This document shows, in pieces, positions 1 through 48,840 of a DNA stretch of 48,840 nucleotides. The stretch covers positions 26,575 through 75,414 of the forward strand of contig JADMJQ010000210.1 of NCBI GenBank assembly GCA_018780415.1, in the 5' to 3' direction. The position numbers were made by a program, and so were the translations under genes. Position 1 is the stretch's first letter; each line of letters starts with the position of its first letter. Source of the stretch: Roseateles sp. (lineage in GTDB: Bacteria; Pseudomonadota; Gammaproteobacteria; Burkholderiales; Burkholderiaceae_C). Below the pieces are notes generated by a model. It ran no database searches. It was not told where the DNA came from and was given only the letters and a program-made list of their open reading frames with translations.

Positions 1-244
1 ACAGGCCGATGGTCTTGATGTGTTCGATCAAGCCGGCCTCGCCCAGCGCCAGCATCTTCTGCGGCGCCGGGGCGACGACGAACAGCCGCCGCGTCGCCTT
101 GTTGACGCCGACGTCGGTGGCCTGGGCCGACAGCAGCACCGCCGCCAGCAACTCGAACACGCTGGCATAGGCCAACTCGGTTTGCGGCGAAGGGTTGGCC
201 GCCTGCAGAGTTTGAAAAAAGACCTGAATTTGTTGAGCATTCAT
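1..244 (-). CDS. nth: Endonuclease III, N-terminal part (cut by window edge)
   Basis: Reading leftward from the ATG at 244 gives 81 codons with no stop before the window edge. The peptide begins MNAQQIQVFFQTL and contains ELLAAVLLSAQATDVGVNKA, the strongly conserved N-terminal helix region of endonuclease III, and then ends at IKTIGL. The enzyme is a DNA glycosylase/AP lyase that removes oxidised pyrimidines. The catalytic Lys/Asp and the C-terminal 4Fe-4S cysteines lie outside the window. It sits 37 bases downstream of the GntR gene on the same strand, so the two may be co-transcribed. Family assignment is secure; completeness cannot be judged. Confidence 0.9.
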   Translation of the reverse strand, partial: MNAQQIQVFFQTLQAANPSPQTELAYASVFELLAAVLLSAQATDVGVNKATRRLFVVAPAPQKMLALGEAGLIEHIKTIGL

Positions 245-281
245 GGCTGCATTGTCCATGCGCGGACAGCAGCCTTGGCGA

Positions 282-944
282 TCAGGCGGCCGTCGGTGTG
301 GTGCTGTTGGCGGCCGCAGCCAAACCGTTGTCGAAATGCTCGCGCATCAAGCGGGCGGCATCACCGCCTTGGCGCTGCATGATTGCCGACATCAAGGCGC
401 GGTGCTCCGTCAGCGACTCATCCAGCCGCCCTTGCTTGAACAGCGAATGGTGGCGGTTCAGTTTCATCACGCGGCGCAGATCGGTGACGATTTGTGATCG
501 CCAGCGGTTGCCTTCGATCTCCAGCAAGCGCAGGTGGAATTGCTCATTGGCGGCAAAAAAAGCGTCGCGCTCGCCGGCTTGGCGCTCCAATTGATCGTGC
601 AGCAGTTGCAGCTCGCCCAGCTCGGCGTCCGTTGCGGCGGCGGCGACTTTTGACGCAGCGTCGCTTTCTAGCAAGGCCAGCAGCTGATAGGCCTCGCGCA
701 CATCGCGCTCGCTCATTTCGGTCACATAGGCGCCGCGCCTCACCTTCATCGTCACCAAACCTTCGGCGGCCAATACCTTCAGCGCCTCTCTCAACGGTGT
801 GCGGCTGATGCCCAGCTCGGCGCAGAGCTTCAATTCGTCGATCCAGGCGCCCGGCTCCAGCTCGCGGCCGAAGATTTGCTGGCGCAAGCGCTCCGCCACC
901 TCTTGATAAAGGGCGCGCGGGGCGAGCGTGAGTGGGGCGTTCAT
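282..944 (-). CDS. GntR-family transcriptional regulator, FCD (FadR-like) subfamily
   Basis: This 220-residue protein has an N-terminal winged helix (about residues 10-75) with the GntR signature around ELGISRTPLREALKVLAAEG and a following VRRGAYV wing. A C-terminal all-helical FCD ligand domain (about 85-205) carries the spaced acidic and histidine residues typical of the subfamily (EQFHLRL, EHRALMSAI, MREHF). FCD regulators usually bind organic acids or acyl compounds. It is divergent from the methylmalonyl-CoA mutase operon across a 98-base gap, so the simplest inference is that it controls that operon and itself. The ligand is not known from sequence. The nth gene follows on the same strand. 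Confidence 0.9.
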   Translation of the reverse strand: MNAPLTLAPRALYQEVAERLRQQIFGRELEPGAWIDELKLCAELGISRTPLREALKVLAAEGLVTMKVRRGAYVTEMSERDVREAYQLLALLESDAASKVAAAATDAELGELQLLHDQLERQAGERDAFFAANEQFHLRLLEIEGNRWRSQIVTDLRRVMKLNRHHSLFKQGRLDESLTEHRALMSAIMQRQGGDAARLMREHFDNGLAAAANSTTPTAA

Positions 945-987
945 GGTCTTGGTGAGATGGTCGGCGTCAGTGTAGCGTCAATTTTGA

Positions 988-1003
988 ATTTATAATTATG
1001 AAT
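988..1003. promoter_or_regulatory. Candidate operator and -10 element of the mutase operon
   Basis: The AT-rich stretch 981-1005 stands out in a GC-rich intergenic region. Positions 988-1003 form an imperfect palindrome (ATTTATAATTATGAAT, 14 of 16 positions symmetric) and include a perfect TATAAT at 991-996 that could be the -10 of the rightward operon. No good -35 is visible at 16-18 bases upstream. Overlap of a dyad with the -10 would suit repression by the divergent GntR regulator. This is inference from position and symmetry only. Confidence 0.4.
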
Positions 1004-1042
1004 GATTGGCGCGCTATCATGCAGCGTCCGCAGGAGTCCTCG

Positions 1043-3211
1043 ATGTCTGAAGCGTCAAAAAATGTGTTGAATGAATTTGCAGCGGCCAGCTTGGCCGACT
1101 GGACCAAAGCGGCCGCCAAATCTGCCCCCGGGGGCGACTTGGCGGCGCTGAACTGGCACACGCCCGAAGGGCTGGTCGTCAAGCCGCTCTACACGGCGGC
1201 CGACACGGCGGGCCTACCGCACGCCGACACCTTGCCCGGTTTCGAGCCCTATCTGCGCGGCCCGCAGGCGACCATGTATGCGGTGCGGCCCTGGACGATA
1301 CGCCAGTACGCCGGCTTTTCCACCGCCGAGGAAAGCAATGCCTTCTACCGCAAGGCCTTGGCCGCCGGCGGGCAGGGCGTGTCGGTCGCGTTCGACTTGG
1401 CCACGCACCGCGGCTACGACAGCGACCACCCGCGCGTGACCGGCGATGTCGGCAAGGCCGGCGTGGCGATCGACTCGGTCGAGGACATGAAGATACTCTT
1501 CAACCAGATCCCGCTGGACAAGGTCTCGGTCTCGATGACGATGAACGGTGCGGTGCTGCCGGTGCTGGCCGGTTATGTGGTGGCGGCCGAAGAGCAGGGC
1601 GTCAGCCAGGATAAATTGAGCGGAACCATCCAGAACGACATCCTCAAGGAGTTCATGGTTCGCAACACGTACATCTACCCGCCCGAGCCGTCGATGCGCA
1701 TCATCGGCGACATCATTGAATACACGGCGCAAAACTGCCCCAAGTTCAACTCGATCAGCATCAGCGGCTATCACATGCAAGAAGCCGGCGCCAACCAGGC
1801 TCTGGAGCTGGCCTTCACGCTGGCCGACGGCAAGGAATATGTGAAGACGGCCTTGGCCAAGGGCCTGAGCGTCGACGAGTTCGCACCGCGCCTGAGCTTC
1901 TTCTGGGCCGTGGGCATGAACTTCTATCTGGAGATCGCCAAGATGCGGGCCGCACGCCTGCTCTGGTGCCGCATCATGAAGGGCTTTGATGCCAAGAACC
2001 CCAAGTCGCTGATGCTGCGCACGCACAGCCAGACCTCGGGCTGGAGCTTGACCGAGCAAGACCCGTACAACAACGTCGTTAGAACCACGATCGAGGCGAT
2101 GGCGGCGGTGTTCGGCGGCACGCAGTCGCTGCATACCAACTCGCTGGACGAGGCGATCGCGCTGCCGACCGAGTTCTCCTCGCGCATCGCCCGCAACACG
2201 CAGCTGATCATTCAGGAAGAGACGCACATCACCAGCGTGATCGACCCTTGGGCCGGCAGCTACATGATGGAGTCGCTGACGCAGGACATGGCGGACAAGG
2301 CCTGGTCCATCATCGAAGAAGTCGAAGCGATGGGCGGCATGGTCAAGGCGGTGGACTCGGGCTGGGCCAAGCTCAAGATCGAGGCCAGCGCGGCCCAGAA
2401 GCAGGCCGCCATCGATTCCGGTCGCGACGTCATCGTTGGCGTCAACAAATACAAGCTGGCCAAGGAAGACCCGATTGAGATTCTGGACGTAGACAATGTA
2501 CGCGTGCGTGACGGGCAAATTGAGCGGCTCAAGGCGATCAAAGCCAGCCGTGACACTGCAGCCGTGCAGGCGGCGCTGCAGGCGCTGACCGAGGCCGCCA
2601 CATCGGGCCAAGGCAATCTGCTCGACCTCAGCATCAAGGCGATGCGCTTGCGCGCCACCGTCGGCGAGATCAGCGACGCGCTGGAGCTGGTCTACGGCCG
2701 CCACCGGGCCGATACGCAAAAGGTCAGCGGCGTTTATGCCGCGGCCTACGACTCGGCCGAGGGCTGGGCCAAGCTGCAAGAAGAGATCGCCGCCTTTGCC
2801 GTCGAGCAGGGCCGACGTCCGCGCGTGATGGTGGCCAAATTGGGCCAGGACGGCCATGACCGCGGCGCCAAGGTGGTGGCCACCGCCTACGCCGATCTGG
2901 GATTTGATGTCGACATCGGCCCGCTGTTCCAGACCCCCGAGGAATGCGCCCGCCAAGCGATCGAGAACGATGTGCATGCGGTCGGCATCTCAACGCTCGC
3001 CGCCGGCCACAAGACCCTGGTGCCGGCCATCATCGCGTCGCTGAAGGCGCAGGGCGCCGATGACATCATCGTGTTTGTCGGCGGCGTGATTCCGGCGCAG
3101 GACTACGACATGCTTTATGAGGCCGGCGTCAAAGGCATCTACGGCCCCGGCACGCCGATCCCGGCCAGCGCCAAGGATGTGCTGGAGCAGATTCGCCTGA
3201 GTTTGGGATGA
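1043..3211 (+). CDS. scpA: Methylmalonyl-CoA mutase, one-polypeptide (homodimeric) type
   Basis: The 722-residue product interconverts methylmalonyl-CoA and succinyl-CoA using adenosylcobalamin. The N-terminal substrate-binding barrel shows [18 protein letters not shown] and [15 protein letters not shown]. The C-terminal cobalamin domain has the DxHxxG motif in [14 protein letters not shown], with the cobalt-ligating His at residue 605, and [16 protein letters not shown] near the end. The ATG at 1043 is preferred over the in-frame ATG at 998 because AGGAG lies at 1032-1036, six bases upstream, and the extra 15 residues do not resemble the family. Full length for the class. Its TGA overlaps the next ATG by three bases, so it leads a tightly coupled operon. 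Confidence 0.97.
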
Positions 3212-3657
3212 GCAACTACAGTTTTCAGCCCGTTCAGGCCGAGGACTTCGACGCGATGCTGACGCTGCGCATGACGGCCTTGCGTGAGAGCCTGGAGCGG
3301 CTGGGGCGTTTTGATCTGCAGCGCGGGCGTGAGCGGTTCCTGGCCGGATTCGCGCCCGAGTTCATGCAGCACATCTGCTGCGGCGACGAGCACATCGGTT
3401 TCGTGACGCTGAAGCCCAGCGGTGCTACTTTGCAGCTTGAGCATTTGTATGTGAGCCCTGAGCAGCAAGACCAGCGGGTCGGAGCCTGGGTGATCAGCTG
3501 GGTCAAGGACCGCGCCCGGACGGCCAGGCAAGACGTGACCCTGTCGGCCTTGAAGCTCAGCGACGCCAACCGCTTTTATCTGCGTCACGGGTTCAAACAA
3601 GTCGCCGAGAGCGAGTTTGATATTGATTACCGCTGGACTTGCGAGGTCGCTGCATGA
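3208..3657 (+). CDS. GNAT-family N-acetyltransferase inside the mutase operon
   Basis: This 149-residue protein resembles the GNAT fold. It begins with a short beta strand and helix ([19 protein letters not shown]), has a central strand [11 protein letters not shown] followed by a degenerate acyl-CoA loop (QRVGAWVI instead of the common RGxGxG), and ends with [21 protein letters not shown], the usual C-terminal YxxxGF element. Start and stop both overlap neighbours by ATGA-type junctions (3208-3211 and 3654-3657), which implies translational coupling to the mutase and MeaB. The acceptor is unknown. A role in modifying an enzyme of the pathway, or in detoxifying an acyl intermediate, is speculation. 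Confidence 0.8.
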
Positions 3658-4634
3658 GTCTGGCCGCCGCTCTTTTGGCTGGGCCGAGCGCCGCTCAGCG
3701 CCGCGCGATCGCCAAGGCAATCACGCTCTTGGAGTCCACGCGGCCTGACCATCGCCTGCAAGCCGACGCCTTGCTGACCGAACTGCTGCCGCATACCGGC
3801 AAGGCTTTTCGGCTGGGCATCTCCGGCGTGCCCGGCGTGGGCAAGAGCACTTTTATCGAGGCGCTGGGCCTGTTTTTGATTGAGCGCGGCCAGCGCGTCG
3901 CGGTGCTGGCGGTCGACCCCTCCAGCAGCCTTTCGGGTGGCGCCATCCTCGGCGACAAAACCCGCATGGAGCGGCTGTCGATGGATGAGCGCGCATTCAT
4001 CCGCCCCAGCCCTAGCAGCGGCACGCTGGGCGGCGTGGCCGACAAGACCCGAGAGGCGATGCTGGTCTGCGAGGCGGCCGGCTTTGATGTGGTCATTGTC
4101 GAGACCGTCGGCGTCGGCCAGAGCGAAACGGCGGTGGCCGGCATGACGGATATGTATGTGCTCTTGCAACTGCCCAATGCCGGCGACGACCTGCAGGCGA
4201 TCAAGAAAGGCGTGATGGAGCTGGCCGATCTGGTGGTCATCAACAAGGCCGATCTGGACTGGGCCGCCGCCACCCGCGCCCAGGCGCAAATTGGCTCCAG
4301 CCTGCGCCACTATGGTCGCTCGGGCCAGACTGCCAGCCATCCGCGCGTGTTACAAGTTAGTGCCTTGAAGGCCGCGGGGCTGGATGAGTTCTGGGCGGCG
4401 GTGGCGCTGTATCGCAGCGAGCAGAACAGCCGAGGCGGCATGCAGGCCAAACGCCAGGCCCAGGCCTTGGACTGGATGTGGGAACGCATCCACAGCGGCC
4501 TGCGCCAGCAGTTCGCCGACGCGCCGGCTGTACGCGAGCTACTGCCCGCGATCACGACCGAGGTTTTGCAAGGCCGATTGGCCGCATCGACCGCTGCCCG
4601 ACAGCTTTTGAATCGATTTTCTGGAGAGCTTTGA
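3654..4634 (+). CDS. meaB: Methylmalonyl-CoA mutase-associated GTPase MeaB
   Basis: The 326-residue product is the G-protein chaperone that protects and reloads adenosylcobalamin mutases. The P-loop is GVPGVGKST (residues 58-66), followed by [19 protein letters not shown], the MeaB/ArgK-type switch region, then ETVGVGQSE and the NKAD base-recognition motif in [13 protein letters not shown]-terminal helical dimerisation part follows. The ATG at 3654, overlapping the preceding TGA as ATGA, is chosen over the ATG at 3639. Its position directly behind the mutase matches the common meaB context. Only one base separates its stop from the carboxylase start. Confidence 0.96.
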
Positions 4635-4635
4635 A

Positions 4636-6168
4636 ATGCATGACATCCAACAACGGCTGGAAGAAAAGCGCGCACAGGCCCGCCTCGGCGGTGGCGAAAA
4701 ACGCATCGCTGCGCAGCACGCCAAGGGCAAGCTGACCGCGCGCGAGCGTCTGGAGTTGCTGTTTGACGAGGGTACTTTCGAGGAATGGGATATGTTTGTC
4801 GAGCATCGTTGCGTCGACTTCGGCATGCAGGACAACAAGATTCCGGGTGACGGCGTGGTCACCGGTTACGGCATGATCAATGGCCGCCTGGCTTTCAGCT
4901 TCAGCCAGGACTTCACGGTGTTTGGCGGCGCCTTGAGCGAGTCACACGCGGAGAAAATCTGCAAGGTGATGGACCAGGCCATGAAGGTCGGCGCGCCCGT
5001 GATTGGCCTCAACGACTCGGGCGGCGCGCGCATCCAGGAGGGTGTGGCCTCGCTGGGCGGCTATGCCGATGTGTTCCAGAAAAATGTGTTGGCCAGCGGC
5101 GTGATCCCGCAAATCAGCATGATCATGGGGCCTTGCGCGGGTGGTGCGGTCTATTCGCCGGCGATGACGGACTTCATCTTCATGGTCAAGGATTCGAGCT
5201 ATATGTTCGTCACCGGCCCCGAGGTGGTGAAGACGGTCACGCATGAGGAGGTGACGGCCGAGCAGCTGGGCGGTGCTGGTACGCACACCAGCAAAAGCGG
5301 CGTCGCCGACCTGGCCTTCGAGAACGATGTCGAAGCGATCCTGATGCTGAGGCGCTTCTTCAACTACCTGCCGTTGAACAACCGCGAAAAGGCGCCCACA
5401 AGGCCCAGCGGCGACCCCGGCAACCGGCTCGATCACTCGCTCGACACCCTGGTGCCGGACAACGCCAACAAGCCTTACGACATGAAGGAGCTGATTCAGA
5501 AGGTGGTCGATGACGGCGACTTTTTCGAGCTGCAGCCCGAGTACGCAAAAAACATCCTGACCGGCTTTGGCCGCATGGAGGGCCAGACGGTCGGCATCGT
5601 CGCCAACCAACCCCTGGTCTTGGCCGGCTGCCTGGACATCAAGAGCTCCATCAAGGCGGCGCGCTTTGTGCGCTTTTGCGATGCCTTCAACATTCCGGTG
5701 ATCACCTTTGTCGATGTGCCTGGCTTCATGCCCGGCACTTCGCAGGAATACGGCGGCATCATCAAGCATGGCGCCAAGCTGCTCTACGCCTTTGCCGAGT
5801 GCACGGTGCCCAAAGTGACGGTGATCACCCGCAAGGCCTACGGCGGCGCCTATGACGTGATGAGCTCCAAGCATCTGCGCGGCGACGTCAACTTCGCCTG
5901 GCCTAACGCCGAAATCGCGGTGATGGGGGCCAAGGGCGCGGTCGAGATTATCTTCCGCGAAGACAAGGGCGACCCGGAGAAGCTGGCCGCCAAGGAAGCC
6001 GAGTACAAGGCCCGCTTTGCCAACCCCTTTGTGGCCGGCGCGCGCGGCTTTATCGATGACGTGATTCAGCCGCACGAGACCCGCAAGCGCATCTGCCGCT
6101 CGCTGGTGATGCTCAAGGACAAGAAGCTGGAGAACCCGTGGCGCAAGCACGGCAATATTCCTTTGTGA
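4636..6168 (+). CDS. pccB: Propionyl-CoA carboxylase beta (carboxyltransferase) subunit
   Basis: The 510-residue protein transfers the carboxyl group from biotin to propionyl-CoA to give methylmalonyl-CoA. It has the two crotonase-like halves of acyl-CoA carboxyltransferases. The N-terminal half shows [18 protein letters not shown] and [16 protein letters not shown], which form an oxyanion-binding region. The C-terminal half shows [19 protein letters not shown] and [15 protein letters not shown]. Length and motif order match PccB rather than the split AccA/AccD. The stop overlaps a GTG that begins the next small gene. Confidence 0.96.
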
Positions 6169-6626
6169 AGGCGCTGGTGCTGGCCTCACTCGTAGTTGCC
6201 TTGCCTGCCATGGCGCTCGATTGCGCAGCCGAGCATGAACTGGCCGGCGAGCAGGGCAGGGCCGGCGAGCAGGATCAAGACGCTGGCGACGCCAAAGGCA
6301 AGCAAGAGGCCAAGGCTGCGTTTGAGCGCTGCGCCTTGCTTCGCTATGGGCCTGATAGTGCGCCACGCGTCGACGCCTGCGAGGCCGATCTGTTCAGCCT
6401 GCCGGTGATTTTGCTGTTCCGTGTGGATGGCGCGTCACGCTCGGACGCCTTGGCCGATTTGAAACGCGAAGATGCGCACGAGGACGGCCGGGCTCAAGCC
6501 ATGTTGGCCTTTGCCTACCAGGGCCGTGGTCCGGCCAAGGGCCAGGGGCCGGCCTGGATGGCCGAGCGGGTCAAGCAATGGACCGATCGCTGCCTATCGG
6601 GGCGGCTGCGGTTTTCTCAGAATTGA
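6165..6626 (+). CDS. Small exported protein of unknown function between pccB and pccA
   Basis: I do not recognise this family. The reading frame is open from a GTG at 6138, but the GTG at 6165 overlaps the pccB stop as GTGA and yields a clean signal peptide ([16 protein letters not shown], cleavage likely before LDCAAE), so 6165 is the better start and gives 153 residues. The mature part has four cysteines (DCAAE, ERCALL, DACEA, DRCLS), consistent with two disulfides, a Gln/Asp/Ala-rich low-complexity stretch, and a helical C-terminal half with [13 protein letters not shown], which is vaguely TPR- or Sel1-like. It is embedded in a cytoplasmic CoA pathway operon although it looks periplasmic. 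Confidence 0.75.
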
Positions 6627-6641
6627 AGCGGGAGTTTAAGC

Positions 6642-8690
6642 ATGTTTACAAAGATTCTTATAGCCAACCGCGGCGAGATCGCTTGCCGAGTCATCAAGAC
6701 TGCCCGCAAGATGGGCATCAAGACGGTGGCCGTCTATTCCGAGGCCGACAAGGACGCGCTGCATGTCGAGCTGGCCGATGAGGCCGTGCTCTTGGGCCCA
6801 GCGCCCAGTCGCGAGTCCTATCTGGTGGCGGACAAGATCATTGCCGCGGCGCTGCAGACCGGCGCGCAGGCGATTCACCCCGGCTACGGCTTCCTGAGCG
6901 AGAACGAGGACTTCGCCCGCCGGGTCGAAGAAGCCGGCATCGCCTTCATCGGCCCCAAGGCGCACTCGATCGCTGCAATGGGCGACAAGATCGCGTCCAA
7001 GAAGCTGGCCAATGCCGCGCAGGTCAACACCATCCCCGGCCACAACGAGCCAATTCTGTCGGCCGAGGAAGCGGTGACGATTGCGGCCGGCATCGGCTAT
7101 CCGGTCATGATCAAGGCCAGCGCCGGCGGCGGTGGCAAGGGTTTACGTGTCGCCTTCAACGACAAGGACTGCTTCGAAGGCTTCACCAGCTGCCGCAACG
7201 AGGCGCGCAACAGCTTCGGCGATGACCGCGTCTTCATGGAGAAGTTCGTCGAGGAGCCGCGCCATATCGAGATCCAGATCCTTGGCGACAGCCAGGGCCA
7301 TGTGCTCTATCTGTGGGAACGCGACTGCTCGATCCAGCGCCGCCACCAGAAGGTGATCGAAGAAGCGCCGTCGCCTTTCATCAGCGAAGCCACGCGCAAG
7401 GCGATGGGCGAGCAAGCCGTCGCCTTGGCCAAAGCGGTCAACTATCAGAGTGCTGGCACGGTCGAGTTTGTCGTTGGCAAGGACCAGAGTTTCTATTTCC
7501 TGGAGATGAACACGCGGCTGCAGGTCGAGCATCCGGTGACCGAATGCATCACCGGGTTGGACCTGGTCGAGCAGATGATCCGCGTTGCCGCCGGTGAGGC
7601 CTTGGCCTTCACCCAGGCCGATTTGAAGCGCGAAGGCTGGGCGATCGAGTGCCGCATCAATGCCGAAGATCCGTTCCGCAACTTCTTGCCGTCGACCGGC
7701 CGCCTGGTCAAATACCAGCCGCCCGTGGCGACGATGGAATCTGCCGATCCGGCTCGTTACGGTGTGCGGGTGGACACCGGCGTGGTCGAGGGCGGCGAGA
7801 TCCCGATGTTCTATGACTCGATGATCGCCAAGCTGATCGTGCACGGCAAGGACCGGGCCCAGGCGATCGCCAAGATGCGCGAGGCGCTGAATGGTTTTGT
7901 GATCCGCGGCATCTCCAGCAATATCCCGTTCCAGTCGGCGCTGCTGGCGCATGCGGACTTCCAGAGCGGTAACTTCAACACCGGCTTCATCGCTCAAAAT
8001 TATGCAGCCGGCTTTCGCGCCGAAGATGTGCCGCATGAGGACCCGCTGTTCCTGGTGGCACTGGCCGGCTTCATACGCCGCAAGGCGCGTGAGCGCGAGG
8101 CCGGCATCACCGGCCAACTGCCCGGCCATGAGGTGAAGATCGAGCATGACTATGTGGCCCTGGTGTCGGAAGGCACGGTCGGCGAGCAGACCCGTCACGA
8201 GCTGCACATTTCCGAGTTTGTCGGCCATCTGGGCGAGGCGCTGGTGCGGGTCGGTGATAAGGAATTCCGTATCGTCTGCAACTCGCGCCTGAACGACATC
8301 CGGCTAACGGGCACGGTCAACGGCGAGCCCTTTGTGGCTCAGGCCGAGCGCGGCGCGCCCAGGCAGCCGCTGGCCTACCGTTTGCAGCACAACGGCTATG
8401 CCATCGTCGTCAATGTCTTGTCGCCGCGCGCGGCCGAGCTGCAGGCCTTGATGCCGTTCAAGGCGCCGCCCGACACCAGCAAGTTCCTGCTTTCACCGAT
8501 GCCGGGTTTGCTGGTCCACATCGCCGCCCAGCCGGGCCAGGTGGTGCAGGCGGGCGAGCGGCTGGCGGTGATCGAGGCCATGAAGATGGAGAACATCCTC
8601 TTGGCTACCCAGGACGTGAAGATCGCCGAGGTGCTGGCCAAGGTGGGCGAGAGCCTGGCGGTGGATCAGCTGATTTTGAGGTTCGAATGA
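6642..8690 (+). CDS. pccA: Propionyl-CoA carboxylase alpha subunit (biotin carboxylase and biotin carrier)
   Basis: The 682-residue protein carboxylates its own biotin with ATP and bicarbonate. Residues 1-450 are biotin carboxylase ([14 protein letters not shown] at the start, ATP-grasp loop [24 protein letters not shown] in the active site). A linking BT domain follows that contacts PccB. The C-terminal biotinyl domain carries EAMKM with the biotin-accepting Lys648, 34 residues from the end as usual. A GGGAG ribosome site lies at 6630-6634. The stop overlaps the following ATG (ATGA at 8687-8690). With pccB it completes the first step of the pathway. Confidence 0.96.
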
Positions 8691-9169
8691 TGATGACTAG
8701 CAATAACGCTAAGCCTTACCGCATCCTCGGCATCCAGCAAATCGCCATCGGCGGACCCGACAAGCAGGCCTTGCGCCGGCTTTGGGTCGATGTGCTGGGC
8801 CTGACGGTCACCGGCAACTTTGTCTCCGAACGCGAGAACGTCGATGAGGACATCTGCGCGATTGGCACGGGGCCGCACAAGATCGAGGTCGATCTGATGC
8901 AGCCGCTGGACCCGGACAAAAAGCCCGCCGTCCACACCACGCCGCTCAATCATGTCGGTCTGTGGGTCGACGATCTGCCCAAGGCGGTCGAGTGGATGAC
9001 CGCAAACGGCGTGCGTTTTGCGCCGGGCGGCATCCGCAAGGGCGCGGCCGGCTTTGATATCTGTTTCATCCACCCCAAAAGCAGCGCCGAGTTCCCGATT
9101 GGCGGAGAGGGCGTGCTGATCGAGTTGGTGCAGGCACCGGCCGAGGTGATCGCCGCCTTGGGCTCATAA
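8687..9169 (+). CDS. VOC-superfamily protein, candidate methylmalonyl-CoA epimerase
   Basis: A 160-residue vicinal oxygen chelate protein with two beta-alpha-beta-beta-beta repeats: one beginning GIQQIAIGG (about residue 14), the other [18 protein letters not shown] (about residue 87). His in LNHVGL and Glu in GVLIELVQ fit two metal ligands of epimerases and glyoxalases, but the first-repeat ligand position, normally His in IDHVGIAV, is Gln here. As last gene of an operon that otherwise lacks an epimerase, the parsimonious role is racemising (2S)- to (2R)-methylmalonyl-CoA. A different lyase activity cannot be excluded. The first of three tandem ATGs overlaps the pccA stop. Confidence 0.8.
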
Positions 9170-9181
9170 GCCATCCCCTTT

Positions 9182-9230
9182 ATCCCCTTCATCCAGGCTC
9201 AAAATTCTTGTTTGCCAGGATGAAGGGGAT
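9182..9230. terminator. Inverted repeat between convergent genes, possible terminator
   Basis: The 13-base arms ATCCCCTTCATCC (9182-9194) and GGATGAAGGGGAT (9218-9230) are exact inverted copies separated by 23 bases, in the 75-base gap between the VOC gene and the converging DUF3325 gene. Neither strand carries a strong U-tract, so it may act as an RNA stabiliser or weak bidirectional terminator. Confidence 0.5.
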
Positions 9231-9244
9231 GGAAGGGATATCGG

Positions 9245-9553
9245 TCACAGTAGCCAGATCAGGCGCAGCCACTGAGGCTGCCAAGCCAGCACAAAGGCGA
9301 TCAGCACGGCGGCGCCGGCCAGCAGCATGGCCCAGACCAGCACGGCCATCGAGGCATGATCGGCCTGCAGACACAACACCAGTGAGGCCGCCAGCAGCAA
9401 GCTGCCCATCACCCGCAGCAGCCGGCGGCTGAGCGCGGGCGTAGCGCCTTGGCCATGCACCTGTTGCCAATGCGTGTCCATGGCCAGGGCCAGCCAGGCA
9501 AAGCCCAGGACAGCCGCCAAGGCCGCGCCCGCCAACATCGCCGACTCAACCAT
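9245..9553 (-). CDS. DUF3325-family small membrane protein (iron-uptake operon)
   Basis: This 102-residue protein is almost all hydrophobic, with three predicted membrane segments (near residues 5-24, 48-65 and 70-92) and a short polar loop HWQQVHGQGATPALSRR. Size, topology and position behind a PepSY membrane protein fit the DUF3325 family found in siderophore receptor loci. Its start overlaps the end of the PepSY gene by eight bases, which implies coupling. The molecular function is unknown; its context suggests an accessory role in ferric-siderophore reduction or iron release. Confidence 0.7.
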   Translation of the reverse strand: MVESAMLAGAALAAVLGFAWLALAMDTHWQQVHGQGATPALSRRLLRVMGSLLLAASLVLCLQADHASMAVLVWAMLLAGAAVLIAFVLAWQPQWLRLIWLL

Positions 9554-11219
9554 GGCTGACCTCCAGGGCCGCAGAGGCGCGGCGCGCCGGCGCCGTGCGG
9601 CGGGCCAATTTGTTGCCCGCCCAGGCCGCCACCGCTGCAGCCGCCAGCAGGCTCAAATCCATGCCGGCTACCGGCCAGTAGCCGGCCGAGATGGTCTTGA
9701 GCAGATGGTCACCGGTGCTGATCCAGTTGGCGAGCACGGCCGCCACCGCCAGCGCCGCAAAGCCCCTGCATTGCTCCTGCCAAGCCGGGTTGATCAGGCC
9801 CTTGGCCACCGGCGCGCTGCGCCAGAGTGCGTGGGCCAGGGCCAGCAGCCAGGCGCCGAAGAAGGCGATCTGCTCCCAGTCGCCCTTGGCGCTGAGGTCG
9901 GCCGGCAGCAGGCGGTTGGCCAGCAGCATCGCTGCGGTGGCGACCAGCATGCCGGTGACCGTGGTGACGGCCAGCGAATCGACCACGCGGCTGCCTTGGC
10001 TGCCGGCCTTGGCATGCTGCTGCTTGCGCTTTTCGACGAAGAAGATGAAGCCGGTGGCAATGCAGACGGCGCCGAGCAGGCCGCCCAGCACGTAGAGCCA
10101 GCGCAGCAGCCAATGGCGGAAATGCTGCAGATGCAGGCCGGTCAGGAACTCGGTGACGCTGTCCACCGCCGTGCGCGGCGGGTCCTCGCGCAGCAACTCG
10201 CCGGTGGTGGCCTTGAAGTGGATACCGTCGCCGACGAGCGCCACGCGGTCGGTGCCGGCGCGGTAGACGCTGACGTAGGCGTTGGCGTCGCCGACATGCT
10301 GGACGCTCAGGAAGCCGACCTCGCCGGCCATGCCCTTGGCGGCCCAGCGGGCTTGCGCCTGGGCCACCATTGCATCGACCGACGCCAGCGGAGCGGCGAC
10401 GCCGGCGCGCTCATGCGGCAGGCCGGTGGCGCGCGCCTCGACGCGCTCGCTCAGCTCATGCAGATCGTGCAGCTGCGTGTGGGCGACCGGAAAGTAGATG
10501 CCGGCAAAGATGATCAGGCCGGTGAAGGCGAAGAAGAAATGAAAGGGCAGGGCCACCACGCCGGTCAGATTGTGCAGATCCAGCGCGCTGCGCTGGCTGC
10601 TCTTGCGGGGGCGGAAGGTGAAGAACTCGCGGAAGATCTTGCGGTGCATCACCACGCCGCTGACCAGGGCCACCAGCATCATCAGCGCGGAGAAACCGAC
10701 GATCCAGGTGCCGAGGTTCTTCCACTGCAGATGCAGGCTGTAGTGCAGCGGGTAGAAGAACTGGCTGCCGATGTGCAGATGGCCTTCCGGCAGCAGGGCG
10801 CCGCTGCGTGGGTCCATGGTGTGGATGGCGAAAACGGTCTCGTCCGGGTCCTTGGCCTGGGGCACGGCGAAGCCGGCGAAGACCTGCAGCACCGGGTCGC
10901 GGTGCGTGGTGTAGGCGCTCCAGCTGTTGACCGTGTCGAAGCGCTCGGGCAGCGGGCCCATCTCCGTATTGACCTTGCCCTCCAGCAGGGCGACGCTCTC
11001 CTTGCTTGGCTGCATGGCCTCGAAGGCGGGGCGCAACAGCTTGTCGAAGGACGGCATTGGCTGCGGCGCGAAGCGCGACTCGGGCAGGGCCCAGCGGTCG
11101 ATTTCACGGTCGAACACCGACAGTGCGCCGAAGAGGAACACAACCATCAGCACGAAGCCGAACACCAGGCCGAACCAGGTGTGCAGCCAGGCCATCGTCA
11201 GGCGGAAGTTTTGCAACAT
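9546..11219 (-). CDS. PepSY-associated TM (PiuB-like) membrane protein
   Basis: The 557-residue protein starts MLQNFRLTMAWLHTWFGLV, the typical first helix with conserved His of the PepSY_TM family, and has further membrane segments near 190, 235 and 370 (GLLGAVCIATGFIFFVEKRK) plus several C-terminal ones. Members of the family often occur beside TonB-dependent siderophore receptors and some have been implicated in reductive release of iron at the inner membrane. The ATG at 11219 is chosen because it overlaps the upstream stop. An open frame extends farther upstream, but that part is Arg-rich shadow of the DUF3649 gene. Confidence 0.88.
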   Translation of the reverse strand: MLQNFRLTMAWLHTWFGLVFGFVLMVVFLFGALSVFDREIDRWALPESRFAPQPMPSFDKLLRPAFEAMQPSKESVALLEGKVNTEMGPLPERFDTVNSWSAYTTHRDPVLQVFAGFAVPQAKDPDETVFAIHTMDPRSGALLPEGHLHIGSQFFYPLHYSLHLQWKNLGTWIVGFSALMMLVALVSGVVMHRKIFREFFTFRPRKSSQRSALDLHNLTGVVALPFHFFFAFTGLIIFAGIYFPVAHTQLHDLHELSERVEARATGLPHERAGVAAPLASVDAMVAQAQARWAAKGMAGEVGFLSVQHVGDANAYVSVYRAGTDRVALVGDGIHFKATTGELLREDPPRTAVDSVTEFLTGLHLQHFRHWLLRWLYVLGGLLGAVCIATGFIFFVEKRKQQHAKAGSQGSRVVDSLAVTTVTGMLVATAAMLLANRLLPADLSAKGDWEQIAFFGAWLLALAHALWRSAPVAKGLINPAWQEQCRGFAALAVAAVLANWISTGDHLLKTISAGYWPVAGMDLSLLAAAAVAAWAGNKLARRTAPARRASAALEVSHG

Positions 11220-11533
11220 CAAACGCCTCCCGCCGCCGTCACCAGCGCGCGCTGCACCAGCTCGGCGCCGCCGCTCATCAGCATGCCACCGCCGGCCAGC
11301 AAGACCCACACCTTGGCGAGGCTGCGCGCCGCGAAGGCCCAGCAGAACACCGCCAGAAAGAGCAGCAGGCCGATGATGCTGGACAGGTGCTCGGCATCGT
11401 GGAAGGACATTCCGGCGCCGTACAGCAGCGCCAAGCCTAAGGCGATGAAGCCCCAGCAAAAAGCATAGCCGCCCAGCGCGGCGGCGGCGACGCGTCCGAA
11501 TAGATGGGTGCGAGAGAGGGGCGTTGTGCGCAT
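11219..11533 (-). CDS. DUF3649-family small membrane protein
   Basis: A 104-residue protein with three hydrophobic segments (near 14-38, 50-66 and 70-88). The segment GYAFCWGFIALGLALLYGAGMSFHDAEHLSSI matches the DUF3649 pattern, whose genes typically precede PepSY and DUF3325 genes in iron-uptake loci. It is the first gene of the leftward operon and is divergent from the TonB receptor. Its stop overlaps the PepSY start. Fur control through the shared intergenic region is likely. Confidence 0.72.
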   Translation of the reverse strand: MRTTPLSRTHLFGRVAAAALGGYAFCWGFIALGLALLYGAGMSFHDAEHLSSIIGLLLFLAVFCWAFAARSLAKVWVLLAGGGMLMSGGAELVQRALVTAAGGV

Positions 11534-11678
11534 GGAAACAGAGTTGCTAGGGGAGGCGACGCAAGCACCGTGGCATGGCCGTGGGCGTGCGATGGAGGCG
11601 TTCGGTCTTCAAATTGAGAGGGTGGGTGGTCTGGCTCTTGCGGGACTGAGGCCGTGCTTCCTTATCTGCTCGTATCTT

Positions 11679-11698
11679 AATACGAATTATTATCATTT
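11679..11698. promoter_or_regulatory. Fur-box-like site in divergent iron-locus promoter
   Basis: The 304-base gap between the DUF3649 operon and the TonB receptor contains an AT-rich island at 11668-11712. Read on the minus strand, 11698-11679 is AAATGATAATAATTCGTATT, which agrees with 12 of 13 positions of AATGATAATCATT in the 19-base Fur consensus. An adjoining CGTAT/ATACG palindrome lies at 11671-11684. A possible -10 for the receptor gene is TACAGT at 11703-11708. Its central position would allow ferric Fur to repress both directions. The rest of the gap shows nothing else recognisable. Confidence 0.7.
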
Positions 11699-11837
11699 GT
11701 AGTACAGTAAAAAGCTGCGCGAGCGAAATTGACGCCCCTTTGCTGACGAGTTGGCGGCGTTTCGCTCTTTCTGACCGAGCAGCGGCAGCCGCAATGCGGC
11801 GTTCGGGCTCCCCGTTTGAATCACACCCGAAAGAAGA

Positions 11838-13943
11838 ATGAAGAAGAATTTTGTTATCACTGCCTGTGCGTTTGCAGCGGCGCTGTCTGCAGCCGAGTTC
11901 GTCCAAGCTCAAGAGGCAACGCTAGAAAAAATCGTCGTCACAGGCAAGCGCGCCAACCGCATCTCCAAGGGGGCAACGGGTCTGCAGATGGAGCTGAAGG
12001 AAACGCCGCAGTCCATCAGCAGCATCGACAAGGACGAGATGCTTGACTTCGGCCTGACCGGCAGCAATGAGGCGCTGGGCTTGGCCACCGGCATCAACGT
12101 CGAGCAGTACGAAACCAACCGCGCGGTCTTCAATGCGCGTGGCTTCGAGATCCAGCTGACGCAGATCGACGGCCTGGGCATGACCAACTCCTGGGGCACC
12201 GTGGTCGGCCGCGAGGACACTTTTCTGTTCGAAAGCATCGAGCTGGTGCGCGGCGCCAACGGCCTGCTGACCGGCGTGGGCAACGCCTCGGGCACCATCA
12301 ACTACATCCGCAAGCGGCCCAAAAACGAGGACAGCACGCAGGTCAACGTAACGGCCGGCTCGAACGGGCTGAAGCGCGTGGCGCTGGACTACAACAAGGT
12401 GCTGACGCAAGACGGCGCTTGGGCCGGCCGCTTGGTGGTCGCCCATGAGGACCGCGAATCCCATCTGCGCGACCTGCGCGACAAGCGCACGACGATCTAC
12501 GGTGTGGTCGACGGCCAGATCGGCCGCGACGGCGTACTGACCGTAGGCCTCACCGCCGTTGACGCCAAGCAAGACTCGCCGATGTGGGGCTCGCTGACCC
12601 TGCTGCGCTCGGACGGCACGCAGGCCGATTTCCCGGTCGGCTCGTCGACCTCACAGCAATGGACCTACTGGAACACCAAGTCCGTCAACGCCTTCGTCGA
12701 ATATGCCCACCGCCTGGGTGCGGACTGGGACGCCAAGTTGACCTACAACAGGCGCCAGGGCGACGAAACGACTCGCCTGCTGTACGCCAGTTCGGACAGC
12801 GGCAAGCTCAACCCCGACAACACCGGCCTGGTCGGCTGGCCTTACCGCAGCATCGGCGACACCACCAGCCAGGTGCTGGACGCCAACCTCAGCGGCCAGT
12901 TCAGCGCCTTCGGCCGCAAGCACAGCCTGCTGGTCGGCCTGAGCCGCTCGACCAACAAGACCGCCGACGACAGCTACGCCGCACTGACCCACACTGCGGA
13001 CGCGCTGCCGGCGTTTCCGTTCGGCGGCGACGTGTATGCGGAACCGGACTGGGGGCCGCGTCTGCCCCGCATTCGCGGCGAGCAGACGCTGACCCGCTTG
13101 TACGCCGCCTCGCGTCTGTCCATCACCGACGGGTTGAAGGGCATTCTGGGCGTGAATGCCGTGCGCCTGGCGCGCAGCGGCGCTGCGATCTACGGCAATG
13201 TGCCCACCAACACCGTCTACCCGGACACCCAGGAGGTCAGCCCCTATTTCGGCGTCACCTATGACTTCACGCCGGACATCCTCGGCTATATGTCCTATTC
13301 GGACATCTTCCAGAACCAGGATCAGACCGACAAAAAAGGCGAGTACCTGGCGCCGATGAAGGGCGTCAATACCGAAATCGGCGTCAAGGCGGAATGGCTG
13401 AACAAGTCGCTGCTGTCCACCTTCGCGCTGTTCACGGCCAAGCAGCAAGGGCTGGCGACACTGGCCGGCAAGATCACCGATGTGCCGACGACCGACCCGC
13501 TCTACAACCAGGAGTGGTACGAGGGCAAGGACGTGGACTCCAAGGGTCTGGAGATTGAGCTCAGCGGCCGCATCAGCAAGGACACCCGGCTGACCCTGGG
13601 CTTCACTCGCCTGATCCTGACCGGCGCGGACGGCAAGGACACATCCGAATGGGTGCCCCGCAATACCGTCAACTTCCGCGTCGACAGCCGCATGCCCATG
13701 CTGCCGGCCCTGCGCTTAGGTGTGGGCGGCCGCTGGCAGGCCGATGTGTACAAGGTCGGCAGCGCCAAGCAAGACGCCTATCTGGTGGCCAATGCCTTCG
13801 CCGCCTACGAGCTGACACAGGCCGCGACCCTGCGTCTGAATGTCAACAATCTGTTCGACAAGAAGTACATCGGCGGCCTGGTCTATGGCGCCATGTACGG
13901 CGCGCCGCGCAACTTTGCCGTGACGTTGGACTACAAGCTCTGA
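11838..13943 (+). CDS. TonB-dependent siderophore receptor
   Basis: The 701-residue outer-membrane receptor has a signal peptide (about residues 1-24, ending FVQA), a TonB-box-like EKIVVTG near 31, a plug domain (about 50-185, with TPQSISSIDKDEM and ELVRGANGLLTGVGNASGTINYIRKRP typical of the FecA/FpvA/ferrichrome class) and a 22-strand barrel to the end. A C-terminal NLFDKKYIGG segment is standard. It ends in Leu rather than the usual aromatic residue. No siderophore biosynthesis genes are nearby, so it probably takes up a xenosiderophore. Fur regulation is suggested by the upstream box. Confidence 0.95.
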   Translation: MKKNFVITACAFAAALSAAEFVQAQEATLEKIVVTGKRANRISKGATGLQMELKETPQSISSIDKDEMLDFGLTGSNEALGLATGINVEQYETNRAVFNARGFEIQLTQIDGLGMTNSWGTVVGREDTFLFESIELVRGANGLLTGVGNASGTINYIRKRPKNEDSTQVNVTAGSNGLKRVALDYNKVLTQDGAWAGRLVVAHEDRESHLRDLRDKRTTIYGVVDGQIGRDGVLTVGLTAVDAKQDSPMWGSLTLLRSDGTQADFPVGSSTSQQWTYWNTKSVNAFVEYAHRLGADWDAKLTYNRRQGDETTRLLYASSDSGKLNPDNTGLVGWPYRSIGDTTSQVLDANLSGQFSAFGRKHSLLVGLSRSTNKTADDSYAALTHTADALPAFPFGGDVYAEPDWGPRLPRIRGEQTLTRLYAASRLSITDGLKGILGVNAVRLARSGAAIYGNVPTNTVYPDTQEVSPYFGVTYDFTPDILGYMSYSDIFQNQDQTDKKGEYLAPMKGVNTEIGVKAEWLNKSLLSTFALFTAKQQGLATLAGKITDVPTTDPLYNQEWYEGKDVDSKGLEIELSGRISKDTRLTLGFTRLILTGADGKDTSEWVPRNTVNFRVDSRMPMLPALRLGVGGRWQADVYKVGSAKQDAYLVANAFAAYELTQAATLRLNVNNLFDKKYIGGLVYGAMYGAPRNFAVTLDYKL

Positions 13944-13961
13944 GCTTGAGCCCGGCATAGA

Positions 13962-14000
13962 AAAAACGCCCCGCAGGCCTAGCGGCCTCGGGGCGTTTTT
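13962..14000. terminator. Bidirectional Rho-independent terminator
   Basis: A strong hairpin with an 11-base CG-rich stem (AAAACGCCCCG at the left, CGGGGCGTTTT at the right) and an inner AGGCC/GGCCT extension lies between the TonB receptor stop and the converging solute-binding protein stop. T-runs follow the stem on both strands, so it can end both transcripts. Confidence 0.9.
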
Positions 14001-14016
14001 GCGCCGCTATGGACCG

Positions 14017-14817
14017 TTAGTCGACCGACTTCATCAGGTGTGAAACCTGCGCCTTGAACTCCGGCGACTCGCGCAGCTTGCCCTGCAGACGCCAGACTTC
14101 ACGGGCGGTCTGGCCATGTTTGGCGAAGAAGGGCTTGGAGAAGATCGTGTAGTAGGGCTTCTCGATCAGCGGCGGTGTGACGCGCTCGACCTTGGCTTGC
14201 AGGCTGGGCACATTGGCCAAGGAATTGTCGGCCTCGGTGGTCTGCACGGCCGCCGCAATATAGCGCCCGGACGCCACCCGGCCCAGCAGCTCGTCGGCGG
14301 TGGGCGAGCTGTCCTCGACCTTGGCGCCCAGTTGCTTGAGCTGGGCGACGATGGAAAAGCCGGTCTGCGCACCGACCGTGCCATTGGCCGTCAGCGCCTT
14401 GCCATCCCAGGCAACGGCTGCGCCCTTGGTCTTGTACAGCGCATAGGTGGCGCGGTACATGCGTTTGGTGGCGTCGGCCTCGCCGTCGAGCTTGATCGGA
14501 TATTGCGCAAACTCGGCCCGCTCGGCGCTGAAGCTGGCGTTCATCGCGCCGTCCACCTTGCCGGCCTTCAGCTCGGCCAGGCATTGCTTCCAGGGCATCG
14601 GCATCAGCTTGATGGGAACACCGAGTTGCTTTTCGACCTGGGTCATCATGATCTGGCTATAGCCGGGCTTGTCCTTCAGCAGCCAAGGGAATGCGTCTTC
14701 GTTCTCGTGGCAGATACGAATGGATTCGGGGTTGGCCTGGGCCAGTGCGTTGCCGCCGGAGGCGAGCAGCAAGAGGCCGCTGAGCAGCCAGGGGGATGAT
14801 TGAGTGTTCGTGCGCAT
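14017..14817 (-). CDS. Family-3 (amino-acid type) periplasmic solute-binding protein, orphan
   Basis: This 266-residue protein has a signal peptide (hydrophobic LLSGLLLLASGG, cleavage likely after ALAQA) and an SBP_bac_3 fold: ICHENEDAFPWLLKDKPGYSQIM at the ligand entrance, then MPWKQCLAELKAGKVDGAMNASFSAERAEF and LGRVASGRYIAAAVQTTEADN in the second lobe. Such proteins bind amino acids or other small polar solutes. No ABC permease or ATPase is nearby, so it may serve a distant transporter or a sensor. The ATG at 14817 is the only start giving a normal signal peptide; the open frame upstream to 15708 is antisense to the thioesterase gene. Confidence 0.88.
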   Translation of the reverse strand: MRTNTQSSPWLLSGLLLLASGGNALAQANPESIRICHENEDAFPWLLKDKPGYSQIMMTQVEKQLGVPIKLMPMPWKQCLAELKAGKVDGAMNASFSAERAEFAQYPIKLDGEADATKRMYRATYALYKTKGAAVAWDGKALTANGTVGAQTGFSIVAQLKQLGAKVEDSSPTADELLGRVASGRYIAAAVQTTEADNSLANVPSLQAKVERVTPPLIEKPYYTIFSKPFFAKHGQTAREVWRLQGKLRESPEFKAQVSHLMKSVD

Positions 14818-15055
14818 GCTGTGGGCCCTTTTCGCGGAGTGGCAGTTCGGTTGTGCGGCCATTTGTGTATAGCCTTGGCCGCTCAGCATAGTCCGCGGCC
14901 CGGCCGTTAAGGGCCGTACTTGCGGGGCCTTTGGGGTGTATTTCGGGCTTTGTTGCTGAGCGATTTGCGTCCGATTGGCTGGCGCCCTGGCTGATAGAGT
15001 CGGGCGGCGGTGCCGTTCATCAACAGCATGCCAACGACAGAGTGAGAAACAAACC

Positions 15056-15472
15056 TTGACCTCGACCCCCAGCCAAGCCGAGATCGCCGCCTTTTTGGCG
15101 ACGAATTTCCCGCAGACCCGATGCACGGTCGAGGCCGTCTCATCCACCGGCACCGCCAGCGTCCGCCACCCGGTGGGCATCGCCGAATTGCGCCCCGGCG
15201 GCACGGTGTCAGGGCCGGTGCTGATGACGGTCGCCGATGTGGCTTTGTATGTGGCCTTGCTGGGCCAGATCGGCATCAAGCCGCTGGCCGTCACGACCAG
15301 TCTGAATATCAATTTCCTGCGCAAACCGGCCGCCGACAAAGACATCATTGGCGTGTGCCGGATGAAGAAAGTCGGCCGCACGCTGGCCGTCGGCGAGGTT
15401 GATCTGTTCTCCGAAGGCGATCCCGAGCCGGTCGCGCATGCGGTGGGGACGTATGTGATTCCGCGGGGGTGA
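15056..15472 (+). CDS. PaaI-type hotdog thioesterase
   Basis: The hotdog-fold protein shows the PaaI-family run GGTVSGPVLMTVADVALYVA, with the Asp in the central helix that corresponds to the catalytic acid, and then TTSLNINFLRKPAADKDIIG and AHAVGTYVIPRG. It probably hydrolyses acyl-CoA thioesters. There is no ATG close to the conserved region. A TTG at 15056 (MTSTPSQAEIAAFLATNF, 138 residues) is the likely start, preceded by a weak GAG-containing ribosome site; an in-frame ATG at 14975 would add an Arg/Cys-rich piece that looks non-coding. Divergent from the family-3 binding protein. Confidence 0.85.
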   Translation: MTSTPSQAEIAAFLATNFPQTRCTVEAVSSTGTASVRHPVGIAELRPGGTVSGPVLMTVADVALYVALLGQIGIKPLAVTTSLNINFLRKPAADKDIIGVCRMKKVGRTLAVGEVDLFSEGDPEPVAHAVGTYVIPRG

Positions 15473-15490
15473 GCTGCGGGCCTGAAACTC

Positions 15491-15571
15491 GAAATGCAAC
15501 GGTGAGGCGCAGAGACACAGAAAGCGCTGTCGAGCTTGATGAATTTCTCCATGCATCTGCGCTTGCATTTC
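15491..15571. repeat. Composite inverted repeat, possible relative of 16917-17046 element
   Basis: Outer arms GAAATGCAA (15491-15499) and TTGCATTTC (15563-15571) and inner arms GCGCAGA (15507-15513) and TCTGCGC (15556-15562) pair exactly, giving an 81-base fold-back. The CGCAGAGACACAG core resembles the CGCAGAG runs of the element downstream of the next gene. Their common origin is inference. Confidence 0.55.
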
Positions 15572-15885
15572 TTCCCCACCGCTTTGCTCAAGGGCAGCGC
15601 CTTTCTGAATGTTGGGCATCGGTCATGTGTTGCGCGGCACCTTGGTGCATATTGGGCTGCGCAGGCGCCAAAAACTGAAAAACCTGGCAACGGGGTAAGG
15701 GTTTGCATGTTGGGTAGCTAAAAGGTAGCGTTACCATGCGAGTTGACCGGCGACTGCTGCAAGCAAGTTGAGCCAGCCGCTTGATGTTTGCAAGCTGCTG
15801 CATCTCGCCCCGTGCAGCTCAGCGGGCTGATGTTCGCTTTTCAGTACATCCCCCACATTTCCTCTTTGCCCCAAAGGACACCCCC
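15572..15885. other. Intergenic stretch without a recognisable gene
   Basis: Between the fold-back at 15571 and the aldo/keto reductase start there are about 310 bases with lower GC than the flanks. Short frames exist on both strands but none has a convincing start, ribosome site or family resemblance. A GGTAGCTAAAAGGTAGCG tandem-like motif occurs at 15712-15730. An AAAGGAC ribosome site at 15872-15878 belongs to the next gene. Confidence 0.5.
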
Positions 15886-16875
15886 ATGCAATACCGCCCC
15901 CTCGGCCGCACCGGCTGGCAGATTTCAACCGTCAGCTTTGGCGCCTGGGCCATTGGCGGCACTTGGGGGCCGGTCGATGATGAGCAGGCGATGGCGACGC
16001 TGCACCGGGCGCTGGACCTGGGTGTGAACTTTTTTGACACCGCCGATGTTTACGGCGACGGCCATAGCGAGCGCCTGCTGGCCCGCCTCAAACGCGAGCG
16101 GGGCAGCGGCGAGACTTTTTATATCGCCAGCAAGGCCGGCCGGCGTTTGTCGCCCCATGTGGCCGAAGGCTACACGCTGGCCAATCTGAGTGAATTTGTT
16201 GAGCGCAGCCTGCAGAATCTGCAGACCGAGGCGATCGACCTCTTGCAACTGCATTGCCCGCCGACCTCCGTCTACTACATGCCCGAGGTGTTCGACGCGC
16301 TGGACACGCTGGTGCGTGCCGGCAAGATCAGGCATTACGGCGTCAGCGTGGAGAAGGTCGAAGAGGCGCTGAAGGCGATCGAGTTCCCCGGCGTGCAAGC
16401 TGTGCAATTGATCTACAACCTCTTGCGCCAGCGGCCGGCGGAGTTGCTGTTCGAGCAGACCATCAAGCGCGGCGTCGGCGTGTTGGCGCGCCTTCCCCTG
16501 GCCTCGGGGCTGCTGAGCGGTAAGTTCAGCGCCCAGACCCAGTTCGCGGCGGATGACCACCGGCATTTCAACCGCGAGGGCGCCGCTTTCGACAAGGGCG
16601 AAACCTTTGGCGGCCTCAATTACGCCCAGGGCCTGCGTGCCGTCGAGGCGCTGCGTGCGCTGCTGCCGGCAGGCATCAGCTTGCCGCAACTGGCGCTGCG
16701 CTGGATTCAGCAGCATCCGGCCGTCACCGCCAGCATTCCGGGCGGGCGCCGTGTTGCGCAAGTGGAGGAGAACGTCGCCGCTGCCGATCTGCCCGAGCTG
16801 CCGGCCGCGCTGCTGGCCCAGCTGGACGAGGTCTACGTCCGCGAGGCCAAGCCCTGGGTGCATACGCGCTGGTGA
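15886..16875 (+). CDS. Aldo/keto reductase
   Basis: The 329-residue TIM-barrel oxidoreductase starts MQYRPLGRTGWQISTVSFG. The tetrad of the family is visible: Asp and Tyr in FFDTADVYGDGHSE, Lys in IASKAG, His in LLQLHCPP. The NADPH-binding end is recognisable as ALRWIQQHPAVTASIPGGRR. It belongs to the YajO/Tas/PdxI-like group that reduces aldehydes with NADPH; the physiological substrate is not evident. The ATG at 15886 follows an AAAGGAC ribosome site. The gene stands alone and is bracketed by two imperfect inverted repeats. Confidence 0.93.
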   Translation: MQYRPLGRTGWQISTVSFGAWAIGGTWGPVDDEQAMATLHRALDLGVNFFDTADVYGDGHSERLLARLKRERGSGETFYIASKAGRRLSPHVAEGYTLANLSEFVERSLQNLQTEAIDLLQLHCPPTSVYYMPEVFDALDTLVRAGKIRHYGVSVEKVEEALKAIEFPGVQAVQLIYNLLRQRPAELLFEQTIKRGVGVLARLPLASGLLSGKFSAQTQFAADDHRHFNREGAAFDKGETFGGLNYAQGLRAVEALRALLPAGISLPQLALRWIQQHPAVTASIPGGRRVAQVEENVAAADLPELPAALLAQLDEVYVREAKPWVHTRW

Positions 16876-16916
16876 GTCGTGAGCATCCCAGGCCCCGTTG
16901 GCGCCCGGCGTTCGCG

Positions 16917-17046
16917 AAGAAACACGGGACGCAGAGGGCGCTGAGAGACGCGGAGCACGCAGAGATAGGCAAGGTTTGAACGATTTCTCTGCGAGCTCTG
17001 CGATCCTCGGCTGTTCGCTCTGCGTCTGTTTTGTATTTTGTTTCTT
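16917..17046. repeat. Imperfect inverted repeat with GACGCAGAG motifs
   Basis: Ends AAGAAAC (16917-16923) and GTTTCTT (17040-17046) are exact inverted copies. Inside, the left half has repeated GACGCAGAG/CACGCAGAG units and the right half their complements (CTCTGCGAGCTCTGCG, CTCTGCGTC), meeting at a TTTGAACGATTTC centre. The whole 130-base unit can fold back on itself. It lies between the convergent reductase and patatin genes. Similar CTCTGCGTC-rich intergenic repeats are known to me from many proteobacterial genomes. Confidence 0.7.
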
Positions 17047-17060
17047 GAGATGGGCGATTC

Positions 17061-18128
17061 CTACAAAAACTCCGCCCTGATGTCCACCGACGACTCGACG
17101 CCGACCTTGGCGCCATGCTGGTCTAACCAGGCCAGCGCCTGCTGCCGCCCGGCGTCGCGCAGCGCGGTCAGATAGGGCCAGGCCGTGTCAATCTTGCTTT
17201 CTACGGGCTGGCTCGCCATCAGCTCGTCGCAGCGGATCGAGTGGATGCGCATGCGACGAGCATCCTCGGGCTGCAGCTTGCCGCGGTCGATCAGGCCGGT
17301 GACAAAAGCGATCGCGCGCATCTCGCGCATCAGCGAGGAGTTAAAGCTGATTTCATTGACCCGGTTGGCGATCTCGGCCGAGCTGCGCGGCACGCCGCGG
17401 CGCAGGATGGGGTTGACATGGACGATCAACACATCGGCCGCCAGGCTCTCATAAATCAGCGGAAAGATCGCCGGGTTGCCCATATAGCCGCCGTCCCAGA
17501 AATACTCACCGCCGATCTCGACCGCCTGAAACAGCGTCGGCAAACAGGCACTGGCCAGCACCGCATTGACGCCGATTTCAGCCTCGCTGAAGACGCGGAT
17601 CTTGCCGGTCTCCACATTGGTCGCACTCAAGAAGAGCTTCACCGGTGACTCGCGCCGCAAGGCCTCGAAGTCGATCTGGCTTTGCACGATCTGGCGCAGC
17701 GGGTTCAGGTTCAGCGGGTTGAGCTGATAGGGCGAGAACATCTGCAGCATGGCCGCGGCCCAGGCATGCGGCGGTGACCATGCAGCCTGAGCTGATTGCT
17801 GAATGCCGTGCATAAAGGCGTCCAGCCAAGGCGGCTGCAAGGGGTTCAAGCGGCCGGCGTCGGCGACGGCGCGCCACAAATCGCTGAGTGCCTGGCGTGC
17901 GCCGTCGCAGCCCGCTTTGCGCAAGCCATCCGCCAAGGCCACCGCATTCAGGCTGCCGGCACTGGTGGCGCTGACCGCCTCGATTTGCAGGCGCCCGTCT
18001 TCCAACAAGGCATCCAGCACGCCCCAGGTGAAGGCACCGTGCGAGCCACCACCTTGTAGAGCAAGATTGATGACGGAGCTGGCACCGGGTGTGAGGGTGT
18101 TGGTGGCGGTTTTGCGGCGATTGGCCAT
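17061..18128 (-). CDS. Patatin-like phospholipase
   Basis: The 355-residue protein has the patatin layout: oxyanion loop GGGSHG (residues 26-31), nucleophile elbow with Ser56 and catalytic Asp212 in WDGGYMGNP. The elbow reads ATSAG, so the first Gly of GxSxG is Ala54. ASACLPTLFQAVEIGGEYF before the Asp is typical. No signal peptide or membrane helix is seen, so it is probably a cytoplasmic lipid acyl hydrolase. The length matches the bacterial patatin class with a C-terminal helical part of about 90 residues. Divergent from the RDD gene. Confidence 0.92.
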   Translation of the reverse strand: MANRRKTATNTLTPGASSVINLALQGGGSHGAFTWGVLDALLEDGRLQIEAVSATSAGSLNAVALADGLRKAGCDGARQALSDLWRAVADAGRLNPLQPPWLDAFMHGIQQSAQAAWSPPHAWAAAMLQMFSPYQLNPLNLNPLRQIVQSQIDFEALRRESPVKLFLSATNVETGKIRVFSEAEIGVNAVLASACLPTLFQAVEIGGEYFWDGGYMGNPAIFPLIYESLAADVLIVHVNPILRRGVPRSSAEIANRVNEISFNSSLMREMRAIAFVTGLIDRGKLQPEDARRMRIHSIRCDELMASQPVESKIDTAWPYLTALRDAGRQQALAWLDQHGAKVGVESSVDIRAEFL

Positions 18129-18230
18129 GGCGAATGCTCCCTGCGATGGCCTTGAGTATGCCTGCGGCGACGGGTCAGGATGCGAGGAACCTGTTCGTTA
18201 AGATGCCGGCTCAGATCAAAGCCCACCACG

Positions 18231-19124
18231 ATGCCCGAACTTGCCGCCCCCGCCCCAAAAATTGACCCACGCGCCTGGGTCACGCCGGATGATTTGAACG
18301 TCGCCCCGAGCTTGCTGGGCTTGCCCCTGGCCACGCCGCGACAGCGCCTGTTTGCGATGGCGCTGGACCTGGCTTTGCTGGCGCTGGCCAATGACCTGGG
18401 AAATTTTTGGCTGCTGCTGGCGGCTGGTTTGGCGCTGTGGCTGTGGCTGCGGCAGCACCGGCCGGAGGTGTTTGGTCAGTCGCGTTGGTTTGGCCGCAAG
18501 GCCGCGACCGGCCTGCGGCCTTGGGGCTGGTTGTGGGTGGCCGTGTTTGCCATCGGCGGCTTGGCGCAGGCCTGGCATGACGCGGGCGAGCCGCCAGAAG
18601 CGGCGCCCGTCGCGAGCGTGGCCCTTGCTGCCGATGCTGCATCTGCGGCTTCCGTTGCGGCTTCCGTGCCCGCAGTCAGCGAAGGCGAGGAAGCTCATGA
18701 CCTGGCTCAGGCGCGGCGGATTGAGCGGCTGGAGGCGCAGCTGGAGCGGGCCCGGGCGCCGGTCTACTTTGCTGTGCGTGATGAGTTCAACTACTGGGTC
18801 GACAAGATCGGCCTGAGCTATTTTTGGGCGGCGGTCTATTTCACGCTGCTGCCCCTGCTGTGGCCGGGGCAGACGCCGGGCAAGCGCTTGCTCGGACTGC
18901 AGGTGATCGAGCTGACCGCCAAGCGCCTGACGCCCTTGATCCTGTTCAAACGCTTCGGCGGCTATGCGGCCGGCCTGGCCACCGGCGGCACCGGTTTTGT
19001 GCAACTGATCTGGGACAGCAACCGCCAGGCGATTCAGGACAAGACCGCGCACACGGTCGTCATCAATCTGCGCAGCAAGGCCCGGTTGGCCGAGCTCGCG
19101 CCGGGAGCGGGAACGGGCGCATGA
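18231..19124 (+). CDS. RDD-family membrane protein
   Basis: The 297-residue protein has an N-terminal RDD half (RQRLFAMALDLALLALANDLGNF, two helices), a further helix near WGWLWVAVFAIGGLAQA, an Ala/Ser/Val-rich linker with a coiled-coil-like RRIERLEAQLERAR, then a second hydrophobic part with YFWAAVYFTLLPLLWPGQTPGKRLLGLQVIEL, which is the RDD C-terminal signature (TPGKRLLGL). Function of the family is poorly defined, with some members proposed as ion antiporters or membrane-assembly factors. The ATG at 18231 is chosen as the first conserved-looking start. The stop overlaps the MerR start. Confidence 0.88.
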   Translation: MPELAAPAPKIDPRAWVTPDDLNVAPSLLGLPLATPRQRLFAMALDLALLALANDLGNFWLLLAAGLALWLWLRQHRPEVFGQSRWFGRKAATGLRPWGWLWVAVFAIGGLAQAWHDAGEPPEAAPVASVALAADAASAASVAASVPAVSEGEEAHDLAQARRIERLEAQLERARAPVYFAVRDEFNYWVDKIGLSYFWAAVYFTLLPLLWPGQTPGKRLLGLQVIELTAKRLTPLILFKRFGGYAAGLATGGTGFVQLIWDSNRQAIQDKTAHTVVINLRSKARLAELAPGAGTGA

Positions 19125-19537
19125 GCGGGAACGACCTGCGCATCGGCGCCTTGAGTCAGCTGACCGGCGCGTCGCCCAAGGCCTTGCGTCTGTATGAAGA
19201 GCTTGGTCTGTTGCCGACGCCGCGCCGCAGCGGCAGCTACCGCGTTTATGAGCAAGAGCATGTGGACGCGGTCATGCTGATTCGGCAGGCGCAAGGCTTG
19301 GGCTTCAAGCTGCGGGACTTGCAAGCGCTGGCCAGCCAGGCGCCCTTGGTGGAGGCAGTCAGCCTGAAGCTGGCATTGCAAGCGGTAAAGGACAAACGCC
19401 AAGAATTGGCGCAGCAGATCGCCGCCTTGCAGGCCCAGGCGCTGCAGTTGGCGCAGTTCGAGGCTGATTTGGCCGGTGCGCATGAACTCGCTTGTGCATG
19501 CCCGCAACTGCAGGCCAGGCGGTCGTCAAAAAAATAG
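19121..19537 (+). CDS. MerR-family transcriptional regulator
   Basis: The 138-residue protein has an N-terminal MerR helix-turn-helix (RIGALSQLTGASPKALRLYEEL, then GLLPTPRRSGSYRVYEQEHV) and a long dimerisation helix (KLALQAVKDKRQELAQQIAALQAQALQLAQ). The C-terminus contains ELACACPQL, a CxC that might bind a metal or sense redox state, but no family signature can be assigned. The start overlaps the RDD stop as ATGA. A MerR-type promoter lies directly downstream, in front of the oxidoreductase gene, which is the probable target. Confidence 0.92.
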   Translation: MSGNDLRIGALSQLTGASPKALRLYEELGLLPTPRRSGSYRVYEQEHVDAVMLIRQAQGLGFKLRDLQALASQAPLVEAVSLKLALQAVKDKRQELAQQIAALQAQALQLAQFEADLAGAHELACACPQLQARRSSKK

Positions 19538-19540
19538 GGC

Positions 19541-19572
19541 TTGACTCTGCCCCCTGGGGCAGACCGCATGCT
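19541..19572 (+). promoter_or_regulatory. MerR-type promoter with dyad in long spacer
   Basis: A TTGACT -35 (19541-19546) and a CATGCT -10 (19567-19572) are separated by 20 bases, longer than the sigma-70 optimum, as in MerR-controlled promoters. The spacer holds a perfect dyad TCTGCCCC-CT-GGGGCAGA (19546-19563). This is the arrangement used by MerR activators that twist DNA to align the elements. It drives the oxidoreductase gene starting at 19602. Confidence 0.75.
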
Positions 19573-19575
19573 GGC

Positions 19576-19595
19576 GACCGTTCAAACAAACGGTC
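19576..19595. promoter_or_regulatory. Second dyad in oxidoreductase leader
   Basis: GACCGTT (19576-19582) and AACGGTC (19589-19595) are perfect inverted arms separated by six bases, lying between the MerR-type promoter and the start codon. It could be an operator for a second regulator (TetR-like sites often look like this) or an mRNA hairpin next to the ribosome site. No matching regulator is obvious in the window. Confidence 0.4.
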
Positions 19596-19601
19596 CTGTG
19601 T

Positions 19602-20186
19602 ATGCAAGCCAAACGAATACTCGTCATCAACGGCAATCCCAAGCCGGCCAGCCTCTGCCGGGCCTTGGCCGAGCGCTATGCCCAAGCCGCCGAGCAAGCG
19701 GGTCACAGCGTGGAGATCATCCAGCTGGGCGATTTGAAGTTTTTGCTCGGCCTTGAGCAGGGCTATCAGGCCGCGCAGGCGCTGGAACCCGATTTGCTGC
19801 GCTTGCAGCAGGCCGTTCTTGTGGCCGAGCATTTGGTCTGGGCCTACCCGGTCTGGTGGGGCTCGGTGCCGGCGCTGATGAAGGGCGCGCTGGACCGCCT
19901 CTTGTTGCCCGGCTTCGCCTTCAAATATCACCCCGGCAAGACCATTCCGGAGCAGCTCCTGAAGGGCCGATCGGCGCGCCTGCTGGTGTGCATGGACACG
20001 CCGCCTTGGTACTTCAGATGGTTTCAGGGCGCGCCCGCTCACCGCATGATGCGGCACACCGTGCTGGAGTTCTGCGGCATCAAACCGGTGCGCATCAGCG
20101 AGTTCGGGCCGGTTCTGCAAAGCAGCCCGGCGCAGCGCGCGCGTTGGTTAGGCAGGGTTGCCAAGTTGGGCGCTGCGGCGGCTTGA
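19602..20186 (+). CDS. Flavodoxin-fold NAD(P)H oxidoreductase (quinone reductase family)
   Basis: This 194-residue protein belongs to the Flavodoxin_2 group (MdaB, KefF, NQO-like). The FMN/FAD phosphate loop is NGNPKPASLCRAL near residue 10, and the characteristic core is VWAYPVWWGSVPALMKGALDRL with GFAFKY after it. Such enzymes reduce quinones, nitro or azo compounds with two electrons. The N-terminal phosphate loop has Pro-Lys-Pro in place of the usual His-Pro. Placement behind a MerR regulator and promoter suggests induction by an electrophile, oxidant or metal. It converges on the diguanylate cyclase gene. Confidence 0.9.
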   Translation: MQAKRILVINGNPKPASLCRALAERYAQAAEQAGHSVEIIQLGDLKFLLGLEQGYQAAQALEPDLLRLQQAVLVAEHLVWAYPVWWGSVPALMKGALDRLLLPGFAFKYHPGKTIPEQLLKGRSARLLVCMDTPPWYFRWFQGAPAHRMMRHTVLEFCGIKPVRISEFGPVLQSSPAQRARWLGRVAKLGAAAA

Positions 20187-20205
20187 TCGCTCTGCAGTGA
20201 GGGGT

Positions 20206-21855
20206 TCAGGTCAGATCGCCCATGCCGCTGATCTGAAAGCGGTTTTTGCCGTCTTGCTTGGCGCGGTACATCGCCTGGTCGGCCTGCTGCAGCAGCTGGC
20301 TCGCATCCAGCTCGAGGGCCTGGGGGTAGTAGGCGACCCCTAAGCTGGCCGAAATTTGCAGGCGCGCGCCGGCGTAGGCTACCGGCTCGGCGGCGGCGCT
20401 CAAGATGCGCTCCAGCAGCGGCTTGCAGTCGTTCGGTGTGTGCAGGTCCACCAGCAAGACGATGAACTCGTCGCCGCCCAGGCGGGCCAGCGTGTCGCCC
20501 TCGCGCAGCGTCTGCTTGATATTGTGGGCAATGCCGACCAGCAGGGCGTCGCCGCCGGCATGGCCGTGGCGGTCATTGATGGTCTTGAAGCCGTCCAGAT
20601 CCAGATAGACCAAGGCCAGCATGTCCTTGCGCCGTTTGCACTGCGACATGCCGTGCTGCAAGCGGTCATGCAGCAAGAGGCGGTTGGGCAGGCCGGTCAA
20701 AGCGTCGTGATAGGCAATGCTTTCCAGCTGCGATTCATGCTCTTTGAGGCTGGTGATGTCGGAGAACAGCGACAGGTATTGCTGGACTTGGCCCTGTGCA
20801 TCGCGCACCGCGCTGATGGTCTGCATCTCGGCATAGATTTCACCGGATTTGCGGCGGTTCCAGATTTCCCCGGTCCAGGCGCCTTGTTCCAGCAAGGCGC
20901 GCCAGAACTCGGCGTAAAAGGCCCGGTCATGGCGGCCCGAGCTGAGCAGGCGCGGGTTGCGTCCCAAGACCTCGTCGCGGCCGTAGCCGGTGATCTGTGT
21001 GAAGGTCTCGTTGACATCAAGAATGGCGCCCTGCGGGTCGGTGATCATGATGCCTTCGCGGGCATGGGTGAACACGCTGGCGGCCAGCTGAAGCTGCGCT
21101 TCGGCCTGTTTGCGCACCGCCACCTCGCGCCTGAGCTCGCTGACCAGATCAACCGCCATCGCGTCGAAATGAGCCGACAAGTCACCGAACTCGTCCGCCG
21201 TGCGGATGGCACTGCGCTGCGTCATATCGCCCTGCGAAATGGCGCTGACGGTGCGGCCAAGATGCTTCAGCGGCCTGAGTACCCGGCGGTAGAGCAGCCA
21301 GGCCAGCCCGGCCAACATCAGCAGGGTCAGCACCGGAATGGCAATCGCCAGCCGGCGCGTGCTTTGTTCAAGCTGGCGGCGGCCGCGGTCGGCCTCCTCG
21401 CCGCGCCGCTGCACCGACTCGGTCAGGACCTGGGAGTTCAGCAGCAACTGGTTCAGCAGCAAGGTGCGCCGGTGGCGCTGCAGGTCTTGCTCGGCGGTAT
21501 CTGCCGGGCCGCCTGCTGGCGCCTCATGGGCTTCCAGCAGCTGCGCGAACAGCTCGTTCAGCAGAGCGACGCTGTTGAGAGACTCGACCGCAGTCAACGG
21601 GTCGCTTTGCAGCCCCGTGACAATCTGGGCGTGCAGGGTGCGCCATTGCTGTGCCGTTCGGGCTTCACCGTGCAGCGCATATTCATGCGCCAGCACCAGC
21701 AGCTTTGACACCTGTTGCGAGCTGCGCCGAGCTTGGCTCTCCGCGCGCGCCAGTTGGGCACTCTCGGTGGCCAGGCGGCTGATGCCCGCGCCCAGGCCCA
21801 GCGTCAGCAGCAGCGCGCCGGACATGAAGGAGATCAACAGGCCGCGGATGCGCAT
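20206..21855 (-). CDS. Membrane-bound HAMP-PAS-GGDEF diguanylate cyclase
   Basis: The 549-residue protein has TM1 at about 5-27, a helical periplasmic domain (28-168), TM2 at about 169-190, HAMP (190-243), a PAS domain (255-370, VFTHAREGIMITD to SLFSDITSLKE) and a GGDEF domain from about 380. The active site GGDEF is intact at residues 460-464, and an RxxD inhibitory site is present (R451-D454), so it should synthesise c-di-GMP with product inhibition. There is no EAL domain. It starts four bases after the stop of a periplasmic binding protein gene, which suggests that the binding protein feeds the sensor domain. Confidence 0.95.
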   Translation of the reverse strand: MRIRGLLISFMSGALLLTLGLGAGISRLATESAQLARAESQARRSSQQVSKLLVLAHEYALHGEARTAQQWRTLHAQIVTGLQSDPLTAVESLNSVALLNELFAQLLEAHEAPAGGPADTAEQDLQRHRRTLLLNQLLLNSQVLTESVQRRGEEADRGRRQLEQSTRRLAIAIPVLTLLMLAGLAWLLYRRVLRPLKHLGRTVSAISQGDMTQRSAIRTADEFGDLSAHFDAMAVDLVSELRREVAVRKQAEAQLQLAASVFTHAREGIMITDPQGAILDVNETFTQITGYGRDEVLGRNPRLLSSGRHDRAFYAEFWRALLEQGAWTGEIWNRRKSGEIYAEMQTISAVRDAQGQVQQYLSLFSDITSLKEHESQLESIAYHDALTGLPNRLLLHDRLQHGMSQCKRRKDMLALVYLDLDGFKTINDRHGHAGGDALLVGIAHNIKQTLREGDTLARLGGDEFIVLLVDLHTPNDCKPLLERILSAAAEPVAYAGARLQISASLGVAYYPQALELDASQLLQQADQAMYRAKQDGKNRFQISGMGDLT

Positions 21856-21859
21856 GGGG

Positions 21860-22879
21860 CTATTCGATCAAGCCCACGCCGCTGGGCAGGGCTTTGCGCA
21901 GCGGTTTGGCATAGATCAGGTCCAGATAGTTGGGCGCGCTCGTGCCCTTGACATAGTCCTTGGCATGCCCGCCTTGGCGAGCCCAGCGCGACTCGGCCTC
22001 CAGGCTGGACAGCAGCCATTGGTCGAGGCTGATCCGGTAGTGGGTGTCGTTCCAGATCCAATCGACAAAGGCCTGGTCCAGCTTGAGGCGCTCGCGCAGC
22101 AGCTTTTGGGCCATGGCGGGCTGGGCGGCGATGAAGCGCGCCGCCCGATCCAGGGCGCGCAGGACTTTCTCGAGCTCGTCGTCACGCGCACCCAACAAGG
22201 ACTTGGCGGCGATCAAATTGAAGCTCAGCCGGTAGCTGCCGGTCGTCGGCAGAATGCTGCTGCCGGGCACCGCTTGCAAGAGCTTGAAGGGCAGCGGCTC
22301 CCAGATCGCGACCGCGTCGACCTCGCCGGTCTTCAGCAGATCGGCCATCGCCTCGGGCTGCAGATGGATGATCTGCACGGCCTTGGGGTCGACACCGCTG
22401 GCCAACAAGCTGGTGTCCAGCATGTAATGGCTGCTTGTACCCATGACGGTGCCGATGCGCCGGCCTTTGAGGTCCTTGACCTGCGTGATCTTGGTGTTAG
22501 GGCCCAACACCAGCTTGCTGTCATTGCTGCTGCTGACGAAGCTGGCCAGCAGCGCAAACTGGGGTGGGCCGAAGCTATTGAACATCACCACTGCCTCGGA
22601 GACGGTGGCCAGGTCGGCCTTGCCTTCTTGGAGCAGCTGCAGCGCACGGTGGCCGCCGACAACTTCCTGCAGTTGCAGCCGCAGACCTTCGTCGGCAAAG
22701 AAGCCCTGGCGGTCGGCCACAAAAATCGGCAGCGACAACGGTGTCATCGATAGCGCCAGGCGCAAGGGCTCGGCGGCGCTGAGCGGCTTCAGGCACAGCG
22801 CCAGCAACAGGCCGCAAAACCAGTTAGCGCCTGGCACCATCGCAGGGCGCGGATCGTTGCCGGCTTCGATGCTCGTCAT
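21860..22879 (-). CDS. NMT1/THI5-like periplasmic solute-binding protein
   Basis: The 339-residue protein has an N-terminal hydrophobic signal (WFCGLLLALCLKPLSA) and a SsuA/ThiY-type fold: LRLALSMTPLSLPIFVADRQGFF, GKADLATVSEAVVM, DLKGRRIGTVMGTSSHYML and DAVAIWEPLPFKL. Relatives bind sulfonates, taurine, thiamine precursors or nitrate; the ligand is undefined here. No ABC permease or ATPase is nearby. The start at 22879 is supported by AGGGCGGAG just upstream, although the spacing is short; an internal ATG at 22840 is possible. It lies directly upstream of the diguanylate cyclase and downstream of the TAXI-like gene. Confidence 0.9.
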   Translation of the reverse strand: MTSIEAGNDPRPAMVPGANWFCGLLLALCLKPLSAAEPLRLALSMTPLSLPIFVADRQGFFADEGLRLQLQEVVGGHRALQLLQEGKADLATVSEAVVMFNSFGPPQFALLASFVSSSNDSKLVLGPNTKITQVKDLKGRRIGTVMGTSSHYMLDTSLLASGVDPKAVQIIHLQPEAMADLLKTGEVDAVAIWEPLPFKLLQAVPGSSILPTTGSYRLSFNLIAAKSLLGARDDELEKVLRALDRAARFIAAQPAMAQKLLRERLKLDQAFVDWIWNDTHYRISLDQWLLSSLEAESRWARQGGHAKDYVKGTSAPNYLDLIYAKPLRKALPSGVGLIE

Positions 22880-22943
22880 AACTCCGCCCTAGGTTGCCCG
22901 TTGGCCTATTCTTGCATGGCCAACATGACCGCACTGCCGGCAC

Positions 22944-24329
22944 CTAGGGGGCAGGTGTTGCCAGCTTGCTGCGCACCAAGTCCACATGCTGGCGCAGGGT
23001 GTAGACCCGGTCACTGAAGTCAAGCGGAAAACGGGTGGATTGAATGTCCTGCTCGATGCGGCTCAGGCGCTCATGGGCCTGGCGGCACTCGGGTGGGCTC
23101 AAGGCGCGGGTCATCAGCTCTTGTTCCAGGAATTTCAGCTCACCGTAGTACCGGTACAGGCGCCGACTTTGGCGCCACACCCGCAGCCAGGGCAGCAGGC
23201 GAACCATGGGCAGCATCAGGGCCAGCAGTGGCAAGATCAGCAAGGCCATGCGCTGCACCAAATTCGCCAGCCAGAAGGGCAGGTAGGTTTGCAGAAAAGG
23301 CCGCCCGTTCTTGAAGTAACGGGCCGATTCCTCGGCCAGGGGAAAGTCGGTGCCTTGGGTGCTGGGGAATTCACCCGGCCGCGCCAGCAAGCTGGGTGCG
23401 CGGTGGACCTGGCGGGCCGCATCCAGCAGCAAATACGCCAGCGCCGGATGCAGGTCCTCTTGCACGACCAGATTGGTGGTGGTGGACAGCAGGTTGATGT
23501 CTTCGGCCGGGCGGTCCAGCAGGGGGCTGACCGAGCCGCGCTTCAGCACCACGGTTTGAAAGTAGGGCAGGCGTCGCGCCAGACCCTCGGCCTGGACCAG
23601 CGAGGCCAGGCGCAGGCCATCGGCGGCCAGCAGCCTTTGCACCGCCGGCGCCTGCACCGAGGCCACCAGGATGAAGGCGTCGATCTCTTGCTTGACCAGC
23701 ATCTCGGCGGCGGCCAGGCCGCCCACCGTCAGCAGCTCGGTGCCGCCCAGCGGCTGCCGCTGCGGCCCCAGCAGACCGTAGTTGCCCAGCAATTCCAGTG
23801 CGATGGCTTGATTGCCACTGCCGGCCACGCCCACGGCCACACGGCGCCCGCGCAGGGCACCCAGGCCGGCGGAGAGCTTCAGTTCGCGCGAAAAAATCCA
23901 GACCGGCTCATGCCCAATGGTGGCCAGCGAGCGCAGCGGCGTGGCCTGAGCCAGGTCGTCGTCCGCAGCCTCGAAATTGGCAATCCGGGTATGGGCGGCC
24001 GTGGCCATTGGCCCCAAGCCCCCTTGCACAAAGCCGACATCGGCCGCGCCGGCCTCCAGGCGCGCCAGGTTTTCCACCGAGCCGGTCGAGCTGCGCAGCG
24101 TCAGTGCAACGCCATGCAGCTTCAACAGGGCCTGGTACTTGAGGCCGAACTGGTGATAGGCGCCGTCTTCGCTGCCCGTCGTCATCACCAGGATTCTCGG
24201 CGGTGCGGGGCTCATTGTTGTTGCCAACAGCCAGACGGCGCTGCAGACGGCGATCAGGGCGAGGCCGACGCCGGTCCAGAAAAGCAGACTGCTGTTTGCG
24301 GCTCTGCGCGGCATGGTTGGGCTGGCCAT
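22944..24329 (-). CDS. Membrane-anchored TAXI-family solute-binding protein
   Basis: The 461-residue protein has one N-terminal membrane helix (about 12-38) instead of a cleavable signal, then a TAXI-type binding domain (about 45-340, ILVMTTGSEDGAYHQFG, STGSVENLARLEAGAADVGF and VAVGVAGSGNQAIALELLG). A C-terminal membrane segment (WLANLVQRMALLILPLLALML) is followed by a basic, helical tail with RLYRYYGELKFLEQELMTR. TAXI proteins normally serve TRAP transporters, yet no TRAP permease is present. The cytoplasmic tail suggests a signalling or scaffold role. The ATG at 24329 is preferred over an upstream frame that runs into the channel gene. Confidence 0.85.
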   Translation of the reverse strand: MASPTMPRRAANSSLLFWTGVGLALIAVCSAVWLLATTMSPAPPRILVMTTGSEDGAYHQFGLKYQALLKLHGVALTLRSSTGSVENLARLEAGAADVGFVQGGLGPMATAAHTRIANFEAADDDLAQATPLRSLATIGHEPVWIFSRELKLSAGLGALRGRRVAVGVAGSGNQAIALELLGNYGLLGPQRQPLGGTELLTVGGLAAAEMLVKQEIDAFILVASVQAPAVQRLLAADGLRLASLVQAEGLARRLPYFQTVVLKRGSVSPLLDRPAEDINLLSTTTNLVVQEDLHPALAYLLLDAARQVHRAPSLLARPGEFPSTQGTDFPLAEESARYFKNGRPFLQTYLPFWLANLVQRMALLILPLLALMLPMVRLLPWLRVWRQSRRLYRYYGELKFLEQELMTRALSPPECRQAHERLSRIEQDIQSTRFPLDFSDRVYTLRQHVDLVRSKLATPAP

Positions 24330-24351
24330 CTTGAAGCCTGGATCGTCGTCA

Positions 24352-25260
24352 TCAGTCACGTTGATACTCGGGCAGCGGCGCGCCGCAGTGGCGGCAGAAA
24401 TGTGAGTCGGCCTGCAGGCCTTCGCGCAGGCAGGCGTGGCAGCTGCGGGTGGTCGGCGACGCCGTCTCACCGATGCGCTGGGCCGCCATTTCGGCCGTCA
24501 TGATGCCGGTCGGCACGGCCAGCACCCCCCAACCGAGCAGCATCATGAGCGAGGCAATCGCGCGGCCCAGATCGGTCTTGGGTGTGATGTCACCAAAGCC
24601 CACCGTCGTTACCGTGGAGATCGCCCAGTACACGCTGACCGGGATGCTGGTGAAGCCGTTTTCCGGTCCTTCGACCACATACATCACCGTGCCCATGATC
24701 AGCACAATCATCAACACCGCCGACAAGAACACCAAGATCTTGCTGGCGCTGGCGCGCAGCGCCCGCCCCAGGCTGAGATAGGCCGCGACATAGTTGTTGA
24801 GCTTCAGGATCCGGAACACCCGCAGCAAGCGCAACACCCGTACATCGACCAGCGCGTACAGATCGGGGAAGAAGAAGGCCAGATAGATCGGCAACACGGC
24901 GAGCAGATCGACGATGCCAAAAAAACTGGTGGCATAGGCCAAGGGCCGGCGCACGCAGATCAAGCGCAGCAGGTACTCCGCCGTGAAGAGGGCGGTGAAC
25001 GCGTATTCCGCCCAGCTCAACCAGGTCTTGTGCGCCTCTCTGAAGCTGGCCACGCTCTCCAGCATCACCAAGGCCAGGCTGAGCAGCACGGCCACGATCA
25101 AAGCCAGATCGAAGCGTCGCCCGGCCCGGGTGTCGGCCTCAAAGATGATGGTGTAGGCCCGCAGGCGCCAGCCTTGTAGCGGTCGGCCGAAGGCGGCGGT
25201 GGCCGCCGCCGGCCTGCCTGGTTTGTTTGCTGCCGTTGCTTGGCGCGTCGGATTGCTCAT
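24352..25260 (-). CDS. Six-TM voltage-gated-like potassium channel with C-terminal zinc ribbon
   Basis: The 302-residue ion-transport protein has helices S1-S6. S4 carries regularly spaced Arg (RVLRLLRVFRILKL, residues 141-154). The pore has filter TVGFGD (219-224) in a TVTTVGFGDITP context, which indicates K+ selectivity. After S6 the cytosolic tail has two CxxC pairs (C274/C277 and C289/C292, with a His between), a zinc-ribbon-like module of about 25 residues. The ATG at 25260 is chosen over an upstream frame. It opens a leftward gene group: TAXI protein after 22 bases, binding protein, cyclase. Confidence 0.92.
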   Translation of the reverse strand: MSNPTRQATAANKPGRPAAATAAFGRPLQGWRLRAYTIIFEADTRAGRRFDLALIVAVLLSLALVMLESVASFREAHKTWLSWAEYAFTALFTAEYLLRLICVRRPLAYATSFFGIVDLLAVLPIYLAFFFPDLYALVDVRVLRLLRVFRILKLNNYVAAYLSLGRALRASASKILVFLSAVLMIVLIMGTVMYVVEGPENGFTSIPVSVYWAISTVTTVGFGDITPKTDLGRAIASLMMLLGWGVLAVPTGIMTAEMAAQRIGETASPTTRSCHACLREGLQADSHFCRHCGAPLPEYQRD

Positions 25261-25441
25261 GGGGGTGAAGCGTAACCGAGCGCACACCGGGTCAGACGCA
25301 AGTCGTGGCAGCGCTGCGCTTGTTGGGATGGACGGCGGTTTTACGGCGATCAAGTTCGTGGCGCCGGCGCAGCACCCGCAGTAGGATCAAGTAGAGCCGT
25401 CGCCGCAATTCCGCACCGCGTCGCTCGAGCAAGGAGCCGCC

Positions 25442-26623
25442 ATGAAGTCCTGGAGCCGCTCAATCACCAGCTTGCTGCTGAGTCTGACCTTGTCTTTCTC
25501 ACTGTTCGGCTGCGCCACCGCGCCGCCGGTGCCGGTGCCGGTGCAGCTGTTCCACGATGCCTTGTTCAAGCCCGCGGCGCAGGACCTCAGCGCCGAGCAG
25601 GTGTTCGCCCTCAGCCCGGCGATGCAGGACTATCTGGACTTCGGCATGCGCGCACAGCTGCGCAACAAGGGCAGCCGCCAGGGCCTGCTGGATGCGCTGT
25701 ACAACAAAAGCGCCCTGCAACTCGAGTACGACTCGGGCGACACCCGCACCGCCGCCCAAGCCTTCGCCGACCGGCGCGGCAACTGCCTGTCCTTGGTCAT
25801 CATGACGGCGGCCTTTGCCAAGCAGCTGGGCCTGCCGGTGCGCTATCAAAGCGTCTATGTGGATGAGCTGTGGAGCCGCAGCGGCGATCTGTACTTCCTC
25901 AGCGGCCATGTCAATCTGAGCCTGGGCCGCAGCCTGTCCGAGAGCCGCGATTCGGCCGGTGACAGCGCGATGCTGACGGTCGATTTTCTGCGCCAGCCGC
26001 CGGGCAGCCGCCAGCGCGCCCAGGTGATCGAGGAGCACACCATCGTGGCCATGTTCATGAATAACCGGGCCGCCGAGAACCTGCAGGCGGGCCGTATAGA
26101 CGCGGCCTATTGGTGGGCGCGCGCCGCCTTGGTGGCCGATCCCAAGCTGCTGGCCGCCTACAACACGCTGGGCGTGATCTACCGCCGCCATGGCGATCTG
26201 GGCCTGGCCGAGCCGGCGCTGCGCCATGTTTTGGCCGAGGAGCCCGGCAACACCCAGGCGATGTCGAATCTGGTGTTGCTGCTGAAGGAATCAGGGCGGC
26301 TGGCCGAAGCGACGCAATTTGCTCAGCTGCTCGCGCAACTGCAGCCCTATCCGCCCTACAAGTTTTTTGACTTGGGGCTGGCGGCGATGCAGGCGGGTGA
26401 CTATCAAGCGGCCAAGGACTGGTTCAGCAAGGAGATCGCCCGGTCGGCCTATGTGCACGAGTTCCATTTTGGCTTGGCGCTGGCGAACTACGGCCTGGGC
26501 GACCTGGTGGCGGCCCGCCGCCAGCTCTATTTGGCGCTGGAAAACAGCAATACCCAGCAGGATCGCCAGCTCTACACCAGCAAACTGGACTTGCTGAGGC
26601 TGCGCCAAACACCGTTGCGCTGA
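25442..26623 (+). CDS. Lipoprotein with transglutaminase-like and TPR domains
   Basis: The 393-residue protein has a lipoprotein signal peptide with lipobox LFGC (Cys24). Next comes a transglutaminase-like/predicted protease module (RRGNCLSLVIMTAAFAKQLG with Cys115, then GHVNLSL with His156). From about residue 200 to the end there are several TPR units (AAYNTLGVIYRRHGDLGLAEPALRH, FFDLGLAAMQAGDYQAAKDW). The start has a strong AAGGAG site at 25431-25436. It is probably anchored in the outer membrane facing the periplasm. The catalytic acid is not obvious, so activity is uncertain. Divergent from the channel gene across 181 bases. Confidence 0.85.
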   Translation: MKSWSRSITSLLLSLTLSFSLFGCATAPPVPVPVQLFHDALFKPAAQDLSAEQVFALSPAMQDYLDFGMRAQLRNKGSRQGLLDALYNKSALQLEYDSGDTRTAAQAFADRRGNCLSLVIMTAAFAKQLGLPVRYQSVYVDELWSRSGDLYFLSGHVNLSLGRSLSESRDSAGDSAMLTVDFLRQPPGSRQRAQVIEEHTIVAMFMNNRAAENLQAGRIDAAYWWARAALVADPKLLAAYNTLGVIYRRHGDLGLAEPALRHVLAEEPGNTQAMSNLVLLLKESGRLAEATQFAQLLAQLQPYPPYKFFDLGLAAMQAGDYQAAKDWFSKEIARSAYVHEFHFGLALANYGLGDLVAARRQLYLALENSNTQQDRQLYTSKLDLLRLRQTPLR

Positions 26624-26648
26624 GCCTTTACCCTAGATTCGGCATTTA

Positions 26649-26975
26649 CTACAGCGGCGCCAGCCCATGCCGAGCGCGCGCCCGGGCGCAGGCCTCATCA
26701 CCAATACCCAGCGGGGCGCGCAGCCCGAACTCTCGGCAAGGCGCCGGCCGCCATTCATAGATGCCGCAGCCGGCCTGCACGCCCACCGTGCCGACCAAGG
26801 CCGCGCAGCGGGGCGCCAGATGGTCGGTGCCACGCATCCGGCAAAGGCGGGCGTTCAACTCGACCGTCAGGCCGTCCGGCACGCAGCCGCCCTCGCTTTG
26901 CAACTCGTCAACGGCGAAATCGACCCGAAAGCTGGCGCAGCAGGCGCCGCAACTCAAACAGGGGTTGGCGGACAT
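26649..26975 (-). CDS. YkgJ-family cysteine cluster protein
   Basis: A 108-residue protein with eight or more Cys in the CxxCxxC pattern: NPCLSCGACCASF at the N-terminus, then RCAAL, GCGIYEWRPAPCREF. This is the CxxCxxCC-type metal-binding fold (YkgJ/UPF0153) thought to bind zinc or an iron-sulfur cluster, with no established function. It follows the kinase gene with a single intervening base, so it belongs to the same operon. It converges on the lipoprotein gene. Confidence 0.88.
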   Translation of the reverse strand: MSANPCLSCGACCASFRVDFAVDELQSEGGCVPDGLTVELNARLCRMRGTDHLAPRCAALVGTVGVQAGCGIYEWRPAPCREFGLRAPLGIGDEACARARARHGLAPL

Positions 26976-26976
26976 A

Positions 26977-28446
26977 TCAAATGGCGCGCGCCACGTCGCG
27001 CACCACCGTCACGGTGCAGGCCGACTGCGTCACCACCTCGGCCGAGACGCTGCCCAGATAGCGCCGCAGGGTCGAGGCGCGGCGCGCGCCCATCACGATA
27101 TGGTCGGTGCCACTTTTGGCGGCAAATTCCAGGATGGCGGCCGCGGCGTCGGGCGCTTCCAGCACATGAAAGGTCAGGCGCCCGTCGCCCAATTCCAGCG
27201 CACGGCTGATCGGCCGGGCCCAGGCCTTGAGCGCAATCAGCTGCTTCACATGGACGCTTTTGCCTTCCTTGTCGGTCAACTCATCCATGCCGATGCGGTG
27301 GGTCTTCATCACGCTGACGCAGGCCAGGCGTGCGCCGGGCTCGGCCTGCACGATACGCCGCACCGTTTCGCATAATTTTTCCAGCAAGGCCGGCGTGGCG
27401 TGTTGCACGTCGATGGCCGCCATGATGATGGGGCTGCGCGCCAATTGAGCGGCGACACTGGTCTGCGCTGCCGGCTCGGCGCCGAGCGCAAAAAACCAGC
27501 GCTTGAGGCGCTTCAGCAGGCCGCTGCCGCTGAGTTTTTCGCTGCGTTTGGTCAGCGGCACCAGCTCCGGTTGCTGCAAATCAAGCGCCAGTTGCGCGGC
27601 ACTTTGATAGCGCCGCTCGGCCTTGACCTCCAGGCAGTGCAGTACGATTTCTTGAAACCACGGTGGCAAATCGGGCTTGATCGCGCGCGGCGGCACCGGC
27701 TCCACATAGAGCCGGCGGCGCAGGCCGCGCACCGAGGAAGGCTGGCCGAAGGGCCGCTCGCCGGTCGCCAGGTGGTAGAGCATCACGCCCAGCGCAAACA
27801 GATCGCTGCGCGGGTCATTGCGGACAAACTGCACCTGCTCGGGCGACATATAGGGCCCGGTGCCCATGGGCAGCGAGAACTCCTCCTCCAGTAGGTCGGG
27901 CAAATGGTCATGGCGCGATAGGCCAAAGTCCACTAGCACCGCCGCGCCATTCGGGCGGAACATGATGTTGCTGGGCTTGACGTCCAGATGCACCACATGC
28001 TGCAGGTGCAGGTCCTGCAGCGCCAGCGCCACCTTGATGCCGATCTCGACCACTTCGTCCAAGGGCAGCGGGGCGTCGTCGAAGCGGGGCCGCAGCGATG
28101 CCCCGCCAATCCGTTCCATCACGATATAGGCCTGGCGTGTCCAGTCGCCGCGGGCCACAAACTTGGGCACATGCGGGCCCTTCAAGGCCGGCATCAGCAT
28201 CTGCTCGGTCTCGAAGCCGACTATTGTGGCGGGGTCCTCGCCGCCCTTGATGCGCGGCACTTTCATGATCAGCGGGAAGTCCTCGCCGGCCAGCGGCTCG
28301 ACCCGGGTCACGCGCCATAAATTGGCCATGCCGCCTTGATGCAGGCGCTCATCCAGTCGAAAACCGTCCAGCACCAGACCGGGCTCGAGTGTGCCAATCG
28401 GTGGAAACAGGGTGCTGGCGCCGCCGAACGTGGACTCAGCGCTCAT
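26977..28446 (-). CDS. Ser/Thr protein kinase fused to universal stress protein domain
   Basis: The 489-residue protein has a Hanks-type kinase domain (about 25-290) with Gly-rich loop HQGGMANLW, ATP-Lys62 in LIMKVP, catalytic HLDVKPSN (Asp155), DFG (173-175) and SPEQ activation end. A basic linker leads to a UspA domain (about 338-485) with IIMAAIDVQHATPALLEKL at the start and MGARRASTLRRYLGSVSAEV, the G-x2-G-x9-G(S/T)-type ATP loop in altered form (its second Gly is replaced by Ala or Ser). The HRD Arg is Leu, so phosphorylation-dependent activation may be absent. It lies between a metallophosphoesterase gene and a Cys-cluster gene with one-base gaps. Confidence 0.93.
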   Translation of the reverse strand: MSAESTFGGASTLFPPIGTLEPGLVLDGFRLDERLHQGGMANLWRVTRVEPLAGEDFPLIMKVPRIKGGEDPATIVGFETEQMLMPALKGPHVPKFVARGDWTRQAYIVMERIGGASLRPRFDDAPLPLDEVVEIGIKVALALQDLHLQHVVHLDVKPSNIMFRPNGAAVLVDFGLSRHDHLPDLLEEEFSLPMGTGPYMSPEQVQFVRNDPRSDLFALGVMLYHLATGERPFGQPSSVRGLRRRLYVEPVPPRAIKPDLPPWFQEIVLHCLEVKAERRYQSAAQLALDLQQPELVPLTKRSEKLSGSGLLKRLKRWFFALGAEPAAQTSVAAQLARSPIIMAAIDVQHATPALLEKLCETVRRIVQAEPGARLACVSVMKTHRIGMDELTDKEGKSVHVKQLIALKAWARPISRALELGDGRLTFHVLEAPDAAAAILEFAAKSGTDHIVMGARRASTLRRYLGSVSAEVVTQSACTVTVVRDVARAI

Positions 28447-28447
28447 G

Positions 28448-29203
28448 CTATTGCCCCGTCAGCAGCCGCTCGGCCAAACGCTCAGCCAATGCTTGCGGCA
28501 GATCGGAGGCACGGACGCTGGCGGCCGCAGCCTCGACGTCATAGGGCACACGCTGAAAACTCAGCTCGCCCTTGAGGCTGTCAAAAACGGCGTAGCAGGC
28601 CGCCGGATTGCCGTCGCGCGGTTGGCCGCAGGAGCCGGGAATCACCAGCCATTGGCGATTCGGTAGCAAGGGGATGGCGATGCCGGGCGTTGGCGTGAAC
28701 TCGCCGGCCTTGCCGGTGCCCGAGAGGTGATACAGCATAGGCTCATGCATATGGCCGCAAAAGGTGAAGCGGCAGGTCGTTGCATGCAGGCTGCGCATGG
28801 CCTCCAGGCGACCCTGCACATAGGCCCAGCCGCTGGGGTCGAAGGCATTGGCGTGCACGAACAGGCGGTCCTCCACGGTCACGCTGAGCGGCAACTGGTC
28901 GAGAAAGGCCAGCTGTTCGGCGTTCAATCTGGCGTGCGTCCATTCGATGGCGGCGCGTGCCTCCTCGCGCATGGTCGGCGCCTCGCCCTTGACGACCGCC
29001 GCGTCGTGGTTGCCCAGCACCGCAACGGCGCCCCGGGCCACCAATTCGCGCACCTTGTCGACGACCCAGCCGGGGTCACCGCCATAGCCGACAAAGTCGC
29101 CCAACAAGGCGTAATCGGTAACGCCCTGGCTCTGCGCATGCTCGAGCACAGCGGAGAAGGCTTGGGCGTTGGCGTGCAAATCGGTGATGAGTGCAATTTT
29201 CAT
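28448..29203 (-). CDS. Calcineurin-like metallophosphoesterase
   Basis: The 251-residue protein has the five metal-ligand motifs in order: TDLHAN (DxH), GDFVGYGGDP, GNHDAAV, a His in LFVHANAFDP, and CGHMHEP (GHxH). It belongs to the YfcE/DevT-like metallophosphoesterases. The ATG at 29203 gives the family-typical MKIALITDLHAN start. A single base separates its stop from the kinase start, and a terminator just upstream (29252-29288) separates it from the glycine-zipper gene, so it is the first gene of a phosphatase-kinase-Cys-protein operon. The pairing suggests it removes phosphates added by the kinase (inference). Confidence 0.9.
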   Translation of the reverse strand: MKIALITDLHANAQAFSAVLEHAQSQGVTDYALLGDFVGYGGDPGWVVDKVRELVARGAVAVLGNHDAAVVKGEAPTMREEARAAIEWTHARLNAEQLAFLDQLPLSVTVEDRLFVHANAFDPSGWAYVQGRLEAMRSLHATTCRFTFCGHMHEPMLYHLSGTGKAGEFTPTPGIAIPLLPNRQWLVIPGSCGQPRDGNPAACYAVFDSLKGELSFQRVPYDVEAAAASVRASDLPQALAERLAERLLTGQ

Positions 29204-29251
29204 GACAAGCCCAGCATGCCATGCTTGGCTGACGGCTACGGTACAGATCAA

Positions 29252-29288
29252 GAAAAAAGCCAGCGCCGGCGGTGACCGTCACTGGCTT
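29252..29288 (-). terminator. Rho-independent terminator of the glycine-zipper gene
   Basis: On the minus strand AAGCCAG (29288-29282) pairs with CTGGCTT (29263-29257) around a GC-rich loop and is followed by TTTTTTCTT. It ends the transcript of the gene at 29306-29929. Confidence 0.85.
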
Positions 29289-29305
29289 GGTCCGGTGTGA
29301 AAAGC

Positions 29306-29929
29306 TTACTCGCCGCACAGCAGGCGCATGCGGCGCTCGCCCAGCGTGAAGGCCTCGTCGGTCTCGGCACTCAGCAGCATTTCCTTGGCCTGATCGCAAG
29401 CACTGGCGGATTCAATGGCGGCGGGCGTGACGGTGACTGGCACCACCGGTTGGGCGGGAGCGCGCGCGGGATGCGGCGCCGGCGCGGCCGTGCGTGCCGG
29501 CGGTGGGTTGCAACGGGCATCCTCAACCAAACGGATATTGCTGAACTGGCCTTGCTCGATGGCGACGCAGTCACCGACCCGTTTGCCGGCCTGGTCGGAC
29601 ACGATGCGGGTGGTGGTGGTGCCGCCGACCAACACCGTGTATTCAAAGGCCTGGGTGCGCCCGGCCATGCCACCAATGCCGCGACCGGCCGCCGCGCCAC
29701 CGACCGTGCGCAGCGCTCGGTTGCTGCCCGACTGACCGCTGCCGCTGGCCAGACCGATGCCGCCGCCGACCAGGGTGCCGACTGTCTGCGAGGAGCCGCT
29801 GTTGACTTGGGTGGCGGTGACGTTGGTGATGCGCCCGTATTGAACGCGCGATTGCGCTTCGACGGCGGCATGGCTGAAGGTGAGGGCGAGCAGAACTGCC
29901 GCGGCCGAGCTGTAAGCGATTCGTGTCAT
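29306..29929 (-). CDS. SlyB/glycine-zipper-like exported protein
   Basis: The 207-residue protein has a signal peptide (AAAVLLALTFSHAAVEA, no lipobox Cys) and then a Gly-rich segment with spaced glycines (GTLVGGGIGLASGSGQSGSNRALRTVGGAAAGRG), typical of glycine-zipper (Gly-zipper_2TM/SlyB) envelope proteins. It continues with a strand-rich domain (YTVLVGGTTTTRIVSDQAGK) and a Pro/Ala-rich linker to a short C-terminal segment with two Cys (SACDQAKEML, RLLCGE). It is probably a periplasmic or outer-membrane-associated protein. Absence of the lipobox sets it apart from SlyB. It has its own terminator. Confidence 0.75.
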   Translation of the reverse strand: MTRIAYSSAAAVLLALTFSHAAVEAQSRVQYGRITNVTATQVNSGSSQTVGTLVGGGIGLASGSGQSGSNRALRTVGGAAAGRGIGGMAGRTQAFEYTVLVGGTTTTRIVSDQAGKRVGDCVAIEQGQFSNIRLVEDARCNPPPARTAAPAPHPARAPAQPVVPVTVTPAAIESASACDQAKEMLLSAETDEAFTLGERRMRLLCGE

Positions 29930-30058
29930 CAGTGAACTCCAAAAAGGTCAGGGTGGGAACGATTTGACTTGACTTAACTTCACTAGACGCAGAGCAGGCG
30001 CATCAGGCCACGCCGGCTTTGGGCGGCAACCAGTATACGGGTCGATTTCTGGCCGAGA

Positions 30059-30078
30059 AGGGGCATTTTTCTGCCCCT
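30059..30078. promoter_or_regulatory. Inverted repeat in divergent intergenic region
   Basis: AGGGGCA (30059-30065) and TGCCCCT (30072-30078) are perfect arms around TTTTTC, in the 221-base gap between the divergent genes at 29929 and 30151. It may be an operator or part of a leader. The rest of the gap shows a TGACTTGACTTAAC tandem motif near 29965-29978 and a GAGGAG ribosome site at 30138-30143. Confidence 0.35.
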
Positions 30079-30150
30079 GTGTGAGACTGCGCAGGCCCGC
30101 CGATGAATTAGTATTCGGCGCAGTTTTCCCTTCAATCGAGGAGTTGGCGC

Positions 30151-30639
30151 ATGAGCGGTGTGACCTTTGGATCTGCCTGGCCCAGGCTGCTCAAAATGAT
30201 GGCCGTTGGCTGTGCAGCTGCCAGCTTGTCGGCGCTGGCTGCACCCACCGAGGGGGGGCTGTATATCGCCGGCGCCGGTTTCAGCTTCCAGGTCGCCGCC
30301 AAGCGGGCGCTGTCGCAAAACCCGGGCGGGCGCCGCTTTTTCTTATTGTCCTTGCCGCCCGAAACCGCGGCCCTCAAGCTCAGCGCCAATGCCAATCTGA
30401 GCGGTTTGCGCAGGCGCGCGCTCGCCGGCAACGGTGTGTTGCTGGTCTGCCAGCGTGATGTTGACAAGGGCCGGGTCAGCATGGCGGAGCTGGTGCCGGG
30501 TGTGGTGGCGGTCAGGGGCTGGCCGCCGGCAGGCAGCACGGAGCTGCAACATGGCGAGCGCTATTTCGCCGATGAAACCCCTGCCAATTTGCCGGCCGAC
30601 AATGTGGCCCTGCGCCAGCTGCGCTCCACTTGTTCTTGA
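30151..30639 (+). CDS. Exported protein of unknown function
   Basis: I do not recognise the family. The 162-residue protein starts with a signal peptide (MMAVGCAAASLSALAAP) after a short basic leader. The mature part reads like an alpha/beta domain: FSFQVAAKRALSQ, RRFFLLSLPPETAALKLSANANLSGLRRRA, GVLLVCQRDVDKG and LVPGVVAVRGWPP, reminiscent of DsrE/YchN-like folds in strand pattern but without a confirmed signature. The start has a GAGGAG ribosome site seven bases upstream. It is monocistronic, divergent from the glycine-zipper gene, and followed by an intergenic repeat. Confidence 0.7.
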   Translation: MSGVTFGSAWPRLLKMMAVGCAAASLSALAAPTEGGLYIAGAGFSFQVAAKRALSQNPGGRRFFLLSLPPETAALKLSANANLSGLRRRALAGNGVLLVCQRDVDKGRVSMAELVPGVVAVRGWPPAGSTELQHGERYFADETPANLPADNVALRQLRSTCS

Positions 30640-30659
30640 GCGCCCCCAGACCTGTCGCT

Positions 30660-30711
30660 TCGCGCCAGGCCCCCCGAGGGGGAGCAGAAACAACTTGGGA
30701 GCGGCCCGGCG
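30660..30711. repeat. Burkholderiales-type GC-rich intergenic repeat
   Basis: GGCCCCCCGAGGGGGAGC followed by CTTGGGAGCGGCCCGGCG, ending in a T-rich run, matches a motif I have seen repeatedly between genes in Burkholderiales (CCCCCCGAGGGGG hairpin plus GGAGCGGCCCGGCG). It lies just after the small exported protein and before the KAS III gene, and can form a CCCCC/GGGGG stem-loop that may act as a terminator. Copy number cannot be seen from this window. Confidence 0.5.
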
Positions 30712-30828
30712 TTTTGTTTCTTGAGCAAGATCGCCGCACCTTAAAATTCGCCCCACTTCAAGCCAGGCGCAGGCCGCGAGCTTGCCCCCACCGCCATTTG
30801 CGCCGCCGTCGGCGCCAGGAAATTTCTT

Positions 30829-31959
30829 ATGTATTCAGCCGTCATCAGCGGTACCGGTCTCTACCAAGCTCCCCATGTCATCAGCAATGCGGAACTGGTC
30901 GAGGCCTTCAATGCCTATGCCGACCTGCAAAACGCCGAGCATGCGGACGCGATTGCAGCTGGCGAGCGGGCCGCCATCACCCATTCCAGCGTCGAGTTCA
31001 TCGAGAAGGCCTCCGGCATCAAGCAGCGTTATGTGATCGAAAAATCCGGCGTGCTGGACCCGACCCGCATGTACCCGCGCTTCACCGAGCGGGCCGACGA
31101 CGAGCTGTCGCTGATGGCCGAAATCGGCGTGGATGCCTGCCGCAAGGCCTTGGCGGCGGCCGGCAAGCAGGCCAGCGATGTGGACGCCATCTTTTGCGCC
31201 AGCGCCAATATGCAGCGCGCCTACCCGGCCATGGCGGTGGAGATTCAGGCCGCCCTGGGCGCCGGTGGTTACGGCTTTGATATGAATGTGGCCTGCTCCT
31301 CGGCCACCTTTGCGCTGGAGCAGGCCTTCAACGCGGTGCGCTCGGGCGCCAGCCAATGCGTGCTGGTCGTCAACCCCGAGATCACCTCGGCCCATCTGGA
31401 ATGGCGTGACCGCGACTGCCATTTCATCTTCGGCGATGTCTGCACCGCCATCCTGGTCGAGCGGGCCGACAACGCCAGCTCGGCCGACCAATGGTCCATC
31501 GTCAGCACCAAGCTGGCGACGCAGTTCTCCAACAATATCCGCAATAACTTTGGCTTCATGAACCGTGCCGAGGACAGCGACCCCTTGGCGCGCGACAAGA
31601 CCTTCCGCCAAGAAGGCCGCAAGGTGTTCAAGGAAGTGGTGCCGATTGCCGCCGCGCATATCGAAGCGCATCTGGCCACCGTGGACGCCGTGCCCGCCGA
31701 TGTAAGGCGTTACTGGCTGCACCAGGCCAATCTGGGCATGAATCAACTGGTGATCAAGAAGCTGATCGGTGAGACCGGTGCCACGGCCGGCTCCGACGTC
31801 GCGCCGCTGATTTTGGACACCTACGCCAACACCGCCTCGGCCGGCTCCATCATTGCGTTTCACGAGCACCGCGCCGATTTGAAGGCCGGCGATCTGGGCG
31901 TGATCTGCTCCTTCGGTGCCGGCTACTCGGTCGGCAGCGTGCTGCTGCGTAAGCTTTAG
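30829..31959 (+). CDS. Beta-ketoacyl-ACP synthase III-like (FabH-type) enzyme
   Basis: The 376-residue thiolase-fold protein has the KAS III triad: Cys156 in DMNVACSSATFALEQAF, His298 in HQANLGMN and Asn334 in YANTASAGS, with C-terminal GAGYSVGSVLL. It condenses acyl-CoA with malonyl-ACP. At 376 residues it is longer than E. coli FabH (317), with an insertion near 30-90 (YADLQNAEHADAIAAGERAA), so it belongs to a divergent subgroup. No other fatty-acid genes are adjacent. The start has AGGA at 30817-30820. Its stop overlaps the stop of the converging penicillin-binding protein gene. A weak TTGAGC/TTAAAA promoter lies at 30721-30746. Confidence 0.9.
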   Translation: MYSAVISGTGLYQAPHVISNAELVEAFNAYADLQNAEHADAIAAGERAAITHSSVEFIEKASGIKQRYVIEKSGVLDPTRMYPRFTERADDELSLMAEIGVDACRKALAAAGKQASDVDAIFCASANMQRAYPAMAVEIQAALGAGGYGFDMNVACSSATFALEQAFNAVRSGASQCVLVVNPEITSAHLEWRDRDCHFIFGDVCTAILVERADNASSADQWSIVSTKLATQFSNNIRNNFGFMNRAEDSDPLARDKTFRQEGRKVFKEVVPIAAAHIEAHLATVDAVPADVRRYWLHQANLGMNQLVIKKLIGETGATAGSDVAPLILDTYANTASAGSIIAFHEHRADLKAGDLGVICSFGAGYSVGSVLLRKL

Positions 31960-34274
31960 AGCGCGGGCGCCGGCGCGGATGCTGGCTGGCTTGGCACGGC
32001 GTCCAGGCCCAATGTCCTGATGCCCGCTTCGCCGGCGAATTCCTCAAAGCTCCAGTCGCCGTGGTCCTGGATCAGGCCGTCGACGGCCAAGATCTCGCGC
32101 ACAGGCTGATTCTTCAAGGCGACCGCCATGAAGTCGATCCAGACCGGCAGCGCCAGGCCGCCGCCGGATTCCCGGTCGCCGAGGCCGCGCGGCTGGTCAT
32201 AGCCTATCCAGACCACGGCCACCAGGCCGGGTTGAAAGCCGGCAAACCAGGCATCGACCGCGTCATTGCTGGTGCCGGTCTTGCCGTAGAGGTCGGGGCG
32301 GCGCAACTGCGTCTGGGCGCGCGCGGCGGTGCCGCTGCGGGTCACTTCCTGCAGCAAGCTGCTGGTCAAGAAGGCATTGCGCTCGGAGATGGCGCGGTTC
32401 TCTTCGCTGCGGCTAGGCTCGGCGGCCTGGAAAACCAACTCGCCCTTGTTGTCGATGATCTGGGTGATCAGCTGCGGCGCCAGCAGGTGACCGCCATTGG
32501 CAAACACCGCGTAGGCGCTGGCCAGCTGCATCGGGGTGACGCCGCCCGAGCCGAGGGCCAGGGTCAGATCCTCCGGTTGGCGTGCAGGCTCAAAGCCGAA
32601 ACGTGCCGCCCAGTCGCGCGCCTTGGCCGGGCCTAGCAACTCCATCAAGCGAATCGTCACCATGTTTTTCGAGCGCGCAAGCGCCTCGCGCACCGTCATA
32701 GCGCCGTCAAACAGGCCGTCGTAATTCTTCGGCGCCCAGTCGCCGAACACCAGCGGCGCGTCATTGACGAGGGTGCGCGGCGTCACGCCTTGCTCAAGTG
32801 CTGCCGAGTAGACAAAGGGTTTGAAGCTGGAGCCGGGCTGGCGCCAGGCCTGGGTGACATGGTTGAACTGGTTTTTGGCGAAGTCAAAGCCGCCGACCAG
32901 CGCATGGACGCGGCCGCTGCCGGGCTCCAACGCCACCAGCGCACCCTCGGCCTCGGGTGCTTGAACAATCGCCCAAGCTCCCTTGGGCTCGGCCTTGGTC
33001 GGGGCTCCGCGCAACACCCGGATGATGGCGCCGGGGCGGATTCGCAGGCTGTCTTTGGCCTTTGGTGACAAGGCCGCTTGCAGGCCGCGCAAGCCGTCGC
33101 CGGCCAGCACCAGGTCCTCACCGCTTTGCAGGCTGGCCATCACTTTGCCGGGGCTGAGCTGGGTCACCACCGCCGCGCGCAATTCATCATTGTCCGGGTG
33201 ATCGGCCAGCGCCTGGGTGATGGCGGCGTCTTGTTTGGACGCCTCCTGGGGCAGGTCGACAAAGCCTTCGGGGCCGCGGTAGGGCTTGCGCCGCTCCAGG
33301 TCCATCAGGCTGCGGCGCAAGGCCCGGTAGGCGGCCGCCTGCTCGGTTGAAATCAGCGTGGTGTAGACCTTCAGGCCCAAGGTGTAGGTCTCTTCGCCAT
33401 AGCGCGCGTGCACGACCTGACGTGCCATCTCAGCGGCAAATTCGGCATGCAGGCGCGGGTCCTGCGCGCTGCGTATATGCAAGCTCTCGGCCTTGGCGGC
33501 CTGGGCCTGCTCGGGCGTGATCAGCGCCAGTTCCTGCATACGGTTCAAGACCACCTGCTGGCGTTTGCGGGCGCGCTCGAAGTTGACCACCGGGTTGGCA
33601 TAAGCCGGGTTGGGCGGCAAGCCCGCCAGCATCGCGGTCTCGGCCAGCGACAAGGCCTTCAGCGGTTTGGCAAAGTACGCGTTCGCCGCCGCCTCGAATC
33701 CATAGGCGCGCTGGCCCAGATAAATCTGGTTCATATAGATTTCAAGAATCTCGCGCTTGCTCAGCTGGCCCTCCATCTTCAAGGCCAGCAGCACTTCAAC
33801 GAATTTGCGCGAATAGATCTTCTTCTTGCTCAAGTAAAAGGTGCGCGCCAACTGCTGGGTGATGGTGGAGCCACCCTGGCTGCGCGGCTGCAGCGTATTG
33901 GCCAGCACGGCACGCGCGATGCCGGTGTAGTAAAGGCCGCCATGCTGATAGAACTTGTGGTCTTCGACCGCCAGCAGCGCGTCTTGCATCAGCTGCGGGA
34001 TCTGATCCAGGGTCTGAAAACTGCGCCGCTCGGCGCCGAACTCGCCGATTTGCACCCCGTCGGCAGTGAACACCCGCAGCGGCTGCTTGGGCCGGTAGTC
34101 GCTCAGCTCGGCAATATCGGGCAGGGTTGGGTAAACAAAGGCGGCGGCGATGGCCAGCAGCAACAGCAGCAGGCCGGCAGCCGCGGCGCCGTAGATCAGC
34201 AATTTCTTCAAGGACGGTGCGCGCGGTTCAGGCGCGCCGGGTGGCGAAACCGCGATTATGGTGGTCGCCAGCAA
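31956..34274 (-). CDS. mrcA: Penicillin-binding protein 1A (class A, bifunctional)
   Basis: The 772-residue protein has a short cytosolic tail, one membrane helix (LLIYGAAAAGLLLLLLAIAAAF), a glycosyltransferase-51 domain (catalytic EDHKFYQHGG, RSQGGSTITQQLARTF), an OB-like insertion and a transpeptidase domain with Ser482 in PGSSFKPF, SKN and KTGTSND. It polymerises and cross-links peptidoglycan. No ATG occurs near the N-terminus; the frame opens with TTG at 34274, and another TTG at 34211 lies just before the membrane helix. The stop overlaps the stop of the converging KAS III gene by four bases. Confidence 0.95.
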   Translation of the reverse strand: MLATTIIAVSPPGAPEPRAPSLKKLLIYGAAAAGLLLLLLAIAAAFVYPTLPDIAELSDYRPKQPLRVFTADGVQIGEFGAERRSFQTLDQIPQLMQDALLAVEDHKFYQHGGLYYTGIARAVLANTLQPRSQGGSTITQQLARTFYLSKKKIYSRKFVEVLLALKMEGQLSKREILEIYMNQIYLGQRAYGFEAAANAYFAKPLKALSLAETAMLAGLPPNPAYANPVVNFERARKRQQVVLNRMQELALITPEQAQAAKAESLHIRSAQDPRLHAEFAAEMARQVVHARYGEETYTLGLKVYTTLISTEQAAAYRALRRSLMDLERRKPYRGPEGFVDLPQEASKQDAAITQALADHPDNDELRAAVVTQLSPGKVMASLQSGEDLVLAGDGLRGLQAALSPKAKDSLRIRPGAIIRVLRGAPTKAEPKGAWAIVQAPEAEGALVALEPGSGRVHALVGGFDFAKNQFNHVTQAWRQPGSSFKPFVYSAALEQGVTPRTLVNDAPLVFGDWAPKNYDGLFDGAMTVREALARSKNMVTIRLMELLGPAKARDWAARFGFEPARQPEDLTLALGSGGVTPMQLASAYAVFANGGHLLAPQLITQIIDNKGELVFQAAEPSRSEENRAISERNAFLTSSLLQEVTRSGTAARAQTQLRRPDLYGKTGTSNDAVDAWFAGFQPGLVAVVWIGYDQPRGLGDRESGGGLALPVWIDFMAVALKNQPVREILAVDGLIQDHGDWSFEEFAGEAGIRTLGLDAVPSQPASAPAPAL

Positions 34275-34413
34275 GTGCTGGCGTCGCGGCGGTCAAAGGC
34301 GCAGCAAACGCGCCCTTGGGTGGCGGATTGCGCTCGCGAGGGTTTGTTGGGGCGATCGGGTAGCTAGCGGCAATTAACATGGCTGCAGGTCAGCTTTAGC
34401 GCCAAGCATCAAG

Positions 34414-36306
34414 ATGAGTAGTTCTCGCAGGTCCTCAATGCGCTGGCGCTTGCTGCCAACTTTGCTGCTTGCCGCGTGCGCCGCGCCACCGCAGCCATCG
34501 CTGTCACCGTCTGCACCGTCGAGCCGCCCGCCAACTGCAGAGCCCGCACTTGTTGCTCATTCAGCCATCCCCCAGCAACCCGAAGGCCCCAGCGGCTGGA
34601 CCGTCAAACCCGGTTGGCCGGCGCAGCGCTTTGCGGTCGCGGCTGCCCATCCGCTGGCGGCCGATGCGGGCTACGAGATGCTGCGCGCCGGCGGCAGCGC
34701 CGTGGACGCGGCGATCGCTGTTCAGCTGGTGTTGACGCTGGTCGAGCCGCAGTCCAGCGGCATCGCCGGCGGCGCTTTTTTGATGCACTGGGACGGCCGC
34801 CAAGTGACGGCGCTGGACGGCCGCGAGACCGCGCCGGCCGCCGCCGCTGAGGGCCTGTTCCTCAAGCCCGACGGCCAGCCTATGAGCTATACGCAGGCGG
34901 TGGTCGGCGGCCGCTCGGTTGGCACGCCGGGCTTGCTGCGCATGCTGGAGCAGGCCCATGCCAAATACGGCCAGCTGCCTTGGGCGCGGCTGTTCGAGCC
35001 CGCAATACGCCTGAGCACCGAGGGCTTCGAGATGGGGCCGCGCATGCACAGCCTGCTTGCCGGCGACCCGCATCTGAAGCGCGACCCGCAGGCGCGCCGG
35101 TATTTTTACGACGCATCCGGCGAACCCTTGCCGGCCGGCACGCTGTTGCGTAACCCGGCGCTGGCCGCGGTGCTCAAGCAAGTGGCCGAGGGCGGCGCCG
35201 ATGCCTTTATGCGCGGGCCGGTGGCCGCCGACATCGTGCGCCGGGTGCGCGGCCATGCCGACAACCCGGGTCTGCTGAGTGAGGCCGATATGGCCGCCTA
35301 CGCGCCCAAGCTGCGTGAGGCCATTTGCACCGATTGGCGCGAGCTTTGGCGCGTCTGCGGCTTCCCGCCGCCGTCGTCCGGCCATCTCGCTGTGATGCAA
35401 ATCTTGGGGCTGGTGGCGCCGTCTACGGCAGCGCAGGCGCTGGACGGCGCCGGCATTCCCAATGCCGCTTGGCTCAACCGTTACGCACAGGCCGCCAACC
35501 TGGCTTTTGCCGATCGCGCCCAGTTTGTCGCCGACCCCGATTTCGTCGCAGCGCCGGGCGGCAGCTGGGCCAGTTTGCTGGCGCCCGACTATCTGCGCCA
35601 GCGCGCTGCGCTGATCGGCGCGCGCAGCAGCGGCCCGGCCAAGGCCGGCGACCCCGGTGCGCTCAAGACCGCCTACGCGCCTCAGGCTGAACAGCCTGAA
35701 TACGGCACCAGCCATATCAGCGTGGTCGATGCCCAGGGTCGCGCGGTGGCGATGACCACCACCATAGAGACGGTGTTTGGCGCCCGCATCATGAGCGACG
35801 GCGGCAGCGGGCTGGCCGGTGGTTTTTTGCTCAATAACCAGCTGACCGATTTCGCGCTGAACCCGCGCGACGCCGCCGGCGTGGCCGTCGCCAACCGCCT
35901 GCAGCCGGGCAAGCGGCCGCGCTCCAGCATGGCGCCGACGCTGGTGTTTGACCGCCGTGACGGCCGATTATTGATGACGCTGGGCTCGCCCGGCGGCGCG
36001 GCCATCATTCACTATGTCGCCAAGACGCTGATCGCCACCCATGACTGGGGCATGAATGTGCAGCAGGCCATCGCGATGCCCAATTTCGGCGCCTTCAATG
36101 GCCCGACGCTGCTGGAAATCGAGCTGTTCCCGGCCAGCACGGCGGCCGGCTTGCGGGCACTCGGTCATGAAGTGGTCGAGCGTGACCTGACCAGTGGCTC
36201 GCAGGCCATCATGCGCCGGCCGGCGGCGTCGGTTGATGGACGGCCGGGCGGAGGCTGGCTGGGCGCCGCCGATCCGCGCCGCGAGGGCGTGGTGCGGGGC
36301 GACTGA
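34414..36306 (+). CDS. ggt: Gamma-glutamyltransferase, lipoprotein form
   Basis: The 630-residue Ntn-hydrolase precursor should cleave before Thr432 in YGTSHISVV to give large and small subunits. The other family elements are present: ADAGYEMLRAGGSAVDAAIA at the N-terminal core, KRPRSSMAPT and LGSPGG near the C-terminus. The N-terminus (LLPTLLLAACAAPP) has a lipobox with Cys22, so it is probably anchored to the envelope. It hydrolyses glutathione or transfers its gamma-glutamyl group in the periplasm. It is divergent from mrcA across 139 bases and abuts the stop codon of the converging UbiM gene. Confidence 0.94.
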   Translation: MSSSRRSSMRWRLLPTLLLAACAAPPQPSLSPSAPSSRPPTAEPALVAHSAIPQQPEGPSGWTVKPGWPAQRFAVAAAHPLAADAGYEMLRAGGSAVDAAIAVQLVLTLVEPQSSGIAGGAFLMHWDGRQVTALDGRETAPAAAAEGLFLKPDGQPMSYTQAVVGGRSVGTPGLLRMLEQAHAKYGQLPWARLFEPAIRLSTEGFEMGPRMHSLLAGDPHLKRDPQARRYFYDASGEPLPAGTLLRNPALAAVLKQVAEGGADAFMRGPVAADIVRRVRGHADNPGLLSEADMAAYAPKLREAICTDWRELWRVCGFPPPSSGHLAVMQILGLVAPSTAAQALDGAGIPNAAWLNRYAQAANLAFADRAQFVADPDFVAAPGGSWASLLAPDYLRQRAALIGARSSGPAKAGDPGALKTAYAPQAEQPEYGTSHISVVDAQGRAVAMTTTIETVFGARIMSDGGSGLAGGFLLNNQLTDFALNPRDAAGVAVANRLQPGKRPRSSMAPTLVFDRRDGRLLMTLGSPGGAAIIHYVAKTLIATHDWGMNVQQAIAMPNFGAFNGPTLLEIELFPASTAAGLRALGHEVVERDLTSGSQAIMRRPAASVDGRPGGGWLGAADPRREGVVRGD

Positions 36307-37548
36307 TCAGCCCCGTATCAAACTTTGGACTTGGCGCAAGAATCCCGGCTGGCGGCCGGTCAGCTGGGCGCTGATCACCGCCTTCAACGGCGGCAGTGCC
36401 TGCGCGATCTGCAGCACGCCGCGGCGCAGCAGGCGCGCGGCGGGGCGCTCATCGGTGAACAGCCGAACCACCGCGTTGGTGCCCTGGTAGATTGCCCAGG
36501 TGGCGCGTCTGTGCTCGGTCGCGTAGCGCTCTAGCGCAGCGGCGCCGCCGAGATCCTGGCCGGCTTGCTTGGCCGCGCCCAGCAGTCCCGCCAGCAACTC
36601 CACGCCATACAAGCCGAAGTTATAGCCATGCGCGGTGACCGGGTGCATGCCCACCGCCGCGTCGCCGACCAGGGCCAGGCGCTCGGCGGCGAAGCGATGC
36701 GCGTAGGTGGCGACCAGCGGGTAGAGGTGGCGCGCGCCCAGCGGCTGCAAGGCACCCAAGCGTCCGCGCAGCTCAGTGCCCACCCATTGCATGAACTGCG
36801 CCTCATCCCAGTTCATCATGGCGTTGGCACGGTCGGCCGGCAGCGTCAGTACCAGCGAGCTGCAGTCGCCATTGAGCGGCAATAGCGCCAGCGTATGGCC
36901 ATAGTGAAAGCACTCCAGGGCGATGCCTTGATTGGCCTGGCTGTGCTGAATGCGGCAGACGATCACGCTGCGGCCAAAGTCGCGCATCTCTACACCGATG
37001 CCGGCTTGGCGGCGGATGGCCGAAAAGCGGCTGTCGGCGGCGATCAGCAAAGGGGCGCTCAATTCCTCACCGTCGGCCAAGCTGATGGTGGCCGCTTGAG
37101 CGCCAAGCCGAACTTGAGCGACTTGGGCTTCGGCGCGAATCCGGATCAGGCCGGGGCGCTTCAGCGCGCCTTGATAGGCGACCCGGCGCAGCCAGTGGTT
37201 GGACACCAGGCGGCCCAAGACCTTGCGCCCCGAGCCCTCGGCATCGAACGCCAGATGCTGGTGCGCGTCGCCATTGAAGACATGGGCACGGCGCAGCGGC
37301 GCGATTTCGGCCGCCGGCAGGTCCTGCCACTGCTTCAGGCCTTGCAGGATGGCGATGCCCTTGTGCGTCAGCGCGATTTCGCGGCCGTCGTCGGCCGGGT
37401 TCTGCAGCGAGGCGAGGCTATTGGCTTCCAGCACGCAGCACGTGATGCCGGCGTCGGCCAGCGCACAAGCCATGCTCAAACCGGCCGGGCCGGCGCCGAC
37501 GATCAAAACCTCGGCTGGGTTCGCGCTGCTGGTGGTGCTTGCTTGCAT
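36307..37548 (-). CDS. ubiM: UbiM-like FAD-dependent ubiquinone-biosynthesis hydroxylase
   Basis: The 413-residue flavoprotein monooxygenase has the dinucleotide fold VLIVGAGPAGLSMACALADAG at 14-34, DGREIALTH (about 53-61) and the second FAD motif LALVGDAAVGMHPVTAHGYNFGLYG. The combination GREIALTH, ALECFHYGHTLALLPL and MHPVTAHGxNFGL resembles UbiM, a hydroxylase shown for some bacteria to act at one or more ring positions of ubiquinone, more than UbiH or UbiF. The stop abuts the ggt stop with no spacer. DsbB, which passes electrons to quinones, is encoded just upstream with a 67-base gap. Confidence 0.8.
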   Translation of the reverse strand: MQASTTSSANPAEVLIVGAGPAGLSMACALADAGITCCVLEANSLASLQNPADDGREIALTHKGIAILQGLKQWQDLPAAEIAPLRRAHVFNGDAHQHLAFDAEGSGRKVLGRLVSNHWLRRVAYQGALKRPGLIRIRAEAQVAQVRLGAQAATISLADGEELSAPLLIAADSRFSAIRRQAGIGVEMRDFGRSVIVCRIQHSQANQGIALECFHYGHTLALLPLNGDCSSLVLTLPADRANAMMNWDEAQFMQWVGTELRGRLGALQPLGARHLYPLVATYAHRFAAERLALVGDAAVGMHPVTAHGYNFGLYGVELLAGLLGAAKQAGQDLGGAAALERYATEHRRATWAIYQGTNAVVRLFTDERPAARLLRRGVLQIAQALPPLKAVISAQLTGRQPGFLRQVQSLIRG

Positions 37549-37615
37549 GGGTGGGGCCGGTGAACTAAGAGCCGGCCAGCGTAGCCGGCCAGCGCCGCGC
37601 CGGCCTTGACCTTGA

Positions 37616-38107
37616 TCAGCGCTTCTTCAGAGCGACCAGGCTGGCGATGCTGATCGCCACAAACAGCAGGCCGCTCCAGACCTCGTAGGGCAGGCCGATC
37701 AAACGGTAGGCGGCCGCTTCGCTGCAAGAGGCCGTCACCATGAAGACGGACGGCAGCAGGTTCTCCAGATCGAGCGCGGTCAGCAGCCGGTCGGCCAGCG
37801 TCATATCGCAAGAGGCCAGCTTGGACGCCACCTGATGCTGGAACGCCGCCGCCGCCACGCCGGCCAGCCCCAAACCGGCGATCAAGAGCAGGGCTGCGCT
37901 GCGGATGGGCCGCACGCTCTTCAGCAACCAGCCCAGGCCGGCCACCGCCGCGATCAGCAAAAACACGCCGCGCTGCATCACACACCAAGGGCAGGGCTTG
38001 ACCCCGAACGCGTGTTGCGCCACCAAGGCGGCGGCGACGGCGGCGAGACTGGCAATAAAAACGACGGCGAGGGCCTGGGCCGGGAACTTCGAGCGCTGTA
38101 AAAACAT
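37616..38107 (-). CDS. dsbB: Disulfide bond formation protein B
   Basis: The 163-residue four-helix membrane protein reoxidises DsbA and delivers electrons to quinone. It has the first periplasmic Cys pair in KPCPWCVMQRG and the second pair as SCDMTLADR and TASCSEAA, the spacing expected for DsbB. The ATG at 38107 overlaps the stop of the RidA gene by one base (TGATG), so they are translationally linked. It is followed by the UbiM-like gene. Confidence 0.93.
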   Translation of the reverse strand: MFLQRSKFPAQALAVVFIASLAAVAAALVAQHAFGVKPCPWCVMQRGVFLLIAAVAGLGWLLKSVRPIRSAALLLIAGLGLAGVAAAAFQHQVASKLASCDMTLADRLLTALDLENLLPSVFMVTASCSEAAAYRLIGLPYEVWSGLLFVAISIASLVALKKR

Positions 38108-38580
38108 CAGTCGCCCGCCACTTCCGCGATCAGATCGATCTCAACGCAGGCACCCATCGGGTTCTGCGCGACGCCGAAGGCGCTGCGCGCATGGGCACCG
38201 ATGGCCGGGCCAAACACCTCGGCCAGCAGCTCGGAGCAGCCATTGGTGACCAGATGCTGCTCGGTGAAGTCGGCGGTGCTATTGACCAGGCTCATCAGCT
38301 TGACGATGCGGGTCACCTTGTTCAGGTCGCCCAGTGCGGCGTGCAGGGTGCCCATCAGGTCGATGGCAATCGCACGGGCGGCGGCTTTGCCGGTGGCGGT
38401 GTCGACATCGCGGCCGAGTTGGCCAACCCAGACCTTGCCGGCCTGCTTGGCCAGATGGCCGGACAGGAAAATCAGATTGCCGCTGCGCACAAACGGCACA
38501 TAGGCGGCAACCGGCACCGCCAGCGGCGGCAGCGTGATGCCCAGGGTCGCGAGCTTGCTGTAGATGGGGGTGGCGTTCAT
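38107..38580 (-). CDS. RidA/YjgF-family protein
   Basis: The protein of about 156 residues starts MNATPIYSKLATLGITLPP and shows FVRSGNLIFLSGHLAKQ (the conserved start of the second strand), the trimer-core region MGTLHAALGDLNKVTRIVKLM and C-terminal ARSAFGVAQNPMGACVEIDLIA, with the Arg that in RidA binds carboxylates. It may deaminate reactive imines. The Asn-Pro-Met-Gly variation resembles the long YjgH-like branch. An ATG at 38616 would add 12 residues; neither start has a strong ribosome site. It is the first gene of the dsbB/ubiM strand group and diverges from comEC. Confidence 0.9.
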   Translation of the reverse strand: MNATPIYSKLATLGITLPPLAVPVAAYVPFVRSGNLIFLSGHLAKQAGKVWVGQLGRDVDTATGKAAARAIAIDLMGTLHAALGDLNKVTRIVKLMSLVNSTADFTEQHLVTNGCSELLAEVFGPAIGAHARSAFGVAQNPMGACVEIDLIAEVAGD

Positions 38581-38698
38581 GGCGGACTCGCTTTGGTTGG
38601 CTGGCTCTGCGGCCATGGGTTAGCTAGGATCAGGTGGCGCGCATCCTACACCGAGCCGCCCCGGCTTTCATGGGCGGCGAGTGAGCAAGGCGGTCCCG

Positions 38699-41191
38699 AT
38701 GTCCCAGCCCGCAGTCCAGCCCGAAGCCATTCATTTGGCCTTGCCGGCTGCCGCCTGGCTATTGGGCTTGCTGGTCTTGCAGCAATGCGCTCGGCTGCCC
38801 AGCGCCGCTGAGTACGCCGGGCTGCTGCTGGCCATGGCATGGCTGGCCGCTGCTGGCTGGCGCCGTCTGCGGGCCCGGGCATTCACGCCGTCTGCGCTCT
38901 ATCTGGCGCTGGCCGCCGCCTTGCTTGCATTCACCCAAGCCGCTTGGCGCTCGGATGCCCGCCTGAGCGAGACTTTACCCGAGGCCTGGGAGGGCCGTGA
39001 TGTGCTGGTGCTGGGGCGCGTAGCCTCGCTGCCCAGCGCGGTGCAGGGCCTGTTCGGTGCGCCGGGCTGGCGCTTTGAGTTCGAGGTGGAAGAGGCCTTC
39101 GCCGGCGCCAGCCGCCAGGATGCCGCCCTGGCCTTGCCGGCACGCTTGGCGCTGGCCTGGTATGCGCAGGGCGACGAGGCGGCGCCGCCTCGCCTAAGTG
39201 CCGGTGAGCGCTGGCAACTGCTGTTGCGCCTGAAGCGCCCGCATGGGCTGATGAATCCACATGGCTTTGACACCGAGTTCTGGTTGTTCGAGCGCGGCCT
39301 GCGCGCCAGCGGCGTGGTGCGCCCCAGTGGCGACCTGCGCTTGAGCCGGGCACCCTGGTGGTCGCTGAACGCCTGGCGTTCGGACCTGCGCGAGGCCTTG
39401 CTGCGCCAGGTGAGAAATCCCAGTCACGCCGGTATTCTGGCCGCGCTGAGCTTGGGCGACCAGACGGCGATCTCGGCCGCCGACTGGTCGCTGTTTAGGG
39501 TCACCGGCGTCAGCCACCTGTTGAGCGTCAGCGGCCTGCATGTGACCATGTTTGCCTGGGCCGCCCAGGGCCTGGCGGGCTGGTTGTGGCGGCGCAGCGC
39601 GCGGCTCTGCCTGCGCTGGCCGGCGCCCAATATCGCCCGCTGGGCCGGTGTGTCGGCGGCCCTGGCTTATGCCTTGTTCTCCGGCTGGGGCGTACCGGCC
39701 CAGCGCACGGTCTGGATGTTGTTGACCTTGGCCCTGCTGCGCAGCCTGGGCCTGCGCTGGCCTTGGCCGCTGTGCTTGTTGATCGCGGCGGCGGTGGTGA
39801 CCGTGATCGACCCCTGGGCGGTCGGGCAGGCGGGCTTTTGGCTCTCGTTTGCGGCGGTGGCGCTGCTGATGGCCAGCGGCACCCAGCAAGAGAAAGTAGC
39901 GGGCTGGCGTGAGCATCTGCGGGCCGGCCTGCGCAACCAATGGGTTGCGAGCTGCGGTCTGGCGCCCTTGAGCCTGCTGTTCTTTCAGCAGCTGTCGGTG
40001 GTCGGCTTGCTGGCCAATTTGTTGGCGATTCCGTTGATCAGCTTCCTCGTGACCCCGCTGGCCTTGCTGGGTGCCTTGGTGCCGGGCCTGTGGCAACTGG
40101 CCGATGGGATCTTGGCGCTGCTGCTGCTCTATTTGCGTTGGCTGGCGGCCTGGCCGCTGGCGGTATGGCAGTTGCCGGTGGCGCCGCTTTGGGCGCAGGC
40201 GCTGGGGCTGTTGGGCGGGCTGATGTTGGTCAGCCCCACGCCGCTGCGCCTGCGTGCGCTGGGCTTGGGCCTGGCCCTGCCCATGCTGTGGCCGGCGCCG
40301 CAACGTCCGCCGCCCGGCGAATTCGAGCTGGTGGTCGCCGACATTGGCCAGGGCACCGCCGTGCTCTTGCGCACCTCGGCGCACCAAATGCTGTACGACA
40401 GCGGGCCCAGCTACGGGCCCGAGGCAAATGCCGGCCAGCGTGTGCTGCTGCCCCTGATGTTTGCCTTGGGGCTGAACCGCTTGGATCTGTTGATGCTCAG
40501 CCATCGCGACAGCGACCATACCGGCGGCGCCGCGTCGGTGCTGAACGGCCTGCCGGTGGCGGGCTTGAGCAGCTCGCTGGAGGCGGGCCATCCGCTGCTT
40601 GCCGGCCCGGTGCCGCCGCGGCGCTGCGAGGCCGGCCAGACCTGGCAATGGGACGGCGTTCACTTCGAGGTCTTGCACCCGCAAGGCGCGCACTACGTGC
40701 AGGGCCTTAAAAGCAATGCCATGTCTTGCGTGCTGCGGATCACCTCGGCGGCTGGGCGCAGTGCCTTGTTGACCGGCGATCTGGAAGCGCAGCAGGAGGC
40801 GAACTTGGTCCAGCGCTCGCTCGCCCGTGAGCTGCGCAGCGAGGTCATGCTGGTGCCGCATCACGGCAGCAAGACCTCGTCCTCCGAGGCGTTCCTGGTC
40901 GCGGTGGCGCCGCGCTTGGCCTTCGTCCAGGCCGGCTACCGCAACCGCTTTGGCCATCCGGCGCCGGCGGTGTTGGCGCGCTATCAGGCGCAGGGCATCG
41001 AGGTGCTGACGTCGGCCGCATGCGGTGCCTGGCGCTGGCGCAGTGACGCGCCGGATGGGCAATGCCAGCGCGCGCAATTCAAGCGTTACTGGCATTGGCA
41101 AGCGCGGCCACTGACGGCTCTGCAAGGCCCTTGGCAGCCGGCGCTTGAGGCCGGCGCGGAGCTCGGCGACCTACCGAGCCTGCCGCAGTGA
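38699..41191 (+). CDS. comEC: DNA uptake channel ComEC/Rec2
   Basis: The 830-residue membrane protein starts with an N-terminal hydrophobic and soluble OB-like part (DUF4131; ARAFTPSALYLALAAALLAFTQAAWR), then a Competence domain with about ten membrane helices (VTGVSHLLSVSGLHVTMFAWAAQGL, the signature), and a C-terminal metallo-beta-lactamase domain with LSHRDSDHTGG and VPHHGSKTSS. ComEC passes transforming single-stranded DNA across the inner membrane. The ATG at 38699 is preferred; an in-frame GTG at 38681 is possible. The last 21 bases overlap the converging transglycosylase gene. It implies potential natural competence. Confidence 0.95.
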   Translation: MSQPAVQPEAIHLALPAAAWLLGLLVLQQCARLPSAAEYAGLLLAMAWLAAAGWRRLRARAFTPSALYLALAAALLAFTQAAWRSDARLSETLPEAWEGRDVLVLGRVASLPSAVQGLFGAPGWRFEFEVEEAFAGASRQDAALALPARLALAWYAQGDEAAPPRLSAGERWQLLLRLKRPHGLMNPHGFDTEFWLFERGLRASGVVRPSGDLRLSRAPWWSLNAWRSDLREALLRQVRNPSHAGILAALSLGDQTAISAADWSLFRVTGVSHLLSVSGLHVTMFAWAAQGLAGWLWRRSARLCLRWPAPNIARWAGVSAALAYALFSGWGVPAQRTVWMLLTLALLRSLGLRWPWPLCLLIAAAVVTVIDPWAVGQAGFWLSFAAVALLMASGTQQEKVAGWREHLRAGLRNQWVASCGLAPLSLLFFQQLSVVGLLANLLAIPLISFLVTPLALLGALVPGLWQLADGILALLLLYLRWLAAWPLAVWQLPVAPLWAQALGLLGGLMLVSPTPLRLRALGLGLALPMLWPAPQRPPPGEFELVVADIGQGTAVLLRTSAHQMLYDSGPSYGPEANAGQRVLLPLMFALGLNRLDLLMLSHRDSDHTGGAASVLNGLPVAGLSSSLEAGHPLLAGPVPPRRCEAGQTWQWDGVHFEVLHPQGAHYVQGLKSNAMSCVLRITSAAGRSALLTGDLEAQQEANLVQRSLARELRSEVMLVPHHGSKTSSSEAFLVAVAPRLAFVQAGYRNRFGHPAPAVLARYQAQGIEVLTSAACGAWRWRSDAPDGQCQRAQFKRYWHWQARPLTALQGPWQPALEAGAELGDLPSLPQ

Positions 41192-42271
41192 CTGCAGCGT
41201 GCGTCCCAGCTCAATCACGGCAAAAGCGTAATAGCTCGACCAGTTGTAGCGCGTCAGCGCATAAAAATTCTCGCTGCCCAGCCAGTAGACCGGCGCGGCC
41301 GCGCCCATCTGCAGCTCCACTACGGCCATAGACCCGGCGTGCTCCAGCGCCGCTTCGGACGGCTGCGCGCCCAGTGCAAGCAACTGCGAGGCGCTGAAGG
41401 TCGGTTTAATGTCCGGCGCCAGCAGCAGCGCGCGCGCCGTCGTCTCGACCGGCAGCGCGACGCTGTAATGGGTGGGAATGCCGCGCTGCCAGCCGAAGTT
41501 GGCCAGGTAATGGGCCACGCTGCCGATCGCGTCGGCCGGGCTTTGCATCAGGTCGACCCGACCGTCGCCGTCAAAGTCGATCGCATGCTTGTTCCAGCTG
41601 CTGGGCATGAACTGCGGCCAGCCCATGGCGCCGGCGAAGGAGCCCTTGACGGCGAGCGGGTCCAGGCCCTCACGCCGGCTGAGCTTGAGGAACTCGGCCA
41701 GCTCGGCGCGGAAGAAGGCGCTGCGGTCGCTGCGCCCGGTGGGGAAGTCAAACGCCAAGGTGCTGAGGGCGTCGATGACGCGAAAGCCGCCGGTGATCTG
41801 GCCGTAAAAGGTCTCCACCCCGATCAGGCCGACGATGATCTCGGCCGGCACGCCGTACAAGCTTTCGGCCCGCGCCAAGGCGGCCGCGTTGTCGTCCCAG
41901 AAGGCCAGCCCGGCCTGCAGGCGGCGCGGCTCGACAAAGCGCGCCCGGTAGGCGCCCCAGTCCTTGGCGCTGCCGGGTGGTCCGGGCATGATCAGTCGCT
42001 GCACGGCCGGCACCGATTTGGCTTGCGCCATTTGGGCTTGCAAGGCCTGGGCATCCCAGCCTTGCTCGGCGCTCAAGTCCGCCGCAAAACGCATCACATC
42101 GGCGCGCTCGCCGAAGGCTTGCGGCGCCGGGTCGACCAGCTTGCTGGTCTTGGTGGCCTTGGTGGTTTTGGTCTTTTTCTTGGGCGCCGATTTGGCGCTC
42201 GCCCCATCGGGGCCGGCCAGCAGCAGGGCGGTGCAGAAAATGAGGAGCGAAGTGAGCTTGAGCATCGGCAT
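41171..42271 (-). CDS. MltB-family lytic murein transglycosylase
   Basis: The 366-residue protein has a signal sequence (LLIFCTALLLAGPDGASA), a Lys/Thr-rich segment (APKKKTKTTKATKTSK) and an SLT_2/MltB domain with catalytic Glu153 in IGVETFYGQITG, plus the FAGAMGWPQFMPSSW motif and FDGDGRVDLMQSPADAIGSVAHYL. It cuts glycan strands of peptidoglycan with 1,6-anhydro formation. No lipobox is visible, unlike classical MltB, so it may be soluble. It is last in the DUF58/transglutaminase operon, beginning 3 bases after that stop, and its 3' end overlaps comEC. Confidence 0.93.
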   Translation of the reverse strand: MPMLKLTSLLIFCTALLLAGPDGASAKSAPKKKTKTTKATKTSKLVDPAPQAFGERADVMRFAADLSAEQGWDAQALQAQMAQAKSVPAVQRLIMPGPPGSAKDWGAYRARFVEPRRLQAGLAFWDDNAAALARAESLYGVPAEIIVGLIGVETFYGQITGGFRVIDALSTLAFDFPTGRSDRSAFFRAELAEFLKLSRREGLDPLAVKGSFAGAMGWPQFMPSSWNKHAIDFDGDGRVDLMQSPADAIGSVAHYLANFGWQRGIPTHYSVALPVETTARALLLAPDIKPTFSASQLLALGAQPSEAALEHAGSMAVVELQMGAAAPVYWLGSENFYALTRYNWSSYYAFAVIELGRTLQSLRQAR

Positions 42272-42274
42272 GAA

Positions 42275-44341
42275 TTAGCGAATCTTGGCGCGCAGCATAC
42301 GGCCTGCGGCGCGGAAGTCGCGCAACCAACGCCAGCGCGCCCATGGGGCGGCCAAATGGGCCAAATGGGCCGAGTGGTTTTTGTCTGCACCGGGCGGCCC
42401 ATAACGGGCCATTTCAAGCGCCAGCAGCAGCTGCGCAGCCGCTTCGGCCGCCGCACCATGCTTGGCGCGCAGCAGCTCGGCCCAGCGGCGCGGCCCTTGG
42501 TGGGCGGCGGCGTCGGCCACACCCCAGCGCCGCAGTTCGCGCAGAATGCGGGCGCGCTGGCGGCTCCAGGGGTCATGCGGGCGGGCGCGCCACTGCGACC
42601 AGGCGCCCGCGGCCAGGGCAACGACGGCGATCAAGGCGGCGCTGACCTGGCCCAGCAGCTCCCAGTCAGGCGCGGCAAAACCGGCGCTCTTGAGCAGATC
42701 GAACTGGCTTTGGCGCGAATAGTTCAACACGCTTTGTTGCCAGCGGTTCTCCAGCGTCTCCCAGCCGCGCCGCAGGTTCAACCACAGATCCGGGTTGATT
42801 TGACTGAAAGCACCGGCCAACACCCCGGGCGGCGGCCGCAGCGCCAGGCCGAGCCGAATGCGATCGGGGGCGACGGCCGCCGTCGGGTCGGCGCGTAGCC
42901 AGCCGCGCCCCTCCACCCAATACTCGGCCCAGGCATGTGCATTGCTATTGCGCACGATCCAGAAGCCGTCCTGCGGCTGTGCGTCCATGCCTTGAAAGCC
43001 GGTGACGACGCGGGCCGGCACCCCCATGGCCCGCATCACCACGACAAAGGCGGCCGAGAAATGCTCGCAAAAGCCCAAGCGCCGGTCGAACCAGAATTCG
43101 TCCACCAGATGCGGCGTGGTCTCGCCGTAGCGGCCCGGCGCCAGCGTGTAGAGGAATTCGGCATTGCCGATATGGCTCAGCACCGCCGCCGCCAGCGCCG
43201 GCGACAAGGCCGCCTGGTCCATGGCCGCGAAGCGCGGCTCGCGTCTCAAATTGGCCGCCCATTGCAGGGTGCGGGGGTTGAAGCCGGCCGGCAAATCCAG
43301 ATAGTTCTGCAGCGCCAAGGTCGCCGTGCGGGGGCCATGGCTGAAGCTGGGGAAGACCTGCGCGTTCAGGCGCAGTCGCTCGGTGATGGGGCGCTGCGCC
43401 AGCCAATGCAGCTCGGGCGCACGCTTCAGCGTCAAACCCTCGATCTGCAGCTCGCTGCCGGCGGCCTCTGCGCTCATCTCCAACATTGGCAGCACGCTGC
43501 TGCGCAAGGGCTCGACCGTCATTTCATAGTCCAGCGGTTGGCCGCTGACCGTCAAGGCATCGGTCTTGCCCGGCCAACTCAGCGCCGACGCGCGCCAAGT
43601 GCGGCCGTCAAACTGCCCCAGCACCGGGCCGCGGAAATAGCGCGCTGCCGGGCCCGGCGGTGGCCCGGCGAAGCGCAGGCGCAGGGCGACACTGTCGTCA
43701 TTGGCGATCTCGGACATGGCGCCAAATTCGAGTCGGTCGGACAGCCCGGTGCGCCCGACCGAGTCGGCCGGCACACCCCACAGCGGGGCGATGCGGGGGA
43801 ACAGCAGGAACAAGAAGATCATCACCGGCAGGCCGTACAAGGTGGTGCGGGCCGCCATGCCGGCGGCCAGGCGCAGGCTGGGTTGGCCCACCGGCATCTG
43901 CGCCAAGACCAGGGCGCTGAGCAAGGCCCAGACGCTCAGCAGCATCCACAGCGCCGTCAACATCGACTGCGAGTAGAGGAAATGCGTCAACACCAGGAAA
44001 AAGCCCAAGAAGAACACCACAAAGGCGTCGCGGCGCGCCCGCAGCTCCAGCGTCTTCAAGGCCATCAGCATCACCAGCATCGTGATGCCGGCCTCGCGCC
44101 CCAATAGCGTGCGGTGGGTCAACCAGGTCATGGCGGCGGCGCCCAGCAAGACGGCCACCAGGACCCAGCGGCCCGGCAGCGGCCGCTCGCCCCAAGCCAG
44201 CCAGGCCCGCCAGCCCAGGATCAGGGCGGTGAGGGCGCTGACCCAGGGCGGCAAATGCCCGCCATGCGGCAGCACAACGGCGGCAATGGTGGCCAGCAGA
44301 AACAAGGTGTCGCGGCTGTCTCGGCTGAGGCGTTGTGTCAT
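42275..44341 (-). CDS. DUF3488/transglutaminase-like membrane protein (TgpA type)
   Basis: The 688-residue protein has about six N-terminal helices (DUF3488, residues 1-180), then a periplasmic transglutaminase domain with Cys425 in FCEHFSAAFVVVMRAMGVPARVV, His and Asp in SNAHAWAEYWVEGRGWLRADPT, one further membrane helix (QVSAALIAVVALAAG) and a cytosolic tail. It corresponds to the TgpA type, essential in Pseudomonas aeruginosa but of undefined substrate. The start overlaps the DUF58 stop as ATGA. With MoxR and DUF58 it forms a widely conserved operon. Confidence 0.92.
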   Translation of the reverse strand: MTQRLSRDSRDTLFLLATIAAVVLPHGGHLPPWVSALTALILGWRAWLAWGERPLPGRWVLVAVLLGAAAMTWLTHRTLLGREAGITMLVMLMALKTLELRARRDAFVVFFLGFFLVLTHFLYSQSMLTALWMLLSVWALLSALVLAQMPVGQPSLRLAAGMAARTTLYGLPVMIFLFLLFPRIAPLWGVPADSVGRTGLSDRLEFGAMSEIANDDSVALRLRFAGPPPGPAARYFRGPVLGQFDGRTWRASALSWPGKTDALTVSGQPLDYEMTVEPLRSSVLPMLEMSAEAAGSELQIEGLTLKRAPELHWLAQRPITERLRLNAQVFPSFSHGPRTATLALQNYLDLPAGFNPRTLQWAANLRREPRFAAMDQAALSPALAAAVLSHIGNAEFLYTLAPGRYGETTPHLVDEFWFDRRLGFCEHFSAAFVVVMRAMGVPARVVTGFQGMDAQPQDGFWIVRNSNAHAWAEYWVEGRGWLRADPTAAVAPDRIRLGLALRPPPGVLAGAFSQINPDLWLNLRRGWETLENRWQQSVLNYSRQSQFDLLKSAGFAAPDWELLGQVSAALIAVVALAAGAWSQWRARPHDPWSRQRARILRELRRWGVADAAAHQGPRRWAELLRAKHGAAAEAAAQLLLALEMARYGPPGADKNHSAHLAHLAAPWARWRWLRDFRAAGRMLRAKIR

Positions 44342-45324
44342 GGCTTGCTGACCTGCAGGGTGAGCTGCTGCAGGCATTCGGTGGCGTGCTCTGGCCCCAG
44401 GTCGGGCGGCCATTCGCCGCTGGGCAGGCGCAGGCCATAGGGTGCTTGCAGTGCCTCAGCCGCCAGCAACCAGGCGCATAGACGCGACGCCCGGGCCGAG
44501 GTCGTCAGACCGGCGGTGTCGCGCCAATCCAGCCACAGCGTCTGCGCCACCGGCGCATGGGTCTCGCGCACCCACAGCTGCGAGCCGCCTATTGCCATGC
44601 TCAGCGCGGCCTTTTTCCACAGCACCTGGCGCATCGAGTCGCCACGCCGGTAGCCCCGCACACCCTCAAAGTCCTGGCCGCGCTGCAGGCTGCTGGCCGT
44701 CGCCTGTTCGGCCTGGGCTTGGTTTGCTTGAGCCGGGAAAGGCGGCGCCGGGGCCTCCGGCTGCGGGTAGACCCAGACCTCGGCGGCCGGGCGCCAGATG
44801 CTCCAGGACCGGAACAGGCCGAGCGGAAAGCGGGTCACGATCTGCAGACTGGGCAGGGCGAGCTTGCCGCAAGGGACCACGCTTGCGCTGGAAAAACGCA
44901 GGTTCAACAAGGCATGGCCCAAGGCCGGCACATCGGTCCAGGCAATCTCCTTGCTGGGGCCGCCTTGCACATGCACGCCAATGCCGAACCGCGCCGCGCC
45001 GCCGTTGTGCAAGCGCAGCTCCAGCTGCACATCGTCGCCGGCAAACACGGCCGACGGCGGCTTCAAATCCAGGCTCAAGCCGCGCAGATTGGCGTCGGTG
45101 GCGTGCATGGACGCCAGGCCGGCGCCGGTCAGCAAAAAGGTCAGCAGATAGCCCAGGCTGAGCTGATCATTGATCGAGGCCAGCAGGAGCAGACCCAAGG
45201 TGGCGCAAAAAGCCAGGCCGGGGCGGCTGGGCAGGATGTAGATATTGCGTCGGCCCATCAGATGGGTGTCGCTGAAGGGATGGCGCGCCGCCCACCAGCG
45301 TTGCCAGGCCTGTTTGAGCTTCAT
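44338..45324 (-). CDS. DUF58-domain protein
   Basis: The 328-residue protein has two membrane helices (PGLAFCATLGLLLLASIND, LSLGYLLTFLLTGAGL) and a C-terminal DUF58 domain with GQDFEGVRGYRRGDSMRQV and LWKKAALSM, the signature RxYxxGDxxRxxxWKxxA. The protein is thought to act with MoxR AAA ATPases. The ATG at 45324 leaves a 16-base gap to the MoxR stop; an upstream ATG at 45363 would overlap that gene. The stop overlaps the transglutaminase start, as expected for the operon. Confidence 0.9.
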   Translation of the reverse strand: MKLKQAWQRWWAARHPFSDTHLMGRRNIYILPSRPGLAFCATLGLLLLASINDQLSLGYLLTFLLTGAGLASMHATDANLRGLSLDLKPPSAVFAGDDVQLELRLHNGGAARFGIGVHVQGGPSKEIAWTDVPALGHALLNLRFSSASVVPCGKLALPSLQIVTRFPLGLFRSWSIWRPAAEVWVYPQPEAPAPPFPAQANQAQAEQATASSLQRGQDFEGVRGYRRGDSMRQVLWKKAALSMAIGGSQLWVRETHAPVAQTLWLDWRDTAGLTTSARASRLCAWLLAAEALQAPYGLRLPSGEWPPDLGPEHATECLQQLTLQVSKP

Positions 45325-45340
45325 CGCGGCTGCGCCCGGC

Positions 45341-46279
45341 TCACGGCAGATTGATCGCTTCAATCATCGCCCGCACCTGCTCGCGCGGGCCGCGGCTGCT
45401 GCCGGCCTTGGGCCGCAGGCGGTGCGCGATGGTCTGCGGCAGGATCATTTGAATGTCCTCGGGCGAGACAAAGTCACGGCCATCGAGCAGGGCGCGGGCG
45501 CGGGCGGCGCGCAACACGCCCAGACCGGCGCGCGGGCTCAGGCCTTCAGCGAACCATTCGCCCGAGCGGGTCGCCGCGATCAAGGCCTGCAAGTAATCCA
45601 GCAGCGCAGCGGAGGCATGGATCTCGCGCACTCGCTCTTGCGCCGCCAGCAGTTCGGCAGCATTCATCACCGGCTGCAAGGCCCGCAGCGCGGCACGGCT
45701 GTCTTGGCCGCTGAGCAATTCACGCTCGGCGGCACGGTCGGGGTAGCCCAGCGAGATGCACATCAAGAAACGGTCCAGCTGCGACTCGGGCAGCGCATAG
45801 GTGCCGAGTTGCTCGCTGGGGTTTTGCGTGGCGATGACGAAGAACGGCTGCGGCAGCGCATGGCTGACGCCGTCGACGCTGACCTGGTTTTCTTCCATCG
45901 CCTCCAGCAAGGCACTTTGCGACTTCGGCCCGGCGCGGTTGATCTCGTCGGCCAGCAGTACCTGGGCGAACACCGGGCCGGGATGAAAAACAAAATCGCC
46001 GCGCTCTTTTTCGTAAATGCTGACGCCCAGCAGGTCGGACGGCATCAGGTCCGAGGTGAACTGCAGGCGCGAGAATTTCAAGCCCATCGAGATCGCCAAG
46101 GCATGCGCCAGGGTGGTCTTGCCGACCCCGGGCAGATCCTCGATCAGCAAATGGCCGCCGGCGATCAGGCAGGCCACGCAGTCGGCAATCTGGGCCCGTT
46201 TGCCCTTGATGATCGTGCTAACCTGCTGCTGTAGAGCCGTCAGTTGTGCCGAGAGATGAGGGGTTGAATATGAGCTCAT
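45341..46279 (-). CDS. MoxR-family AAA+ ATPase
   Basis: The 312-residue ATPase has Walker A in LIEDLPGVGKTTLAHALA, Walker B in VLLADEINRAGPKSQSALLEAMEE, sensor 1 in FVIATQNPSEQLGTYALPE and the lid helices. MoxR proteins are thought to act as chaperones that assemble or activate partner complexes, commonly together with DUF58 proteins. It is the first gene of the leftward operon and diverges from the amidohydrolase gene across 88 bases. Confidence 0.94.
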   Translation of the reverse strand: MSSYSTPHLSAQLTALQQQVSTIIKGKRAQIADCVACLIAGGHLLIEDLPGVGKTTLAHALAISMGLKFSRLQFTSDLMPSDLLGVSIYEKERGDFVFHPGPVFAQVLLADEINRAGPKSQSALLEAMEENQVSVDGVSHALPQPFFVIATQNPSEQLGTYALPESQLDRFLMCISLGYPDRAAERELLSGQDSRAALRALQPVMNAAELLAAQERVREIHASAALLDYLQALIAATRSGEWFAEGLSPRAGLGVLRAARARALLDGRDFVSPEDIQMILPQTIAHRLRPKAGSSRGPREQVRAMIEAINLP

Positions 46280-46367
46280 GACTCATCTTATGGCTTTGAT
46301 CAAGAACATGAGACAAGTAGGTGAAGCCGAGAAACCCCGCAGCTTTGCCTTGTGAAACGATAGAACT

Positions 46368-47303
46368 ATGTCCACTGCTTACTTCAGCCACCCCGACTGC
46401 CGTCGGCACGATATGGGGGCCGGCCACCCCGAATGCCCGCAGCGCCTGACGGCGATTGACGACTGGTTATTGGCCACCGGCATCGAGCAGGCGCTGACCC
46501 AAGTCGAGGCCGGCAAGGTTGATCTTGCCGACGTTGAGCGCGCCCATACCCATGGCTATGTGGCCGAAATTGCCCACCTGCTCAAGGGCTGCGAGAGCAG
46601 CGGCGAGTCACGCGCGGTCGACCCCGACACCGTCGCCTGCCCGCACACCTGGGCGGCGACCCTGCGCGCCGCCGGCGCGGCCGTGCAGGCGACCGAGATG
46701 GTTTTGAACGGCGGCTGCGAGAACGCCTTTTGCGCGGTGCGCCCGCCCGGTCATCACGCCACCCGCGACCAAAGTATGGGCTTTTGCTTCTTCAACAATG
46801 TCGCCGTGGCGGCGCGTTATGCGCTTGATGTGCGCGGGCTGCGGCGGGTTGCCATCGTTGACTTTGATGTCCACCACGGCAACGGCACCGAAGACATCAT
46901 TGCCGGCGATGACCGGGTCTTGATGGTCAGCATTTTTCAGCACCCGCTTTACCCGTACAACGGCGCCGTGCCCAAGGGCGAGAACATGGTCAATGTACCG
47001 GTGCCGGCCTATACCAAGGGGGCGGAAATCCGCGCCATGATCGAGGCCATGTGGATGCCGGCGCTGGAGGCTTTCAAGCCCGAGATGATTTTTATCTCGG
47101 CCGGCTTTGATGCCCACCGCGAGGATGATCTGGGGCAGCTGGGTCTGGTGGAGTCCGACTATGAGTGGATGACGCAGCGCATCAAGGATGTCGCCGCCAA
47201 GCATTCAAAAGGCCGCATCGTTTCCTGCCTGGAGGGGGGCTACAACCTCGACGCGCTGGCCCGCAGCGTGGGCGTGCATCTGCGCGTGCTGGCCGGAATC
47301 TGA
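46368..47303 (+). CDS. Histone deacetylase-family zinc amidohydrolase
   Basis: The 311-residue protein has the arginase/deacetylase fold with HPECPQRLTAI at the start, catalytic His pair in RPPGHHATRDQ, zinc ligands in DFDVHHGNGTED and a further Asp in FISAGFDAHREDD, then GYNLDALA near the C-terminus. Bacterial relatives deacetylate acetylpolyamines or other acetyl-amides (AphA/HdaH group); the substrate is not evident here. It has its own start 88 bases from the MoxR operon, and is followed by the MscS gene after 52 bases. Confidence 0.93.
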   Translation: MSTAYFSHPDCRRHDMGAGHPECPQRLTAIDDWLLATGIEQALTQVEAGKVDLADVERAHTHGYVAEIAHLLKGCESSGESRAVDPDTVACPHTWAATLRAAGAAVQATEMVLNGGCENAFCAVRPPGHHATRDQSMGFCFFNNVAVAARYALDVRGLRRVAIVDFDVHHGNGTEDIIAGDDRVLMVSIFQHPLYPYNGAVPKGENMVNVPVPAYTKGAEIRAMIEAMWMPALEAFKPEMIFISAGFDAHREDDLGQLGLVESDYEWMTQRIKDVAAKHSKGRIVSCLEGGYNLDALARSVGVHLRVLAGI

Positions 47304-47355
47304 ATCCGCTGTGACGGGTCGCTGCCTTGTCGAATCCCCTGGAACCGAATGTTGA

Positions 47356-48645
47356 ATGAGTAATCGAGCGATTGAGTTGGAAGAACTGCGCGAATTGGGC
47401 CTGGCTCTGCTGAGCCCCAATTCCTTGGTCGGACTGGCGTTGTTACTGGCTTGTCTGGGCCTCTCGTGGGTGGTGGTGAGCTTGCTGCAGCGGCGCATTC
47501 ATCACCAACAACAGTCGGTATTTTTTGGCCAGCGCATCGTGGACGGCGTGCTGTTCCCCATCCTCGCCTTGCTGCTGGCCTTGCTGGCCAAGGCGGTGTT
47601 GCCGATGCTGGGTATCTCGCATGCGGTGTTCAAGGTGGCGGTGCCGGTGCTGGTGTCCTTGCTGATCATCCGCCTGACGGTGCAGGTGCTCAGAACGGCG
47701 CTGCCCAAGTCCGCGCTGATCGAGCTGATCGAGCAGACGGTCTCCTGGGCGGCCTGGGTCGGCTCGATTTTGTGGGTGATCGGCGTCTTGCCCTGGCTGC
47801 GCGATGAGTTGAACGACATCACCTTCAAGCTCGGCGCCACCAAGATCTCGGTCACCAATTTGATCGAGGCGTCGATGACGGCCTTGATCGTGATCGTGCT
47901 GGCCTTGTGGCTGGCCTCGGTGATTGAGTCCAGGCTGCTGCGCGGCACCGGGGTCGATCTGTCGCTGCGCAAGATCGCCGCAAACGTGACGCGGGCGGTG
48001 TTGTTGCTGGCGGCGATCTTGTTCTCGCTGTCGGCCGCCGGCATGGATTTGACGGCCCTGGGCGTGATGGGCGGTGCGGTCGGTGTTGGCATTGGCTTGG
48101 GGCTGCAAAAGCTGGCCTCCAACTATGTGTCCGGCTTTGTGATCTTGGCCGAGCGCTCGCTGCGCATCGGCGATATGGTCAAGGTCGACAACTTCGAGGG
48201 CCGCATCACCGACATCAAGACCCGCTTCACGGTGATCCGCGCCTTGAACGGACGCGAGTCCATCGTGCCCAATGAGTTGCTGATGACGCAACGGGTCGAG
48301 AACTCCTCGCTGGCCGACCCCACGGTCTCGATCAGCACCGTGGTGCAGGTGGCCTATGGCACCGACCTGGACACCTTGCTGCCGGTGCTGACCAACGCCG
48401 TGCGCCATATACCGCGGGTGTTGAAGAGCCCCGAGCCCTCGGTGTTGTTGACCCAGTTTGCTGCCGACGGCCTGGAGCTGACGGTCAGCTTCTGGATTGC
48501 CGACCCCGAGAACGGTCAGGCCGGCGTGCGCTCCGAGGTCAATCTCTGCCTGCTGCGCAAGCTCACCGAACTGGGTATCGAGATTCCGTTCCCGCAGCGG
48601 GTTATGCATCATCAGGTGTCGCCAGCGGGCGTGCCTGATGCCTGA
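47356..48645 (+). CDS. MscS-family mechanosensitive channel
   Basis: The 429-residue protein has about five N-terminal membrane helices (near 25, 58, 92, 130 and 180), and the Gly/Ala-rich pore helix VMGGAVGVGIGLGLQKLASNYVSGFVIL, then the cytosolic beta domain (RSLRIGDMVKVDNFEGRITDIKTRFTVIRALNGRESIVPNELL) and the C-terminal alpha/beta domain ending in IPFPQRVMHHQ. It releases osmolytes on membrane tension. The number of helices places it with the larger YbdG/MscM-like members. It may be co-transcribed with the upstream amidohydrolase gene. Confidence 0.93.
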   Translation: MSNRAIELEELRELGLALLSPNSLVGLALLLACLGLSWVVVSLLQRRIHHQQQSVFFGQRIVDGVLFPILALLLALLAKAVLPMLGISHAVFKVAVPVLVSLLIIRLTVQVLRTALPKSALIELIEQTVSWAAWVGSILWVIGVLPWLRDELNDITFKLGATKISVTNLIEASMTALIVIVLALWLASVIESRLLRGTGVDLSLRKIAANVTRAVLLLAAILFSLSAAGMDLTALGVMGGAVGVGIGLGLQKLASNYVSGFVILAERSLRIGDMVKVDNFEGRITDIKTRFTVIRALNGRESIVPNELLMTQRVENSSLADPTVSISTVVQVAYGTDLDTLLPVLTNAVRHIPRVLKSPEPSVLLTQFAADGLELTVSFWIADPENGQAGVRSEVNLCLLRKLTELGIEIPFPQRVMHHQVSPAGVPDA

Positions 48646-48840
48646 AGCTCAGGGCCGGCGGCGGCAAGCAGGCCGGCGCGCTGCGGGACTTGTCGGTGCA
48701 GCTCGAAGCAACTGATCGCGCAGACGCAGGCTAACAGCCCTAGCCTGCAGCAGATCAGCGAGGCTTGCACTTACGAACCGCGTGATGGTAAGCACGAAGC
48801 CGGGAGTTCGGCCCGGCGGCCGACCCACCTCTCTTGCCTC
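48646..48840. other. End of window, no recognisable gene
   Basis: The last 195 bases after the MscS stop lack a convincing frame. In one plus-strand frame short pieces read LRAGGGKQAGALRDLSVQLE (stop in 48733-48735) and LQQISEACTYEPRDG, which have a coding-like character and might be remnants of a decayed small gene or the edge of the next one. No promoter or terminator is evident. Confidence 0.3.

Follow-up and report, generated by a model that had tools for sequence, protein, structure and literature searches.

The window, the whole 48,840-nucleotide stretch of DNA analyzed here, belongs to a genome of Paucibacter (Burkholderiales) that is 93% complete. The open reading frame (ORF) listing, with ATG starts assumed, reproduced the four minus-strand genes and the gaps of 22, 64, and 4 bases given in a preliminary description of this DNA; longer ORFs are possible from GTG or TTG starts for the TAXI and channel genes.

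24352-25260, minus strand: ion channel gene (302 aa)
22944-24329, minus strand: TAXI-type binding protein gene (461 aa)
21860-22879, minus strand: NMT1-type binding protein gene (339 aa)
20206-21855, minus strand: HAMP-PAS-GGDEF cyclase gene (549 aa)
21328-21774, minus strand: sensor domain within the cyclase gene (profile A7; cyclase residues 28-176)

The row is not unique to this strain. Among 18 genomes of the genus, order and strand were kept in all six that carry the NMT1-cyclase pair, and the grouping of the four genes therefore exceeds chance, although the six genomes probably form a single clade, as their channels are 84 to 89% identical, versus at most 77% elsewhere. In two of the six (G006 and G012), an amidohydrolase gene on the opposite strand sits between channel-TAXI and NMT1-cyclase. 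A promoter and terminator scan of positions 19900-25600 found 0 promoters, versus 0.6 expected in shuffles, a difference that carries no information. The permease and ATPase that would stand alongside the binding protein of an ABC importer had no match (Pfam, NCBIfam) among the ten genes scanned (17061-28446).

The channel protein matches Pfam Ion_trans (7.8e-35), and this fold, a TVGFGD filter, and S4 arginines mark it as a putative voltage-gated K+ channel. In the 17 channel proteins examined, whose ORFs were picked by K+ filter motif, the S4 motif RxxRxxRxxR was present, and CxxC-x11-CxxC was kept in 17/17. For the six-transmembrane (TM) channel with a zinc-ribbon tail described earlier, six segments are suggested by the Ion_trans match, of which a hydropathy scan found four; the tail lay under the Pfam cut-offs, but its cysteine pattern is constant.

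The TAXI protein matches Pfam NMT1_3 (3.2e-20) and, at 75.4 bits with a cut-off of 84.35, NCBIfam TRAP_TAXI (3.4e-21). Hydrophobic segments at residues 21-39 and 361-379 in the hydropathy scan agree with its reported anchoring at both ends, and its C-terminal tail is strongly conserved. The NMT1 protein matches Pfam NMT1 (8.1e-27), with SsuA_fam as its best NCBIfam match, below the cut-off, and begins with a hydrophobic segment that we read as a signal peptide. In the PDB it is related to proteins of sulfonate, taurine, nitrate, and THI5 type, among others, a range too broad for naming its ligand, and that attempt was dropped. The window genome contains one more NMT1 match, a weak one (39% over 70 residues).

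The cyclase and its sensor domain

Pfam matches to HAMP (8.2e-11), PAS_9 (3.7e-18), and GGDEF (1.3e-47), together with the NMT1 match of the neighboring gene, agree with the proposal of an NMT1-like binding protein next to a HAMP-PAS-GGDEF cyclase. In the cyclase, TM segments at residues 7-25 and 169-187 enclose a periplasmic helical domain (~28-168) and are followed by HAMP (187-237), PAS (~262-371), and GGDEF (381-539). Because the protein contains REGDTLARLGGDEF, its GGDEF site is intact and so is RxxD, five residues upstream of it, as had been stated; both are invariant across six orthologues, and by these motifs the protein would be an active diguanylate cyclase. It has no Pfam match to EAL.

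The sensor domain matches no Pfam periplasmic sensor family, and its near-invariant residues are L52, L55, R66, Q70, W71, and F103. A structure model of the sensor only, built with 31 sequences (pLDDT 88), predicts a four-helix bundle (model helices 2-62, 65-84, 90-110, and 120-207); a model of the full-length cyclase was set aside (pTM 0.32). Four-helix bundles are a common fold. A Foldseek search of the PDB with the sensor model gave no match below E 0.001 and, among others, a weak match to LytS of the XylFII-LytS complex (E 0.022; TM 0.60 by target).

Pairing of sensor and binding protein across bacteria

Starting from the sensor profile without HAMP, we found the domain encoded at 47 distinct places, window included (at least 7 of them rows of that profile, and L037 and L116 resting partly on further searches), and an NMT1 gene lay directly upstream in 46 of the 47. 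One sensor (L213) had no detectable binding protein in its upstream 1.5 kb. The domain is carried by at least 8 of 369 class genomes and at least 34 of 399 family genomes (own genome included), which are lower bounds because just 9 to 10 first-look candidates per genome were scored. As a control, we took 24 GGDEF or kinase ORFs without a sensor match, some of them at the same place; 20 have no binding-protein gene upstream, and the remaining 4, which come from 3 distinct loci, represent diverged versions of the pairing itself.

A genome scan was also started from the binding protein. Of its 25 best loci (L118-L142), 24 have a receptor-type partner (sensor, GGDEF, or kinase match) whose start lies −12 to +25 nt from the stop of the binding-protein gene; at L127 the partner leaves the contig before its output domain, and at L140 the binding protein has no partner. 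The scan's remaining 54 loci (L143-L196) have no match to GGDEF, kinase, or sensor listed for the next same-strand position downstream. In some relatives the gap after the binding-protein stop is 3 nt and in frame. In the window, the gene for a binding protein adjoins one for a GGDEF protein that spans the membrane and has a periplasmic domain, an arrangement kept beyond the genus.

Distances among binding proteins follow those among the first 245 residues of their partners (r = 0.90 for 32 pairs, with 0 of 2,000 permutations as high), a correlation that takes in TM and HAMP and is confounded by shared ancestry. In a 91-row tree the label “sensor-linked” takes 3 changes, versus 28.5 in shuffles, likewise confounded by shared ancestry. 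The outputs behind the sensor vary among GGDEF, GGDEF-EAL (EAL is present in L126, L131, and L134), and histidine kinase: binding proteins 48 to 54% identical to that of the window stand before kinases in L122-L125 and before GGDEF or GGDEF-EAL in L126, L129, and L131.

The proposed receptor and its alternatives

On this genomic pattern, we consider it likely that the NMT1 protein is a dedicated periplasmic ligand-binding subunit of the cyclase, and that a binding protein and a membrane c-di-GMP enzyme, whose genes adjoin each other in many bacteria, probably work together as a single receptor. Loaded with ligand, or else empty, the NMT1 protein would dock on the four-helix periplasmic bundle of the cyclase; the resulting shift, relayed via TM2, HAMP, and PAS, would reach the GGDEF domain and alter c-di-GMP synthesis, with a presumed ligand dependence and direction. 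The channel and the TAXI protein would be mere neighbors at the locus. Of the sensory module first envisaged, the genomic evidence upholds the part that joins the NMT1 protein to the periplasmic domain of the cyclase and does not support the part assigned to the channel.

A wider reading makes the pair an unnamed receptor class, with a fixed input (NMT1 plus the Pfam-unclassified four-helix sensor) and interchangeable outputs, to which this Paucibacter clade added the anchored TAXI protein, a second binding protein from another family, so that the cyclase would have an additional input; taken whole, it strikes us as rather unlikely. Its outputs would be c-di-GMP synthesis, synthesis/degradation, and phosphorelay.

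We also regard as unlikely the proposal that one Paucibacter clade gained the TAXI protein as a second input to this cyclase, one that is anchored in the membrane. Among the genus genomes searched, a TAXI protein at 70 to 81% identity is confined to the six that bear the pair, and its conserved tail and the scarcity of candidate permeases there are consistent with such a role. TRAP_fused matches above the cut-off were found in 3 of the 18 genus genomes and in none of the 6 module genomes; sub-cut-off matches occur in 18/18, one of them ~7 kb before the window (G000:C258:19459-19920). GltS had no match in three module genomes (G000, G005, and G012) and is present in the other three (G002, G004, and G006). 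A role as a TRAP or a GltS component accordingly found no support. However, since the six genomes are probably one clade, the co-occurrence of TAXI and the pair may be a single event; moreover, the row is split in two genomes, and TAXI relatives at 27 to 59% had no channel, NMT1, or cyclase match beside them in 8 of 8 regions (L109-L115 and L117). Outside Paucibacter, the flanks of the pair in L118-L142 (at most 7 kb, many contigs being shorter) gave no TAXI match. The TAXI protein is dispensable for the NMT1-cyclase pair elsewhere, and its gene may be co-transcribed with that of the channel.

NMT1 proteins usually work for ABC importers, and the window protein might serve in uptake through an ABC permease encoded elsewhere, its place beside the cyclase being a regulatory convenience. 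ABC ATPase matches, present at 22 of the 54 loci farther from the window protein, fit this view, but 24 of the 25 close loci have none (many on short contigs), the match at the sole exception (L137) is ~4 kb away, and it is the sensor domain that the binding protein stays with while the output is swapped; we think uptake quite improbable.

We propose that the channel, which looks like a long-standing resident of the locus, is a bystander rather than a partner. Nine genomes of the genus have a channel orthologue (63 to 77%) but gave no hit for the pair (two of them, G001 and G014, are 76 to 79% complete). In four of the nine, the interval from channel to RDD contains genes that we read as MetN, MetI, and MetQ, so that methionine-uptake genes occupy the site expected for the module. 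Nor did the flanks of the pair in L118-L142 (at most 7 kb, many contigs being shorter) give a channel match outside Paucibacter. A four-gene sensory module, in which the cyclase takes input from both binding proteins while the channel shifts membrane potential in the same response, is therefore very improbable despite the constant row and its short gaps in the window. A function shared by the whole operon was dropped as the leading explanation on two grounds: channels are found where the pair is not, and the row is interrupted in two genomes.

Relation to known receptors

Among the known systems closest to the proposed NMT1-cyclase receptor is NspS-MbaA, the Vibrio cholerae polyamine receptor, whose membrane GGDEF protein is controlled by a binding protein in the periplasm (PMC8967002). 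Both combine a binding protein with a membrane GGDEF protein, and control would be analogous here; NspS, however, binds polyamine, whereas the window protein is NMT1/SsuA-like (best Pfam match, NMT1), and MbaA is GGDEF-EAL, whereas the window cyclase lacks the EAL found in some relatives. In XylFII-LytS, the xylose receptor of Clostridium beijerinckii, the binding protein is reported to dock on a periplasmic four-helix bundle (PMC9769921), in that class on helices H3/H4. The likeness here is a predicted four-helix sensor; LytS is a kinase, XylFII senses xylose, and no common sequence family is shown. The same source describes GlnH-GlnX of Actinobacteria, where the proposed target of the binding protein is a membrane protein's periplasmic four-helix bundles (PMC9769921); there the output is the kinase PknG, the bundles are in tandem, and GlnH is of the SBP_bac_3 family. 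By sequence the NMT1 protein belongs with SsuA-, TauA-, and THI5-type binding proteins, from which it differs in being paired with a sensor, with no permease or ATPase match in the flanking genes scanned.

For the TAXI protein, the nearest parallel is TAXI-GltS, exemplified by Bordetella BP0403, a TAXI binding protein that likewise lacks a TRAP permease (PMC12344293). BP0403 is a lipoprotein with extra N-terminal domains, whereas the window protein is arranged as TM-TAXI-TM-tail, and half of the module genomes differ further in their GltS result.

To our knowledge, few c-di-GMP enzymes have a known signal. According to a 2022 review, GGDEF, EAL, or HD-GYP proteins contain several domains of the periplasmic-binding-protein clan, of which SBP_bac_3 is the only one whose part in c-di-GMP networks has been investigated (PMC8846402). 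Here the binding protein is separate and lies beside the sensor, and its ligand can therefore be screened in vitro; the pairing rule offers testable partners for the 46 places found, and the outputs attached to this one sensor domain are of at least three kinds.

Four genes and their order in the genus

Calling of open reading frames in the window bore out the four minus-strand genes of the preliminary description, with gaps of 22, 64 and 4 bases, and Pfam and NCBIfam agreed with the domains assigned to them:

24352-25260, minus strand, Ion_trans channel
22944-24329, minus strand, TAXI-type protein
21860-22879, minus strand, NMT1-type binding protein
20206-21855, minus strand, HAMP-PAS-GGDEF cyclase

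The TAXI-type protein matches NMT1_3 (Pfam), with a TRAP_TAXI match (NCBIfam) below cut-off, and its hydrophobic segments at residues 21-39 and 361-379 fit the proposed anchoring at both ends. The GGDEF motif and RxxD site of the cyclase are intact, as had been stated, and invariant across six orthologues. The zinc-ribbon tail ascribed to the channel does not reach Pfam cut-offs, yet all 17 channels examined, inside and outside the genus, share its cysteine pattern.

The genus comparison covered 18 genomes, counting the window's own (5.43 Mb in 356 contigs, 93% complete). NMT1 orthologues occur in six of them, the other five being 61 to 75% identical to that of the window. Conservation of gene order, proposed earlier as a check, was found throughout: channel, TAXI, NMT1 and cyclase genes keep the same order and strand in 6/6 of these genomes. 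Two of them (G006 and G012) have approximately 1.6 kb between TAXI and NMT1, holding a further gene:

L120:5264-6664, opposite strand, amidohydrolase gene between TAXI and NMT1
L121:5284-6678, opposite strand, amidohydrolase gene between TAXI and NMT1

As this gene lies inside the row on the opposite strand, the four-gene row in G006 and G012 cannot be a single simple operon. Divergent pairs of an NMT1 protein and the sensor (the periplasmic domain of the cyclase between its transmembrane helices) are found elsewhere in the genus, in G009, G013 and G016.

Pairing of NMT1-type binding proteins with sensor proteins

The species-genome collection was pattern-scanned with a six-sequence NMT1 alignment, which gave 79 loci, from the best 80 of 83. 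At 24 of the 25 best loci, five of which are Paucibacter genomes already counted in the genus comparison, the gene starting between −12 and +25 nt from the NMT1 stop encodes a partner that matches a sensor, GGDEF or kinase model; at L127 the partner leaves the contig before its output domain, and L140 is the sole locus among the 25 with no partner beside the binding protein. Hosts of the paired loci include Geobacteraceae, Gallionellaceae, Pseudomonas, Rhodoferax and Ideonella, as well as MAGs of Spirochaetes and Parcubacteria. For the other 54 loci, no sensor, GGDEF or kinase partner was listed as the next same-strand gene downstream; receiver-domain genes occur at L171 and L176, over 3 kb beyond the binding protein, and 22 of these more distant loci have an ABC ATPase match (single-sequence queries).

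The same association was seen when the search began with the sensor. With a profile built on cyclase residues 28-176 (HAMP excluded, 25 rows), the domain was placed in at least 8 of 369 class genomes and at least 34 of 399 family genomes (the window's own among those counted), these being lower bounds with 9 to 10 candidates scored per genome. At 46 of 47 distinct sensor places, at least 7 of which were rows of the profile and are therefore not independent, a gene for a same-family binding protein immediately precedes the sensor gene on its strand; the exception is L213, where tblastn of the 1.5 kb upstream of the sensor found no binding protein. Twenty-four GGDEF or kinase ORFs lacking a sensor match (some from the same place) served as a control: 20 have no binding-protein gene upstream, and the remaining four are divergent versions of this pair at three distinct loci, since L093 and L038 coincide.

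Distances between binding proteins and between the first 245 residues of their partners are correlated (r = 0.90, 32 pairs, partly raised by shared ancestry), and none of 2,000 permutations reached this value (maximum, 0.42). On a 91-row tree with long branches and unsure deep joins, the sensor-linked label requires 3 changes versus 28.5 in shuffles; a single sensor-linked clade was recovered in 0% of 200 bootstrap trees.

Similar binding proteins precede partners of differing output: HAMP-PAS-kinase, kinase-receiver, GGDEF alone, PAS-GGDEF and PAS-GGDEF-EAL. At four loci (L133, L135, L136 and L138), one cyclase is flanked on each side by an NMT1-type binding protein; by pattern search, the partners there have a GGDEF domain match without the GG[DE]EF motif and, judged from sequence, are possibly degenerate cyclases. 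At L037, tandem NMT1-type binding proteins stand ahead of the cyclase.

Sensor fold and a putative signaling route

HAMP was matched by 31/31 sensors and Pfam periplasmic sensor families by none of the 31; HAMP_2, UPF0147 and DUF2207_C each matched one sensor at E values of 0.005 to 0.009. Near-invariant residues include R66, Q70 and W71. The sensor is predicted to form a four-helix bundle continuing into the transmembrane helices (pLDDT 88, pTM 0.65). A Foldseek search of this model against the PDB returned nothing under an E value of 0.001; the best matches were NarQ fragments (E = 0.0035), with LytS of the XylFII-LytS complex in sixth place (E = 0.022; TM score of 0.60 by target). The fold match to the LytS bundle is weak; in XylFII-LytS, the binding protein rests on bundle helices H3 and H4 (PMC9769921). 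Given this likeness and the seat of XylFII, docking of the NMT1 protein on the cyclase bundle is plausible.

We infer that the NMT1 protein would present its bound ligand to the four-helix bundle and that HAMP and PAS would relay the change to GGDEF, the ligand having either an on or an off effect. Control of kinases, chemoreceptors and c-di-GMP enzymes by binding proteins is a recognized type of regulation (PMC9602780 and PMC11113362). Among the literature matches listed, from a collection with few subscription papers, none paired an NMT1-type binder with a GGDEF protein, as judged from titles and the opening lines of abstracts.

The TAXI protein and the channel locus

Within the genus, TAXI proteins at 70 to 81% identity occur only in the same six genomes that carry the NMT1-cyclase pair. 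Weaker relatives extend across the order (55 of 99 genomes with a match at an E value of 0.001 or better), and among the matches listed, those above 130 bits all reach residue 454 or further, through the C-terminal tail. Eight regions holding such relatives were retrieved from outside the module (L109-L115 and L117), and none has a channel, NMT1 or cyclase match (0/8). Two-anchor TAXI proteins with a conserved C-terminal tail (window:22944-24329 and these eight regions) are spread over Burkholderiales, most with YTLR.H...VR near the end. Three of the 18 genus genomes have a TRAP_fused match over cut-off, and the module is absent from all three; weaker matches, below cut-off, occur in all 18 and are probably other TRAP-like permeases. 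GltS, put forward as the partner of a Bordetella TAXI protein (PMC12344293), was looked for in the six module genomes and not found in three.

Channel orthologues (63 to 77% identity) are present in nine genus genomes without a detected NMT1-cyclase pair (G001, G003, G007-G011, G014 and G015), G001 and G014 being 76% and 79% complete. In G003, G007, G009 and G015, the space between the channel and RDD genes holds genes interpreted as MetN, MetI and MetQ. Of these 12 genes, six were checked with NCBIfam; the best match was a Met family every time, over cut-off in one, and all three in G007 exceed the cut-offs of the expected Pfam domains. The TAXI-NMT1-cyclase block occupies this space in the six genomes with the module, with an additional flavodoxin-like gene in three loci (window, L032 and L035). 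From these arrangements we read the channel locus as probably older and the block as having arrived, or been retained, beside it.

Two further genes of the window were observed. One (26977-28446) encodes a protein kinase domain and, at its C terminus, a weak resemblance to universal stress proteins (UspF model, E = 2.2e-4, well short of the cut-off). The other (26649-26975) encodes a cysteine-rich protein of 108 amino acids that is 92 to 96% identical in three relatives and for which neither Pfam nor NCBIfam gave a match at the thresholds applied.
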